A stretch of DNA of 64,000 bases from Halopseudomonas oceani (GTDB lineage: Bacteria; Pseudomonadota; Gammaproteobacteria; Pseudomonadales; Pseudomonadaceae): contig NZ_PPSK01000009.1 of assembly GCF_002903165.1 (NCBI RefSeq), forward strand, positions 62,001-126,000, in the 5' to 3' direction. This document shows, piece after piece, positions 1-64,000 of the stretch. The notes under the pieces were generated by a model, which was not told the DNA's origin, did not search any database, and was given only the letters and a program-made list of their open reading frames with translations. Each line of letters opens with the position of its first letter. Position 1 is the stretch's first letter. The translations under genes were made by a program, and so were the position numbers.

Positions 1-226
1 CAACCTGATCCTGGGTTACACCCATGCTTGCCAGTTTGTCCTGCACCGCCTTGTCATCGAGCATGCTTTTGAGTTCGGCGCGGTCGACGCTGAGCTGCTG
101 TTGGGCTACGGCTTCTCCGGTGCCGATCATGGCGGCCTGAGCCTGGATGCTGGCCATGGAAGTCAGCAGGAACAGGGCGGTGAGCATGATGGACAGATAA
201 CGCTTTGTTGTTCGCATGAAAGTCAT
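1..226 (-). CDS. PA2779-family (DUF6627-like) protein, 3' part missing
   Basis: The gene starts at 226 and runs off the left edge, so only about 75 N-terminal residues are present. The start has a GAGG eight bases upstream; an in-frame ATG three codons later is possible. Residues 7-32 form a signal peptide or membrane anchor (basic start, then hydrophobic LSIMLTALFLLTSMASIQAQA). The mature part contains the stretch VDRAELKSMLDDKAVQDKLA followed by a 'MGVT' step, which resembles the small PA2779-family proteins of pseudomonads. No enzymatic function is known for that family as far as I am aware. Family assignment rests on this short stretch only. Confidence 0.6.
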   Translation of the reverse strand, partial: MTFMRTTKRYLSIMLTALFLLTSMASIQAQAAMIGTGEAVAQQQLSVDRAELKSMLDDKAVQDKLASMGVTQDQV

Positions 227-383
227 CGGGCATACCTCGGTTTGTTGTGGCTTCCCTGCTTGGAAGCTGTTAACCACGATAGGTGGCTTTCGTCGTTGCG
301 CAAGAAGCGCTCCCTATAACCGACTCATACAAGCTGTACAGGTTCCACAATGCCACTGCCGCTGTGATCTGGTTCACGGCCTG

Positions 384-1667
384 TTAGATCCCGAGTTTGT
401 CACGCATCTGGTAATACCAAGCGCCAATCGCGGTGAACGGGATTCGGAACAGTCGCCCGCCTGGGAAGGGGTAATGTGGCAGCGCAGCGAAGGCGTCGAA
501 GCGTTCAGCCTGGCCGCGAAGCGCCTCCGCCAGCACCCGGCCAGCGACGTGAGTAAAGGTAACCCCGTGGCCACTGCAACCTTGCGAGTAATAAATATTG
601 TTGCCGATCCGCCCCATCTGCGGGAGGCGTGACAGGGTCAGCAGGAAGTTACCTGTCCAGGCGTAATCGATCTTCACATCCTTGAGCTGTGGGAAGGTCT
701 TGATCAGGTTGGGGCGAATCAGCGCTTCAATGTTGCTCGGGTCGCGGGCACCGTAAACGACACCGCCACCAAAGATCAGGCGCTTGTCGCCAGATAGACG
801 GTAGTAATCGAGCAGGTAGGCGCAGTCTTCCACGCAATAGTCCTGCGGCAGCAGCGATGCAGCCAGCTCGTCCGACAGCGGCTCAGTGGTAACCACCTGG
901 GTGCCGCAGGGCATGGATTTGGCCGCCAATTGTGGCAGCAGGTCACCGAGGTAGGCATTGCCGGCCACGATCACGAAGCGCGCCTTGACCTGACCTTGGG
1001 CGGTATGCACGACCGGGTTCTCACCCTGCTCGACGCGGGTGACTGGCGACAGTTCATGGATTACTCCGCCCAGTGATTCGAATGCGGCAGCTTCGCCAAG
1101 CACCAGATTCAAGGGGTGGATGTGGCCGCCGCTCATGTCGAGCATGCCGCCGACGTAGATATCGGTGTTGACCACTTCGCGAATGCGTTTGCTGTCGAGC
1201 ATCTCAAGCTGGGTATTGCCATAGCGCTCCCAGAGTTTCTTTTGAGCTTCAAGGTGCTGCATGTGCTTGCTGTTGAATGCCGCAAAGACACCGCCGTCTT
1301 TCAGGTCACACTGGATGTCGTACTTGGCTACGCGCTCACGAATGATACGGCCTCCTTCAAAAGCCATGTCCCCCAGCAGTCGCGCCTGCTGGGCGCCTAG
1401 CGTCCGCTCGATCACGTCAATGTCGCGGCTGTAGCTGTTGACGATTTGGCCGCCATTGCGGCCAGAAGCGCCAAAGCCAACCTTGACCGCTTCAAGGACG
1501 GTTACCTTGAAGCCTTGCTCCGCGAGGTGCAGAGCGGCAGAGATGCCGGTAAATCCTGCACCGATGATGCAGACATCGGTCTCATGACTGCCCTGCAGGG
1601 GCGGGCGTTCGGGAGCGGGGTTGGCTGAGGCTGCGTAGTAGGAGGTTGTGTGTTGGGTCTCGGCCAT
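384..1667 (-). CDS. FAD-dependent oxidoreductase, gamma-glutamylputrescine oxidase (PuuB/PauB) type
   Basis: A 427-residue DAO-family flavoprotein. A Rossmann FAD-binding motif GAGFTG lies at residues 36-41, followed by the typical E at the end of the second strand (VTVLEA) and GFGASGRNGGQ near residue 65. The C-terminal part has the FAD-contacting segment YYSQGCSGHGVTF. Family members of this length in Pseudomonas oxidise gamma-glutamylputrescine or related amines in polyamine breakdown. The substrate cannot be read from sequence, and no other polyamine gene is adjacent; the lysine decarboxylase at 7.5-9.7 kb is separate. The gene stands alone, 102 bases beyond the efflux gene stop. A GGTG-like Shine-Dalgarno precedes the ATG. 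Confidence 0.8.
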   Translation of the reverse strand: MAETQHTTSYYAASANPAPERPPLQGSHETDVCIIGAGFTGISAALHLAEQGFKVTVLEAVKVGFGASGRNGGQIVNSYSRDIDVIERTLGAQQARLLGDMAFEGGRIIRERVAKYDIQCDLKDGGVFAAFNSKHMQHLEAQKKLWERYGNTQLEMLDSKRIREVVNTDIYVGGMLDMSGGHIHPLNLVLGEAAAFESLGGVIHELSPVTRVEQGENPVVHTAQGQVKARFVIVAGNAYLGDLLPQLAAKSMPCGTQVVTTEPLSDELAASLLPQDYCVEDCAYLLDYYRLSGDKRLIFGGGVVYGARDPSNIEALIRPNLIKTFPQLKDVKIDYAWTGNFLLTLSRLPQMGRIGNNIYYSQGCSGHGVTFTHVAGRVLAEALRGQAERFDAFAALPHYPFPGGRLFRIPFTAIGAWYYQMRDKLGI

Positions 1668-1769
1668 GAGGGCACCTGTGCAAATGTTTGTTTAAAATAT
1701 TTGACAATATTGGCCGATGCTACCCTTTGGAATGCCCTATTGCCATAGGGTGATCAAAAAAAACCACAG

Positions 1770-3341
1770 CTAAGGGTGGGCTGGTTCTGCCTCGGCGGGC
1801 GCGCCCTGGGGCGGGGCTTTGGGCAGCGGTTTGCACAGGAGCACAAAGACCATGGAGCAGCCCAGCATGAATGCGATCAGGTGAAAGGCATCGTTGTAGG
1901 CGAGGATGGCTGCCTGCTGATGAACCTGATTGCTGAGCAGCTGCAGGGCGCTTTGCTCGTTGCCGAGCTGATGGGTTAAAAGGCGCATGCGCTCCTCGAA
2001 CGCCGGGTTGCCCGGGGTAACGTATTCGCGGAGAAAGTCGAAGTAGTACTTGGCTCGGCTATCGAGAATGGTGGCCAGTGCCGCAATGCCGATGGCACCC
2101 CCGAGGTTGCGCAGGATGTTGTACAGACTCGACGCGGAACCGGCTTGCGACGGCGCGATCATGGCGGTGGCGATGATCGACATGGGGACCAGGACCATGG
2201 GTTGCCCGAATGCGCGGAAAATCTGGATGGCGATAAACTGATCGCCAGCAAAGTCCAGATTCAGACTGCCGCTGTAGAAACTGGCAAAGGCAAACAGAAA
2301 GAAGCCGGCAGCGCAGATCAGGCGTGCATCTACAAAGCGCATGAGAACAGGTACCAGCGGAATAATCAGCAGCTGGGGGATCCCCATCCACATGATGACC
2401 TGACCAATTTGCAGGGCGTTGTACTGTTGAATCTGGGCAAGGTAAACAGGCAGCACGAACACGGTGCCATAGAGACCGACCCCCAGGCCGATGTTGGCCA
2501 GGCTGCCGAGCAGGAAGTTGCGATCCTTCAGCAGGCGCAGGTTTACCAACGGATTGTCCCGGGTAAGCTGGATGATGACGAAGCTAACCAGGCTGATAAA
2601 GCTGATGACCGCCAGCGCGACCATGAGATTCGACTCTAGCCAATCCTTGCGGTGACCTTCTTCCAGAAAAACCTGCAGGCAACCAAGCCCGACCGCCATG
2701 GTGATGATGCCGATATAGTCGCCCTGACGCAGCAGTTCCCAGCGCGGCTGCGATTTGTCCAGACCGTACATCAGGCCTGTCGCCATCAGAATGCCCGGTA
2801 CGATATTGATGTAGAAGATGTACTCCCAACCGAAATGCTCGGTCAGCCAGCCGCCAATGGTTGGGCCGATGGAGGGGGCGAAGGTCGCGGTAATTGCGAA
2901 CATCGCCATGCCCTTGGGGCGGGATGCTGGCGGCAGCTTGATCAGGATCAGGGTAAAGGCAAACGGAATCAGCGCGCCGCCGGCGAGGCCTTGCAGGGCG
3001 CGGAATACGATCATGCTTTCGAGATTCCAGGCCATCGAGCACAACAGTGACGCGATAACGAACATCGCGGAGATCCCTACCGCGAATCGACGTGGCGAAA
3101 AGATAGTCGTCAACCAGGCTGCAAGCGGAATGATGATGATTTCGGCAACCAGATATGAGGTTGAAATCCAGGAGCCTTCCTCAATGGTGGCCGACAACGC
3201 ACCCTGAATATCCTTCAGCGACGAATTGATGATCTGGATATCGAGGATCGCCATGAAGGCGCCCAGAATAGCGCTGAGCAGCGCGATCCAGTCGCGCCTG
3301 CCAGGCGGCGGTATATCGTGGGCAGAGCCAGCTTCAGTCAC
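1770..3341 (-). CDS. EmrB/QacA (DHA2) family MFS drug efflux transporter
   Basis: A 523-residue inner-membrane transporter with about 14 hydrophobic segments, the usual size and topology of DHA2 drug:proton antiporters. The segment MIVFRALQGLAGGALIPFAF and the later GPTIGGWLTEHFGWEYIFYI match the conserved motifs of EmrB, the second being motif C (antiporter signature). Translation starts at a GTG that overlaps the end of the upstream membrane-fusion gene by eight bases, so the two are translationally coupled. With the HlyD-type partner it forms a two-part pump that would need a TolC-like outer-membrane channel encoded elsewhere. The same pair next to a LysR gene and gltX occurs in P. aeruginosa (PA3135-PA3137). 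Confidence 0.9.
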   Translation of the reverse strand: MTEAGSAHDIPPPGRRDWIALLSAILGAFMAILDIQIINSSLKDIQGALSATIEEGSWISTSYLVAEIIIIPLAAWLTTIFSPRRFAVGISAMFVIASLLCSMAWNLESMIVFRALQGLAGGALIPFAFTLILIKLPPASRPKGMAMFAITATFAPSIGPTIGGWLTEHFGWEYIFYINIVPGILMATGLMYGLDKSQPRWELLRQGDYIGIITMAVGLGCLQVFLEEGHRKDWLESNLMVALAVISFISLVSFVIIQLTRDNPLVNLRLLKDRNFLLGSLANIGLGVGLYGTVFVLPVYLAQIQQYNALQIGQVIMWMGIPQLLIIPLVPVLMRFVDARLICAAGFFLFAFASFYSGSLNLDFAGDQFIAIQIFRAFGQPMVLVPMSIIATAMIAPSQAGSASSLYNILRNLGGAIGIAALATILDSRAKYYFDFLREYVTPGNPAFEERMRLLTHQLGNEQSALQLLSNQVHQQAAILAYNDAFHLIAFMLGCSMVFVLLCKPLPKAPPQGAPAEAEPAHP

Positions 3342-4365
3342 GCAGGTCGACCTTGACGTGTACCGACATGCCTGGCCGGATCAGCCCTGCCAGCGGGCTG
3401 TTCTCATCAACTACCAATTTCACTGGAATCCGCTGAACCACCTTGGTGAAGTTGCCGGTGGCGTTGTCCGGCGGCAGCAAGCTGAACTGGGCACCGGATG
3501 CCGGAAACAGGCTCTGCAGTGTCCCGCTTACGGGTTGATCAGGGAAGGTATCGAATACCAGTTCGGCCTTGAGCCCTTCGTGCATGCGGCTGATCTGGGT
3601 TTCCTTGAAGTTGGCCTTGATCCACAGCTCGGCATCGGGCACGACCGCAAGCAGGTTGCTGCCCGGGGACACGTTCTGGCCGATCCGGACATTGCGCTGG
3701 CCAACGCGTCCGGCAATCGGGGCGCGTATTTCGGTGCGTTCAAGATCAAGCTGGGCCTGCCTGACCGCCGCTTCTGCGGCCTGAATCTGGGCGCCTAGTC
3801 GGGCAATGTCGGCGGCCAGCGTGTCTTTGGCCAGTCGCTGGGTCTGCAGATCTGCCTGCGCCTTGCTGACCTGCGCTCGGGTTACTTCAAGTTGAGCACG
3901 GTAGTTGCTCAACTGCTCTTCCGAGGCGTAACCGGACTGGCGCAGCGGGGTAATACGTTTGATGTCGAGTTCGACCCGGCGCTGCTCGGCCTGGCTGGCG
4001 TCGACGTTGGCTGAGGCGGCCGCGATCAGACTGTCCTGCTGGATCAGCCGTGACTGTGCCTGCTGCTGTTCGGCTCGCCGGGTCGCAAGGTTGGCATTGG
4101 CTTCGGCGAGGGCAATTTCGAAATCGCGGGCGTCCAGTCGCACGAGTAAATCGCCGGGTACAACCGCCTGATTATCGTCGACCAGCACTTCGATGACCTG
4201 TGCGGACAGCCGACTGGACACCGGGGTAATGTCACCCTGAACGTAGGCGTTGTCGGTTTCTTCGTAGAAGCGGCCAACGAACCACCACTGGGCAAAGGCA
4301 GCCACGCCTGCCACGGCGCAGATGAGGAGAAATACGAACAGACGTGCTCTAACTCGGGCGGACAT
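3334..4365 (-). CDS. HlyD/EmrA-family membrane fusion (periplasmic adaptor) protein
   Basis: A 343-residue adaptor of the EmrA type. Residues about 8-27 form one membrane anchor (LFVFLLICAVAGVAAFAQWW). Next comes the first lipoyl half-motif (YVQGDITPVSSRLSAQVIEV), a long coiled-coil hairpin of about 140 residues rich in A, Q, E and R, the second half-motif (RAPIAGRVGQRNVRIGQNV), and a beta-barrel region. I chose the ATG at 4365; an upstream TTG at 4377 is in frame but less likely. The gene is first in an operon with the EmrB-like transporter, overlapping by eight bases, and is divergent from a LysR regulator 102 bases away, which probably controls it. Confidence 0.88.
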   Translation of the reverse strand: MSARVRARLFVFLLICAVAGVAAFAQWWFVGRFYEETDNAYVQGDITPVSSRLSAQVIEVLVDDNQAVVPGDLLVRLDARDFEIALAEANANLATRRAEQQQAQSRLIQQDSLIAAASANVDASQAEQRRVELDIKRITPLRQSGYASEEQLSNYRAQLEVTRAQVSKAQADLQTQRLAKDTLAADIARLGAQIQAAEAAVRQAQLDLERTEIRAPIAGRVGQRNVRIGQNVSPGSNLLAVVPDAELWIKANFKETQISRMHEGLKAELVFDTFPDQPVSGTLQSLFPASGAQFSLLPPDNATGNFTKVVQRIPVKLVVDENSPLAGLIRPGMSVHVKVDLRD

Positions 4366-4467
4366 ACCATTTCTCAATTATTTTTCTGCCTGCACTCTAA
4401 CACTGTTCCCCGGACAGCCGGAGGCGCTAGAATCTGGAAACTTTGTTGCAGCAGGGGAACAGTAGGC

Positions 4468-5370
4468 ATGGGTCTGGATGATGCGTTGGTCTTCACTCGA
4501 GTCGTTGAGTGTCACAGTTTTACCAGTGCGGCGGCGACGTTGGGGATGCAGAAGTCAACGGTCAGTCGGCGCATCGCCCAGCTGGAGGACCGTTTGGGCG
4601 TGCGGCTACTCAATCGCACGACACGCAAGCTGCGCCTGACCGAGGTCGGGCAAGCTTACTACGAGCGTTGCCGCCAGATCATGCAGGAGTTCTCTGAGGC
4701 TGAGCAGGCGATCATGCAGCTGCAGCGCGAGCCAACCGGGTTGCTGCGGGTCAGTTCGCCGATCGAATTCGGTCAGCTGTTTCTCGGCGGAGTGGTTGGG
4801 GAATTCATGCGCAGCTATCCGGCGATTCAGGTGGAGGTCGAGCTGACGACTCGTGCAGTGGATCCGGTCGAGGAGGGTGTGGATGTGGTCATTTACCTTG
4901 GCCGCCCGCAGGACTCCAGTCTGGTCGCCCGCCGCTTGATGACAAGCCCCCGGCAGTTGTATGCCAGCCCGGATTACATTAAACGTTATGGCATGCCGCA
5001 AGCGCCTGAGGAGCTGACCAACCACCGCTGCATCCACGCGCTGGTAGACGGGTCACGCAAATGGCGTTTTGATCAACCCGCCGTCAGCGTTCCGATCAAC
5101 CCGGTGCTGCTGGTCAATAACATCACCTTCGCCCGGGAAGCCGCACTGGCGGGTGTCGGCATCATCAATGTTCCTGCGTTCATCGCCGAACCTTGTGTCG
5201 AGTCGGGCACTTTGGTCCGAGTGCTGGAGCAAACCGAGCTGCCGTCGAGTGAGTTGTATGCGCTGTACCCGTCGCGTCGCTTCCAAGCGATGAAGGTCAA
5301 GGCGTTTCTTGATTTTGTCGTCGACCGGCTGCGATTACGCTCGTCGAGCCATATAGAGGTTGAGGGCTAA
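4468..5370 (+). CDS. LysR-family regulator, likely controls the adjacent efflux pair
   Basis: A 300-residue LysR-type transcription factor. The N-terminal winged helix-turn-helix spans residues 1-60 (FTSAAATLGMQKSTVSRRIA is the recognition region). Residues 90-295 form the two-lobed periplasmic-binding-like effector domain. The pattern LNRTTRKLRLTEVGQAYYER is that of the CrgA/AaeR-like branch. It is transcribed away from the EmrAB-type genes with 102 bases between the starts, the classic arrangement for a LysR protein controlling its divergent neighbour and itself. The effector is unknown. An AGGGGA Shine-Dalgarno precedes the ATG. Confidence 0.85.
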   Translation: MGLDDALVFTRVVECHSFTSAAATLGMQKSTVSRRIAQLEDRLGVRLLNRTTRKLRLTEVGQAYYERCRQIMQEFSEAEQAIMQLQREPTGLLRVSSPIEFGQLFLGGVVGEFMRSYPAIQVEVELTTRAVDPVEEGVDVVIYLGRPQDSSLVARRLMTSPRQLYASPDYIKRYGMPQAPEELTNHRCIHALVDGSRKWRFDQPAVSVPINPVLLVNNITFAREAALAGVGIINVPAFIAEPCVESGTLVRVLEQTELPSSELYALYPSRRFQAMKVKAFLDFVVDRLRLRSSSHIEVEG

Positions 5371-5440
5371 GCCCTGATAAAATCGGCCGTTATCCTGTAG
5401 TCCGACCCGGGTTTGCCGGGTCGCCAGATCGAGAGAATTC

Positions 5441-6916
5441 ATGACTGTTCGTACCCGCATTGCGCCTTCCCCAACCGGTGACCCGCACGTCGGCACCGCC
5501 TACATTGCGCTGTTCAACCAGTGTTTTGCCCGCCAGCACGGCGGACAGTTCATCCTGCGTATTGAAGATACCGACCAGGTGCGTTCCAGCGCTGCCTCTG
5601 AAAAGCAGATTCTCGACTCCCTGCGCTGGCTGGGTCTGGAATGGGACGAAGGTCCGGATGTGGGTGGCCCGCATGGCCCCTATCGTCAGAGTGAACGCAG
5701 CGCCATTTATCACGAGCACAGCGAAGCGCTGATCGAGAAGGGCCATGCCTTCCGCTGCTTCTGCTCCAGCGAGCGTCTTGATGCGCTGCGGGCCGAGCAG
5801 ATGGCGAACAAGCAGACGCCCGGCTATGACGGCCACTGCCTGAACCTGACTGAGGATGAAGTGAACGCCCGCGTAGCTGCAGGCGAAGCGCACGTTGTGC
5901 GCATGAAGGTGCCGAACGAAGGTATCTGTAAGGTGCAGGACATGCTGCGTGGCGAGATCGACATCCCGTGGGAGCAGGTCGACATGCAGGTGCTGATGAA
6001 GGCTGATGGTCTGCCGACCTATCACCTGGCCAACGTGGTGGACGATCACCTGATGGGCATTACCCACGTCCTGCGTGGTGAGGAGTGGATCAACTCCGCG
6101 CCCAAGCACATCCTGCTGTACCAGTATTTCGGTTGGGACATGCCGCAGCTGTGCCACATGCCACTGTTGCGCAACCCGGACAAGAGCAAGCTGTCCAAGC
6201 GCAAGAATCCGACCAGCATTACCTTTTACGAGCGCATGGGCTACCTGCCGGAAGCACTGCTGAACTACCTCGGCCGGATGGGCTGGTCGATGCCTGACGA
6301 ACGCGAAAAGTTCACCCTCGCTGAAATGGTTGAGCACTTCGACATTCAGCGTGTCTCGCTGGGTGGGCCGATTTTTGACATCGACAAGCTGTCGTGGCTG
6401 AACGGACAGTGGATTCGTGAGCTGTCCGAGGATCAGTTTGCCGCAGCAGTGCAGCAGTGGGCGCTGAATCCGGCGTACCTCAAGCCGATGATCTCGCTGG
6501 CGCAGACCCGTGTGGAAACCTTCAGCGATCTGCCGAACTTGCTGGGCTTCTTTATGGCCGGCAAGGTTGATCCTGCACCTGAGTTGTTTGTGCACAAAAA
6601 ACTGGACGCCGACGGTGTGCGCAAGGCGCTGCAGTTGTTGCTGTGGAAGCTTGAAGCGCTGCGCGACTGGGACAAGGACAACATTACCAGTGTCATTCAG
6701 GCTGTCGCAGCCTACATGGAGCTGAAACTGCGCGATCTGATGCCGCTGCTGTTCCCGGCGATTACCGGCCAAGCCAGCTCAGTATCAGTGCTGGATGCCA
6801 TGGCGCACCTTGGCCCGGACCTGACCCGCTATCGCCTGCGTCAGACCGTCGAGCTGCTGGGAGGCACCTCGAAGAAAGAGAACAAGGCCTGGCAGAAGGA
6901 GCTGGCGGCGATCTAG
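5441..6916 (+). CDS. gltX: Glutamate--tRNA ligase
   Basis: A 491-residue class I glutamyl-tRNA synthetase that charges tRNA-Glu in the cytoplasm. The HIGH-type motif is in [16 protein letters not shown] (residues 9-24) and the KMSKS-type loop is [10 protein letters not shown] near residue 250. The zinc-type Cys cluster region ([14 protein letters not shown]) follows the catalytic first half, and the C-terminal third is the helical anticodon-binding domain. Length is normal. The start has GAGAG just upstream. It sits immediately before a tRNA cluster that includes its own substrate, tRNA-Glu(TTC), as in P. aeruginosa. Confidence 0.98.
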
Positions 6917-6975
6917 CCTCCAGCTGAAAGCGGCGCGGAGGGATCCTAGCGCCGCGGTTCGCCGCCCCACCAATC

Positions 6976-7007
6976 AGCTTGCGGCTTATGGCTTGCAGCT
7001 TGCGGCT
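6976..7007. repeat. Short direct repeat AGCTTGCGGCT
   Basis: Two copies of AGCTTGCGGCT at 6976-6986 and 6997-7007, separated by a partial copy (GGCTTGC). This low-complexity AGCTTGC-type sequence is common between genes in pseudomonads. It lies between gltX and the tRNA promoter. No function is evident. Confidence 0.5.
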
Positions 7008-7044
7008 GGTTTCAAGATAAGTTGCTGTTTTGCGTAAATTTCTG

Positions 7045-7073
7045 TTGACACCCGAAGGCGTCAATCTTAATAT
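7045..7073 (+). promoter_or_regulatory. Predicted sigma-70 promoter of the tRNA cluster
   Basis: A perfect -35 box TTGACA at 7045-7050 is followed after 17 bases by TAATAT at 7068-7073. The first tRNA begins 18 bases later, so a transcript would start shortly before it. The three tRNAs run on the same strand and end in one strong terminator, which fits one precursor transcript. Confidence 0.65.
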
Positions 7074-7091
7074 GCGCACCGTCATTGAGAC

Positions 7092-7167
7092 GGGGCTATA
7101 GCTCAGCTGGGAGAGCGCCTGCATGGCATGCAGGAGGTCAGCGGTTCGATCCCGCTTAGCTCCACCA
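7092..7167 (+). tRNA. tRNA-Ala (anticodon GGC)
   Basis: A 76-base tRNA that folds as acceptor GGGGCTA/TAGCTCC, D arm GCTC...GAGC, anticodon stem CCTGC/GCAGG with loop ATGGCAT, and T arm AGCGG TTCGATC CCGCT. The CCA end is encoded. The anticodon GGC reads GCC and GCU alanine codons. It is identical to the third tRNA of the cluster. Confidence 0.97.
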
Positions 7168-7246
7168 AGTTTTTTTGGTCGACGTTCGCGTCGACCTGTT
7201 TTCTACACTGCTGAACAGATTCCAGCCTGTTCAGAGAAGGGATTGC

Positions 7247-7322
7247 GTCCCCTTCGTCTAGTGGCCTAGGACACCGCCCTTTCACGGCGGTAACAGGGGT
7301 TCGAGTCCCCTAGGGGACGCCA
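7247..7322 (+). tRNA. tRNA-Glu (anticodon TTC)
   Basis: A 76-base tRNA nearly identical to E. coli tRNA-Glu: acceptor GTCCCCT/AGGGGAC, anticodon stem CCGCC/GGCGG with loop CTTTCAC, T arm with TTCGAGT, encoded CCA. Its charging enzyme gltX ends about 330 bases upstream. Confidence 0.97.
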
Positions 7323-7363
7323 TTTTTACCGATGCGTGAAAGCGTATCAGGGTCGCAAGACCT

Positions 7364-7439
7364 GGGGCTATAGCTCAGCTGGGAGAGCGCCTGCATGGCA
7401 TGCAGGAGGTCAGCGGTTCGATCCCGCTTAGCTCCACCA
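7364..7439 (+). tRNA. tRNA-Ala (anticodon GGC), second copy
   Basis: Identical in all 76 bases to the tRNA-Ala at 7092-7167, with encoded CCA. It is the last member of the Ala-Glu-Ala cluster and is followed directly by an intrinsic terminator. Confidence 0.97.
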
Positions 7440-7443
7440 ATTC

Positions 7444-7474
7444 AAAAAGGCCGGCGAATTCGCCGGCCTTTTTT
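7444..7474 (+). terminator. Intrinsic terminator of the tRNA cluster
   Basis: A perfect 13-bp stem, AAAAAGGCCGGCG pairing with CGCCGGCCTTTTT around an AATT loop, ending in a T run. It begins five bases after the last tRNA. The A-rich left arm means it can also serve the convergent ldcA gene, which stops at 7486 on the other strand. Confidence 0.92.
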
Positions 7475-7485
7475 GTTTTCTGCGC

Positions 7486-9735
7486 TCAATCTTCTATCAA
7501 ACAGTCCACCTGCCAGCGCGGCTCGCCGTCGACGTTGTCGTGGCGCAATCCGTGTATGTCATTACCGAAGCCGGGGAAACGGGTTTCCAGGTCGATTGCT
7601 GCTGCCAGATAGGCGGCAATGCTATTGTCCTCCGGGAAGCGTTCACCAGGCATGATGACGGGGATGCCCGGCGGATACGGCACGAGCATGACGGCAGCGA
7701 GGCGGCCATTGAGTTCATCGATGGGCGTAGCTTGCACCCTGCCGCGAACCATTTGCTGATAGGCGTCAGCCGGGCGCAGGCTCATGCTTGGGAGGTCTGT
7801 ATACATGGCGCGCTGCAGGTGTACCAGGGCGTGCTGCTTGTAGCATTGGTGCAATTGCTGGCATAGATCGCGTAGCCCGAGGTTCGCGTACTCGGGGCGC
7901 TGGGCTATCTCGGGTAGCGTGGTGTCGAGCGGTGCATTGCGATCATATAGGCGTTTGAACTCGCGGAGTTCCGACAGTAGCGTGCTCCACTTGCCCTTGG
8001 TGATCCCCAGCGAAAACAGAATCAGAAAGGAGTAGAGCCCGGTTTTCTCAACAACCAGGCCGCGTGAGGCGAGAAAGCGTGTTACCACTGCCGCCGGGAT
8101 GCCGCTTTTCGCTAGTCGCCCTTTGTCCTCTACGCCGGGAGTCAGCAGGCTGACCTTGATCGGGTCGAGCAGCGCATAGTCCTCTGCCATTGCGCCAAAC
8201 CCATGCCACTGTGCGTTATTGGCGAGCGTCCAGTGTTGCGCGGTCAGGGCGTCGGAGGTCAATGCATGCTCGGGCTCCCAGACATCGAACCACCATTCAT
8301 CTTCATCCATCTGGTCTGCGGTCTGCTGCATCGCGCGGCGGAAGGAAAGGGCCTCGTCGAGTGTTTCCTGGACCAGTGATTCGCCGGCAGGGCCGGCCAT
8401 CATGCCGGTAGCAACATCAATCGACGCAATCATGCCGTAATGTGGCGAGGTGGAGGTGTGCATCATGTACGACTCGTTAAAGCGCTCGCTATCGAGTTGC
8501 TGGTCTGCGCTGTCACGGGCAAGGATGATGGATGCCTGGGAGAGTGCTGCCAGCACCTTGTGAGGTGACTGGGTGGCGAATACCAGAGGGTGGTCGCTGC
8601 GTCTTGGGCTACTGCTGCTCATGCCGTGGCGCCCCTGGTAGAAGGGATGGAAGGCGGCATAGCCGTACCAGGCCTCGTCGAAGTGCAGGACATCAACCCG
8701 GTCGCGCAGTTGTTCGGCAATCATGTGGGTGTTGTAGCAGAGGCCGTCGTAGGTTGAGTTGGTCAGCACCGCAAGGCGAATGCGTGGGGGCTCTGTTCGA
8801 TCTTGCAGCAAGGGGTGTTCGGCGAGCTGCTGGTTCAATCTTTCCATGCTGAAGCTGTCGTGTGTGATCGGGCCGATAATGCCGTAATCGTTGCGTGAGC
8901 CGGTCAGATAGATCGGGATGGCGCCGGTCATGATGATCGCGTGCAAGATCGACTTGTGGCAGTTGCGGTCGACCAGTACGACATCGTCCCGAGTAACGTA
9001 GGCATGCCAGATGATCTTGTTTGAGGTTGAGGTGCCATTGACCACATAGAAGGCGTGATCTGCACCAAAGACGCGGGCCGTATTGGTCTCTGCTTCGGCG
9101 ACGGGGCCGGTGTGGTCCAGCAGTGAGCCAAGCCCTGGCACCGATACAGAAAGGTCCGAGCGCAGGGTATTTTCGCCGAAGAAATCGTGAAAGGCGCGCC
9201 CAACCGGGCTTTTTCGAAAAGCGACGCCGCCCCCGTGTCCGGGTGAGTGCCATGAGTAACTGGCACGACTGCTGTATTCCAGCAGTGCCTTGAAAAACGG
9301 TGGCAACAGCTGTCCCAAATAGCTGCGAGCGGTGCGGGCGATTTGCCCTGCAATGAAGGGGAGGGTGTCTTCGAACAGGTAGATTATGCCGCGAATCTGA
9401 TGCAGTTCGCGCAGCGCTGACAGCAGCTCTGGATCAATGGTCTGGCGGGTGCTAAGTGCCATGATCGGCAATTCCGGGGAGCGGCTGTGAGCGGCATTGA
9501 ACAGGGCTTCGACCTGGGACAGGTCGCTCTGGGCTTCCGGTGTAAACAGAATGCATGACAGACCCCGATGCGCTTCGGCGATTAGCTTGCCTTCCTCCAG
9601 TTGCTCTGCGCCCAGTACTTGGAACCCTTCGCCGGAAATGGCATCAATCAATGCGGCGAGTTGACGTCCTGCAACATTGCTCTGACCGATGGCTGGATGA
9701 ATGATCAAGATCGGGAAATTCAGCTGTTTGAACAT
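7486..9735 (-). CDS. ldcA: PLP-dependent Orn/Lys/Arg decarboxylase, probably lysine decarboxylase LdcA
   Basis: A 749-residue fold-type I decarboxylase. Residues 1-130 are the flavodoxin-like wing domain (Orn_DC_N). The PLP domain carries YSWHSPGHGGG (161-171), the PLP-stacking aspartate segment HFDEAWYGYA (351-360) and the Schiff-base lysine in TQSPHK (K393). The C-terminal domain contains VPYPPGIPVIMPGE, typical of the family. Length and domain order match P. aeruginosa LdcA (PA1818, 751 residues), which converts lysine to cadaverine in lysine breakdown. Arginine or ornithine as substrate cannot be excluded by eye. It is monocistronic, convergent with the tRNA cluster and divergent from a thioesterase gene. 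Confidence 0.85.
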   Translation of the reverse strand: MFKQLNFPILIIHPAIGQSNVAGRQLAALIDAISGEGFQVLGAEQLEEGKLIAEAHRGLSCILFTPEAQSDLSQVEALFNAAHSRSPELPIMALSTRQTIDPELLSALRELHQIRGIIYLFEDTLPFIAGQIARTARSYLGQLLPPFFKALLEYSSRASYSWHSPGHGGGVAFRKSPVGRAFHDFFGENTLRSDLSVSVPGLGSLLDHTGPVAEAETNTARVFGADHAFYVVNGTSTSNKIIWHAYVTRDDVVLVDRNCHKSILHAIIMTGAIPIYLTGSRNDYGIIGPITHDSFSMERLNQQLAEHPLLQDRTEPPRIRLAVLTNSTYDGLCYNTHMIAEQLRDRVDVLHFDEAWYGYAAFHPFYQGRHGMSSSSPRRSDHPLVFATQSPHKVLAALSQASIILARDSADQQLDSERFNESYMMHTSTSPHYGMIASIDVATGMMAGPAGESLVQETLDEALSFRRAMQQTADQMDEDEWWFDVWEPEHALTSDALTAQHWTLANNAQWHGFGAMAEDYALLDPIKVSLLTPGVEDKGRLAKSGIPAAVVTRFLASRGLVVEKTGLYSFLILFSLGITKGKWSTLLSELREFKRLYDRNAPLDTTLPEIAQRPEYANLGLRDLCQQLHQCYKQHALVHLQRAMYTDLPSMSLRPADAYQQMVRGRVQATPIDELNGRLAAVMLVPYPPGIPVIMPGERFPEDNSIAAYLAAAIDLETRFPGFGNDIHGLRHDNVDGEPRWQVDCLIED

Positions 9736-9871
9736 GACGCGTCCCTGTTGCTGGTGGCTGCTCTCAGCCTAATGCAGGTTTGTGGGCTTTGCATTGCGGG
9801 TTGCAGTGTGTCTTTGTAGTACCATCTCCCATCAAACTGCTTTACGTCCGCTGCCAAGGAGATGCAAGCCT

Positions 9872-10318
9872 GTGAACTGGGATCTGCCAACCCCCTTTAC
9901 CCAGCCGATTACGGTGATGTCTGACGATATCGACGAGTTGGGGCACGCCAATAATGCTGTTTATGTCCGCTGGCTTGAGCGTTGTGCCTGGCGGCATTCA
10001 AACGCGCTTGGCCTGGGTCTGGAGGAGTATCGGGAGCTGGATCGGGCCATGGCGGTCGTGCGCCACGAGATCGATTATCTGGCGTCGGCTTACGAGGGTG
10101 ACGAGCTGGAGATGGCAACCTGGATCATCAGCTGGGATGGCAAGCTGCGCATGACGCGGCACTTTCAGTTGTGCCGCAAGCGTGACGGACTGACACTGCT
10201 GCGGGCGCGAACCACGTTTGTCTGCATCGAACTGTCGACAGGGCGGCCAAAGCGCATGCCTGAGGCGTTCATTGAGGGGTATCGCAAAGGAATGACTGAA
10301 ACCCCTGAAGGGTTTTGA
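9872..10318 (+). CDS. 4HBT-family acyl-CoA thioesterase
   Basis: A 148-residue hotdog-fold protein. The signature DDIDELGHANNAVYVRWLERC near residues 15-35 contains the catalytic-type aspartate/asparagine region of the 4-hydroxybenzoyl-CoA thioesterase (YbgC-like) family. The start is taken at the GTG at 9872, preceded by AAGGAGATG; the reading frame is open further upstream to 9782 but that part is low-complexity and lacks a Shine-Dalgarno. The substrate is unknown. The gene is divergent from ldcA, as a similar gene pair is in other pseudomonads, and convergent with ppnP. Confidence 0.8.
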   Translation: MNWDLPTPFTQPITVMSDDIDELGHANNAVYVRWLERCAWRHSNALGLGLEEYRELDRAMAVVRHEIDYLASAYEGDELEMATWIISWDGKLRMTRHFQLCRKRDGLTLLRARTTFVCIELSTGRPKRMPEAFIEGYRKGMTETPEGF

Positions 10319-10349
10319 GAGAACCCGGCGCCGGGCGCCGGGGTGATGC

Positions 10350-10631
10350 TCAGCGGTACTCGCACAGGTAGGCGGTATCGCGTTCGACTTTCAGGTTAAA
10401 GCGGCTGTTGGCCGGCACGGTGAACTGGTCGCCGGTATTGTAGGTGTTCCATTCGTCGCTGCCTGGCAGCTTGACGGTCAGGGCGCCGTTGATAACGTGC
10501 ATGATTTCCAGTTGGCTGGTACCGAACTCATATTCGCCGGGAGCCATCACGCCGACGGTGGCTGCGCCTTCGGGTTGCTTGAAGGCAATTGAGGCAACCT
10601 GACCATCGAAATACTGATTTACCTGAAACAC
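10350..10631 (-). CDS. ppnP: Pyrimidine/purine nucleoside phosphorylase (DUF1255)
   Basis: A 93-residue single-domain cupin. Comparison with E. coli PpnP (94 residues) matches throughout: [14 protein letters not shown] at the start, [32 protein letters not shown] in the core, and the C-terminal YLCEYR. The family splits several nucleosides with phosphate to base and (deoxy)ribose 1-phosphate. I chose the GTG at 10631, eight bases after AGGAG, because it gives the family length; the frame stays open upstream to 10691. It is divergent from the dehydrogenase at 10759. Confidence 0.92.
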
Positions 10632-10758
10632 GCGCAATACTCCTGCAGATGAAAGGGCGGTCATTATGCCGAGGGCCGATCTTTCGGGCAATTGCGTCGC
10701 TGTGGGTTTGAATCTTCGGACGACTTGAAGTCGGCATCCGACAACAATGGGGTGAGTT

Positions 10759-11631
10759 ATGGCAAACGTTGCGTTTATCGGTCTAGGTGTTATGGGTTAT
10801 CCCATGGCGGGGCATCTGCAACGGGCAGGGCATCAGGTCACGGTCTACAACCGGACCGCCGAAAAAGCGGCACGCTGGGTGCAAGAGTACGGTGGCAAGT
10901 CAGCCGAGACGCCGGCCGCCGCTGCGCGAGGCCAGGACTTTGTGCTCATGTGTGTAGGCAATGATGATGACCTGCGCGACGTGGTCTGTGGTGAGCAGGG
11001 CGTCTTCGCCGGCTCACACCAGGGGCAGGTGGTGGTTGATCACACCACGGCGTCGGCGGGCGTTGCGCGCGAGCTTTTTGCGGCTGCTGCCAACTACGGC
11101 GTGGGCTTCTTGGATGCGCCGGTTTCCGGTGGTCAGGCCGGTGCCGAGAAAGGTCAGTTGACCATCATGGTTGGCGGTGATGAGTCCGTATTCGACCTCG
11201 CGAGACCGGTTCTGAATTGCTATTCGAAAATGCTGCGCCGTATGGGTGAGTCAGGTAACGGCCAATTGACCAAAATGGTCAATCAAATTTGTATTGGCGG
11301 GCTATTACAGGGGCTGTCGGAGGCGATGCATTTTGCTCAGCGCGCGGGCCTGGATGGCGATGCGGTCGTTTCTGTGATCAGCAAAGGGGCTGCTCAGTCC
11401 TGGCAGATGGAAAACCGTTACCAGACCATGCTCAATGGCGAGTTTGATTTCGGGTTTGCTGTCGACTGGATGCGCAAGGATTTTGCCATCGTGCTTGAAG
11501 AGGCCCGACGCAACGGCGCGCAGTTGCCTGTCACTGCTCTGGTTGATCAGTTCTATGCTGATGTTCAGGCAATGGGCGGCGGGCGCTGGGATACGTCAAG
11601 CCTGATTGCCCGCCTACAGAAAGGCGACTGA
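10759..11631 (+). CDS. NAD(P)-dependent beta-hydroxyacid dehydrogenase (3-hydroxyisobutyrate dehydrogenase family)
   Basis: A 290-residue cytosolic dehydrogenase. The N-terminal Rossmann motif GLGVMG is at residues 8-13, the substrate-binding [14 protein letters not shown] at 119-132, and the catalytic lysine in [11 protein letters not shown] is K172. Length and motifs are those of the family that includes 3-hydroxyisobutyrate, tartronate semialdehyde and related dehydrogenases. No pathway neighbours reveal which acid is used. The stop codon overlaps the start of the next gene (TGATG), so the two are probably co-translated. Confidence 0.85.
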
Positions 11632-11888
11632 TGGAGTGTCGTGCAGCCTGCGGTGCGTGCTGCACTGCGCCGTCGATCACATCGCCAATTCCGGGCATGC
11701 CGGGCGGTAAACCTGCTGGTGTGCCCTGCATTCAGCTGTTGCCGGACATGCGCTGCGCGATCTTCGGTTCTCCCGACCGTCCGGCGGTCTGTGCCGGCTT
11801 TTTACCGGAAGAAAGCGTGTGCGGCAACACGCGGGCCGATGCCCTGCGGATTATTGGCTGGCTGGAGTCTGAAACTGGCGCGTCCTAG
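11631..11888 (+). CDS. YkgJ-family cysteine cluster protein
   Basis: An 85-residue protein with the cluster CRAACGACC at residues 3-11, then a Pro/Gly-rich stretch and two further cysteines (RC...VC). This is the CxxxCGxCC pattern of YkgJ/Fli-type cysteine cluster proteins (PF03692), thought to bind a metal or Fe-S centre, function unknown. It starts inside the stop codon of the dehydrogenase gene and its end overlaps the convergent EamA gene by four bases. Confidence 0.8.
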
Positions 11889-12772
11889 CTTTCACGCAAT
11901 TGGCTTCTGCGCCGACGCAAGGTGCCGCCGAAAACGTTGATGGTTAGTCCAAGCAGGATGAGAAGCGCGCCTAGCAGTTGCATCTCGTCCAGTGTTTCAC
12001 CCAGCAATATGTTGGCCGAACTGAGGCCGATAACCGGAACCAGCATCGAGAATGGAGCGATCTGGCCCGCAGGATAGCGAGACAGCAAGCGGCTCCATAG
12101 GCCATAGCCGATCAGTGTCGCACCAAACGCCAGATAGAACAGGGCGAAAATGGCGGTGGAGCTGATCTGTGACAGGGCTTGGCCGATCTGCTGCGGGCCT
12201 TCCAGCCAGAGTGACATCGCCAGAAATGGCAGTGGCGGGATCAGGCTGCCCCATACGACCAGACTGGTCAGATCAATCTGCCCGACCTGTTTGGTGATGA
12301 TGTTGCCGCAGGCCCACATCAGTGCGGCGCACAGCGTCAGTAGGAGGCCGATCGCGGTCATGCTTGAACCGCTTCGCAAGCCGATCAGGAGTAGTCCGGC
12401 TGCGGCAGTCAACAGCCCCGCCAGATTATGGGCTCTGACTTTTTCGCTCAGTAGCAGGGCCGCCAGCAGCAAGGTGAAAAACGCCTGCGACTGCAGCACT
12501 AGAGAAGCCAGCCCTGCGGGCATACCGTTAGCCATCGCGCTGAACAAAAAGGCGAACTGGCCAAAGGAGATCGTCATTCCGTAGGCGACCAGCCAGCGCA
12601 GCGGGATTTGGGGGCGGCGAACGAAAAATACGGCCGGAATGGCTGCCAGTGTGAAGCGCATGGCGCCGAGCAGCATGGGTGGGAGTTCATCAAGTCCCAG
12701 CTTGATTACGACAAAATTGAGCCCCCAGATCAGGATGACCAGCAAGGCGAATCCAAGGTCTCTTGCGGACAT
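11885..12772 (-). CDS. EamA/DMT-family transporter (EamA/YdeD-like exporter)
   Basis: A 295-residue inner-membrane protein with ten hydrophobic segments in two repeated EamA domains (about 5-135 and 150-285). The start [31 protein letters not shown] and the later IITKQVG segment resemble E. coli EamA, which exports O-acetylserine and cysteine. Substrate is inferred by similarity only. The C-terminus is basic (RRRRSQ), consistent with a cytoplasmic end. The LysR gene upstream on the same strand may regulate it, but a 137-base gap separates them. Confidence 0.82.
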
Positions 12773-12909
12773 GATGTGGCGGGCTCCGTCGGGATGTGGG
12801 GTGGAGCTGCCTATACAATCATGATCGGCGACTTTTGCTGCGGTACAGTGGCATTCGCAATGACCTGTACAGTGCTGCCCGGTTTCCGGGGGAGTTCAGT
12901 TGGTAACTG

Positions 12910-13788
12910 TCATAGGTTTGCAAAGCTCTGGATGACAAAGCTCTGCAGTGCGTCGACCAGCGGGCTGCCCTTACTGCCGCGTTCAAGTACGATCTGGTAA
13001 CTGCCCATTGGTGGCAGACCGGCGGCGTTGTCGACGATTTTGAGGGGTTTTCTCACCAGACTGCGCGGGAAAGGGGCTACCGCCAAATCCGCTTCCATGG
13101 CCGCCTGCTGGCCCGCGCAGTGCTCACTTACATAGGCAATCCGATACGCCATGCCGGCGCGATCGAGTGCGGCCAGGGCGGCTTCTCGCCATACGCAGCC
13201 GGGGCCGGCAAGCGAGAGCGGTAAGGGGCGCTGCGTTGCTGCTTGTCCGCCCGCGCATTCTGCCCAGACCAGTTGCTCGGTGTGGACTACCTCGCCATTG
13301 GGAGCATGGCTGCCAGAGGTAACCAATGCCAGATCCAGTTCGCCTTGGCGTATTTGTTCGCTCATGTCTTTGCTGCGCGCCATCACTACATCAACCTGCA
13401 CGCCTGGGTAGTTGCGCGCAAAGCTGCTCAGCACGGTGGGCAGGATGCGTGTGCCTACGTCATCGGAGGTGCCGAGGCGCACGCTGCCATTGAGCTCTGG
13501 GTGGTAAAACCGGCTCAGGGCCTGCTCGTTGAGGTTGAGCATGCGCCGGGCAAAGCCGAGCAATGCCTCGCCCTCGACCGTGACGCTGGCGCGACGTGGC
13601 TCGCGCTTTAGTAGTCGGTAGCCAAGCAATTCTTCCAGGCGCTTGATCTGCATGCTGATGGCAGACGGGGTGCGGTGTACCTGCGCTGCAGCGGTAGAGA
13701 AGCTGCCGGTCTCGGCAATGGCAATGAAGCTACGCAATACATCCAGCTCCAGTAGCGGCAGGGTTGCGCTGTTTGGGGTGGCAGTCAT
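12910..13788 (-). CDS. LysR-family regulator, LrhA/HexA-like
   Basis: A 292-residue LysR-type regulator. The helix-turn-helix is FSTAAAQVHRTPSAISMQIK (about residues 25-44), and the effector domain opens with VRLGTSDDVGTRILPTVLSSF. LDVLRSFIAIAETGSF and the RMLNLNEQALSRF linker resemble the LrhA/PecT/HexA branch. I chose the ATG at 13788; a TTG at 13803 is in frame but lies next to a palindrome that looks like an operator. It is divergent from a 49-codon gene 105 bases away, which is its most likely target. Confidence 0.83.
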   Translation of the reverse strand: MTATPNSATLPLLELDVLRSFIAIAETGSFSTAAAQVHRTPSAISMQIKRLEELLGYRLLKREPRRASVTVEGEALLGFARRMLNLNEQALSRFYHPELNGSVRLGTSDDVGTRILPTVLSSFARNYPGVQVDVVMARSKDMSEQIRQGELDLALVTSGSHAPNGEVVHTEQLVWAECAGGQAATQRPLPLSLAGPGCVWREAALAALDRAGMAYRIAYVSEHCAGQQAAMEADLAVAPFPRSLVRKPLKIVDNAAGLPPMGSYQIVLERGSKGSPLVDALQSFVIQSFANL

Positions 13789-13798
13789 GAATGTCTCG

Positions 13799-13813
13799 TT
13801 CAATTAAATTGAA
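13799..13813. promoter_or_regulatory. Palindrome TTCAATTAAATTGAA, candidate LysR operator
   Basis: A perfect 7-1-7 palindrome in the 105-base gap between the LysR gene and the divergent small gene, inside an AT-rich stretch that also has ATTTAAAT at about 13823-13831. LysR proteins bind AT-rich palindromes in such divergent gaps. Assignment to this LysR protein is inference. Confidence 0.5.
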
Positions 13814-13893
13814 TTTGCATGTTATTTAAATTCGCTGGATTGAACAATGATGGCGCGAGAAGGTAGTGCTTCACTTTCGCAGGAGGCTGAGCC

Positions 13894-14043
13894 ATGAGTT
13901 GCAACGAGAAGCACGAATCGCGCAAAAGACAGATTCCGACATCACCATCTCAGCATGATTTCTATATGCCGGCGATGCCGCCTTTCTGGTTGTTCCGAGC
14001 GATACGGCGCGGAGTGCGCAAGCTCTGGCGTTGCCTCAGGTGA
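13894..14043 (+). CDS. Small basic protein of 49 residues, unknown
   Basis: A short gene with a strong Shine-Dalgarno (AGGAGG, seven bases before ATG). The product is polar at the start (SCNEKHESRKRQ), has a proline/aromatic middle (YMPAMPPFWLF) and ends in a basic amphipathic tail (RAIRRGVRKLWRCLR). It shares the divergent region of a LysR gene, which suggests direct control. The arginine-rich tail recalls DUF1127/YjiS-type small proteins, but I cannot confirm a match. No transmembrane segment is clear. Confidence 0.65.
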   Translation: MSCNEKHESRKRQIPTSPSQHDFYMPAMPPFWLFRAIRRGVRKLWRCLR

Positions 14044-14159
14044 TCGCCAGAATTGGGGGGGGCGGCTGGTCGTTTTCGGGTTTTAGGATGGGGTGCGGAT
14101 TGAGCTAGGCCGGGGTGGGGTACGCGTCGACGCTGAATGATGAGGGATAAGATAGAGCC

Positions 14160-14193
14160 AATAAAAAAACCCGCCGAGGCGGGTTTTTTTATT
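14160..14193. terminator. Bidirectional intrinsic terminator, gltA side
   Basis: A CCCGCC/GGCGGG stem flanked by seven A on the left and seven T on the right, so it can stop transcription in both directions. It lies between the small gene and the end of gltA. Confidence 0.9.
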
Positions 14194-14206
14194 GGCTGCA
14201 GGCGAC

Positions 14207-15481
14207 TTACTTGCTGGGGTAGTCGCGCTGGGTGGAGCCGGTGTACAGCTGGCGCGGACGACCAATCTTGTACGGACCGCTGATCATCTCGTTCCAGTGC
14301 GCAATCCAGCCTGGAGTTCGGCCGGTAGCAAAGATAACGGTGAACATTTCGGTCGGAATGCCGATGGCCTTCAGGATGATGCCGGAGTAGAAGTCGACGT
14401 TGGGGTACAGGTTGCGCTCTTTGAAGTAGGGATCGTTGCGTGCGATCTCTTCCAGCTTCATGGCCAGTTCCAGCTGCGGATCGTTGATGCCCAGCTCAGC
14501 CAGCACTTCGTCGCAGGTCTCTTTCATGACCTTGGCGCGTGGGTCGAAGTTCTTGTAAACGCGGTGACCAAAGCCCATCAGCTTGAACGGGTCGTCCTTG
14601 TCTTTGGCTTTGGCAACAAACTTCTCGATGTTCGACACGTCGCCAATCTCGTCCAGCATACGCAGTACGGCTTCGTTCGCACCGCCGTGTGCCGGTCCCC
14701 ACAGGGCGGCGATGCCGGCTGCGATACAGGCGAACGGGTTGGCGCCGGAAGAGCCGGCCAGGCGGACGGTGGAGGTGGAGGCGTTCTGTTCGTGATCGGC
14801 ATGCAGGACGAAGATGCGATCCATGGCCTTGGCCAGTACCGGGCTGATCTTCTTCTCTTCACAGGGTGTGTTGAACATCATGTGCAGGAAGTTTTCGGAG
14901 TAGCTCAGGTCGTTGCGCGGGTACATCATGGGCTGGCCCATGGAGTACTTGTAGACCATGGCGGCCAGAGTCGGCATCTTGGCGATCAGGCGAATTGCGG
15001 AAATTTCGCGATGGTGCGGATCGTTGATGTCCAGAGAGTCGTGGTAGAAGGCGGAGAGGGCGCCGACGACGCCACACATAATGGCCATAGGGTGAGCATC
15101 GCGGCGGAAGCCGTTGAAGAAGTTCTTCAGTTGCTCGTGAACCATGGTGTGGTTCTTGATGGTGTTGTCGAACTTGGTTTTTTCTTCTGCGTTGGGTAAC
15201 TCGCCCTTGAGCAGCAGGAAGCAGGTTTCCAGGAAGTCGGACTTCTCTGCCAGTTGGTCGATTGGGTAGCCGCGGTGCAGGAGTACGCCTTTCTCACCAT
15301 CAATATAGGTAATCTTGGATTCACAGGACGAGGTGGCCATAAAGCCAGGATCGAAGGTGAATACGCCTTGGGCGGTCAAGCCGCGTACGTCCACAACATC
15401 GGGGCCCATGGTCCCGGAATAGACTGGCAGCTCGATGGGGGCCGCGCCCTCGATGATCAACTGCGCCTTTTTGTCAGCCAT
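14207..15481 (-). CDS. gltA: Citrate synthase (type II)
   Basis: A 424-residue citrate synthase that condenses oxaloacetate with acetyl-CoA, the entry step of the TCA cycle. The catalytic residues are visible: H265 in [11 protein letters not shown]306 in GFGHRVYK and D363 in NVDFYSG. An [10 protein letters not shown] segment lies at 227-236. The N-terminal beta-rich domain of about 60 residues marks the hexameric, NADH-sensitive Gram-negative type. GGAGG precedes the ATG. The gene is divergent from sdhCDAB, as in P. aeruginosa, with 353 bases between that hold promoters for both sides. Confidence 0.98.
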
Positions 15482-15538
15482 TGATGGCCTCCTGTTTTGC
15501 TGTATCGAAAAGGTGACCCCCCACGCAGGGCCCGCATC

Positions 15539-15566
15539 ACTATAAGGTGATAAATCGGTTTGTCAA
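15539..15566 (-). promoter_or_regulatory. Predicted sigma-70 promoter of gltA
   Basis: On the minus strand a perfect TTGACA (-35, plus positions 15561-15566) is followed after 16 bases by TATAGT (-10, plus positions 15539-15544). The gltA start lies about 60 bases downstream. Confidence 0.7.
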
Positions 15567-15592
15567 TTGTGCGGATAGTGAAAGGAAATGAG

Positions 15593-15615
15593 TGCAATTA
15601 AAAGCTTTAATTGCA
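15593..15615. promoter_or_regulatory. Inverted repeat between gltA and sdhC, candidate operator
   Basis: TGCAATTAAA and TTTAATTGCA are exact reverse complements separated by AGC, giving a 10-3-10 site. It lies 26 bases upstream of the gltA -35 and 66 bases upstream of the sdh -35. The AT-rich symmetry suggests a dimeric regulator able to act on both operons. I cannot name the regulator. Confidence 0.5.
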
Positions 15616-15681
15616 AGCGTTTTGTGTTGAGGGGCTAGACTTTACAGCGCGGAAACAGAGCGTTTCCCGCAGGCTGTTCCG

Positions 15682-15710
15682 TTGTAATCAATGGCCTAAG
15701 TCACTATACT
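15682..15710 (+). promoter_or_regulatory. Predicted sigma-70 promoter of the sdh operon
   Basis: TTGTAA at 15682-15687, a 17-base spacer, and TATACT at 15705-15710. The start of sdhC is about 115 bases further on, leaving a leader that contains the hairpin at 15727-15764. Confidence 0.55.
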
Positions 15711-15834
15711 CCTTGACCGGCAAAGTGACCCGCAGGGCTTCGCCAGAAGCTGCTGGGGCGGGTCATTAAAGGCGTCAGAGTACGCCTTCCTATAATCCAG
15801 CCCTGTCCACAGGGCCCTGAGTGTGAATATAGCC

Positions 15835-16209
15835 GTGAATAGCAAACGACCCGTCAACCTCGACCTCAGGACAATCAAGCTTCCTGTAACCGCCTATACG
15901 TCAATTTTGCATCGCATTTCTGGCGTCATTCTGTTTGTCGCAATCGCAGCACTGCTCTGGATGCTCGACACCTCTCTCAGTTCCGAGAGCGGCTTTGAGC
16001 AGGTCAAGAGCTGTCTGGCGAACCCGCTGGCCAAACTGGTCATCTGGGGCATTCTGTCTGCGCTTCTGTACCACCTCATTGCCGGTGTACGTCACCTGGT
16101 CATGGATGCTGGTATTGGTGAAGGGCTAGAAAGCGGCAAGCTTGGTTCACAGATAGTGATCGTAGTTTCTGCCATCGTGATTGTTCTTCTGGGGGTTTGG
16201 ATATGGTAA
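15835..16209 (+). CDS. sdhC: Succinate dehydrogenase cytochrome b556 subunit
   Basis: A 124-residue inner-membrane protein with three transmembrane helices that anchors complex II and binds haem b and quinone with SdhD. SdhC signatures are RPVNLDLRTIKLPVTAYTSI near the start, the SILHRISGV segment, and LLYHLIAGVRHLVMD with the haem-ligand-type histidine. I took the GTG at 15835 because homologues begin with NSKRPVNLDL; a GTG at 15823 is also in frame. First gene of sdhCDAB. Confidence 0.95.
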   Translation: MNSKRPVNLDLRTIKLPVTAYTSILHRISGVILFVAIAALLWMLDTSLSSESGFEQVKSCLANPLAKLVIWGILSALLYHLIAGVRHLVMDAGIGEGLESGKLGSQIVIVVSAIVIVLLGVWIW

Positions 16210-16571
16210 CGAATGTCACCAACCTGTCTCGCAGCGGTCTGTATGACTGGATGGCGCAACGCGTCTCCGCTGTAGTTCTCGCTGCTTATGTGTTGTTTCT
16301 GCTTGGCTATCTGATTTGCAATCCCGGGCTGACCTTTGCCGATTGGCAAGGTCTGTTTGCCCAGAGCTGGATGCGCATCTTCAGCCTGCTGACCCTGGTC
16401 GCGCTAAGTGTGCATGCCTGGGTAGGGATGTGGACCATCTCTACCGATTACCTGACTCCCATGGCCCTCGGCAAGTCTGCCACTGTTGTCCGCTTCCTGT
16501 TCCAGGCGGTCTGCGGTCTGGTCATGTTTGTACTTTTCGTCTGGGGCGTGCAGATTCTCTGGGGTAACTAA
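16203..16571 (+). CDS. sdhD: Succinate dehydrogenase hydrophobic membrane anchor subunit
   Basis: A 122-residue protein with three membrane helices, partner of SdhC in complex II. SRSGLYDWMAQRVSAVVLAAY at the start and VHAWVGMWTISTDYL contain the conserved Arg/Ser of the quinone site and the haem/quinone-side Asp-Tyr pair. The ATG at 16203 overlaps the end of sdhC by seven bases, so the two are coupled. sdhA starts directly after its stop codon. Confidence 0.95.
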   Translation: MVTNVTNLSRSGLYDWMAQRVSAVVLAAYVLFLLGYLICNPGLTFADWQGLFAQSWMRIFSLLTLVALSVHAWVGMWTISTDYLTPMALGKSATVVRFLFQAVCGLVMFVLFVWGVQILWGN

Positions 16572-18344
16572 ATGTCTACTATTCGCACACTGACTTTTGA
16601 TGCCATCATCGTAGGTGGTGGTGGTGCTGGCATGCGCGCTGCGCTGCAGCTGGCTCAAGGTGGTCACAAGACTGCTGTGGTAACCAAGGTATTCCCGACT
16701 CGCTCGCACACCGTTTCGGCTCAAGGTGGTATCACCTGCGCCATCGCTTCTGCTGATCCGAATGACGATTGGCGCTGGCACATGTACGACACCGTCAAGG
16801 GCTCCGACTATATCGGTGACCAGGACGCTATCGAATACATGTGTTCTGTCGGCCCGGAAGCGGTCTTCGAGCTTGAGCACATGGGACTGCCGTTCTCCCG
16901 TACTGAAACCGGTCGTATCTACCAGCGTCCGTTCGGCGGTCAGTCCAAAGGTCCGGATAACCCGACTCAGGCTGCCCGTACCTGTGCTGCCGCTGACCGT
17001 ACCGGTCACGCTCTGCTGCACACCCTGTATCAGAACAACGTCAAGCACAACACCTCGTTCCTGAACGAGTGGTATGCCGTTGATCTGGTCAAGAACCAGG
17101 ACGGCGCTGTCGTTGGCGTTATTGCCATCTGCATCGAAACCGGCGAGACCGTGTACATCCGTGCCAAGGCAACTGTGCTGGCTACCGGTGGCGCTGGTCG
17201 TATCTATGCCTCTACTACCAACGCCCTGATCAACACTGGTGACGGTGTCGGTATGGCCCTGCGTGCTGGCGTGCCGGTGCAGGACATCGAAATGTGGCAG
17301 TTCCACCCGACCGGTATCGCCGGCGCTGGTGTACTGGTCACCGAGGGTTGCCGTGGTGAGGGTGGTTACCTGATCAACGCTCACGGCGAGCGTTTCATGG
17401 AACGTTATGCTCCGAACGCGAAAGACCTGGCTGGTCGCGACGTTGTCGCGCGCTCCATGGTCAAAGAGATTCTGGCCGGCAACGGCGTTGGTCCGAACAA
17501 GGATCACGTACTGCTGAAGCTGGATCACCTGGGCGAAGAAGTGCTGCACAGCCGTCTGCCGGGTATCTGTGAACTGTCCAAGACCTTCGCGCACGTTGAT
17601 CCGGTTACTGCTCCGGTTCCGGTTGTACCGACCTGCCACTACATGATGGGTGGTGTTGCTACCAACATCCACGGTCAGGCAATCACTCAGGACGCTAACG
17701 GCAACGACAAGATCGTCGAAGGTCTGTTCGCTGTTGGTGAGGTCGCTTGCGTATCCGTGCACGGTGCGAACCGTCTGGGCGGTAACTCGCTGCTCGACCT
17801 GGTTGTCTTCGGTCGCGCTGCCGGTCTGCACCTGGAGTCTGCTCTGAAGGACGGTATCGAGTACCGCGGTGCGTCCGAGTCCGATATCGACGCCTCCCTG
17901 GCGCGTCTGTCCGGTCTGAACGAACGTACCACTGGCGAAGACGTTGCTCCGCTTCGTAAAGAACTGCAGAACTGCATGCAAAACTATTTCGGTGTATTCC
18001 GTACTGGTGAATACATGCAGAAGGGTATTGCCCAGCTGGCTGATTTGCGTGAGCGTATCGCCAACGTCAAGATCGACGACAAGAGTCAGGCATTCAACAC
18101 CGCTCGTATCGAAGCATTGGAACTGCAGAACCTGCTGGAAGTGGCTGAAGCCACCGCGATTGCAGCTGAAGCCCGCAAGGAAAGCCGCGGTGCCCACGCT
18201 CGTGAAGATTTCGAAGATCGCGATGACGAAAACTGGCTGTGCCACAGCCTGTACATGCCCGAAACCAAGCAGCTCAACAAGCGCGCAGTTAACTTCGCGC
18301 CCAAGACTGTTCCGGCGTTCCAACCTAAAGTACGTACTTACTAA
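16572..18344 (+). CDS. sdhA: Succinate dehydrogenase flavoprotein subunit
   Basis: A 590-residue catalytic subunit of complex II that oxidises succinate to fumarate. The FAD-binding GGGGAG is at residues 15-20, and H46 in [12 protein letters not shown] is the covalent FAD site. The active-site region [21 protein letters not shown] and the C-terminal RSH-type segment ([32 protein letters not shown]) are intact. Normal length. A long open frame on the opposite strand is only a codon-usage shadow. Confidence 0.98.
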
Positions 18345-18355
18345 GGGTGACCGAT

Positions 18356-19060
18356 ATGTTGCAAGTGAGTGTTTATCGTTACAACCCGGAGAGCGACAAC
18401 GCCCCGTACATGCAGGACTTTCAGGTTGATACCGACGGCAAGGACATCATGGTTCTTGACGTGCTGGCCCTGATCAAGGAACAGGACGGTGGTTTCTCCT
18501 ACCGTCGTTCCTGCCGCGAGGGTGTTTGTGGCTCTGATGGTATGAACATCAACGGCAAGAACGGCCTGGCGTGCATCACGCCGCTGTCCGCTGTGGTCAA
18601 GAACAACAAGCTTGTTCTGCGTCCGCTGCCTGGTTTGCCGGTAATTCGTGACTTGGTTGTAGATATGAGCATCTTCTACAAGCAGTACGAAAAAATTCAG
18701 CCGTATCTGCAAAACGACACGCCGGCGCCTGCTATCGAGCGTCTGCAGTCACCCGAAGAGCGGGAAAAGCTGGACGGCCTGTACGAGTGTATTCTCTGTG
18801 CATGCTGCTCTACTGCCTGTCCTTCTTTCTGGTGGAACCCGGACAAGTTCATCGGCCCGGCTGGTCTGCTGCAAGCTTACCGCTTCCTGGCGGACAGCCG
18901 TGATGAAAAGACCGACGAGCGTCTGGCGTCCCTGGATGATCCGTTCAGCGTATTTCGCTGCCGCGGCATCATGAACTGCGTGAATGTGTGCCCGAAGGGT
19001 CTGAATCCGACCCGCGCTATTGGACACATCCGCAACATGCTGCTGCAAAGTGGTACCTGA
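18356..19060 (+). CDS. sdhB: Succinate dehydrogenase iron-sulfur subunit
   Basis: A 234-residue electron-transfer subunit. The plant-type [2Fe-2S] ligands lie in SCREGVCGSDGMNINGKNGL plus the following AC, the [4Fe-4S] and [3Fe-4S] ligands in CILCACCSTACP and CRGIMNCVNVCPKGLNP. I chose the ATG at 18356, preceded by AAGGGTGA, since homologues start MLQVSVYRYNP; a GTG at 18347 is in frame. It ends the sdh operon, and a strong terminator follows. Confidence 0.97.
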   Translation: MLQVSVYRYNPESDNAPYMQDFQVDTDGKDIMVLDVLALIKEQDGGFSYRRSCREGVCGSDGMNINGKNGLACITPLSAVVKNNKLVLRPLPGLPVIRDLVVDMSIFYKQYEKIQPYLQNDTPAPAIERLQSPEEREKLDGLYECILCACCSTACPSFWWNPDKFIGPAGLLQAYRFLADSRDEKTDERLASLDDPFSVFRCRGIMNCVNVCPKGLNPTRAIGHIRNMLLQSGT

Positions 19061-19369
19061 TCGGCTGAAATTGCATTAAGTTGGCCTGTGCCGGCTCCTG
19101 CCATAGGGAGCCGGACAGTTTTTTAACGAATCGCAGCCCAAAAAGCAGCGATTTGTATGTACCTAAACCAGCAGGGGCACTCGGGTAACACCCGAACTAT
19201 CTGTCGGGGCCGGCAATTTTCCGTTTGACGGAATAGGTGGCGGCAGGATTTGAGGCAGCGACACTGCCCCCAAATCAACGCCAGCAGTTTCGCGCGGATG
19301 GCTGAGTTTTTACTCGCCAATTAATGGTCTTTGCGCCAGGTGGTGTCCCCTTATAGAGGGTGACCAAGC
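19061..19369. other. sdhB-sucA intergenic region
   Basis: A 309-base gap. It holds the terminator at 19091-19124 and then about 240 bases leading to sucA. I see no gene and no clear consensus promoter there, although sucA probably has its own promoter as well as readthrough from sdh. Confidence 0.5.
19091..19124 (+). terminator. Intrinsic terminator after sdhB
   Basis: CCGGCTCC (19091-19098) pairs with GGAGCCGG (19107-19114) around an eight-base loop, followed by ACAG and six T. It should reduce transcription from sdh into sucA. Confidence 0.85.
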
Positions 19370-22207
19370 ATGCCAGACAGCGTAATGCAGCAGCTGTGGA
19401 GCACCTCTCACCTTGACGGTGGGAATGCGTCCTATGTTGAAGAGCTTTATGAGCTCTATCTGCAAGATCCGAACAGTGTTTCCGAAGAGTGGCGTAGCTA
19501 TTTCCAAAAGCTGCCCCAGGTAAACGGTCACGCCGGTTCGGACGTTCCTCACTCCGCGATTCGCGACCAATTTCTCCTTCTCGCCAAGAGCAATCGTCGT
19601 CCGCAGGCTGTCAGCGGCGGCGCCGTCAGCAGCGAACACGAAAAGAAGCAGATTGATGTCCTACGCCTGATTCAGGCTTTCCGGATGCGTGGCCATCAGG
19701 CCTCGAATCTGGATCCGCTGGGACTCTGGAAACGCGAAGAAATCGTCGATCTGACACTGGCCGACTACGGCCTGACTGAAGCCGACCTGGACACCGTGTT
19801 CCGTACCGGCGAGATGCATATCGGTAAGGACGAGGCTACGCTGCGCGACATTCTGGATGCGCTGAAGTCCACGTACTGCTCGACCTTCGGGGCCGAGTAC
19901 ATGCACATCGTCGACTCAACCCAGCGTCGCTGGTTCCAGCAGCGCATGGAGAGTGTACGTGGCAAGCCGCAGCTCGGCGCAGATACCAAGCGTCATTTGC
20001 TGGAGCGCCTGACTGCTGCTGAAGGTCTGGAAAAGTATCTGGGCACCAAGTACCCCGGCACCAAACGCTTTGGTGTGGAAGGTGGCGAGAGCCTGATTCC
20101 GATGCTGGACGAAATCATTCAGCGGTCCGGCTCCTATGGTACTCAGGAAGTTGTGCTTGGCATGGCCCACCGTGGTCGCCTGAACGTCCTGGTCAATACC
20201 CTCGGCAAGAACCCCCGCGACCTGTTCGACGAGTTCGAAGGCAAGAAGAAGGTCGATATGGGGTCTGGTGACGTGAAGTATCACCAGGGCTTCTCCTCTA
20301 ACGTCATGACCTCCGGTGGCGAAGTTCATCTTGCGCTGGCGTTCAACCCGTCTCACCTGGAGATTGTCTCTCCGGTGGTGGAAGGTTCCGTGCGTGCCCG
20401 TCAGGACCGTCGCCTGGATGTCACCGGTGACAAGGTACTGCCGATCAGCATCCATGGTGACGCGGCGTTTGCGGGGCAGGGTGTGGTCATGGAGACATTC
20501 CAGATGTCCCAGACCCGTGCCTACAAGACCGGCGGCACAATCCACATCGTCATTAACAACCAGGTTGGTTTTACCACCAGCCGTCAGGACGATGCGCGCT
20601 CCACCGAGTACTGTACCGACGTCGCCAAGATGATTCAGGCGCCGATTTTCCACGTCAATGGCGACGACCCGGAAGCGGTTCTGTTCGTCACTCAACTGGC
20701 CGTTGATTACCGCATGCAGTTCAAGCGTGACGTCGTCATCGATATGGTCTGCTACCGTCGTCGCGGCCACAACGAGGCCGACGAGCCGTCCGGTACCCAG
20801 CCGCTGATGTACGAAGTGATCACCAAGCACGCGACTACCCGTGAGCTGTACGCCGAGCGTCTGGTCGCCGAGGGTGTGCTGAGCAAGGAAGACGTTCAGG
20901 ATTACTTCGAGGAATACCGCAACGCGCTGGATAACGGTGACCACGTGGTCAAGAGCTTGGTCAAGGAGCCGGACAGCAGTTCGTTTGTTGACTGGGCGCC
21001 TTATCTGAACCACAAATGGACTGCGCGTCACGACACCAGCTTTGACCTGAAAACCCTGCAGGAACTGGCTAACCGCCTGACTGATCTGCCGGATGGCCTA
21101 GTATTGCAGCGTCAGGTTGGCAAGATTGTTGAAGACCGACGCAAGATGGCTGCCGGTGCGCTCGCTCTGAACTGGGGTTTCGCCGAGACCATGGCGTACG
21201 CCACGCTGCTGCACGAAGGTCACCCGGTGCGCATCACCGGTCAGGACGTCGGTCGTGGTACTTTCTCGCACCGTCATGCCGTGCTGCACAGTCAGAACGA
21301 TGGCCGCGCCTATGTGCCGCTGCGCAAGCTGAGCGACAACCAGCCGCGTTTCGATATTTACGACTCGCTGCTCTCCGAAGAAGCCGTGCTGGCGTTCGAA
21401 TACGGCTACGCGACGACCACGCCGAACGCACTGGTTATCTGGGAAGCCCAGTTTGGTGACTTCTTCAACGGTGCTCAGGTGGTGGTTGATCAGTTCATTA
21501 CCAGTGGTGAGCACAAATGGGGGCGTCTGTGTGGTCTGACCATGCTGCTGCCACACGGGTACGAAGGGCAGGGCCCGGAGCACTCGTCTGCACGTCTTGA
21601 GCGCTTCCTGCAATTGAGCGCCGAGCACAACATTCAGGTGTGTGTACCCTCAACGCCTGCTCAGGTTTATCACATGCTGCGCCGTCAGGTCATTCGTCCG
21701 CTGCGCAAGCCGCTGATCGCCCTGACACCGAAATCATTGCTGCGCCACAAGCTCGCTACCTCGACGCTGGAAGAGCTGGCCGAAGGCTCCTTCCAGACTG
21801 TGATCCCCGAGATCGATGCAATCGATCCGAAGAAGGTGGATCGCGTGATCATGTGTAGCGGCAAGGTGTACTACGACCTGCTGGAGAAGCGTCGCAACGA
21901 AGAGCTGGATAACGCCGTTGTGATTCGTATCGAGCAGCTGTATCCGTTCCCTGAAGATGACTTGGCTGATGCACTGGCACCTTACAAAAACCTGAAGAAG
22001 GTTGTCTGGTGTCAGGAAGAGCCGATGAACCAGGGTGCCTGGTACTGCAGCCAGCATCACATGCGTCGGGTCGTTGCTCAGCACAAGACCAAGAATCTGT
22101 ATCTGGACTACGCTGGACGTGAGGCTTCTGCCGCGCCTGCCTGCGGCCATCCTTCCATGCACGCCGAACAGCAGGAAAAACTCCTGCAAGACGCCTTTAC
22201 CGTCTGA
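19370..22207 (+). CDS. sucA: 2-oxoglutarate dehydrogenase E1 component
   Basis: A 945-residue thiamine-diphosphate enzyme that decarboxylates 2-oxoglutarate and passes the succinyl group to SucB. The N-terminal segment (QQLWSTSHLDGGNASYVEEL) is the E2-binding region of the family. The ThDP core shows MAHRGRLNVLVNTLGK, SIHGDAAFAGQGVV (the GD of the ThDP motif) and INNQVGFTTS. The transketolase-like C-terminal half includes RITGQDVGRGTFSHRHAVLH and the GYEGQGPEHSSARLERFLQL motif. AGGGTGA precedes the ATG. First gene of sucAB-lpdG-sucCD. Confidence 0.98.
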   Translation: MPDSVMQQLWSTSHLDGGNASYVEELYELYLQDPNSVSEEWRSYFQKLPQVNGHAGSDVPHSAIRDQFLLLAKSNRRPQAVSGGAVSSEHEKKQIDVLRLIQAFRMRGHQASNLDPLGLWKREEIVDLTLADYGLTEADLDTVFRTGEMHIGKDEATLRDILDALKSTYCSTFGAEYMHIVDSTQRRWFQQRMESVRGKPQLGADTKRHLLERLTAAEGLEKYLGTKYPGTKRFGVEGGESLIPMLDEIIQRSGSYGTQEVVLGMAHRGRLNVLVNTLGKNPRDLFDEFEGKKKVDMGSGDVKYHQGFSSNVMTSGGEVHLALAFNPSHLEIVSPVVEGSVRARQDRRLDVTGDKVLPISIHGDAAFAGQGVVMETFQMSQTRAYKTGGTIHIVINNQVGFTTSRQDDARSTEYCTDVAKMIQAPIFHVNGDDPEAVLFVTQLAVDYRMQFKRDVVIDMVCYRRRGHNEADEPSGTQPLMYEVITKHATTRELYAERLVAEGVLSKEDVQDYFEEYRNALDNGDHVVKSLVKEPDSSSFVDWAPYLNHKWTARHDTSFDLKTLQELANRLTDLPDGLVLQRQVGKIVEDRRKMAAGALALNWGFAETMAYATLLHEGHPVRITGQDVGRGTFSHRHAVLHSQNDGRAYVPLRKLSDNQPRFDIYDSLLSEEAVLAFEYGYATTTPNALVIWEAQFGDFFNGAQVVVDQFITSGEHKWGRLCGLTMLLPHGYEGQGPEHSSARLERFLQLSAEHNIQVCVPSTPAQVYHMLRRQVIRPLRKPLIALTPKSLLRHKLATSTLEELAEGSFQTVIPEIDAIDPKKVDRVIMCSGKVYYDLLEKRRNEELDNAVVIRIEQLYPFPEDDLADALAPYKNLKKVVWCQEEPMNQGAWYCSQHHMRRVVAQHKTKNLYLDYAGREASAAPACGHPSMHAEQQEKLLQDAFTV

Positions 22208-22243
22208 GCTACGCCAGACAACAGAGATTAATAAGGATCGACA

Positions 22244-23464
22244 ATGGCTATTGAAATCAAAGCCCCTACTTTTCCGGAATCAGTTGCTGACGGCACGGTT
22301 GCCACTTGGCACAAACAGCCTGGCGATGCGGTAAAGCGCGACGAACTGCTGGTTGATATCGAGACCGACAAAGTTGTAATGGAAGTACTGGCAGAAGCTG
22401 ATGGCGTAATGGGTGACATCGCCAAGGCTGAAGGGGATACCGTGCTCAGCGGCGAAGTGCTGGGCACCCTGAAAGCTGGCGAAAAAGCGGCTGCGCCGGC
22501 CGCCAAACCTGCCGAAAGCAAGGCTGAGGCAGCCCCCGAAGCCGAGGCGGGCGGTGAAGAACCGCTGCTGTCGCCGGCTGCACGCAAACTGGCCGAAGAG
22601 AACGGCCTTGCCGCTGCCGACATCACCGGCTCCGGTAAGGGTGGGCGCGTCACCAAGGAAGACGTGCTGAACGCCATCGAAGCCAAGAAGAACGCGCCGG
22701 CTGCCAAGCCTGCTGCGGCACCGGCTGCACCGGCTGCGGCTGTTGCCGTAGCTGAAGGTGATCGCGTCGAGAAGCGCGTGCCGATGACTCGCCTGCGCGC
22801 CCGGATCGCTGAGCGTCTGGTTGACGCCCAGTCCAGCATGGCCATGTTGACCACCTTTAACGAGGTCAACATGAAGCCGATCATGGATCTGCGCAGCAAG
22901 TACAAGGATCTATTCGAGAAGAAGCACAATGGCGTACGTCTGGGCTTCATGTCCTTCTTTGTCAAGGCAGCTACCGAAGCGCTCAAGCGCTATCCGGCGG
23001 TCAACGCCTCGATCGACGGCAACGATGTTGTCTACCACGGTTATCAGGATATCGGCGTAGCCGTATCCAGCGACCGCGGTCTGGTTGTGCCGATTCTGCG
23101 TAACACCGAGAGCATGGGCCTGGCGGACATCGAAGGCACCATCGCTGATTACGGCCGCAAGGCACGTGATGGCAAGCTGACCATGGAAGAGATGACTGGC
23201 GGTACGTTCACCATCTCCAACGGTGGCGTGTTTGGCTCGCTGGTTTCCACCCCGATCGTCAACCCCCCGCAGGCTGCCATTCTGGGCATGCACAAGATCC
23301 AGGACCGTCCGATGGCGGTTAACGGTCAGGTCGTCATTCTGCCGATGATGTATCTGGCGCTGTCCTACGACCACCGCCTGATCGACGGCAAGGAAGCAGT
23401 GAGCTTCCTGGTTGCCATCAAGGACCTGCTGGAAGACCCGGCTCGTCTGCTGCTGGACGTTTGA
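22244..23464 (+). CDS. sucB: Dihydrolipoyl succinyltransferase, E2 of 2-oxoglutarate dehydrogenase
   Basis: A 406-residue E2 core. The lipoyl domain is at residues 1-75 with the lipoylated lysine K43 in [10 protein letters not shown]. An Ala/Pro/Glu-rich linker follows, then the peripheral-subunit-binding domain ([22 protein letters not shown]), a second Ala/Pro linker, and the catalytic domain ending in [14 protein letters not shown] with its catalytic His and Asp. It starts 36 bases after sucA in the same operon. Confidence 0.98.
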
Positions 23465-23528
23465 TCGGTAACACGGGTTTTCCGCAGTAGATTACTCGCC
23501 CGGCACCTAGTGCCGGGCTCCGCTTTGA

Positions 23529-24992
<1,464 letters not shown>

Positions 24993-25011
24993 TATAGCGC
25001 GCTGACCCGGC

Positions 25012-25036
25012 GGTCGCAGTGCGACAGTCGGGTCAA
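25012..25036 (+). other. Hairpin after lpdG, no T run
   Basis: GACCCG and CGGGTC enclose an inner GTCGC/GCGAC stem with a three-base loop. The hairpin stands in the 293-base gap between lpdG and sucC. Without a T run it is a weak terminator candidate at best; it could be an mRNA-stabilising or processing structure. I see no gene in this gap. Confidence 0.4.
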
Positions 25037-25285
25037 CGGCGCAGCTTAAAGGACAACTTTGGCCGAGCAATCGGCCAGGCCACGATAGGGTGGTCAGCCG
25101 TGTTGCCGGATGCCGGTTTGCCCGTCACGAGCCCGTCGAAAAGGGCGAGTGCAGGTAGCAGGGCATGTAAAGGATGAGACATGTGCGGGTCAGCAGGTCT
25201 CCGGCAGAACGGCATTGGTGGTTACGGTCCCCTAGGACAGTGGCTATAAAACGTAATTCCTACACGATCAAAACGGTAGAAAAGC

Positions 25286-26452
25286 ATGAATCTTCACGAA
25301 TATCAGGGGAAGCAGCTGTTCGCTGAATACGGCCTTCCAGTATCCAAGGGTTTTGCTGTCGACACTCCGGAAGAAGCGGCTGAAGCCTGTGACAAGATTG
25401 GCGGCGACATGTGGGTCGTCAAGGCTCAGGTTCACGCTGGTGGCCGCGGTAAAGCCGGCGGTGTAAAGCTGGTCAAGAGCAAGGAAGATGCAAAAGCCTT
25501 CGCCGAGAAGTGGCTGGGTCAGCGTCTGGTTACTTACCAGACAGATGCCAATGGTCAGCCGGTCAGCAAGATTCTGGTTGAGTCCTGCACCGACATCGCC
25601 AAGGAACTGTACCTGGGCGCGGTAGTTGATCGTTCCACTCGCCGTATCGTCTTCATGGCCTCCACCGAAGGTGGTGTCGAGATCGAGAAGGTTGCGGAAG
25701 AAACCCCCGAGAAGATCCTCAAGGCAACCATCGACCCGCTGGTTGGCCCGCAGCCCTATCAGGGCCGTGAGCTGGCATTCAAGCTGGGCCTCGAAGGCGA
25801 CCAGATCAAGCAGTTCACCAACATTTTCGTAGGCCTGGGCAAGCTGTTTGCCGACTACGACCTGGCTCTGCTGGAAATCAACCCGCTGGTGATCAAGGAA
25901 GACGGCAACCTGCATTGCCTGGACGCCAAGATCAACATCGATGGCAACGCCATGTATCGTCAGCCCAAGCTGCGCGCCATGCACGATCCGTCTCAGGACG
26001 ATCCGCGTGAAGCCCACGCTGCCAAGTTCGAACTGAACTACGTTGCTCTGGAAGGCAATATCGGCTGCATGGTCAACGGTGCCGGTCTGGCCATGGGCAC
26101 CATGGACATCGTCAACCTGCACGGCGGCAAGCCGGCCAACTTCCTGGACGTGGGCGGCGGCGCGACCAAAGAGCGCGTTACCGAAGCGTTCAAGATCATT
26201 CTGTCCGACTCCAACGTACAGGCCGTTCTGGTTAACATCTTCGGCGGTATCGTACGCTGCGACATGATTGCTGAAGGCATCATCGGCGCCGTTAAAGAAG
26301 TAGGCGTTAAGGTACCGGTTGTTGTTCGTCTGGAAGGCAACAACGCCGATCTCGGCGCCAAGGTACTGGCCGAGAGTGGCCTGAACATCATCGCTGCAAC
26401 CAGTCTGACCGACGCTGCCCAGCAAGTCGTCAAGGCCGCGGAGGGTAAATAA
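25286..26452 (+). CDS. sucC: Succinyl-CoA synthetase (ADP-forming) beta subunit
   Basis: A 388-residue subunit with an ATP-grasp domain (residues 1-240; [20 protein letters not shown] is the nucleotide-side loop) and a C-terminal CoA-ligase-like domain ([35 protein letters not shown]). With SucD it converts succinyl-CoA to succinate and makes ATP. N-terminus [20 protein letters not shown] is highly typical. The stop codon overlaps the start of sucD (TAATG). Confidence 0.98.
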
Positions 26453-27333
26453 TGAGCATCCTGATTAACAAAGACACCAAGGTCATCTGCCAGGGCTTCA
26501 CCGGCTCGCAGGGCACTTTCCACTCCGAGCAGGCGATTGCCTACGGCACCAAGATGGTTGGTGGCGTAACACCGGGCAAGGGCGGTACCACTCACCTGGG
26601 TCTGCCGGTGTTCAACACCGTTGCCGAAGCAGTTGAAGTAACTGGCGCCGAAGCCAGCGTGATCTACGTTCCGGCTCCGTTCTGCAAGGACTCCATCCTT
26701 GAAGCGGCCAACAGCGGCATCAAGCTGATTGTCTGCATCACCGAAGGCATCCCGACGCTGGACATGCTGGATGCCAAGGTCAAGTGTGACGAGCTAGGTG
26801 TACGTCTGATCGGCCCGAACTGCCCGGGTGTTATCACCCCCGGCGAGTGCAAGATCGGTATCATGCCGGGCCACATCCACCTGCCGGGCAAGGTCGGTAT
26901 CGTATCTCGCTCCGGCACCCTGACCTATGAAGCGGTCAAGCAGACCACTGACGCCGGCTTCGGTCAGTCCACTTGCGTTGGTATCGGTGGTGACCCGATC
27001 CCGGGTTCCAACTTCATCGACATCCTGAAGATGTTCCAGGAAGATCCGGCGACCGAAGCGATTGTCATGATCGGTGAGATCGGCGGTAGCGCTGAAGAAG
27101 AAGCGGCTGCGTTCATCAAGGCCAACGTCACCAAGCCGGTTGTTTCCTACATCGCTGGTGTTACTGCTCCGGCAGGCAAGCGTATGGGTCACGCTGGTGC
27201 GATCATCTCCGGCGGTAAGGGCACTGCAGACGAGAAGTTTGCTGCTCTGGAAGACGCAGGCGTTAAAACTGTTCGCTCGCTGGCCGAAATCGGCGCTGCG
27301 CTGGCAGAACTGACTGGCTGGACCATGAAGTAA
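26452..27333 (+). CDS. sucD: Succinyl-CoA synthetase alpha subunit
   Basis: A 293-residue subunit with an N-terminal CoA-binding Rossmann domain ([17 protein letters not shown]) and a C-terminal domain carrying the phosphorylated histidine H247 in [14 protein letters not shown]. The segment [19 protein letters not shown] is typical. It is translationally coupled to sucC and closes the TCA operon; a strong terminator follows 27 bases later. Confidence 0.98.
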
Positions 27334-27360
27334 GCGTCATTGGTCACAGGTAGTGACAAG

Positions 27361-27386
27361 ACCCCGCTTCGGCGGGGTTTTGTTTT
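27361..27386 (+). terminator. Intrinsic terminator after sucD
   Basis: ACCCCGC pairs with GCGGGGT around a stable TTCG tetraloop, followed by TTTGTTTTAT. It ends the suc operon before the DUF4153 gene. Confidence 0.92.
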
Positions 27387-27448
27387 ATCTGCCATGCTTT
27401 TTATGCACGTTGGCAGGAACGGACGCGTTGCGCGCAGGAAGAGTTCAC

Positions 27449-29254
27449 ATGAAAGCTTTTGACCGGATCAGTGTGTTGCATCTGATGGTGGGCGGCTTGC
27501 AGGCCATGTTGGCCTATGGTTTGTATCAGTCGGCAGAGTTGCACGTCTGGCCTGCCACCCATGCTGCGGCCTATATTCCGCTGTTCATGGTCATGATCTT
27601 TCTGCCGCTGAGTTTCTACTGCGCCAGCGAGGCAACGGCGGTGCGGCGTTGGTTGCTGAGTATTGGCGTTGCGCTGGTAACCGCGCTGATTGGCCTGCAT
27701 CAAGGGCTGACAGCCAGCAGCCTGGGGCGACGAAGTGATGCCGCGGGCTGGACGCCGGCGCAGGTGGGTGATTATCTCGCGCCAGCTCTGATTCTGGGGA
27801 TCGTTGCCTTTCTGCTGGTGCCTGCGCTGGCCCTTTTGCAGCGGGGCAGGTGGCGTATTGATTATGCGCGCTGGGTAGATGCGTTGCTGCGCAACGCGCT
27901 GTTGCTCGCTCAATCCGCGCTGGTGCTGGCTTTGTTCTGGGGCGTTCTGGCCTCGGCGGCCGGGCTGTTCAAGTTGATTGAGTTGCGCTTTCTGTCCGAT
28001 CTGATAGAGCAGGCCTGGTTCTCCATTCCTTTGAGTACCCTGGTGTTTTCCCACGCCGTGTCGGTTGTTGTGCGCACGCACCGGGTGACTGACTTTGTGT
28101 ATCAGCGTTCGCAGCAGCTATGTGGCTGGCTGTATCCCTTGGCCGCGTTGCTGGGGATTTGCTTTGTTGCGAGCTGGGGTGTGCAGGGCATTGATCGCCT
28201 GCTGTCGACGGGGCGAGCGGCAACGCTGTTGCTGTGGTTTGCGGCGCTAAGTTTGTTGCTCCTCAACCTTGCCTCCCGTGGGGGCGCGCAAATGACCTCA
28301 CGGCATCGGGCAATGCGCCTTCTCACCGCGGTTGGCAAGCTGGCCTTGCTCCCGATGGTGATCGTTGCGGGCTACTCTCTAAGCCTGCGTATCGACCAGT
28401 ATGGTCTGACGCCGGAGCGTATCTGGGCCGTGCTGGTGGTGCTGATTATCGGTTTGCTGGTCGGCGGATATGCATTGGACGCCCTGGCGACGTTGCTTGG
28501 CCGTTTGCCTGGCAGGCTTATGCCGGCGACCAACGTGCTGGCATCGGCAGCAACGGTGCTCGCGGTGGTTCTGTTGTTGGGTGGGCCGCTTGATCCACGG
28601 CGCCTGAGTGTTGATAGCCAGATGGAGCGCATGCACCGTGGGCAGGTTGATGATCAGGCGTTGATCAACTTTCTCACCAGGCAGGGGGCAGGGTACGGCG
28701 TTGCTGCTCTGATGGAGCTGGCCAGAGAGCCGGTTGATGGTGGTGGATCCTCTGCCAGGCTTGCAGCGATGGCGCTGCAGGCGTTGGGCCGAACGCGTGA
28801 CACTCGCACCCATCTGGAAGAGAAGCTGGCGTCCTTGCCGGTTTTTCCCCGGGGCGAGGTAGTGCCGCAATCGCTGCTCGACAAGTTGTTGGAGCAACCT
28901 GCCATGGCTGGCTGTCGCGCTCAGGTGGCCGATGGTAACGGTTGCCTGATATGGGCGGTGAGGTTGCAGGAAGAGGGTGAGCAGGGGTTCGTTGTGCTCA
29001 GCCGCGACGTGCAGGATGTGCCGCCATTCGGAAGAATCTGGCTGACTAACGAGCAGGGCGAGTGGCAGATGCGAGGCCGCCTCGGAGCAGCCCAATCGCT
29101 CGATGGATGCAGTTCAGCGGACTACCGCCCGGCGGCTTTGTTCGATGCGGTTGTACAGAACAAGGTAGAATTTGCCGCCAAAAAATTACGGGACGTGATT
29201 TTTGATCAGTTCCGGATTCCCACGACTATCTGGTCTGCCGGCGGTTGCCGGTAG
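27449..29254 (+). CDS. DUF4153-type polytopic membrane protein
   Basis: A 601-residue protein. Residues 10-400 contain about ten to eleven hydrophobic helices. A soluble C-terminal part of about 190 residues follows (from PLDPRRLSVDSQMERM). The helix pattern and short motifs such as HAVSVVVRTHRVTDFVYQR suggest DUF4153, a family without known function. Start taken at the ATG at 27449, preceded by AGGAAGAG; the frame is open back to 27353 across the sucD terminator, which is not credible. It sits between sucD and braB, which are adjacent in P. aeruginosa, so it is an insertion relative to that order. Confidence 0.7.
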   Translation: MKAFDRISVLHLMVGGLQAMLAYGLYQSAELHVWPATHAAAYIPLFMVMIFLPLSFYCASEATAVRRWLLSIGVALVTALIGLHQGLTASSLGRRSDAAGWTPAQVGDYLAPALILGIVAFLLVPALALLQRGRWRIDYARWVDALLRNALLLAQSALVLALFWGVLASAAGLFKLIELRFLSDLIEQAWFSIPLSTLVFSHAVSVVVRTHRVTDFVYQRSQQLCGWLYPLAALLGICFVASWGVQGIDRLLSTGRAATLLLWFAALSLLLLNLASRGGAQMTSRHRAMRLLTAVGKLALLPMVIVAGYSLSLRIDQYGLTPERIWAVLVVLIIGLLVGGYALDALATLLGRLPGRLMPATNVLASAATVLAVVLLLGGPLDPRRLSVDSQMERMHRGQVDDQALINFLTRQGAGYGVAALMELAREPVDGGGSSARLAAMALQALGRTRDTRTHLEEKLASLPVFPRGEVVPQSLLDKLLEQPAMAGCRAQVADGNGCLIWAVRLQEEGEQGFVVLSRDVQDVPPFGRIWLTNEQGEWQMRGRLGAAQSLDGCSSADYRPAALFDAVVQNKVEFAAKKLRDVIFDQFRIPTTIWSAGGCR

Positions 29255-29328
29255 CGTCCTTTGCCTTTATCCATGTTCGAGGGTGCAGGGAGCAATCACT
29301 CGTACAGCGAACACCCAAACAAGATTCT

Positions 29329-30639
29329 ATGACCAAACAACTTACTCCCATTGATGTACTGGCTCTCGGCTTCATGACGTTTGCCCTGTTTCTTGGTGCA
29401 GGCAACGTAATTTTTCCACCGAGTGCAGGCCTGGCTGCCGGTGAGAATATCTGGCCGACGGCTTTTGGCTTTCTGATTACGGCCGTCGGTTTGCCGCTGC
29501 TGACCTTGATTGCGCTTGCGCGCGTCGGCGGTGGTCTTGTACAGCTGACGGGACCGCTTGGACGGGTTGCCGGTGTGCTGCTTAGCGTTCTGGTGTACCT
29601 CGCTATCGGGCCGCTGTTTGCCACGCCGCGCACGGCGGTGGTCTCCTACCAGATTGGTGTGGCGCCCTTTGTTCAGGATAGCTGGCTAGCTTTGCTGGGT
29701 TATTCGGTTGTCTATTTCTCAGTGGTTATCTTCCTCGCCCTGAAGCCAGGACAGTTGGTCGACCGAATCGGTAAGTACATTACCCCTGTACTGCTGTCGG
29801 GACTGTTCTTGCTTGGCATCGCTGCGTTGCTGTTCCCTGCGGGTGAGGTGCACGCACCGACCGAGCAGTACCGCTCTGCGCCTCTGATTCAGGGCTTTCT
29901 GCAGGGCTATTTGACGATGGACACACTCGGCGCGCTGGTGTTCGGCATCGTTATTACTACCGCTATTCGTGACCGTCAGGTAAGCGAGAATCGTCTGATT
30001 ACTCGTTACACCGTGTTGGCCGCAGTGATCGCTGCTGCGGGCCTGTCGATGGTGTATCTGGCACTGTTCTACCTTGGCGCCACCAGCGGTGCGCTGGTCG
30101 AGTCGGGGGTAAATGGTGGGCAGATTCTGGCCTCTTACGTGCAGCACCGATTTGGTACTGCTGGCAGCGCGCTACTGGCTCTGGTGATCATCCTGGCGTG
30201 CATGACCACAGCGGTCGGCTTGCTAACTGCCTGTGGTGAGTACTTCAGCCGCCTGCTGCCGGTCAGCTACCAGTTGGTAGTGTGGGTGTTTGGCTTGTTC
30301 AGCATGGCCGTGGCTAACCAGGGGCTGGATAGTTTGATCAGCTTTTCAATCCCGGTGCTGGTCGGTCTTTACCCGCTGGCGATCGTGCTGGTAAGCATGA
30401 GCCTGTTGTGTGCCTCCATGGCTCGCCCGCAGAATCTGATGCGCCCGGCGATGCTGGTTACCTTGGTGTTTGGTGTGATTGATGGTTTGAAGGCCGCGGG
30501 ACTGATCAGCAGTGCCGGGGCATGGATTGACGCATTACCGTTGTCAGATAAAAGTCTCGGATGGCTGCTGCCGGTCGCTGTGACCCTGCTGGCAGCTATA
30601 CTCGTCGAGTATCTGCGTTACGGTAGTCTGCGACGGTAA
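29329..30639 (+). CDS. braB: Branched-chain amino acid:cation symporter (LIVCS family)
   Basis: A 436-residue inner-membrane carrier with about twelve helices. LALGFMTFALFLGAGNVIFPPSAG at the start and TPRTAVVSYQIGVAPF are signatures of BrnQ/BraB Na+-coupled leucine, isoleucine and valine carriers. Length equals that of P. aeruginosa BraB, and the place after the suc operon is conserved. I chose the ATG at 29329; upstream codons of the open frame overlap the previous gene's end and do not resemble the family. Confidence 0.92.
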   Translation: MTKQLTPIDVLALGFMTFALFLGAGNVIFPPSAGLAAGENIWPTAFGFLITAVGLPLLTLIALARVGGGLVQLTGPLGRVAGVLLSVLVYLAIGPLFATPRTAVVSYQIGVAPFVQDSWLALLGYSVVYFSVVIFLALKPGQLVDRIGKYITPVLLSGLFLLGIAALLFPAGEVHAPTEQYRSAPLIQGFLQGYLTMDTLGALVFGIVITTAIRDRQVSENRLITRYTVLAAVIAAAGLSMVYLALFYLGATSGALVESGVNGGQILASYVQHRFGTAGSALLALVIILACMTTAVGLLTACGEYFSRLLPVSYQLVVWVFGLFSMAVANQGLDSLISFSIPVLVGLYPLAIVLVSMSLLCASMARPQNLMRPAMLVTLVFGVIDGLKAAGLISSAGAWIDALPLSDKSLGWLLPVAVTLLAAILVEYLRYGSLRR

Positions 30640-30699
30640 CGGGCCGGGTGCCATGGGGTGCCCAGCTACAGATGTACTGGTGGTATCTGAGGAGAGGTA

Positions 30700-31446
30700 A
30701 TGCTGTCGATTCCGGATGCGGGAAGTGTTTGGATCAACCTGCTGGCGGTCAGCTGGTTTTTGCTTTGCTGGGTGGGCTACACCTTATATGCATTGCGCAA
30801 GGGCAGAGATACTGCTTGCCTTGCCAGTGTTTTGCATCTGTATCGTCGAGACTGGATGAACCGTTTGCTGATGCGCGAGCAGCGTATGGCCGATGCCAGC
30901 GTTATCGGCAATTTGGAGCGCAACACGTCGTTTTTCGCATCCAGTACGCTGCTGATTCTTGCCGGCCTGATCACCGTTATCGGGGCATCAGACAAGGCAG
31001 TTGTGCTGCTGCACGAACTGCCCTTTGTTGCCCAAGTGGGGCGCGAGATATTCGAGCTCAAGTTACTGGTGCTGACCGCGATCTTTGTCTATGCGTTTTT
31101 CACCTTCTCCTGGGGCATGCGCCAGTACAATTTTGCCTCGGTACTGCTGGGATCTGCGCCGCTGCTAGGTGAGAAGAATGTGACCGAGACAGAGCGCAAC
31201 GCTTATGCCGAGCGTATGGCTCGGGTGTTGTCCATGGCCGGCAATGAGTTCAACCTGGGCCTTCGCTCATACTATTTTGCTTTGGGGACGCTCACCTGGT
31301 TCATCAATCCGCTGTTGTTCATTCTGACCGTCGCCGGTGTGGTGGTGGTACTGTATCGCCGTGAGTTTCATTCGGATGTGCTGCACATCATGATGTTCAG
31401 CCCGGCGCCGATACCCCCGTCTGCACAAATGGAGAAAACGGAATGA
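30700..31446 (+). CDS. DUF599 membrane protein
   Basis: A 248-residue protein with four to five membrane helices (about 12-32, 83-103, 112-140, 195-225). The motif RDWMNRLLMREQRMADASVIGNLERNTSFFASS, and the later FSWGMRQYNF and NEFNLGLRSYYFALGTLTWF, are typical of DUF599, function unknown. AGGAGAGG precedes the ATG. It overlaps the MAPEG gene by four bases (ATGA), so the pair form an operon. A similar gene follows braB in pseudomonads. Confidence 0.85.
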   Translation: MLSIPDAGSVWINLLAVSWFLLCWVGYTLYALRKGRDTACLASVLHLYRRDWMNRLLMREQRMADASVIGNLERNTSFFASSTLLILAGLITVIGASDKAVVLLHELPFVAQVGREIFELKLLVLTAIFVYAFFTFSWGMRQYNFASVLLGSAPLLGEKNVTETERNAYAERMARVLSMAGNEFNLGLRSYYFALGTLTWFINPLLFILTVAGVVVVLYRREFHSDVLHIMMFSPAPIPPSAQMEKTE

Positions 31447-31835
31447 GTGTGCCTCTTTGGTGTTTGTTTATTGCAGCGTTGCTGCTGGTGTTTACCAAGG
31501 TTCCTGTCGCCATCGCTCAGGGCCGCTCAGGCAAGGGATATGACAACGCCCACCCGCGGGCGCAACAGGCGGCACTGACCGGGTGGGGCGCACGGGCTCT
31601 GGCATCTCATCAGAATATGATCGAGGGGTTTCCGTTGTTCGCAGCAGGGGTGCTGGTGGTTCTGGTAACAGGTACTGGCGGCAGCCTGGCCAACGTGCTG
31701 TGCCTGCTGTTTATTACCTGCCGGATAGCTTATAGCGTGCTGTATTTGATGAACCTGGCAACGCTGCGCAGTCTGGCGTGGATTGTCGGTTTTGTCTGCT
31801 GCCTGGGATTGCTGCTGATCCCTGCGCTGGGGTGA
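31443..31835 (+). CDS. MAPEG-family membrane protein
   Basis: A 130-residue protein with four membrane helices. The segment ARALASHQNMIEGFPLFAAGVLVV contains the conserved Asn/Glu of the MAPEG family (glutathione S-transferase-like and related integral proteins). Bacterial members have mostly unknown substrates. It starts inside the stop of the DUF599 gene. A long hairpin follows its stop. Confidence 0.85.
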   Translation: MSVPLWCLFIAALLLVFTKVPVAIAQGRSGKGYDNAHPRAQQAALTGWGARALASHQNMIEGFPLFAAGVLVVLVTGTGGSLANVLCLLFITCRIAYSVLYLMNLATLRSLAWIVGFVCCLGLLLIPALG

Positions 31836-31850
31836 AAAGAGGGAGTGAAG

Positions 31851-31876
31851 GCAGGCATGCCGGGCGGCATGCCTGC
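31851..31876. terminator. Hairpin between convergent genes, probable terminator
   Basis: GCAGGCATGCC pairs perfectly with GGCATGCCTGC around GGGC. It lies between the ends of two convergent genes. There is no long T run on either side, so termination strength is uncertain. Confidence 0.6.
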
Positions 31877-31886
31877 GCCATAGAGT

Positions 31887-32306
31887 TTATTCCTCTACGG
31901 CTTTCTCCATCTCGTTTTTGGATTCGGTAGCCGCTTCCTGCACAGCGTCTGCCTTCTCCTCTACATAGTCGGAGGATGTTTCGTACGCCTGCTCGACATT
32001 TTCCTTGGTGGCGTCGTACGCCTGCTCTACGTTTTCCTTGGTCGCATCGTAGGCTTCCTCAACCTGCTCGCCAGCCGCCTCGACCTTCTCCTGCACTACT
32101 TCACCAGCAGTCTGCTCGTTGCCGGTCATCTCACGTGCCTTTTGCTCGGTCGCGTCGGCGACGTCATGAGCGGCATCGTTCATGCTCTCCACTGCTTCCG
32201 ACATTGACTCGCGGGCGTCGTCCATCTTGTCTTCTGCACTTTCCTGGCAGCCGGCCATAAGACCTACGCCCGCCATCAGTACCATTGCGGCAGCTACTTT
32301 CTTCAT
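31887..32306 (-). CDS. Small repeat-containing lipoprotein
   Basis: A 139-residue protein with a lipoprotein signal peptide (MKKVAAAMVLMAGVGLMAGC, lipid-modified C20). The mature part is acidic, helical and rich in Ala, Glu and Lys. It holds three 11-residue repeats at 83-93, 94-104 and 105-115 (type EEAYDATKENV), the periodicity of amphipathic LEA- or apolipoprotein-like helices. The mature N-terminus QESAEDKMDDARESMSEAVESM is closely like the shorter lipoprotein 42 bases upstream, so the two are related. Likely periplasmic or outer-membrane attached; role unknown, perhaps stress or envelope related. Confidence 0.8.
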   Translation of the reverse strand: MKKVAAAMVLMAGVGLMAGCQESAEDKMDDARESMSEAVESMNDAAHDVADATEQKAREMTGNEQTAGEVVQEKVEAAGEQVEEAYDATKENVEQAYDATKENVEQAYETSSDYVEEKADAVQEAATESKNEMEKAVEE

Positions 32307-32348
32307 TTGCTCTCTCCTTGATAGTCAGGGCGATACCTTTGCCCCTTC

Positions 32349-32540
32349 TTATTGTGCTTCTTGGGCTTTCTGTTCGATGGCCTCGCCAGTGCTTTCGACA
32401 GCGTCACCCATGCTGTTTACGGCATCCGACATTTCCTGCTTGGCGTCTTCCATCTTGTCTTCGGGCTCTTGCTGACACCCGGTTAGCCAAAGACTCGCAG
32501 TTAATGCCAGTGCTGCGGCAACATATCCTTTACGATTCAT
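32349..32540 (-). CDS. Short lipoprotein, relative of its downstream neighbour
   Basis: A 63-residue lipoprotein: signal LALTASLWLTGC with modified C22, then QQEPEDKMEDAKQEMSDAVN, an acidic helical tail. AGGAG lies seven bases before the ATG at 32540; the frame is open upstream to 32597 without a start signal. The mature half parallels the first half of the 139-residue lipoprotein that follows, suggesting duplication with later growth by repeats. Confidence 0.78.
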   Translation of the reverse strand: MNRKGYVAAALALTASLWLTGCQQEPEDKMEDAKQEMSDAVNSMGDAVESTGEAIEQKAQEAQ

Positions 32541-32689
32541 CTGAATACTCCTGCAGATCAGTGGATTCAAGGAGTTAGTGCTCACCGCCGGCGGCAAAGT
32601 TCAATCTGAGGCCAACTTATGGAGTCTAGTTCAGGTTCTGGGTACTATGCTCAGCCTTATTGACTAGCTACGCCAAGGTCACAGCGTTC

Positions 32690-33157
32690 ATGAGCGAAAT
32701 TGAACTGCGCGCGCGCAATTTTCTATCCGTGTTGCGTCACTGTCAGCATTTGCAGATAACGGTGGAGAGCGCCGACCAGAGCGGGCTTGTTCTGCGCCTT
32801 CCCTACAGCGAACAGATCGTTGGAAATCCGGTTACCGGCGTCATCCACGGCGGGGCCATTACCACGCTGATGGACACCTGCTGCGGTATCTCGACCGTCT
32901 GCTACCTGCCGGAGTTCGAAATCTGTCCGACGCTGGACCTGCGCATCGACTACATGCACCCGGCGGAGCCGGGTAAACCGATCTTCGGTTTCGCTGAATG
33001 TTATCGGGTAACGCCGACGGTCATCTTTACCCGTGGCGTGGCCTACCAGGATGATCGCGAGCAGCCGATTGCCCATGTGGTCGGCACCTTCATGCGCATG
33101 GGCAAGGCCGTTGATCAGGCGGAACTGGGCAAACAGATTGATCAGGGGGAAGCATGA
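32690..33157 (+). CDS. PaaI-family thioesterase, first of a pair
   Basis: A 155-residue hotdog-fold protein. Core motif GVIHGGAITTLMDTCCGIS (the HGG-type PaaI signature) and TLDLRIDYMHPAEPGKPIFG. The family hydrolyses acyl-CoA thioesters, often aromatic or short-chain. The ATG at 32690 with AAGG upstream is preferred to the in-frame codon at 32660. It overlaps the next, similar gene by four bases; the pair may form a heteromer or be a duplication. A comparable pair stands upstream of htpG in pseudomonads. Confidence 0.85.
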   Translation: MSEIELRARNFLSVLRHCQHLQITVESADQSGLVLRLPYSEQIVGNPVTGVIHGGAITTLMDTCCGISTVCYLPEFEICPTLDLRIDYMHPAEPGKPIFGFAECYRVTPTVIFTRGVAYQDDREQPIAHVVGTFMRMGKAVDQAELGKQIDQGEA

Positions 33158-33600
33158 GTCTGAGTGAGCAGCAGGTTCAGGAGCTTATTACCCGGTCCCA
33201 CGAGACTGGCGACTACAGCGCGCTGGTTGAGCTGATTCCCTATGCCCGGATGATTGGCATGCAAGTGACGCGGCTGGGCAGCGAGGCTTTTTTTACGCTA
33301 CCGCGTCAGGAGCTCAACATCGGCAACCCGGTATTGCCTGCGCTGCACGGTGGCGTAATCGCCGGATTCATGGAGCAGTCAGCGATGCTTCACCTGATGA
33401 TGTTTATGAACAGTGAGGTGTTTCCCAAAATCATCGACTTCTCGGTGGATTACCTGCGCGCCGGGCTGTACCGTGATACCTACGCTACCTGCCAGGTTTG
33501 GCGTCAGGGTCGGCGGGTAGGTAACGTCGCTATCACTGCTTGGCAAACGCACTCCAGCGAACCGATCGCGACGGCGCGTGCGCACTTCAAACTGGACTAG
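33154..33600 (+). CDS. PaaI-family thioesterase, second of a pair
   Basis: A 148-residue hotdog-fold protein starting in the stop of the previous thioesterase gene (ATGA). Its signature is LPALHGGVIAGFMEQSAMLH, then IIDFSVDYLRAGLYRDTYAT. Compared with its neighbour, the residue after the HGG turn region is EQS where the neighbour has DTC; position of the acidic residue is similar. Substrate unknown. Confidence 0.83.
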   Translation: MSLSEQQVQELITRSHETGDYSALVELIPYARMIGMQVTRLGSEAFFTLPRQELNIGNPVLPALHGGVIAGFMEQSAMLHLMMFMNSEVFPKIIDFSVDYLRAGLYRDTYATCQVWRQGRRVGNVAITAWQTHSSEPIATARAHFKLD

Positions 33601-33627
33601 ATCGCTAATCGGAGAAGATCAGGCGAC

Positions 33628-34593
33628 ATGGAAGCCTTGTTGATTCTGGGGGGGATGGTTGCGCTAGCCGTATCCTGGGCGTGGTTGGTATTTGCCAGCC
33701 TGAGTCTGGGCCCGGGGCCTTTGATGGTCGCAACCTTGCTGCCAGTGATTACACCGTTGCTGCGTGGTCGCGGTTATCCCGTGTTGCCGCGGGTGTTGCT
33801 GGTTATCGCATTGGTCTCGGTCGTGGCCGGGGTGGGCTTGCTGTATCGTGATCAACCCGAACGCTTTGACCGCCTGTTGAGTGGTAACTGGGCGGAAACG
33901 CCTGCGTCGGCGGCGCTTAGCGGGACGCTCATGGGGCAACCCTTTGTGCCTGACAACGTCTACTGGCGTGGTGATCAACTGATTTTCGCCGAGACCGCGG
34001 CTAACCGGACTCTGCGTTCGCTGGTGGTCCGTTTTGACAAGGCACCTGCGCTGTTGCACGGCACGGCGATTGACCTGTTGCCCGGTGACGATGGTCCCTG
34101 GCCCGAGTTGGTTATTCAATGGTACACCGGTGCCCTGACAGCCCCCGGTCTGCGCCGTATCCCATCCGCTTACAGCCTGAGTATTGCTCTGGCTCCGGTA
34201 GGCGCTAGCAAAACTGAGATGACCGTTTATCTGCACTTGCCCGCAGACCATGCAACGCGCCTTGGTGGGCGGGTTCTACTGGATGGTCAGCCTGACTGGC
34301 TGGGCAAGTCACTCAGTGCGCCAGCGCCAGCGCCTGTCGAACCACCTCCGGTCGCGGTTGAACCTGCCGGATGGCGGGAGCTGAACCTGCAAACGTTGCT
34401 GGATAGCCCGGCACGCTTCATTGGCCGGTCCGCTCGAGTGCTCACTGTCACGGGGCGCAGCTACGAAGGTGTGTTGAAGGAGGTCACCGGTGATCGACGT
34501 ATCGTTTTGTCGCTGCCACAGGGTGCCAATCAGGTGGACTTCCAGTTTCATCCTGAAGATGTTGTCCTGATCGAGACTCGCGCACGTCGCTGA
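33628..34593 (+). CDS. Membrane-anchored protein of unknown function with Sm-like C-terminus
   Basis: A 321-residue protein, not recognised as a characterised family. Residues 5-72 form two or three hydrophobic helices. A beta-rich region follows to about 229, then a Pro/Ala linker (SAPAPAPVEPPPVAVEPAG, about 230-248). The last 74 residues read like a small Sm/SH3-type beta barrel (GRSARVLTVTGRSYEGVLKE, RRIVLSLPQG, then HPEDVVLIE). This last point is pattern recognition, not a search result. A gene of this kind lies just before htpG in P. aeruginosa. Confidence 0.7.
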   Translation: MEALLILGGMVALAVSWAWLVFASLSLGPGPLMVATLLPVITPLLRGRGYPVLPRVLLVIALVSVVAGVGLLYRDQPERFDRLLSGNWAETPASAALSGTLMGQPFVPDNVYWRGDQLIFAETAANRTLRSLVVRFDKAPALLHGTAIDLLPGDDGPWPELVIQWYTGALTAPGLRRIPSAYSLSIALAPVGASKTEMTVYLHLPADHATRLGGRVLLDGQPDWLGKSLSAPAPAPVEPPPVAVEPAGWRELNLQTLLDSPARFIGRSARVLTVTGRSYEGVLKEVTGDRRIVLSLPQGANQVDFQFHPEDVVLIETRARR

Positions 34594-34619
34594 TGTGTAC
34601 TGCCGTTTTTTTGCAGGGC

Positions 34620-34647
34620 CTTGAAAGTACTCAAATTGTCCCCATCT
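34620..34647 (+). promoter_or_regulatory. Heat-shock (sigma-32) promoter of htpG
   Basis: CTTGAAA at 34620-34626, a 13-base spacer, and CCCCATCT at 34640-34647. This equals the RpoH consensus (CTTGAAA, 11-16 bases, CCCCATNT) at every defined position. The htpG start is 61 bases downstream of the -10. Confidence 0.93.
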
Positions 34648-34707
34648 CTAGATGCATCGCCGGCCTGACCGGCTCGCCCTGAACTGCATCAATGGAGACA
34701 CTTCGTT

Positions 34708-36612
34708 ATGACCGTGGACGCTCATAAGGAAACACTCGGATTTCAGACTGAGGTCAAGCAACTGCTTCACCTCATGATTCATTCGATGTACTCGAACAAG
34801 GAAATCTTCCTGCGTGAGCTGATTTCCAACGCATCGGACGCGTCTGACAAGCTGCGCTTCGAAGCGATAGCCACTCCGGCGCTGCTGGAGAATCAGCCTG
34901 ATTTGCGTATTCGTATCAGCGCGGATCCGGCAGCTAACACCCTGACGATTGAAGACAACGGGATTGGCATGTCCCGTCAGGAAGTCATTGACCATCTGGG
35001 CACCATTGCCAAATCCGGCACCGCCGCATTCATGCAGCAGTTGACTGGTGATCAGAAAAAGGACTCCCAGCTGATTGGTCAGTTTGGGGTCGGTTTTTAC
35101 AGCGCATTCATTGTTGCCGACAAGGTAGAAGTCTTTACCCGTCGCGCGGGTCTGCCGGCGGAAGAGGGGGTGCACTGGGAGTCAGCCGGTGAGGGCGAGT
35201 TCAGTATCGCCACAATTGAGAAGCCCGAGCGCGGAACCCGCATTGTGCTGCACCTGAAAGCCGCTGAGAGTGAGTTTGCTGATGGCTTCCGTCTGCGTAA
35301 TGTCGTAACCAAATACTCGGACCATATTTCCCTGCCGATTGAATTGCCTAAGCAGCACCACGGTGAGGAGAAGGATGCACCGACTGAGCCGGAATGGGAG
35401 AGTGTCAATCGCGCCAGCGCGCTCTGGACTCGCGGCCGTACTGAGGTCTCGGATGACGAGTACAAGGAGTTCTACAAGCACGTAGCCCACGACTTTGAGG
35501 ATCCGCTGAGTTGGAGTCACAACAAGGTTGAAGGCAAGCTTGAATACACCAGTCTGCTGTATGTGCCGGGCCGCGCACCGTTTGACCTGTATCAGCGCGA
35601 GGCGCCGCGTGGCCTGAAGCTGTATGTGCAGCGGGTGTTCATTATGGATGACGCCGAACAGTTTCTGCCGCTGTACCTGCGATTCATCAAGGGTGTGGTC
35701 GACTCCAACGACCTGTCGCTGAACGTATCGCGTGAAATTCTGCAGAAGGATCCGGCCATTGATAGCATGAAGTCGGCGCTGACCAAGCGGGTGCTCGACA
35801 TGCTGGAGAAAATGGCCAAGAAGGAACCGGAGCAGTACGCCACCTTCTGGAAAGCCTTTGGCAGCGTGATGAAAGAGGGTCCGGCAGAGGACTTTGGCAA
35901 CCGTGAGAAAATTGCTGGCCTGCTGCGTTTTGCATCAACCGCGCAGACTGACGACAGTGAAGTGGTCAGTCTGGACGCCTACCTCGAGCGAATGGTTGAG
36001 GGGCAGGACAAGATTTACTACCTGACTGGCGAGCGTTACGCGCAGGTTAAGAACAGCCCGCACCTGGAGATCTTCCGCAAGAAGGGTATCGAAGTACTGC
36101 TGCTGACGGATCGTATTGACGAGTGGCTGATGAGCCACCTGAGCGAGTACAAGGGTAAGCAGTTTGTCGATGTGGCTCGCGGTGACCTCGACCTCGGCAA
36201 GCTGGAGGGTGAAGAGGACAAGCAGGAGCAGGAAAAGGCCGCTCAAGAGAAGGCCGATCTGGTCAAGCGCATCCAGGAGGTGTTGAAGGACGACCTGCAG
36301 GAAGTGCGAGTCTCCCATCGTCTGACCGACTCGCCGGCGGTACTGGTAATCAACGAGGATGATATGGGACTGCAAATGCGCCGCATCCTGGAGGCTACCG
36401 GGCAGAAGGCGCCAGAAAGCAAGCCGATCCTGGAGATCAATCCAGCGCATCCGCTGCTCGATCGTTTGGACGGAGAGCAGGATGAGGAACGTTTTGGTGA
36501 CCTGAGTCGTATCCTGTTTGATCAGGCGGCGCTGGCGGCAGGTGAGTCGCTGAATGATCCGGCGGCTTATGTGCGACGTCTCAACGCGTTGTTGGTTGAA
36601 CTCAGTCGGTAA
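34708..36612 (+). CDS. htpG: Molecular chaperone HtpG (Hsp90)
   Basis: A 634-residue Hsp90 with the normal three domains. The N-terminal ATPase (1-215) has [28 protein letters not shown] and [15 protein letters not shown]. The middle domain contains the catalytic-loop arginine region ([10 protein letters not shown]), and the C-terminal dimerisation domain ends at [10 protein letters not shown]. It folds client proteins in the cytoplasm using ATP. A consensus sigma-32 promoter precedes it; GGAGA precedes the ATG, and a strong terminator follows. Confidence 0.98.
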
Positions 36613-36653
36613 TCAGAAGGCGTGGGCGCTGCGGCGCCCACGTAGTGGCAATA

Positions 36654-36687
36654 AAAAAGCCTCTGCCCGTAAGGGCAGAGGCTTTTT
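36654..36687. terminator. Bidirectional terminator between htpG and the aldehyde dehydrogenase gene
   Basis: A perfect 15-bp stem, AAAAAGCCTCTGCCC with GGGCAGAGGCTTTTT, around GTAA. It has A- and T-runs at both ends and serves the two convergent genes. A second GC-rich hairpin (CGTGGGCGC/GCGCCCACG) stands just before it at 36621-36642. Confidence 0.93.
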
Positions 36688-36705
36688 GCTATCGGTACCG
36701 CAGGA

Positions 36706-38136
36706 TCAGGCCTGGTTGTAACCGAAGATCGACTTGACCTCGAGGAAGTCTTCGAAGCCATAGTGACCCCATTCGCGGCCGACACCGGATTCCTTGTAAC
36801 CGCCAAAGGGCGCACGCGGATCCAGTTGAGCGCCGTTCAGGTGCACCATGCCCGTGCGAATACGGCGGGCAACCTTGCGAGCGCGGTCCAGATCACTGGA
36901 GGAAACATAGCCGGACAGGCCGTAACGGGTGTCGTTGGCGATGCGTACCGCGTCGTCCTCGTCTTCATAACCAATGATCGACAGCACCGGGCCGAAGATT
37001 TCCTCGCGGGCGATGGTCATCTCGTTGGTGACGTGACTGAAGATAGTCGGCTTGACGTAATAGCCTTTGTCCAGACCTTCCGGGCGGCCAGGACCACCTG
37101 CGACTACCTTGGCACCTTCTTCGATACCAGCGGTGATCAGGTCCTGAATCTTGGTCCATTGGGCCTTGGAAACGACCGGGCCAATAACGGTGTCGGCTGC
37201 ATTTGGATCGCCTGCCTTGACTTTGGCAACAGCGGCCTGGGCAATCGCCGCGACTTCGTCCATACGGCTGTTAGGAACCAGCATGCGGGTCGGTGCGTTG
37301 CAGGACTGGCCACTGTTGTTCATGCAGGACATGACGCCGTGGGCAACCATCTTCTCGAAGTTGACGTCGTCGAGTAGGATGTTGGCCGACTTGCCGCCCA
37401 GTTCCAGTGCAACACGTTTGATGGTTTGCGCGCCGTTGGTCATCACCTGACGACCAGCAGCGGTAGAGCCGGTGAACGACATCATATCGATGTCCGGGTG
37501 ACCAGACATGGCAGCACCCACAGTCGGGCCATCGCCATTGACCAGGTTGAACACGCCGGCTGGTACGCCTGCTTCTTCCAGAATCTCGGCGAGAATCAGT
37601 GCCGACAGCGGTGCGACTTCAGAGGGTTTGAGCACCATGGTGCAGCCAGTTGCCAGCGCCGGTGCGATTTTGCACGTGAGCTGGTTCATGGGCCAGTTCC
37701 ACGGAGTGATCAGGCCGCATACGCCAATCGGTTCCTTGGTTACCAGAGTGGTACCGATGGTTTCTTCAAATTCGAACTCCTTCAGTGCGCCAAGAGCGGT
37801 AACGAAGTGTCCCAGTCCGGACGGCGCCTGTGCAGCTTTCGCCAGTTTTGCCGGGGCACCCATTTCCTGGGAGATGGCAACGGCAACGTCGCCCATGCGC
37901 TTTTTGAACACCTCGATGATGCGCTCCAGCAGAGCAATGCGTTCTTCGCGGGTCGTGTTGGAGTAGCTGTCGAAGGCGGCTTTGGCGGCGGCTACCGCGA
38001 GATCAACGTCTTCCTTGTTGCCAAGCGCGATGGTGGCAACGGCTTCTTCGGTGGCCGGGTTGATGACATCCAGGGTTTGGGTGCCCTTGGGCGATACCCA
38101 TTGACCGTTGATGTAGAACTGCTGGTGATGGCTCAT
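36706..38136 (-). CDS. NAD(P)-dependent aldehyde dehydrogenase
   Basis: A 476-residue ALDH-superfamily enzyme. Oxyanion-hole N147 in TPWNWPM, general base E245 in ALELGGKSAN, and nucleophile C279 in NNSGQSCNAPTR are all present, as are the cofactor segment MVLKPSEVAPLS and FTGSTAAGRQV. The enzyme oxidises an aldehyde to its acid; substrate unknown. AAGGAG precedes the ATG. It is monocistronic and divergent from iscR across 334 bases. Confidence 0.92.
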   Translation of the reverse strand: MSHHQQFYINGQWVSPKGTQTLDVINPATEEAVATIALGNKEDVDLAVAAAKAAFDSYSNTTREERIALLERIIEVFKKRMGDVAVAISQEMGAPAKLAKAAQAPSGLGHFVTALGALKEFEFEETIGTTLVTKEPIGVCGLITPWNWPMNQLTCKIAPALATGCTMVLKPSEVAPLSALILAEILEEAGVPAGVFNLVNGDGPTVGAAMSGHPDIDMMSFTGSTAAGRQVMTNGAQTIKRVALELGGKSANILLDDVNFEKMVAHGVMSCMNNSGQSCNAPTRMLVPNSRMDEVAAIAQAAVAKVKAGDPNAADTVIGPVVSKAQWTKIQDLITAGIEEGAKVVAGGPGRPEGLDKGYYVKPTIFSHVTNEMTIAREEIFGPVLSIIGYEDEDDAVRIANDTRYGLSGYVSSSDLDRARKVARRIRTGMVHLNGAQLDPRAPFGGYKESGVGREWGHYGFEDFLEVKSIFGYNQA

Positions 38137-38222
38137 TCTGCATGGCTCCTTGTTATAGGTGTGTCGAGGGAGGCTGATCGAGTCCAGCGTTTCTCCGGCA
38201 GTGTGCCGAAGCTGTGACGTCG

Positions 38223-38243
38223 GCTGAGCGCTGAGCGCTGAGC
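38223..38243. repeat. Tandem repeat, three copies of GCTGAGC
   Basis: Three exact head-to-tail copies of the heptamer GCTGAGC, followed by a partial GCAGC. Located between the aldehyde dehydrogenase gene start and iscR. No function known. Confidence 0.7.
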
Positions 38244-38405
38244 GCAGCGCGCAGAACTGAGTCGAGCCTCCCTGAGGCGATCAACGATAGCATTGTCGCT
38301 GGTGGCGCTTCAGCTGATTTCTTGTGAAGCAGTGTAATTGACGTTTTGGTGTTGCCTTTCGATACCGTGCGCATCGCTCTATAATACGGCGGCCGGCCAG
38401 GGGTA

Positions 38406-38430
38406 ATACTTGACTGAAATGCTTGGATAT
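38406..38430. promoter_or_regulatory. Candidate type 1 IscR binding site upstream of iscR-suf
   Basis: The left half ATACTTGACT matches the E. coli type 1 IscR half-consensus (ATASYYGACT) at every base; the AT-rich centre fits, and the right half (GCTTGGATAT) matches in part, ending in the expected TAT. The site overlaps a -35-like TTGACT with CATAGT 17 bases further on, so [2Fe-2S]-IscR bound here would repress its own operon. Confidence 0.7.
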
Positions 38431-38470
38431 TGCATAGTGCAGCGGTGAATTTATCCGCTCGAGAGCGTCT

Positions 38471-38953
38471 ATGCGATTGACCACCAAGGGTCGTTACGCC
38501 GTTACAGCTATGCTGGATCTGGCGTTGCACGAGGACCAGGGCCCCATCACGCTGGCTGACATTTCCATGCGTCAGGGCGTATCCATTTCCTATCTTGAAC
38601 AGCTGTTTGCCAAGCTGCGTCGCGGCAAGCTGGTCGAGAGTGTTCGCGGCCCCGGCGGCGGCTACAAGCTGGCAGGCGGGGCGGCGGCAATCAGTGTTGC
38701 GCAGATCGTCGAGGCAGTGAACGACTCGATGGATGCGACGCGCTGTCTGGGTAAGGGCGACTGCCAGGACGGCGCTGTCTGCCTGACCCACCATCTTTGG
38801 TCTGACCTGAGCGCCAGGCTGCGCCAGTTTCTCGATGAGATCAGTCTGGCCGATCTGGTTTCGCGCGAAGATATTCAGCGCGTCAGCTCGCGGCAGGATC
38901 ATTGCGCTACCAACGTGCGTAGCAGCATCAGCGCGCTCGAGCGAATTATCTAA
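38471..38953 (+). CDS. iscR: Rrf2-family Fe-S regulator IscR
   Basis: A 160-residue winged-helix regulator. N-terminus [20 protein letters not shown] and HTH region [20 protein letters not shown] are typical. The [2Fe-2S] ligands C92, C98, C104 and H107 have exactly the E. coli IscR numbering ([18 protein letters not shown]). It senses Fe-S status and represses its own operon when loaded; in other bacteria the apo form activates suf genes. Here it is the first gene of a SUF operon, not of isc genes; sufB starts 107 bases on. Confidence 0.95.
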
Positions 38954-39060
38954 AGAGTCGTAGAACTCTCCACGCATGCAGCGCCACCGGGTGGACGCGT
39001 GCCTGAATCAAGAAGTGGCAGTCGCGCTATCAGCGTCGGCTGTAATATTGAGGTGATACC

Positions 39061-40497
<1,437 letters not shown>

Positions 40498-40549
40498 TTG
40501 CCTGTTGGTGCAGCTCAAAACGGTTAAAGTAATTTATCAGGCATAAATG

Positions 40550-41299
40550 ATGCTAAATATCAAAGACTTGTACGCGAAAGTTGAAGAGAAAGATATCCTC
40601 AAAGGCCTGTCCATCGAGGTCAAGCCAGGCGAAGTTCACGCCATCATGGGCCCCAATGGCTCAGGCAAAAGCACCATGGGTAACGTGCTTTCTGGTCGGC
40701 CCGGTTACGAAGCCACTGCCGGCAGCGTCACCTTCAAGGGGCACGACCTGCTGGAGATGGAAACCGAGGAGCGTGCACGTGAAGGTTTGTTCCTGGCGTT
40801 TCAGTACCCGGTTGAGATTCCCGGCGTCAGCAACATGGAATTCCTCAAGGCGGCGGTTGATGCCAAGCGCAAGCACCGGGGGCTGGATGAGATTTCCTCG
40901 GTCGACTTTCTCAAGCTGGCACGCGAGACCTGCAAGCGCGTCAACCTGGACGCCAGCTTCCTGAAGCGCGGCGTCAACGAAGGGTTCTCCGGCGGCGAGA
41001 AGAAGCGCAATGAGATCATGCAGATGATGCTGCTGGAACCGGATCTGTGCATTCTCGACGAGACTGACTCCGGTTTGGATATCGATGCCCTGCAAGTGGT
41101 TGCCGACGGCGTTAACGCGATGCGTGACGGCAAGCGCAGCTTCCTGGTGGTAACCCACTATCAGCGTCTGCTGGACTACATCGTGCCGGATTACGTGCAC
41201 GTCCTGGCTGGTGGCCGCATCGTCAAATCCGGCGACAAGAGTCTGGCTCTGGAGCTGGAAGCCAAGGGTTACGGCTGGCTTGAAAGCGAGGTGGTCTGA
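40550..41299 (+). CDS. sufC: Fe-S assembly ATPase SufC
   Basis: A 249-residue soluble ABC-type ATPase that drives conformational change in SufBCD. Walker A GPNGSGKST (about residues 34-42), signature FSGGEKKRNEIMQM, Walker B CILDETDSGLDIDAL and switch histidine in VVTHYQR. E. coli SufC starts MLSIKDL, so I prefer the ATG at 40550 over the one three bases earlier. sufD starts four bases after its stop. Confidence 0.97.
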   Translation: MLNIKDLYAKVEEKDILKGLSIEVKPGEVHAIMGPNGSGKSTMGNVLSGRPGYEATAGSVTFKGHDLLEMETEERAREGLFLAFQYPVEIPGVSNMEFLKAAVDAKRKHRGLDEISSVDFLKLARETCKRVNLDASFLKRGVNEGFSGGEKKRNEIMQMMLLEPDLCILDETDSGLDIDALQVVADGVNAMRDGKRSFLVVTHYQRLLDYIVPDYVHVLAGGRIVKSGDKSLALELEAKGYGWLESEVV

Positions 41300-41303
41300 T
41301 CCG

Positions 41304-42611
41304 ATGAGTGATTTTCAACAGACGGCCTTGCAGCTCGCTGCACAGCAACAGTCTCCCGAGTGGTTGGCTGACCTGCGCAAGCAGGGCGCCAGCACCTGGG
41401 CCGAGGCCAGCTGGCCGGGCCGCAAGACCGAAAACTGGAAGTACCTGTCGCTGGCTCCGCTGCAGCAATACTCGCAGCTCGATTGGGGTTCTACCTCGGA
41501 CGCGCAGGCGCTGGCTGATGTCGAACAGCTTGAGCTGGATGCGACCCGTCTGGTGTTTATCAACGGCCGATTCAGTGCCGAGCATTCAAGCAGCTTGCCG
41601 ACGGGGATTGTCCGTTTTGGTGAGGCTGACAGCGCCCAGCAGGCGTTGATTCGGCAGCACTTGGGGCAGGTAGTCGACAGTGATCGGCACCTGTTCGCAG
41701 CGCTCAGCAATGCCTGGGCTGCTGACGGTGTGCTGGTGCATGTCGGGCGTAATCAGCGCCTGGAAAAACCGCTGTACGTTGTCAATATCAGTACGCCACA
41801 GCGTACACCGGTCGCTGCCAGTCAGCGCCTGCTGCTGGTGCTGGAAGACAACGCCGAGGCTGAACTGATCGAGCATTACGCATCAGATGTGCATGCGCAA
41901 AACGGCTTTGTAAACAGCCTGACTGAAGTGGTTGTGGGCAACAATGCGCAAGTGCAGCACTATCGTATCAACCTGGAGCAGGAAGACCTGCTGCATGTTG
42001 GTGGTGTGCATGTGAACCTGCAGCGTGATGCCCGTTTCCACGGCTTTACGCTGGCTCAGGGCAGTCGCCTAAAGCGCATCGACTATCAGGTCAACATGCT
42101 GGGCGAAGGTGCGCACCTAGATCTGAACGGCATCTACCTGCCGCGTAACCGCCAAGTCATCGACTATCACACCAATGTTGAGCATTGCGTGCCACATTGC
42201 ACCAGCAACGAGGTGTTTCGCGGCATCATCGGTGACTCGGCGAAGGCCGTATTCAATGGCCGCATTCACATTCATCCGCAGGCGCAGAAGACGCTCGCTG
42301 AACTCAGCAACAAAAACTTGCTGACTTCGCGCTCCGCCGAGATCAATACCAAGCCCGAATTGGAAATCTACGCAGACGACGTGCGCTGTGCCCACGGTGC
42401 AACCATCAGCCAGCTGGATGAGACGTCGCTGTATTACCTGCAGAGTCGCGGTGTATCCAAGGCCGATGCGATCACTATGCTGAGCTTTGGCTTTATCAAC
42501 GAACTGCTGAGTCAGGTACCGGAACAGGCTGTGCAGGATTACCTGCGTCCTCGCCTGGTCTCGCTGTTCGGTCAACCCAGCGAGATGGTAGGGCAGCTTG
42601 GCTATGAATGA
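41304..42611 (+). CDS. sufD: Fe-S assembly scaffold subunit SufD
   Basis: A 435-residue paralogue of SufB that completes the SufBC2D scaffold. PGRKTENWKYLSLAPL near the start and the C-terminal core HCVPHCTSNEVFRGIIGDSAKAVFNGRI, ending in CAHGATISQLDETSLYYLQSRGV, are typical. The start at 41304 is four bases after sufC; the frame is open upstream inside sufC. It overlaps sufS by eight bases. Confidence 0.96.
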   Translation: MSDFQQTALQLAAQQQSPEWLADLRKQGASTWAEASWPGRKTENWKYLSLAPLQQYSQLDWGSTSDAQALADVEQLELDATRLVFINGRFSAEHSSSLPTGIVRFGEADSAQQALIRQHLGQVVDSDRHLFAALSNAWAADGVLVHVGRNQRLEKPLYVVNISTPQRTPVAASQRLLLVLEDNAEAELIEHYASDVHAQNGFVNSLTEVVVGNNAQVQHYRINLEQEDLLHVGGVHVNLQRDARFHGFTLAQGSRLKRIDYQVNMLGEGAHLDLNGIYLPRNRQVIDYHTNVEHCVPHCTSNEVFRGIIGDSAKAVFNGRIHIHPQAQKTLAELSNKNLLTSRSAEINTKPELEIYADDVRCAHGATISQLDETSLYYLQSRGVSKADAITMLSFGFINELLSQVPEQAVQDYLRPRLVSLFGQPSEMVGQLGYE

Positions 42612-43845
42612 TCTCACGAAGCGGCTACCGTTTGACGCCGAGCGTGTGCGTGCCGATTTCCCGATTCTGAATCAGGAGGTCAACGGCCACCCGCTGGTGT
42701 ATCTTGATAACGCCGCGACTACCCAGAAACCGCGCGCGGTCATTCAGGCCCTGGTTGACTATTACGAGCAGGACAACAGCAACGTCCACCGTGGTGCGCA
42801 CGCGCTGGCGGACCGGGCGACGCAGAAGTTTGAGGCTGCGCGAGTCAAGGTCGCCGAGTTTATCAACGCGCCTGAAGCGCGCCAGGTGATCTGGACTCGC
42901 GGCACCACCGAGAGTATCAATCTCGTGGCCGCCAGTTGGGGGCGAGCCAACCTCCAGGCGGGAGATCGGGTGCTGGTCTCGGCGATGGAACACCATTCCA
43001 ACATCGTACCGTGGCAACTGGTGGCGGCGGAGAAGGGGGCCAGCGTTGAACCTATTCCAGTGGACGCCAACGGCACGTTGGACCTGGCGGCGCTGGAAAC
43101 AATGCTCGATGAGCGTGTCAGGATGGTTGCCTGTGGCCACGTTTCCAATGCCTTGGGCACCGTCAATCCGGTTGCCGATGTGGTGCGTCTGGCCCACGCG
43201 GTGGGCGCGCTGGTCTTGATTGATGGTGCGCAGGCCGTCAGTCACTGGCCAGTGGATGTTCAGGCGCTGGATTGTGACTTCTACGCTTTCTCTGCACATA
43301 AGCTGTTTGGTCCGACCGGCCTCGGCGTGCTGTACGGCAAGCGTGATCTACTGGAGGCCATGCCGCCCTATCAGGGTGGTGGCGAGATGATCGAGACCGT
43401 GAGTTTCGCCGGCACATCCTTCAACCAGCTGCCCTACAAGTTTGAGGCGGGTACTCCGGATATTGCGGGGGTGATCGCCTTTGGTGCCGCCATCGACTAT
43501 CTGAACCAGCTGGATCGCGCCGGGGCTGCAGCCCATGAACAGGCTCTGCTGGACTATGCCGAAGAGCGCGCACGGGCAACCCCCGGTGTTCGCCTGGTTG
43601 GCACTTCTGCACACAAGACCAGCGTGATGAGCTTCCTGCTGGAAGGCGCGCACCCTAATGATGTCGGTATGCTGCTGGATCAGCAGGGCGTGGCGGTTCG
43701 CACCGGTAACCACTGCGCGCAGCCAATCATGGAGCAGCTCGGTATTCCGGGCACGGTGCGGGCCAGTTTGGCTTTCTATAACACCCGTGCAGATATAGAC
43801 AGGCTGTTTGAAGCGCTGGAAAAAGTACGGCAGTTTCTGATTTAA
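42604..43845 (+). CDS. sufS: Cysteine desulfurase SufS (group II)
   Basis: A 413-residue PLP enzyme that removes sulfur from cysteine for cluster assembly. PLP lysine K233 in SAHKLFGPTG, catalytic C371 in RTGNHCAQPIM, and the PLP-binding TRGTTESINLVA are present. The short active-site loop and the RTGNHCAQP motif mark the SufS/CsdA group, which needs a SufE partner, encoded three genes downstream. It starts inside the end of sufD. Confidence 0.96.
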   Translation: MNDLTKRLPFDAERVRADFPILNQEVNGHPLVYLDNAATTQKPRAVIQALVDYYEQDNSNVHRGAHALADRATQKFEAARVKVAEFINAPEARQVIWTRGTTESINLVAASWGRANLQAGDRVLVSAMEHHSNIVPWQLVAAEKGASVEPIPVDANGTLDLAALETMLDERVRMVACGHVSNALGTVNPVADVVRLAHAVGALVLIDGAQAVSHWPVDVQALDCDFYAFSAHKLFGPTGLGVLYGKRDLLEAMPPYQGGGEMIETVSFAGTSFNQLPYKFEAGTPDIAGVIAFGAAIDYLNQLDRAGAAAHEQALLDYAEERARATPGVRLVGTSAHKTSVMSFLLEGAHPNDVGMLLDQQGVAVRTGNHCAQPIMEQLGIPGTVRASLAFYNTRADIDRLFEALEKVRQFLI

Positions 43846-43857
43846 GGAGTACTGCAG

Positions 43858-44214
43858 ATGAGCGTTGAATCCTTTGATCCCAAACAGCAGGCGGTTACGG
43901 TTACTCCGGCTGCATTGGCACATTTCCGTCGTCAGCTGAGTGGTCAGCAGGGCAAGGCTGTCCGTCTTAGCGTGAAAAAGAGCGGTTGTACCGGCTTCAT
44001 GTACGCCATTGATCTGGTGGAGCAGGCGAGCGATAGCGACCTGCACTACCAGCTTGACGATCAGGTCGAGTTGCTGGTGGACGGCAACAGCCTGCAGGTA
44101 CTCTCCGGTACCGAGATTGACCTGGTCCGCGAGGGCATCAACCAGCAGATCAAGTTCATCAATCCTAACGTCAAGGACGAATGCGGCTGCGGCGAGAGCT
44201 TCAGCGTCAACTGA
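43858..44214 (+). CDS. sufA: A-type Fe-S carrier protein (SufA/IscA family)
   Basis: A 118-residue HesB/IscA-fold protein that carries clusters from the scaffold to targets. The three conserved cysteines are C44 (SVKKSGCTGFMY), C109 and C111 (DECGCGESF). AAGGAG precedes the start, 12 bases after sufS. Whether it is orthologous to SufA or IscA by descent is not decided by sequence alone; context says SufA. Confidence 0.92.
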   Translation: MSVESFDPKQQAVTVTPAALAHFRRQLSGQQGKAVRLSVKKSGCTGFMYAIDLVEQASDSDLHYQLDDQVELLVDGNSLQVLSGTEIDLVREGINQQIKFINPNVKDECGCGESFSVN

Positions 44215-44229
44215 TCATCTGTCCTGTTC

Positions 44230-44255
44230 ACGGCTCGCCTGCGGGGGCGGGCCGT
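44230..44255 (+). terminator. Weak terminator-like hairpin inside the suf operon
   Basis: ACGGCTCGCC pairs with GGCGGGCCGT (one G-T wobble) around a six-base loop, followed by TATCTTTT. It lies between sufA and sufT, 20 bases before the sufT start. It may lower expression of sufT and sufE relative to the genes before it. Confidence 0.5.
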
Positions 44256-44275
44256 TATCTTTTCGAGGAAACCCG

Positions 44276-44809
44276 ATGGAACGTCGCATGGTGGTAGCCC
44301 GGGCCGATTGTCCGGCACGCCGAGTTCCCGATGGAACACCCCTGACCATCCCCAAAGATACCTTCGTGACTATCACCCAGGCGCTTGGCGGCAACTACAC
44401 TGTGACCTACAACGGTCAGATGGTGCGTGTTGATGGCACCGATGCCGAGGCGCTTGGGCTGGAGCCCGAGCTGCTGTCCTTCCCGGAGCCAGTCGATGAA
44501 CAGATTCGGGAGGAGCAAGTCTGGGCCGCCCTCAAGACTGTCTACGATCCGGAAATTCCGGTCGACCTGGTCAATCTGGGGCTGATTTATGATGTCGCCG
44601 TCGACCAGTCTGCCCACAAGGTGACCATCCAGATGACGCTTACCGCGCCCGGCTGCGGGATGGGAACGGTACTGGTTGGCGACGTCGAGTATCGCGTCAA
44701 GCTGGTGCCTAACGTCGACGAGGTCAAGGTTGACCTGGTGTTCGATCCACCCTGGCAGCGGCATATGATGAGCGAAGAAGCGCAGCTCGAAACCGGCATG
44801 TTTTTCTGA
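44276..44809 (+). CDS. sufT: Fe-S assembly auxiliary protein SufT (DUF59/MIP18 domain)
   Basis: A 177-residue protein. The first 75 residues are the SufT-specific part (VPDGTPLTIPKDTFVTITQA, LGGNYTVTYNGQMVRVDG). The rest is a DUF59 domain (VYDPEIPVDLVNLGLIYDVAV, then LTAPGCGMGTVL with the conserved cysteine). The family helps Fe-S protein maturation. GAGGAA precedes the ATG at 44276; the open frame upstream overlaps sufA and is not used. sufE follows after 12 bases. Confidence 0.92.
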   Translation: MERRMVVARADCPARRVPDGTPLTIPKDTFVTITQALGGNYTVTYNGQMVRVDGTDAEALGLEPELLSFPEPVDEQIREEQVWAALKTVYDPEIPVDLVNLGLIYDVAVDQSAHKVTIQMTLTAPGCGMGTVLVGDVEYRVKLVPNVDEVKVDLVFDPPWQRHMMSEEAQLETGMFF

Positions 44810-44821
44810 GGACGGCAGCAC

Positions 44822-45238
44822 ATGAGTCGATTTGGTACGGAAATCACCAGTGAGGATATCGTTGATACCCTGTCGTTTTTCGACAGCTGGGAAGACCGCT
44901 ACAAGTACATCATTGATCTGGGCAGGGAATTACCCGAGCTGGATCCGAGCCAGCGTACTGAAGAAAACCTGGTGCGTGGATGCCAAAGCCAGGTCTGGCT
45001 GGTCAGTCGCCGCGACGGTGACAGGCTGTATTTTGACGCTGACAGCGATGCCTTTATCGTCAAGGGGCTGCTTGCTGTTGTCCTTGCAGCGTATAACGGT
45101 AAGCGTGTCGAGGAGATTCGTGCCTTCGACGTTGAAGCCTACTTCACTCAACTGAACCTGCTCAAGCACCTCAGCGTGACCCGTGGCAATGGCCTGCGGG
45201 CGATGGTTCAGCGTATCCAGGCTGCAGCTGCAGCCTGA
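44822..45238 (+). CDS. sufE: Sulfur acceptor protein SufE
   Basis: A 138-residue protein that takes persulfide sulfur from SufS and passes it to SufB. The acceptor cysteine is C54 in RGCQSQVWL, and SWEDRYKYIIDLGRELPELD at the N-terminus is typical. Last gene of the iscR-suf operon. The following gene is unrelated, and I see only a short GC-rich hairpin (GGTCGCG/CGCGACC) in the 129-base gap. Confidence 0.95.
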   Translation: MSRFGTEITSEDIVDTLSFFDSWEDRYKYIIDLGRELPELDPSQRTEENLVRGCQSQVWLVSRRDGDRLYFDADSDAFIVKGLLAVVLAAYNGKRVEEIRAFDVEAYFTQLNLLKHLSVTRGNGLRAMVQRIQAAAAA

Positions 45239-45367
45239 GCGTTATGCCTGTCGCTTACGTGACGGTTGTGCTTGACTGAGACAACAGCTATGGTCGCGTC
45301 GCGACCTGTCCCGCAGGCTTGATGTCGTGCGGCAGACTATAAAAATAACAACATAAGAGTTTTCTGA

Positions 45368-46372
45368 ATGCGCACCTTCTGGTCCAGACTGAGGGATGAC
45401 TTTCAGTTGTCCATCATTACCCTGGTCGGTGTCCTCGCCGTTCTGGGCGTGACTCCCTATGCCGTCTACCGGTTGGGTGAACGCAATTGGCTGGTGGGGC
45501 TTACCGATACCTTTCTCGTCAGCAGCACGCTGATGGCGGTGCTCTACGCCTGGCGTACCGGCGATACCATTCGGCCCGGACAATTTCTTGCTGCCATTTA
45601 CTCACTGGGCGCATTTCTGGTCAGCATCAAGCTGGGTACCAACGGCGTGTTCTGGATGTACGTCCTGATTCTGTTCAACTTCTTCGTGGTTCCGCCGCTG
45701 CAGAGCGTCATCGTTACTCAGGTGACGTTGGCCGCGGTGTGCCTGTTTGGCTGGCTGCATCCGGGGCAGGTGTTTGCGAGCGGCTATCAGATGGGCTCGT
45801 TTATCGTGACTTATGAACTGGCCAGTCTGTTTGCCTTTGTGTTCGCCTTTCGTGGCAGGGCGCAGCGCAAACAGCTTTCCCAGTTGGCGACGGAAGACCC
45901 GCTTACCGGCATAGGGAACCGCCGGACCATGGATCGCGAGCTGGATATTGCACTGGCTGACAGCAAGCGCTATGACCTGAGTTTTGGCTTGCTGGTGATG
46001 GATCTGGACCACTTCAAGCAGATCAACGACCAGTTTGGCCATGCGGCCGGGGACGATGTGCTGGTTCGCTTTGTGCGCCTGGTCAGCGATGCCTGTAGGG
46101 CCTCAGACCGCTTGTTTCGTCTCGGGGGTGAAGAGTTCGTCCTGCTGGTTCCGAAGGTTGACGATGCGGGGCTATCCGGGATCGCGAAGAAGATCCAGCA
46201 GTGCGTGCGTGAAGGATTGAAACGCCCCGATGGTAAGCCTGTCACGGTGTCTATCGGTGGTTGTTTGCTGGGTGCCCACGCGGAGCGCGAGCACTGGCTA
46301 AAGGAGGCGGATGAATGTCTCTATGCGGCAAAGGATGCCGGCCGTGACTGCGTGGTTATTGCGGGTCGCTGA
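45368..46372 (+). CDS. Membrane-bound diguanylate cyclase (GGDEF)
   Basis: A 334-residue protein. Five to six hydrophobic helices span residues 15-162, a MASE-type sensor. The GGDEF domain spans about 170-332 with an intact active-site motif GGEEF (253-257), a metal aspartate in VMDLDHFKQINDQFGH and an inhibitory I-site RASD (244-247) six residues before it. It should make c-di-GMP from GTP and be product-inhibited. The input signal is unknown. Stands alone after the suf operon. Confidence 0.93.
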   Translation: MRTFWSRLRDDFQLSIITLVGVLAVLGVTPYAVYRLGERNWLVGLTDTFLVSSTLMAVLYAWRTGDTIRPGQFLAAIYSLGAFLVSIKLGTNGVFWMYVLILFNFFVVPPLQSVIVTQVTLAAVCLFGWLHPGQVFASGYQMGSFIVTYELASLFAFVFAFRGRAQRKQLSQLATEDPLTGIGNRRTMDRELDIALADSKRYDLSFGLLVMDLDHFKQINDQFGHAAGDDVLVRFVRLVSDACRASDRLFRLGGEEFVLLVPKVDDAGLSGIAKKIQQCVREGLKRPDGKPVTVSIGGCLLGAHAEREHWLKEADECLYAAKDAGRDCVVIAGR

Positions 46373-46444
46373 TGTTCATCAGCTTGCAGCTGATCGGCAG
46401 CCTCTCTACTATCGGCTGATATACGTGGTATGGAGGGTAACCCC

Positions 46445-46798
46445 ATGAAAGCAACCTTTACTGATCGCGAGTTCTGGAGAAAGCTGAGTTCTCATGCGCG
46501 GCTGGCAGGACGTGAAGTCGTCGAGAAGGCGCTGTGCCTCTATTATGCTGCGCGTCGCCCGGAGACACCTGCGTGGGCTAAAGCGGTCATCGTCAGTGTC
46601 CTGGCGTACTTCATTGCTCCGCTGGATGCGATCCCGGACTTCACGCCGCTGCTCGGTTTCACCGATGATCTGGGCGTGTTTGCCAGTGCGCTGGCGATGG
46701 TTGCGATGTACATCGACAGCGATGTGCAGGCCGATGCCCGACGCCGTGCAGACAGCTGGTTCGGCCCGTTCATCGAAGAGGTTGATGAGGCGCGTTGA
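46445..46798 (+). CDS. YkvA family (DUF1232) membrane protein
   Basis: A 117-residue protein. The core VIVSVLAYFIAPLDAIPDFTPLLGFTDDLGVFASALAMV (about 50-88) holds the conserved YFI-P-DAIPD motif of DUF1232 and one or two hydrophobic helices. Function unknown. GGAGGGT precedes the ATG at 46445. It converges with the DUF411 gene, whose stop codon is only three bases away. Confidence 0.85.
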   Translation: MKATFTDREFWRKLSSHARLAGREVVEKALCLYYAARRPETPAWAKAVIVSVLAYFIAPLDAIPDFTPLLGFTDDLGVFASALAMVAMYIDSDVQADARRRADSWFGPFIEEVDEAR

Positions 46799-46801
46799 GC
46801 G

Positions 46802-47221
46802 TCAATGCTCGCTGTAAACGCGCTGGCTGCCATCAGCGCCAACCGCGATGACGTGGTAGGCGTCGTGTCGGTCTCCCATCTCCATTCCTGGTGAGCCGAC
46901 AGGCATGCCCGGCACTGCAAGTCCACGCAGGTCGCTGGTGTCGTCCAGGGCCAGAATGTCGCTGGCTGGCACGTGGCCCTCGATAAAAATCCCTTTGTAA
47001 ACGGCGGTATGGCAGGAGCGCAGGGCTGGTGAAACGCCCAGTTCCTGCTTGAGTGCGACTACCTGCGAAGTTACGTGGTCGGTGACTTCGAAGCCGTTTT
47101 CTTCCAGGTGCTCAATCCAGGCATGGCAGCAGCCGCATGATGGGTCACGGTACACGTCTATTTCGGCCGCCTGGGCGACGCTGGAAAGCAGCAACAGACC
47201 GCCAGCAAACAGTTTTTTCAT
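46802..47221 (-). CDS. DUF411 periplasmic metal-binding-type protein
   Basis: A 139-residue protein with a cleavable signal peptide (KKLFAGGLLLLSSVAQAAE, about 1-19). The mature part has DPSCGCCHAWIEHL with a CGCC site, then LRSCHTAVYKGIFIEGHVP and a Met-rich loop (GMPVGSPGMEMGDRHD). These are marks of DUF411, often linked to copper handling; the Cys and Met residues could bind Cu(I). No other copper gene is adjacent. Confidence 0.87.
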   Translation of the reverse strand: MKKLFAGGLLLLSSVAQAAEIDVYRDPSCGCCHAWIEHLEENGFEVTDHVTSQVVALKQELGVSPALRSCHTAVYKGIFIEGHVPASDILALDDTSDLRGLAVPGMPVGSPGMEMGDRHDAYHVIAVGADGSQRVYSEH

Positions 47222-47375
47222 TTCAGGTTCTCCTGCTCGTTCTGACTTGCGACGCTGCGCCAGGCTAGCTGCTCTGGTACCATTGCGGCGCTTGAAGGGG
47301 AGGCTCGAGACTATCCGTTTGGCGCTTGGGTGTCACCCTGAGGTTCTGTTCAAACCTGCATGCGGTCGTTGCACC

Positions 47376-48545
47376 ATGTTTCCTGGCGTGTCCAGTCTGT
47401 TTAATTACCTGTATTACCAACGCTATTACCGCCGTTGCGGCTCGCTGGCTTTGCTGTGTCTGCTGCTAGCACAGCCGGCGGTGGCGATGCAGGTCGTCTT
47501 CATCAGCCCGGGTAAGTCCAACGAACCCTTCTGGGTCGATGCTGCGGAAGGGTTGCAGCACGCGGCAGGCAGTCTCGGCATTGAACTTGAAATCCTCTAT
47601 GCCGAGCGCAATCACTTGGCCCAGCTCAGCCTCGCCCGTGAAGTGGTCGGGCGGCCGGCGGAGCGGCGGCCGGATTATCTGTTGGTTGCTGCAGACAAGC
47701 AGACATTACCGGGCCAGCTTGAGATTGCCGAGCGCGCTGGTGTTCGTGTTTTTTCTGCCTACAACGGGGTGCAGGACGCTGAGCGGGGCATGCTCGGTTA
47801 TCCGCGAGAGCACTTGCACTACTGGTTGGGAAGTTTGGTGCCAAACGCACAAGAGGCGGGGTATCTGACTGCACAGGCTCTGATCAGGCAGGGGCTAGCC
47901 CAATTTCAGTCGCCAGACGAAGCGATGCTGGAGATGCTGGCTATATCCGGTGATCGTGCAACCGACAGCTCCCGGCGACGTACCTACGGCATGGAGCTGG
48001 CGGTTGCCGAGTATCCGCAGGTGGCACTGCGTCAGACGGTCTATGCTGACTGGCAGCGAGATATCGCTCGCTATCAGACGCCGATTCTACTCAAACGCTA
48101 CCCTCGTACCCGGCTGCTCTGGACGGGTAGCGACCTGATGGCCTTCGGCGCGCTGGAGGCCATTCGTGGTGCGGGGCTCAAGCCCGCCCGTGACCTTCTG
48201 GTATCAACCGTCAACATGACCGAGCGCGCCACCAGATCGTTGCTCGACGGTGAGTTGCAGTCTATGGCTGGAGGGCACCACCTGGCGGCAGCCTGGGCGC
48301 TAGTAGTCTTGTACGACTATGACCACGGGGTTGATTTTGCTGAATCAGAAGGGCTTGAGATGGAGCGCAGTATGTTTGCGCTCTTTGACCCGCAGATGGC
48401 AGAGGTATACCTGAATTATCTTGCCGCTGGGCGGCCACAGGTCAACTATTGCCGTTTCAGTAAGGTCTGCAATCCTGCGCGTAAGGAATATGACTTCTCC
48501 ATTCGTGGCTGGCTGCAGGCCGCAGAAGCGGCCGCCAGTCCATGA
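47376..48545 (+). CDS. Orphan sugar-type periplasmic binding protein
   Basis: A 389-residue protein with an N-terminal signal (CGSLALLCLLLAQPAVAMQV, residues about 22-41) and a type I periplasmic-binding fold (VVFISPGKSNEPFWVDAAEG, PDYLLVAADKQTLPGQLEIA, LLWTGSDLMAFGALEAIRGA). It resembles RbsB/AraF-like ABC binding proteins, but no permease or ATPase gene is near, so it may feed a sensor or a distant transporter. Two C-terminal cysteines (YCRFSKVCNP) might form a disulfide. The ATG at 47376 is chosen for the signal peptide; the frame is open much further upstream over the DUF411 gene. Confidence 0.75.
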   Translation: MFPGVSSLFNYLYYQRYYRRCGSLALLCLLLAQPAVAMQVVFISPGKSNEPFWVDAAEGLQHAAGSLGIELEILYAERNHLAQLSLAREVVGRPAERRPDYLLVAADKQTLPGQLEIAERAGVRVFSAYNGVQDAERGMLGYPREHLHYWLGSLVPNAQEAGYLTAQALIRQGLAQFQSPDEAMLEMLAISGDRATDSSRRRTYGMELAVAEYPQVALRQTVYADWQRDIARYQTPILLKRYPRTRLLWTGSDLMAFGALEAIRGAGLKPARDLLVSTVNMTERATRSLLDGELQSMAGGHHLAAAWALVVLYDYDHGVDFAESEGLEMERSMFALFDPQMAEVYLNYLAAGRPQVNYCRFSKVCNPARKEYDFSIRGWLQAAEAAASP

Positions 48546-48554
48546 TGCTTTGGG

Positions 48555-48716
48555 TTAGTCGCGTTTGGCGATGATCCACACCGCATGCACGATGCCGGGA
48601 ATATAGCCGAGCAGTGTCAGTAGGATGTTCAGCCAGAAGGCGCCGCCAAAACCGACTTGCAGGAAGACACCCAGCGGTGGCAGCAAAATGGCGATCAGTA
48701 CGCGAATCAGATCCAT
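48555..48716 (-). CDS. YqaE/Pmp3-family small membrane protein
   Basis: A 53-residue protein with two membrane helices. It begins MDLIRVLIAILLPPLGVFLQ and has FGGAFWLNILLTLLGYIPG and a terminal HAVWIIAKRD, the full Pmp3 (UPF0057) pattern. Members are linked to salt and cold stress and membrane potential in fungi and plants; bacterial roles are unclear. AAGGAAACC precedes the start. Too short for many gene finders. Confidence 0.92.
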   Translation of the reverse strand: MDLIRVLIAILLPPLGVFLQVGFGGAFWLNILLTLLGYIPGIVHAVWIIAKRD

Positions 48717-48776
48717 GCTTTGGTTTCCTTTTGTCCAGGAGTTTCATGAATTCTGACTCGCTAGCTGCCTGATCGT

Positions 48777-50744
48777 TCAGCCTCCGATGACGCCGCCGTC
48801 TTCCCGCCTGATCATCACTGTGGTGGAGCGGGGGCGGGTTATTCCATCGCTGGCCGGGTAACTGATGCCCGGGTGCTGCACGTTAACCCACAGGGTGCGG
48901 GCATCGGGCGTCCAGGTGATACCGGTGATCTCGGCGCCGCGCGGCCCGACAAGGAAGCGCCGTATTTCGCGGCTGACTGGGTCTGCGCAAAGCATCTGGT
49001 TACAGCCGATGTCGGCGGTATAGTGCGTGGTTTCATCGGCGTCGGTCAGAATCCACAGGCGACCGTCCGGGTCGAAGGCCATGCCGTCCGGCGATGAAAA
49101 CAAGTCACCCTCGATGTTGCCGATGCGATTGGCGGGAACACTGCCATCGCTTTTCTGGCGCTCTCCAGCCAGTACAAACAGATCCCATTCAAACTCGGTT
49201 GCCCATGGATCGGCTCCGGCTTCGCGCCAGCGCAGGATCTGGCCGTGGACGTTTTCCTCGCGGGGGTTGGCCGCATCGGTTGGATCGGTTTTACCGCGCT
49301 CGGTGTTGTTGGTCAGGCTGACATACATTTCGCGCGTTTGCGGATGGGCGGCGACCCACTCCGGCCGGTCCATCGGGGTCGCGCCTATCGCATCGGCCGC
49401 GCCACGGGCGTTCAGCAGTACGGCATGCTGGTCAGCAAAGCCATTCTCTGGTGTCAGCCCCGGCGCGCCCCAGCGCAAAGGCAACCACTCGCCACGGCCG
49501 TCAGCATCAAAGCGGGCGGCGTACAGAGTGCCACTGTCTAGCAGATCGCGGTTGCGGTCGATGTCGCCCGCTTTATAAGGCTGCTCGGGGAGGAACTTGT
49601 AAACGTACTCACCGCGCGCATCATCACCGGAATAGACCGCCATATGACCACGCTCGTCGACGACGCAGGTGGCGCACTCACGGCCCAGGCGTCCCATTGC
49701 TGTGCGCTTGCGTGGCTTGTCGTTGGGGTTGAACGGATCGACTTCTACCACCCAGCCAAAGCGGTTTGGCTCATTGACGTGCCCCTGATACGGGCGATCT
49801 GCGCCCGGTGTGGCGTTAAAGCGCGGGTCCACTGATTCCCATGCGTAGTACCGGCTGCTGCCACTCAGGCCGATACCGTAGCGTTTGTGGGTCGATCGGG
49901 TGTTGTAGTCCGCCTCGTCGCGGTTCACAAAGTAGTTGTGAAAGTTCTCTTCGCAGGCCAGATAGGTTTGCCACGGGGTGGCGCCCATCGAACAGTTGTT
50001 GATGGTCCCTAGTACCTCCAGCCCTGATGGATCGCTCTCTGTGCGCATTGCCGTATGACCGGCAAGGGGGCCGCTGATAGTCATCGGAGTGGTGGCGGTA
50101 ATGCGCCGGTTGAATTTCGAATCTGCGACCCGCTGCCACTGGCCGCTGGCGTCGCGGCGGATCTCGATAATGCTCAGGCCGTGGGCAGCCATCTCCTTGT
50201 ACACCTGCTCGGCCGGGCGGTCTCGGCTATTGTCCTCTCGCTGTGTGAACTGCATGCCGTTGGGGTGCAGGGTTGGGTTGACGTACTCGTGATTAACGAC
50301 CAGCAGGCCATGCTCGTTGGGCTGGTCGGCAAAGGGAAAGTAATGCATGCCGTCGTTGTTGTCGCCAGCCTGCATCAACTGATCCTCCCAGCTGTCGCTG
50401 GCGTCACTCCGCCAGGCTGGAGCGCCCGGCAGTACGGCGTCACCCCAACTGAAGAAGGGCGTGGCGCGATAGCCGGACGGGACAATTACACTATCAAATG
50501 AGCTTGAGGTTTGTGCTGCAACGCTTTGAAATCCAAGTAAAGAGTTACGTATTTCTTTCTGCTCAGAGGTGCAGGCGCTGAGCAGCGACGGTAGCAGGCT
50601 GGCCAATGACGCAGCGCCTATTCCTTTGAGCAGGGTGCGCCTGTTGACCGCAACGCTGGCGAGATCGGCTGCCCGGCTGGGGTTGATGCGTTGGTCGTCG
50701 ACCGCTTCCAATTGACGGTGAAACTCGGGGTTTTGCCAGCTCAT
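48777..50744 (-). CDS. PhoX-family (DUF839) alkaline phosphatase-like lipoprotein, Tat exported
   Basis: A 655-residue protein. The twin-arginine motif is NRRTLLKG (R35, R36) followed by a hydrophobic stretch and a lipobox ending at C58 (LPSLLSAC), so it is predicted to be folded in the cytoplasm, exported by Tat and lipid-anchored. The body is a beta-propeller with PhoX traits: LVVNHEYVNPTLHP, NCSMGATPWQTYLACEENFHNY, VDPFNPNDKPRKRTAMGRLG and WILTDADE. PhoX enzymes hydrolyse phosphate esters with Ca2+ and Fe3+. It is the last gene of the TonB/phytase operon, eight bases after tonB, so it likely works on organic phosphate. Confidence 0.9.
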   Translation of the reverse strand: MSWQNPEFHRQLEAVDDQRINPSRAADLASVAVNRRTLLKGIGAASLASLLPSLLSACTSEQKEIRNSLLGFQSVAAQTSSSFDSVIVPSGYRATPFFSWGDAVLPGAPAWRSDASDSWEDQLMQAGDNNDGMHYFPFADQPNEHGLLVVNHEYVNPTLHPNGMQFTQREDNSRDRPAEQVYKEMAAHGLSIIEIRRDASGQWQRVADSKFNRRITATTPMTISGPLAGHTAMRTESDPSGLEVLGTINNCSMGATPWQTYLACEENFHNYFVNRDEADYNTRSTHKRYGIGLSGSSRYYAWESVDPRFNATPGADRPYQGHVNEPNRFGWVVEVDPFNPNDKPRKRTAMGRLGRECATCVVDERGHMAVYSGDDARGEYVYKFLPEQPYKAGDIDRNRDLLDSGTLYAARFDADGRGEWLPLRWGAPGLTPENGFADQHAVLLNARGAADAIGATPMDRPEWVAAHPQTREMYVSLTNNTERGKTDPTDAANPREENVHGQILRWREAGADPWATEFEWDLFVLAGERQKSDGSVPANRIGNIEGDLFSSPDGMAFDPDGRLWILTDADETTHYTADIGCNQMLCADPVSREIRRFLVGPRGAEITGITWTPDARTLWVNVQHPGISYPASDGITRPRSTTVMIRREDGGVIGG

Positions 50745-50751
50745 ATTTGAC

Positions 50752-51555
50752 TCACTGTGACAGGCGGTAGCGGAAGGTGTTGCGCACCCCGGTAACCGCT
50801 ACAGGCTGGCCATTGACCAGCCTTGGTTGATAGATGAAATCCTTGGCAGCAGCAAGCGAAGGCCGAGCGAACAGCGGGTTGTCGCATGCCCCGCTGACCA
50901 GTCGCGGGTTGTCGACGCGGCCGTTGGCGTTGACGTCGTATTCAACGGTGCAGTCGCCTTCCAGCCGCTGGGTTAGTGCACGTCTGGGGTAGTCCGGCTC
51001 GGGCTTGCTTAACGGCAGATATTGGCGTTGCGCTGCGGCGCGTTCGGCGGCCGCTGCGGCTGCAGCATCTGCGGCTGCCTGTTGGCGCGCAAGCTCATCC
51101 AGCCGCTGCTGTTCAGCAGCAGCTTGGGCGGCGAGCCTCTGCTGTTCGGCGCGCTCCTGTTCCCGTTCAAGGGCTTCGCGGCGCTGCTGTTGTTCGCGCT
51201 CCTGTCGCTCGGCCAGGCGCTTGCGAGCGATGGCTGCCTCGTCGACCACCGGCTTGGGTGGCGGCGCCTCTACAACTGGCGTCGGTGGTTCCGGTGCCGG
51301 CGGGGAGGGCGCTGTAACCGGGGCGACGGTTGGTTCAGGGGCGGGCACCGGCAACGTCACCAACTGCGTTCGTATGCTGGTTTGTTCTGCAGGTACCGGC
51401 GAGCGGGTTGGTTCCCAGCCGGCCCACAACAGTCCCGCGACGGCAGCGTGCAGCGCCAGCGTCGTCAGCAGTGGTGCTGCAATGCCGCGGTTTGACTCGC
51501 TCGGTACCGAACTGCGTTCCTGCAGCAGCATGAGGGGTGGAGTTGCTGCGCTCAT
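50752..51555 (-). CDS. tonB: TonB-family energy transducer of the phytase/receptor operon
   Basis: A 267-residue protein. One membrane helix near residues 27-46 (PLLTTLALHAAVAGLLWAGW), a Pro-rich periplasmic stretch (about 75-105), a charged Arg/Gln/Glu/Ala helix (about 105-180), and a C-terminal TonB domain (LSKPEPDYPRRALTQRLEGD, then VSGACDNPLFARPSLAAAKD and YQPRLVNGQPV). It spans the periplasm to energise the receptor encoded in the same operon. It overlaps exbD by four bases (ATGA). Confidence 0.92.
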   Translation of the reverse strand: MSAATPPLMLLQERSSVPSESNRGIAAPLLTTLALHAAVAGLLWAGWEPTRSPVPAEQTSIRTQLVTLPVPAPEPTVAPVTAPSPPAPEPPTPVVEAPPPKPVVDEAAIARKRLAERQEREQQQRREALEREQERAEQQRLAAQAAAEQQRLDELARQQAAADAAAAAAAERAAAQRQYLPLSKPEPDYPRRALTQRLEGDCTVEYDVNANGRVDNPRLVSGACDNPLFARPSLAAAKDFIYQPRLVNGQPVAVTGVRNTFRYRLSQ

Positions 51556-51998
51556 GGGGCTTCCGTAATCAGACCTAGTTGGCTGATGCCTGCCTGTTGT
51601 AGCGCGGCCATGCCTGCGACCACGACTCCGTACCCCGCACCCGCGTCGGCACGGATGAATACCTGAGTGTCCGGCTGGGCTTGGATTGCGGCGCTCAGTT
51701 CGCGGGTAAGATCTTCCAGGCTGGCGCTGCTGTGCTGGTAGTCGTCGGTCCGCACGCTCTCGCCCATGTTCCAGTGGTAACCGCCCTCGGCATCAATGGA
51801 CAGGGTGACGACGGACGACGGGTTTTCCGGCTCCAGTGCTTCGGCGGCGACCTTGGGTAGTTCGATCTGTACGCCTTGGGTCATCATTGGTGCGGTGACC
51901 ATGAAGATCACCAGCAATACCAGCATGACGTCGATATACGGCACCACATTCATTTCAGCTTTGGGCTTGCGCTTGATTCGGCCTGCTCGCATTTCCAT
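51552..51998 (-). CDS. exbD: Biopolymer transport protein ExbD
   Basis: A 148-residue protein with one N-terminal membrane helix (VVPYIDVMLVLLVIFMVTAP, about 18-38) that carries the conserved proton-path aspartate in PYIDVML. The periplasmic domain ends in the typical VFIRADAGAGYGVVVAGMAALQQAGI. With ExbB it forms the motor that powers TonB. Six bases separate it from exbB; it overlaps tonB. Confidence 0.94.
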   Translation of the reverse strand: MEMRAGRIKRKPKAEMNVVPYIDVMLVLLVIFMVTAPMMTQGVQIELPKVAAEALEPENPSSVVTLSIDAEGGYHWNMGESVRTDDYQHSSASLEDLTRELSAAIQAQPDTQVFIRADAGAGYGVVVAGMAALQQAGISQLGLITEAP

Positions 51999-52004
51999 GG
52001 CTGC

Positions 52005-52682
<678 letters not shown>

Positions 52683-52740
52683 ATTTACCTCACTGCCGGC
52701 CCCGTGAGGCCGGTCTTGTCGTGCTGATGAAAGAAAAGGT

Positions 52741-54678
52741 TCAGGGCAGTTGCAGCAGGTCGGCGATGGGCTGCCAGGGCACCAGCTTGAAGTTCTGATT
52801 GCCCTCGGGCAGGCGCTTGCGACCGTCCTGGACCACCAGCAGCCCGCCGGGCCAGGCGGCGCCGAAGTCGGCCGAGCTGACTTCCAGGCCGTCGGTTTCC
52901 GAGACGCCGTCAATGCCGGAGAGTGCATTCAGGCCAATGCGGAAGGCGCCGTGCGCGCGGTAGGGCGGCAAGGCGTCCAGCACTACGTAGCTGTCGTTGC
53001 CTTGGCTGGAGACGATCAGGTACGGCTTCTGTGAGTGCTGGTAGATCGCCATGCCTTCGACGTCGTCGTGCAGCAGATCGCCGACGCTGATCACCGAGGT
53101 CAACTCTGTGGGCTGACCTTCAGCGGCAGACAGCGTCCAGATACCGACGGCTTCCTCACCGATGAACAACTGCTGGCGGGCGTCGTCGGCAACACAGCCT
53201 TCGGGCTGGGTGTCGGTGCGGAACTGGCGAACTGCGCTGGCGCTGACCTTACCGTCGCTGCCATCCAGGCGGTACTGAATGAAACGGCCGTCCTTGTCGT
53301 TGGGAATGGCGTAGACCGTGCCGTCCGGGCTTTGGCTCATGCACAGGCCGTAGATGTCAGTGAGGTCAGTGGCGATATCGCCCAGCCCGCTGACCTGACC
53401 GCTGGCCGGGTCAATGGCGAACAGTTCCAGACTGTGGCGGTCGCGATTGCTGGCCACGGCCAGATCAATCTGCCGGTCGCCAAGGGTGAAACCTTTGCGG
53501 ATATCGACATTATTGATGCGTCCGACCGGCAGATATTGCAGCTCACGCCCCTGCAGATCGTAGACGCCAAGCCCGCCGCGTTTGTCCGTGCCGAGTACGC
53601 GTGCCAGTTCGGGGATGCTTGGGTGGGGCCAAATGGCTGGATCATCTGCCGCGTCGCCACCGTGTGGTACTGGCGCTGTTTGTGCGGTGGCAAAAACCTC
53701 GGGCAATGTTGGCGCGTTGAGCAGGCTGCTGCCAGCATCCAGCTCGGTCAGCAGCTGTTGACCGCTGTCGTCGATGATCAGCACCTGCAGGGCATCACCC
53801 TGAGCGCGCACGGACAGCTGCTCGGGCTTGCGTCCCTCGTTCAACGGCCAGCTCTGGTGTTGCCATTGTTCGTCCTGCCAACGGTAACGATGCAGGCTGT
53901 TGCTGCCGGTATCCAGCGCAAGCAGGCCGTCAGCAGTGCTGGCAAGCCCCTCTGGGCCTTCGGGCAACGAGCCCCAGGGCTGATTCAGGTCGACGATGCT
54001 TCGGTTGCTGTCGGTTTCCGGGCGCGGGTCGTAGCGCCAGATGCCGATCTCCTCCTCGCTGACGAACAGCGCGTTCAGCTCAGCGTTAACCGTGCAGGAC
54101 TTGGCGCCGACCGGTAGGTGCAGGGTGCGTACCAGGCGGGATTGGGTGCCTTGTTCACCGACCAGCCATTGCTGGCCGAGGCCCTCCTCGCCAATCAAAA
54201 ACAGATAATCGTGGTGGCTTTGATCCTGATAGAAACACAGGTCTTCCAGCGGGTAGCCGGTGCTCGGCAGGTATTCCGGCGCGATGGCAGCGTTATCCGC
54301 GTTCCAGCGCAGGATAACCGGTTGATCGCGCTGCAGGTCATGGCTGGCGGCGATCAGGCCGCTACGGCCTTGATGTACCGCCAGCGTGTCGTAGTAGCCG
54401 GGCAGGGCAGCGGAAACCGACTGCTCGCTGGCATCCAGGCGCTGGATACCGTGCTGGTTGATCACCAGGCTGCCGGCCTGCTCGCCGGGCAGCATGCGCT
54501 GGGCGCTGATGCCGCTGGCGTTGCGGATCTGAATGGTCAGCTCACTGCGGCTGACGTCGGTGGCAGCCGCGGGTTGCGCGGCGCCTTGGGTGGTGTCCTG
54601 TTCGTTGCAGGCGCTCAGCAGCAGGCTGCTGCCGAGCACTGCGATCAGGGAGATGACTGGACGCATGGTGTATCTCAT
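52741..54678 (-). CDS. Beta-propeller phytase, lipoprotein, double-domain size
   Basis: A protein of about 645 residues. It has a lipoprotein signal (PVISLIAVLGSSLLLSAC). The C-terminal half is a beta-propeller phytase: DDPAIWPHP, LGTDKRGGLGVYDLQGRELQ, INNVDIRKGF, QPEGCVADDARQQLFIGEEA and SSQGNDSYVV hold the acidic and Arg/Lys residues that bind Ca2+ and phosphate. The N-terminal half is a second, more diverged propeller (LEDLCFYQ, LFVSEEEIGIWRYDPRPE). Such enzymes release phosphate from inositol hexakisphosphate. Start at 54678 or the in-frame ATG at 54666. It follows the receptor gene by 46 bases and precedes exbB by 58. Confidence 0.9.
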   Translation of the reverse strand: MRYTMRPVISLIAVLGSSLLLSACNEQDTTQGAAQPAAATDVSRSELTIQIRNASGISAQRMLPGEQAGSLVINQHGIQRLDASEQSVSAALPGYYDTLAVHQGRSGLIAASHDLQRDQPVILRWNADNAAIAPEYLPSTGYPLEDLCFYQDQSHHDYLFLIGEEGLGQQWLVGEQGTQSRLVRTLHLPVGAKSCTVNAELNALFVSEEEIGIWRYDPRPETDSNRSIVDLNQPWGSLPEGPEGLASTADGLLALDTGSNSLHRYRWQDEQWQHQSWPLNEGRKPEQLSVRAQGDALQVLIIDDSGQQLLTELDAGSSLLNAPTLPEVFATAQTAPVPHGGDAADDPAIWPHPSIPELARVLGTDKRGGLGVYDLQGRELQYLPVGRINNVDIRKGFTLGDRQIDLAVASNRDRHSLELFAIDPASGQVSGLGDIATDLTDIYGLCMSQSPDGTVYAIPNDKDGRFIQYRLDGSDGKVSASAVRQFRTDTQPEGCVADDARQQLFIGEEAVGIWTLSAAEGQPTELTSVISVGDLLHDDVEGMAIYQHSQKPYLIVSSQGNDSYVVLDALPPYRAHGAFRIGLNALSGIDGVSETDGLEVSSADFGAAWPGGLLVVQDGRKRLPEGNQNFKLVPWQPIADLLQLP

Positions 54679-54724
54679 TGATGTCGATAGGGGCGGCGGG
54701 GCTCTGGGCTCCCGCCGCATTCGC

Positions 54725-57235
54725 TCAGAAGTGGGTGAGGGTCAGGCCGACCTTGTAGGTCGGGCCGTACTCTTCGTACTGGGCGTTGTAGCGGCGTGAG
54801 CCGGTATAGACGTAGTAGCTCTCGTCGGTGATGTTCTGCGCGGCCATGAACACCTGCAGGTTGTCGGTCAGGAAGTAGCTGGCCGACAGATCGACGAACA
54901 ACTGGTCGTCAACGCGGTAGTCGTAGCGCTTGTCCAGCACGTCGCCAACCTCGTCGAGGTAGTCCGACTTGTAGTTGGCGGAGATGCGCAGGCTCAGTTT
55001 GTCGTTTTCCCAGCCGAGTGTGAGGTTGCCGGTCAGATCGGACTGGCCCGGCAGATCGATGCTGCGCGACTGCATGCGGCCGGTATCTGCGTTGTACTGC
55101 TCGATATCGGCGTCCGAACGGCTGAGGGTGGTATTGGCGTTGACCAGCAGGCCGTTCCAGGGCGAGGGCAGCCAGCTGAACTTCTGCGCATAGGCCAGTT
55201 CCAGACCGTATACGGTGGCGCTGTCGCCGTTGACCGAGGTAATGGCTTCGTCGAATGCCGCGTATTGGCCGGTGCCGGCAACGTCAGCGGTGTAGACGAA
55301 ATTTTCGATGTCCTTTTAGAACAGGAAGGCAGACACCGCACCGGCGCGGCCCATGTAGTGTTCGATGCCGAAATCGAGGTTGCTGGACTCCAGTGGCTTC
55401 AGGTCGGGGTTACCGAACTCGGCGTCGTCGCCATCGACCACAAAGCCCGGGAACAGCTGGCCGAAGGTCGGGCGAACCACGCTGTTGGTCCAGCTGGCGC
55501 GCAGCTGACTGTTCGCGCCGAGTTGATAGATGGCGTGCAGGCCCGGCAGCCAGTGGTGATAGTCGTTGCGGGAGTTGACCGCTTCGAAGTTGCCGTCATT
55601 GAGGCCGGTGCCTTCCGACTTCAGGCGCGTACCTTCGTAGCGCAGGCCGGCGATGATGCGCAGATCGTCGATGTCGACGGTGTTCATCAGGTAGGCGGCG
55701 TTGATGTTTTCCTGAATGCTGAAGTCGTTGATACGTGACTGTTCTTCATCGTAGAAATCGGCCGGGTTGAGGCCACTGATCAGCCGCTCAAGCGCACTGG
55801 CAGAGATGCGCGGACCCAGGTTGGTGCGGCCGTTGGTAAACTGGCCGAGGCTCAGCTCAGCGTCGGTAAAGCCGTAATCGCCGAAGTCTTCATAGGCCCA
55901 AACCTCGAGATCGTTGTCTTTGGTGCGGGTACTGAACTTAGCGCCAAACTGCAGCTGCGACGGCAGGTCTGCCATGAACCAGTCGCGGGTCAGATCCACG
56001 CGAATGTTCTGTTCGGTGTCGGTGGTCAGCTGCTTTTCGCGCTCGACTTCGGTCAGGGTGAAATTGCTGGGGTCGTAGAATGCGCTGTCGATGATCAGAT
56101 TGGGCTGCTTGCTGTCGTTGTAACCGGCCGCGGTGAAGTCATCGTTACCTTCGAACTTGGCACCCGGTGTGTGCAGCGGGCTGTCTTCTTCGGCCTCGCT
56201 GTAGCCATACTGCGCCGCGACTTTCCAGTCGCCGAGCTGACGCTCGCCGCCAATCACCAGGCTTTTGATCTCCTGGGTTTCTTCGCGATCCTTGATTTCG
56301 CGCGTACCTTCGGCATCGCCACCCTCGCCGGGTAGTTGGGCGTCGGCAAACTCGATCACGTTGGCCTGGCGTGTTTCTGTGTCCTTGAAGCGGCTGTACA
56401 GGGTGCGCAGGTACAACTCCGTGTCTTCGTCTGGTCGATAGTCAACGTTGAAGCCCAGGCCCGCGCGTTCGCGGCTGATGTCGTACCGACGCTCCTCCAG
56501 TTCCTCCAGACGTGCACCAGCCGGGTCGTTAAAGTCCCAGGCACCACCGGTTTCGACGTTGTCGGAACCAAAGCTGCGATCTTCCCAGCTTACGGCGGTA
56601 GCGATGGCGAGGTTGTCGATACCGTCACCGACGCTGAAGCGGTTGCTGAACGCGCCGGATACCTTGGGGCTGGTGTCGCCGGTGTTCTCGTCGTAGCTGG
56701 CTTCGGTCGACAGACTGTAGAACATGGCGTCGTGATCGAAACCGGACAGGCTTTCGACCTCGATGGTGCCGCCGAGGGAGTTGGCGTCCATATCCGGGGT
56801 CAGGGTCTTGACCACCGAAAGTGACTGAATCAGCTCGCTCGGCAAAACGTCCATCGCCACGGCGCGGCGATCGCTTTCCGGTGCAGGTACCAGCGTGCCG
56901 TTGATGGTTACGCTGTTGAGGTCGGCTCCCAGACCCCGAACGCGGACGAAGCGGCCTTCGCCCTGATCGCGCTCAACAGAGATGCCCGGAACGCGCTGCA
57001 GTGCCTCGGCGGTGTTCTCATCGGGGAGCTGACCGATGGCGTCGGCGTGTACCACGCTCTCGGTGTTGTTGGACATGCGTTGCTCCTGCAGCGCCTGCTC
57101 CATCTGTGCAGCCTGACCGATGATGGTCATGACTTCGGTGGTGGCCTGCGCCCAACTGGCAGAGCTGCCTGCGATGGCAAGCGCCAGCGTGCTGATACGA
57201 AAGCTTGTATGCAGGCGTGAAGTGCGGACAGACAT
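54725..57235 (-). pseudogene. TonB-dependent receptor interrupted by an in-frame stop
   Basis: An outer-membrane receptor gene of 836 codons plus stop, broken after codon 639 by TAA at 55316-55318. The N-terminus has a signal peptide (LALAIAGSSASWAQA) and a plug with LPDENTAEALQRVPGISVER and VRVRGLGADLNSVTINGTLV, typical of the TonB/Xanthomonas-Caulobacter receptor class. The barrel reads through codon 639 (AVSAFLF), then KDIENFVYTADVAGTGQYAA continues in the same frame to the C-terminal GLTLTHF, ending in the phenylalanine expected of barrel proteins. A tyrosine codon is expected at the stop. Without it the truncated barrel lacks about 197 residues and should not fold. AGGAGAGGAA precedes the start. 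First gene of the phytase/TonB operon, so polarity is possible. A sequencing error cannot be excluded. Confidence 0.9.
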
Positions 57236-57550
57236 GGGGTTCCTCTCCTGGCGAATGGGTTTCGTGTCCCGTTGGGAAGTGGAACTTAGGGAGGCGATGT
57301 GGCGTTTCTGTGACAGTCTTCGACGTCTGGTCGCGAAATGAGTCGAAACCGCTGCCTGTGCGCTGGGTTTTGAGCTGAATTGACCTCACAAGCCGCTCTG
57401 TAAGGCCCATTGCCCGGCGTCTGCAGGTTTAGTTCGGTGCTTTTGGATCGGTGCGGTGCAGGTACAGTGAGCCAATTTGACCCGTGCACTGACACGGAAC
57501 CGTCATCTTGCTTTGGTCTGCTGGCGCCATTGAATGCCCGCGAGGTTGAA
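57236..57550. other. Divergent control region upstream of the receptor operon
   Basis: A 315-base gap between the receptor gene (minus) and the GGDEF-like gene (plus). It holds candidate Pho boxes: CTGACAC-4-CCGTCAT at 57489-57506 (plus), and on the minus strand CTGTCAC (57310-57316) followed after four bases by the poor repeat ACGCCAC. No other gene is seen. Confidence 0.5.
57489..57506 (+). promoter_or_regulatory. Candidate Pho box
   Basis: CTGACAC, four bases (GGAA), CCGTCAT: two heptamers in the 7-4-7 spacing of a PhoB box, each one mismatch from CTGTCA(T/C). It is 44 bases before the GGDEF-like gene and about 255 bases upstream of the receptor start. Confidence 0.4.
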
Positions 57551-58468
57551 ATGAACTCGATGTTTTTCCTGCACCGGATCAAATGGCTAGGCTTGCTGCT
57601 GCTCGCCAATGCAGGGTTGATGCTGTATCTCAGCCTGGGTGAGCTGAAGCCGGTCAGTATCTGGGCCTGGACTGATATCACCGGCGAAGGCAGCTCGGCG
57701 CTGCTTGTGCTGGCGTGGACTGCGCTGATGTTGAAAGGGCGGCCAGCAGGTCGGGTGACCAATCTGCTGTTCGTCGGTCTAGCCTGCCTGTTTCTATCAC
57801 TGTGGATGGACACATTGGACGAGTTTGTCGCCCTGCCAGAGGCGGTTATGTGGGACCACTGGCTGGAATCTGCGCCGATGCCGGTCGGGTTTGTGCTGTT
57901 GACGGTCGGGATATACCACTGGCATCGAGAACAGCTGGCGATCAACGCGCAGATGGTCAACCGCGAGCGCCACTTCAGGGAACATCGGCAGTTCGACAAG
58001 CTGACACCGCTGGCGGATGCCGGGTACCTGCGCAGTCAGCTGGCGCTGGCACTGCCGCAAGCTGAGTCATCGCAGCAGCCGCTGTCGCTGTTGACGATAG
58101 ATCTGGATGACTTTCATCAGGTCAATGAGCGCTATGGCCATCAGGAGGGGGATCGGGTGCTGCAACTGGTCTGTCAGCTGCTACTCATGAGTCTGCGTCG
58201 TCATGATCTGCTCTGTCGTCTGGCTGGCGACCGCTTTGCCCTGCTGCTGCCCAATACGCTGGAGGAGCAGGCGCAGACCATCGCCCGTGAGATCAGTGCG
58301 TCGATCGCACATCTGGCGTGCAGAAGCGCGCAGCAGGGGGAGCGGATCCTGCTGCGGGCAACCGTGGTGGCGGTGATGGCGCGTCAGGACGATGTGGATT
58401 CGTTGCTGCAGCGCAGTAATCTGGCGATGGCGCACGCCAAACAGGCGCTGCAGTTAAAGCGAGCCTGA
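57551..58468 (+). CDS. Degenerate GGDEF-domain membrane protein
   Basis: A 305-residue protein with three to four hydrophobic helices (about 9-28, 48-62, 70-88, 110-125), then a GGDEF-like domain (about 145-300). The metal-site segment TIDLDDFHQVNERYGHQEGD is kept, but the active-site motif is AGDRF (225-229) where GG(D/E)EF is needed, so cyclase activity is unlikely. The inhibitory I-site R216-D219 is kept, which suggests a c-di-GMP receptor role. ATG at 57551 follows GAGG; the AraC gene starts four bases after the stop. Divergent from the phytase/TonB operon. Confidence 0.82.
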   Translation: MNSMFFLHRIKWLGLLLLANAGLMLYLSLGELKPVSIWAWTDITGEGSSALLVLAWTALMLKGRPAGRVTNLLFVGLACLFLSLWMDTLDEFVALPEAVMWDHWLESAPMPVGFVLLTVGIYHWHREQLAINAQMVNRERHFREHRQFDKLTPLADAGYLRSQLALALPQAESSQQPLSLLTIDLDDFHQVNERYGHQEGDRVLQLVCQLLLMSLRRHDLLCRLAGDRFALLLPNTLEEQAQTIAREISASIAHLACRSAQQGERILLRATVVAVMARQDDVDSLLQRSNLAMAHAKQALQLKRA

Positions 58469-58472
58469 TCGC

Positions 58473-59513
58473 ATGACCTCGAACGCGACCCCGCGCTGGT
58501 ATGACGCCGATGCCAAGGTGATCTGGGCAGGGCATCAGCCCGCCTGTCTGGTCGATCTGGCGTTAAGTCGGGGTATCGACAGTCATCGGTTGATGCGTGG
58601 TAGCGGGCTGTTTTATGACGACTTGCTGGCGCCAGACGCCATGATCAGTGCCAGTCAGTATCTACGTTTGATCGACAATGCGCGGCAACTGCTGGATGCG
58701 AACGACAGCAGCTTTCTGCTAGGGCAGCGTTTGCTGCCGGGGCACTTTGGTGCCTGCAGCAATGTGCTGCTGCACGCGGACACGCTGCTGCAGGCGTTGC
58801 ACCAGTTGGTCAATTTCAGGGTGTTGTTGTGTCCGTTACTTGCCCCGCGATTGGTAGTGGATGAGCACCATGCCTATGTGTACTGGATAGATGCACTGGC
58901 GTTGGGGCGCAGTCGCCAGTTTCTGTTTGAGACAAGTATGACTGCGGTGACGGCCCTGACGCGCACGCTGGCAGGTGAGTCGCTGCCGTGGGAGTACCGC
59001 ATGGCTTGGGCGGCTCCACGGCATGTCGAACAGTACTGGGTACACATGGGAGACCGGCTGCGCTTCGATGCGCCGATAACCTGCATGCGACTGCCACGCG
59101 AGGTATTGGTGCGGGCGCCGATGTCAGCTTCGCCGATGCTGGCGCGTATCGCCGAACGGCAGGCCGTGCTGGCGATCAATGCGTTGCCGGGTGAGGGTAC
59201 GCTGTCTGAGGTGGTGTTTGACTGCCTTTACCACAATGCGCGCAAGCGCCAGGGGCTTGATCAGGTAGCGGACTACTTTGGTATGAGTGCGGCGACATTC
59301 AAGAGGCGGTTGCAGCGCGAGGGAACCGGGTATCAGGCCTTGCTGGATCGCGCTCACACGCAAATAGCGCTAGAGCTGTATCAGGGGCGGGGCTGCAGTC
59401 ACGATCAGGTGGCGGAGAGTATGCAGATCAGCGACCGAACTAACTTCCGGCGGCTGCTCAAAAGGCTGACCGGTAAGTCGCCGGACAGCCTCAGGGTTTG
59501 GCTAGAAAGTTGA
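58473..59513 (+). CDS. AraC-family regulator with Arabinose_bd-type N-terminal domain
   Basis: A 346-residue protein. The N-terminal ~200 residues are the effector domain found in OruR/ArgR-like AraC proteins (LVDLALSRGIDSHRLMRGSG, QYLRLIDNARQLLDANDSSF). The C-terminal ~100 residues have the two helix-turn-helix units (LDQVADYFGMSAATFKRRLQ, CSHDQVAESMQISDRTNFRR) and the closing LTGKSPDSLRVWL. It begins four bases after the GGDEF-like gene and is probably co-transcribed with it. Target genes are unknown; the GGDEF-like gene or the receptor operon are candidates. Confidence 0.87.
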   Translation: MTSNATPRWYDADAKVIWAGHQPACLVDLALSRGIDSHRLMRGSGLFYDDLLAPDAMISASQYLRLIDNARQLLDANDSSFLLGQRLLPGHFGACSNVLLHADTLLQALHQLVNFRVLLCPLLAPRLVVDEHHAYVYWIDALALGRSRQFLFETSMTAVTALTRTLAGESLPWEYRMAWAAPRHVEQYWVHMGDRLRFDAPITCMRLPREVLVRAPMSASPMLARIAERQAVLAINALPGEGTLSEVVFDCLYHNARKRQGLDQVADYFGMSAATFKRRLQREGTGYQALLDRAHTQIALELYQGRGCSHDQVAESMQISDRTNFRRLLKRLTGKSPDSLRVWLES

Positions 59514-59536
59514 TTTAATTCAGTGCTTTGCGCGCA

Positions 59537-60355
59537 TTACTTGAGTCGACGTTCAATTCCCATCTGCATCAGGATCTTCGCTGAAATCTCTTCCACCGAG
59601 TAGTGCGTCGAGTTGAGATAGGGGATGTTTTCCTTGCGGAACAGATTTTCCACCTCGCGGACTTCAAACTCGCACTGCGGGTAGCTGGAATAGCGGCTAT
59701 TGGGGCGGCGTTCGTTGCGGATGCTGGCCAGCCGGTCCGGGTCTATGGTCAGGCCGAACAGCTTGCTCTTGTTCTGCTTGAGCGCTTTGGGCAGCTGCAG
59801 GCTTTCCATATCATCTTCGGTCAACGGATAGTTGGCGGCGCGGATACCGTACTGCAGTGCCATGTACAGGCAGCTTGGTGTCTTGCCGCAGCGCGACACG
59901 CCAACCAGGATGATATCGGCTTGCGCGTAGTGGTGGGTGCGGGCGCCATCGTCGTTGTCCATGGCGTAATGCACCGCATCAATGCGGTCTTTGTAGTGGC
60001 TGTTATGCTGAATTGAGTGAGTCTTGCCGACCGAATAGGACGAGCCGTCGCCCAGCTCTTGCTCAAGTGGGGCAAGAAAGGTCGAGAAAATATCGATCAT
60101 GTAGCCGTTGGATTTAGCCAGCTCTTGACGAATCTCGCTATTGACCACGGTATCAAAAATGATCGGCCGGGCCGCATCTTGCTCGGCAGCGGCATTGATT
60201 TGTTGTACCATGTCACGCGCTTTTTCCACGGTATCGACGTAAGGGCGCAGCAGCTTGGAGAACTGGATGTTCTCGAACTGCGCCAGCAGGCTTTGACCAA
60301 GCGTCTCGGCGGTGATGCCGGTACCATCAGAAATGAAAAAAGCGGTGCGTTTCAT
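59537..60355 (-). CDS. ppsR: Phosphoenolpyruvate synthase regulatory protein (DUF299)
   Basis: A 272-residue bifunctional kinase/pyrophosphorylase that inactivates and reactivates PpsA by ADP-dependent phosphorylation. N-terminus [20 protein letters not shown] and P-loop [15 protein letters not shown] (about 151-165) are the family hallmarks. It is divergent from ppsA across 157 bases, the conserved Pseudomonas arrangement. Confidence 0.96.
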
Positions 60356-60512
60356 TCACGAAGCCTTAAGATGTCGTGTCTCGGTTAAGGGCTGCCCGCA
60401 AAATTGCTGGTGCGGCCTTCAAAGATCGGCATTGTGGCGCATTTGTGGCGGGCAGGCCAGTATGCTCCCGCCGCCGCACAGACTTATTAAATAGATTGAC
60501 GGAGAGATCACC

Positions 60513-62882
60513 TTGTTAGAGTACGTAGTGTCCTTCGAGCAGCTGGGTGTCGATGACGTCGAGCGCGTAGGCGGCAAGAACGCCTCCCTCGGCGAAATGA
60601 TCAGCAATCTGGCCAACGCCGGCGTAACGGTTCCCGGTGGCTTTGCAACCACTGCAGACGCCTATCGGGAATTTCTCGAGCAGAGTGGTCTGAATGACCG
60701 CATTCACGCCGCCCTGGACAAGCTCGACGTCGACGACGTCAATGCGCTGGCCGAAACCGGTGCCCAGATCCGTCAGTGGGTCATGGACGCTGAGTTCCCG
60801 GCGGCGCTGGATAAGGCGATCCGCGACGAGTTCGCCAAACTCTCCGACGGCAACCCCAATCTGGCCGTTGCCGTTCGTTCCTCCGCTACCGCAGAAGATC
60901 TGCCAGATGCTTCCTTCGCTGGTCAGCAGGAAACCTTCCTGAACATTCGTGGCGTTGACAACGTCATTCACGCTGCCAAGGAAGTGTTCGCATCGCTGTT
61001 CAATGATCGCGCCATTGCCTACCGCGTACACCAAGGTTTTGACCACAAGTTGGTTGCTTTGTCAGCTGGCGTGCAGCGAATGGTTCGCTCTGAAACCGGC
61101 ACCGCTGGCGTCATGTTTACTCTGGACACCGAGTCCGGCTTCCGCGATGTCGTCTTCATCACCGGTGCTTATGGTCTGGGCGAAACCGTTGTGCAGGGTG
61201 CGGTCAACCCGGACGAATTCTACGTCCACAAGCCGACGCTGGCCGCTGGTCGTCCGTCGATCCTGCGCCGCAACCTGGGCAGCAAGGCGATCAAGATGGT
61301 CTATGGCGACGAAGCCAAGGCGGGTCGTTCTGTGAAGACCGTCGATGTCGATCTGGCCGAGCGCAGCCGCTTCTGCCTGTCCGAGGACGAAGTGGTCAAC
61401 CTGGCCAAGCAGGCGGTGATTATCGAGCAGCACTATGGCCGCCCGATGGATATCGAATGGGCCAAAGACGGCGACGACGGCAAGCTGTACATCGTTCAGG
61501 CTCGCCCGGAAACCGTGAAGAGCCGGAGCAGCGCCAACGTCATGGAACGTTACCTGCTGAAAGAAAAGGGCACTGTACTGGTTGAAGGTCGTGCCATTGG
61601 TCAGCGCATCGGCGCCGGTCGCGTGCGCATCGTCAATGACGTCGCCGAGATGGACAAGGTTCAGCCGGGCGACGTGTTGGTTTCCGATATGACCGACCCG
61701 GATTGGGAGCCGGTCATGAAGCGTGCTAGCGCAATCGTCACCAACCGTGGCGGCCGTACCTGCCACGCGGCAATCATTGCTCGCGAGTTGGGCATTCCTG
61801 CTGTCGTTGGCTGCGGCAATGCCACCACCGAACTGAAAGATGGTCAGGAAGTCACTGTGTCCTGCGCCGAGGGTGATACTGGTCTGATCTACTCCGGTCA
61901 GCTGTCCTTCGATATTAAGACCAACAGCGTCGACGCCATGCCGCCGCTGCCGTTCAAGATCATGATGAACGTCGGCAACCCGGACCGCGCATTCGACTTC
62001 GCCAACCTGCCCAACGAGGGTGTGGGTCTGGCGCGTCTGGAATTCATCATCAACCGCATGATCGGCGTTCACCCGAAAGCACTGCTGAACTTCGACAGTC
62101 TGCCGGCTGATGTTAAGGACAGCGTGCAAAAACGCGTTGCCGGTTACGGCTCGCCGGTCGACTTCTACGTTGACAAGCTGGTTGAAGGCATTAGCACCCT
62201 GGCCGCTGCGTTTTGGCCGAAAAAGGTCATCGTCCGCATGTCGGACTTCAAGTCCAACGAATACGCCAACCTGATTGGCGGCAAACTGTACGAGCCGGAA
62301 GAAGAAAACCCGATGCTGGGCTTCCGCGGTGCTTCGCGTTACATCAGCGACTCCTTCCGCGACTGCTTCGAGCTGGAATGCCGTGCGATGAAGCGCGTGC
62401 GCGACGAAATGGGTTTGACCAACGTCGAGATCATGATTCCGTTTGTGCGCACCGTTGGCGAAGCCAAGCAGGTTGTCGAGCTGCTGGGTGAGAACGGGCT
62501 GAAGCGGGGCGAGAATGGTCTGCGTCTGATTATGATGTGTGAGCTGCCGGCCAACGCGCTGCTGGCCGAAGAGTTCCTGGAGCACTTCGATGGTTTCTCT
62601 ATCGGCTCTAACGACCTGACTCAGCTGACCCTGGGGCTGGATCGTGACTCCGGCATCATTGCTCACCTGTTCGATGAGCGTAACGCTGCGGTCAAGAAGC
62701 TGCTGAGTAACGCCATTTCCGCCTGCCGTGCTGCGAACAAGTACATCGGTATCTGCGGTCAGGGGCCGTCGGATCACCCGGATCTGGCTCGCTGGCTGAT
62801 GGAGCAGGGTATTGAGAGCGTGTCGCTGAACCCGGACTCAGTGATGGACACCTGGTTCTTCCTTGCAGAGAATGACAAGTAA
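60513..62882 (+). CDS. ppsA: Phosphoenolpyruvate synthase
   Basis: A 789-residue enzyme that makes PEP from pyruvate and ATP for gluconeogenesis. The N-terminal ATP-binding domain has [11 protein letters not shown] and [20 protein letters not shown]. The swivelling domain carries the phosphorylated H418 in [15 protein letters not shown]; the threonine/histidine pair is the target of PpsR. The C-terminal PEP domain ends with [13 protein letters not shown] (C748). TTG start with GGAGA upstream. rraA follows 32 bases later. Confidence 0.97.
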
Positions 62883-62914
62883 GCACCAGTACTTTCAAGT
62901 TCAAGGAGAATGCC

Positions 62915-63403
62915 ATGCAGCACTATGTAACACCGGATCTGTGTGATGCCTATCCCGATGTTGCCGTGGTCGAGCCGATGTTCAGTAACTTCGGCGGCCA
63001 CGACTCTTTCGGCGGCCAGATTGTCACCGTGAAATGTCACGAGGACAACTCGATCGTCAAGGAGCAGGTCGATCAGGACGGCACCGGCAAGGTGATGGTG
63101 GTTGATGGTGGCGGTTCCATGCGCCGCGCTCTGTTGGGTGACATGCTCGCGGAGAAGGCGGCCAAGAACGGCTGGGAAGGTATCATCGTTTATGGCTGTG
63201 TTCGTGATGTCGACGTGTTGGCGCAAACACCGCTTGGAATCCAGGCGCTGGCTAGTCATCCGATGAAGACCGACAAGCGTGGTATTGGCGATCTCAACGT
63301 CGTGGTTACCTTCGCTGGTGTGACCTTCCGTCCGGGTGAGTTCGTCTACGCCGATAACAACGGCATTATCGTCTCGCCTGTGGCGTTGACCATGCCCGAG
63401 TAA
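62915..63403 (+). CDS. rraA: Ribonuclease E activity regulator RraA
   Basis: A 162-residue protein that binds RNase E and inhibits its activity. [20 protein letters not shown] at the start, [40 protein letters not shown] and [16 protein letters not shown] are family segments. AAGGAGA precedes the ATG. It follows ppsA as in P. aeruginosa. Confidence 0.95.
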
Positions 63404-63425
63404 CGGCAGCCCCGGTGGCACCAAG

Positions 63426-63456
63426 CAAGGGGGAGGGTGGTGACACCTCCCCCTTG
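63426..63456 (+). terminator. Hairpin after rraA, possible terminator
   Basis: CAAGGGGGAGG pairs perfectly with CCTCCCCCTTG around a nine-base loop, but GTTGC follows in place of a T run. Likely ends or stabilises the ppsA-rraA transcript. Confidence 0.55.
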
Positions 63457-63513
63457 TTGCATCTGGATGCCGTATTTCAGCAGCGGCTTCATCCATTGCA
63501 GGAGACTAGAGTC

Positions 63514-63768
63514 ATGTCAGACGACGATTCGCTTGAGAGGCAGCTACGTGCAATGCTGCGCGATGATAACGGAACCGATGCCAAGCGCACGGACGGTCAG
63601 CGACTGGATCGGGTTTTGCATCGAGCGCACATTCACGGCGCGGTGTTCGATCTGCTGGGGCTGGTGACCCGCTGGGGCTGGGTGCTGACCGAAGGTGGTT
63701 CCCGTGGTATGCGGAACCTCAAGCCCAGTCGTCGTTCAAACAACACTTCCAACCCTACTGATCGGTAG
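63514..63768 (+). CDS. crfX: Small protein CrfX
   Basis: An 84-residue hydrophilic protein (DSLERQLRAMLRDD, then HRAHIHGAVFDLLGLVTRWGWVL, then a basic Ser/Asn-rich tail). It matches the gene between rraA/cmaX and cmpX in Pseudomonas (crfX, PA1774), part of the region linked to SigX and cell-envelope stress. AGGAGA precedes the ATG at 63514. cmpX starts 16 bases after its stop. Confidence 0.82.
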   Translation: MSDDDSLERQLRAMLRDDNGTDAKRTDGQRLDRVLHRAHIHGAVFDLLGLVTRWGWVLTEGGSRGMRNLKPSRRSNNTSNPTDR

Positions 63769-63784
63769 TCAAGAGAGCTCAGCC

Positions 63785-64000
63785 ATGGAATTCGATGTCT
63801 GGAGTCAAAGCTTCGTAGCGGCCATGACCACTCTGTGGAGCAAGGTGGCCTCATTTATTCCCGACCTGATCGCTGCGCTGTTCATCGTGCTGCTTGGCTT
63901 GATTGTGGCCAAGGTGGTTGATGCGGTGCTAAGCAAGGGACTGGCAAAGGTTGGCTTGGATCGTTTGATGGGCGGTACGGGCGTCAATAAGATGCTGGCC
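63785..64000 (+). CDS. cmpX: CmpX-type mechanosensitive-channel family protein, 3' end outside
   Basis: The first 72 codons of a membrane protein: a short polar start, then helix PDLIAALFIVLLGLIVAKVV (about 25-44), then VLSKGLAKVGLDRLMGG. Position after crfX and this N-terminus indicate CmpX, a conserved membrane protein with an MscS-like architecture located before sigX in Pseudomonas. The gene runs off the right edge. Confidence 0.83.
   Translation, partial: MEFDVWSQSFVAAMTTLWSKVASFIPDLIAALFIVLLGLIVAKVVDAVLSKGLAKVGLDRLMGGTGVNKMLA

Follow-up and report, generated by a model that had tools for sequence, protein, structure and literature searches.

In this strain of Halopseudomonas oceani, a recent and private nonsense mutation has probably inactivated the TonB-dependent receptor of a conserved operon for the uptake and hydrolysis of phytate. 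The window, by which we mean the whole stretch of 64,000 nucleotides analysed, carries the receptor on the minus strand, in a frame that runs from the ATG at 57235 to a TGA at 54725..54727, the end point shared by the orthologues. In the assembly sequence and its translation, the sole stop between both is a TAA at codon 640 (55316..55318). The 639 codons before it (55319..57235) encode a signal region, assigned by eye, the plug (PF07715) and about the first 14 strands of the barrel, and the 196 codons behind it (54728..55315) are open and encode the rest of strand 15, strands 16 to 22 and a terminal phenylalanine, the last residues being TLTHF. Profile searches assigned the two parts to adjoining stretches of TIGR01782: the upstream part matched positions 4-669 of 868 with 421.9 bits (cut-off 310), and the downstream part positions 671-867 with 146.5 bits, which alone is under that cut-off. 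In Pfam, the upstream part gave the plug and the barrel family PF00593, and the downstream part alone gave no family at E <= 0.001. The preliminary description had reported a single TAA without change of frame, followed by 196 open codons with a terminal phenylalanine, and the translation and the profile matches confirmed it. Since the profile matches adjoin, the orthologues are free of stops and other loci have a tyrosine at this codon (see below), the assembly truly contains the stop, and chance does not account for the open tail. The genome has no close second copy of the receptor; its only other match is remote, with 26% identity over a part.

In 105 other loci codon 640 was TAC (86), TAT (18) or CAC (1) and never a stop, so that a tyrosine stands there in 104 of them and a histidine in one, a remote homologue at 38% identity; it should be noted that this count pools two genome collections, with some species counted twice. 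The 106 loci, own copy included, were L002-L023, L032-L035 and L040-L119, leaving aside the duplicate of our own locus (L001) and the weak matches L024-L031 and L036-L039. Tyr640 is also invariant in an alignment of 33 homologues, and among the 289 columns invariant in these the protein of our strain departs at two, A75T and the stop. Within the genus, a match at E <= 0.001 was obtained in 30 genomes, 22 of them strong (own genome included) and eight short, at about 25-30% identity. The strong orthologues were thus present in 21 of the 36 other genomes (66-90% identity), none with an internal stop, as against one TAA in our own copy; the orthologue of genome G018 is broken by a contig end and goes on in another contig. 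Named relatives are those of Pseudomonas abyssi MT5 and Halopseudomonas pachastrellae JCM 12285, both at 90% identity, and a full-length protein, P0001 of Halopseudomonas sp. (836 amino acids), is 98% identical; taken by themselves, these relatives make Halopseudomonas the most likely genus. The absence of the stop from all 21 strong orthologues and all 105 loci is what is looked for in a recent nonsense pseudogene. The aromatic residue that had been anticipated at this place was borne out, the tyrosine codons of the relatives are indeed one base away from TAA, and the alignment of orthologues proposed as a check placed the stop in our genome alone among the loci read. A natural C-terminus at codon 640, seen in none of these loci, was rejected.

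With regard to the age of the stop, the receptor differs from P0001 at 12 positions before the stop and at four from the stop on. When polarized with three outgroups, the 12 upstream differences were assigned to our lineage in five cases and to P0001 in three, four being ambiguous, and the three differences located behind the stop gave none in our lineage, two in P0001 and one ambiguous. The dN/dS of the tail was 0.050, 0.078 and 0.054 between our strain and L042, L040 and L041, and 0.044, 0.067 and 0.037 among these intact relatives; as dS is high (0.6-0.9), these ratios are approximate and for the most part record evolution before the stop arose. Little further decay was found, and the stop is young, since the tail behind it has not decayed. 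The proposal of a recent loss was supported in this way by the undecayed tail and by the existence of an intact relative at 98% identity, and a long-standing pseudogene was rejected, given the tail dN/dS and the lack of changes of our own lineage behind the stop. No clear relaxation was observed in the phytase either (dN/dS of 0.145-0.166 in pairs with our strain and 0.118-0.160 between relatives). As a separate observation, ExbD, a single short gene, presented higher values in pairs of our strain with three relatives (0.080-0.119) than between relatives (0.026-0.052).

The predicted consequence of the stop was considered on the AlphaFold model of the intact P0001, whose quality is moderate (mean pLDDT 66.1, residues 1-163 below 50) and which loosely resembles TonB-dependent transporters in the PDB (best match 8the, E 9.3e-25, TM 0.54 by target, rmsd 8.6). 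By our own count in this model, the barrel has the 22 strands that follow the plug in TonB-dependent receptors, and the stop would fall in strand 15 (residues 632-644), with the loss of strands 16 to 22 and of the terminal phenylalanine; the C-terminal strand with its terminal aromatic residue is encoded in our strain but lies behind the stop. Outer membrane barrels depend on the BAM machinery, and for one that lacks the final strands assembly is not expected. The 639-residue product, missing roughly one third of the barrel as well as the C-terminal assembly signal, would thus remain unassembled and be degraded, which would amount to a loss of receptor function. Phytate would no longer be imported, and the phytase and the TonB-ExbB-ExbD energizer would be left without their dedicated receptor. 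In addition, the approximately 650 untranslated bases ahead of the phytase may reduce the expression of the downstream genes by Rho-dependent polarity. A relaxed need for the system, in a phosphate-rich niche or in culture, would be the likely cause.

The remaining genes of the operon, all on the minus strand, are open, in agreement with the earlier reading that they were intact: a beta-propeller phytase (52741..54666), an ExbB/TolQ-like proton channel (52005..52682), an ExbD/TolR-like protein (51552..51998) and TonB (50752..51555), the last three assigned by profile searches, and a PhoX-type phosphatase (48777..50744, PF05787 in Pfam). The label of phytase operon, given beforehand from the sequence, proved to be right, as the phytase matches PF02333 with an E of 1.9e-78 and has solved 3-phytases among its relatives. 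The motifs tabulated for PF02333 phytases, YG, EGxxxD, DxEG and DG (PMC12406696), were all recognized by eye in its translation, as YG, EGCVAD, DVEG and TDG, and an alignment to 3amr was made. Its N-terminus, a stretch ending in LLLSAC, looks by eye like a lipoprotein signal, and the enzyme is therefore a putative lipoprotein. On the periplasmic side it would now be without substrate, and on the outer side it may remain active. The ExbB- and ExbD-type proteins (51552-52682) score above the NCBIfam cut-offs of TolQ (TIGR02796) and TolR (TIGR02801), and stay below the ones set for ExbB and ExbD.

Apparently, this genetic organization is widely kept. In 80 receptor loci, with neighbours scored anywhere in the fetched stretch and several stretches stopping at contig ends, we found the phytase in 80, ExbB in 77, ExbD and TonB in 76 each and PhoX in 52. 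Among 37 genomes of the genus, the strong receptor orthologue and the phytase co-occur in the same 22, our own included, and are both absent from the same 15, some of which are incomplete. This co-occurrence, together with the neighbourhood, indicates that the receptor is bound to the phytase, of which our genome has one; judging from the neighbouring genes, the substrate of the receptor would be phytate or lower inositol phosphates. On the plus strand, the divergent genes for a GGDEF protein (57410..58468) and an AraC-type regulator (58473..59513) are each found in 73 of the 80 loci, a recurrence beside the phytate operon that hints at cyclic-di-GMP signalling tied to phytate use. Another genome of the genus, G007, has a phytase match with one TAA inside (C1:3694557-3695528) and an open receptor; this match extends a few profile positions beyond most others, and the TAA may be its normal end.

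In the region upstream of the receptor, we aligned window positions 57236-57420 with the corresponding regions of five relatives (L040-L043 and L116). A site on the minus strand at 57316-57299, CTGTCACAGAAACGCCAC, occupies the same place in these five, two of which have forms nearer to a PHO box (e.g. GTCACATAACTGTCAT); we take it to be PHO-box-like. Allowing three mismatches, the pattern was found 12 times in the window for 17.7 expected, which is not rarer than chance, so that it is positional conservation alone that argues for the site. A second conserved element, GTCAAWTMAGCTCA, is located some 150 bases ahead of the start of the receptor, in the interval that separates it from the GGDEF gene. 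A scan of 54400-57600 for the sigma-70 consensus gave no promoter.

Another aspect to be considered is whether the TAA arose in base calling or assembly, with the gene intact in the cell; this we consider unlikely, and several observations are nevertheless what an error would produce. The TAA was found in this assembly alone, the tyrosine codons of the relatives lie one base from it, and the tail has not decayed. Moreover, when the 639-residue product was used as query, no form of truncated length appeared among the best 120 of 2886 proteins, where the shortest had 752 amino acids (P0133, 66% identical), and an error predicts the same. The product of our own strain was also absent from these 120, so the list may simply not contain the products of pseudogenes, and the TAA allele is left without an independent witness. 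Against an error, nonsense alleles of recent origin occur commonly in genuine bacterial genomes, and the draft looks clean (4.155 Mb in 64 contigs, completeness 100, contamination 0.04; the window is on contig 9). A near-identity search for a plasmid origin gave no match. In the checks on readthrough and on error, headed by ALTERNATIVES, stops inside genes were sought by codon usage over 464 kb (the window and 20 further stretches, about 11% of the genome), a scan that does not see frame shifts and that needs at least 40 open codons on each side of a stop. It returned 17 candidate stops, and only two of these, the receptor TAA and C9:20545, were not followed by a start in the next 20 codons. 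On the strand opposite C9:20545 there is a longer frame, of 579 codons; the receptor TAA alone had coding sequence on both sides, no start within that distance and no longer frame opposite. Five of the 16 other candidates, C9:20545 among them, were inspected, three being opposite longer frames and two having the look of neighbouring genes in one frame, and the remaining 11 were judged by a nearby start codon only. No further stop inside a coherent gene was kept, and an error-ridden assembly was therefore not supported, but such a scan cannot clear the single base in the receptor.

If the TAA is real, the receptor could still be made at full length provided that ribosomes pass the stop to some extent, as the preliminary description had allowed beside a recent loss, a population variant and a base-calling error. 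The undecayed tail would fit, yet a stop younger than the time needed for decay looks identical. TAA is as a rule the least leaky stop, and the search for tRNAs (Rfam, E <= 0.001; a tRNA too odd for the model would escape it) gave 52 places, of which ARAGORN called 51, none with a UUA, CUA or UCA anticodon; at the 52nd the loop reads CCU. This last place (L184 134-65; C27:28604-28673 of our genome, minus strand) is weakly tRNA-like, with 32 bits, and is perhaps a remnant tRNA-Arg. Neither a suppressor tRNA nor a stop kept in relatives, one or the other being expected of a readthrough gene, was thus found; of the four proposals readthrough thereby became highly improbable, whereas a fixed loss, a strain variant and a base-calling error would all leave the picture observed. 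Even more far-fetched is a split receptor, whose halves would be made separately and then assemble: the tail holds an ATG-started frame of 116 codons (55075-54725), but this begins 80 codons past the stop and by eye has no export signal, and none of the relatives read has the break either. A different proposal accepts the loss and holds that it was selected, for example because a phage or a bacteriocin gains entry by way of the receptor, while a surface or released phytase still gives phosphate. Phages and bacteriocins often enter through TonB-dependent receptors, the PDB matches of the P0001 model include FpvAI with pyocin S2 and FhuA with the superinfection exclusion lipoprotein Llp, and the phytase and the other operon genes remain open. 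On the other hand, with a single allele selection and drift are not separated, and our literature search found no paper that brings together a receptor, a premature stop codon and resistance to phages; we regard a selected loss as very unlikely. Were it true, the strain would live on phosphate freed outside the cell or by its neighbours, and phytate uptake would have been traded against escape from phages in marine Halopseudomonas.

The finding is thus an ordinary young nonsense allele, most likely real, and as one more of its kind it has little weight for biology at large. For annotation, scoring the phytase gene alone would mistake this genome for that of a phytate user, if the receptor is needed. 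Furthermore, the strain is a natural variant suited to asking whether phytate use requires the receptor, by comparison with a relative whose receptor is intact and 98% identical. The receptor of Stutzerimonas stutzeri RM2, whose genome (CP077641.1) is complete, shows a change of frame near residue 154 (L119 8390-8480), with the downstream phytase still matched; this is either a second disruption that arose independently or an error of sequencing. The receptor may thus be lost more than once in genomes that keep the phytase, though two cases at the level of assemblies prove nothing.

When compared with known systems, the receptor agrees with those of TIGR01782 (TonB-Xanth-Caul) in that both parts match adjoining profile stretches, with plug and barrel in the upstream part, and differs in being split at codon 640, with the C-terminal third of the barrel untranslated. 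From what is available of the literature, a TonB-dependent receptor of Citromicrobium lies beside a phytase gene and its phytate substrate was deduced likewise, and PSPTO_3242 is in a cluster that has phytate among its substrates (PMC3400609). A gene with a phytase domain was also reported to be induced by extract of bean leaves, in a text whose accessible part says nothing on a phytate receptor (PMC2803797), and TonB is not mentioned in the accessible part of PMC12406696. As in the phytase-adjacent transporters described in the part of PMC3400609 at hand, the receptor of our strain lies directly upstream of the phytase, here with ExbB-, ExbD- and TonB-type genes in addition; in contrast to them, it is interrupted. 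With the ordinary recent nonsense pseudogenes of bacteria it shares the single stop, the intact close relative and the undecayed rest, and we found no difference from them.
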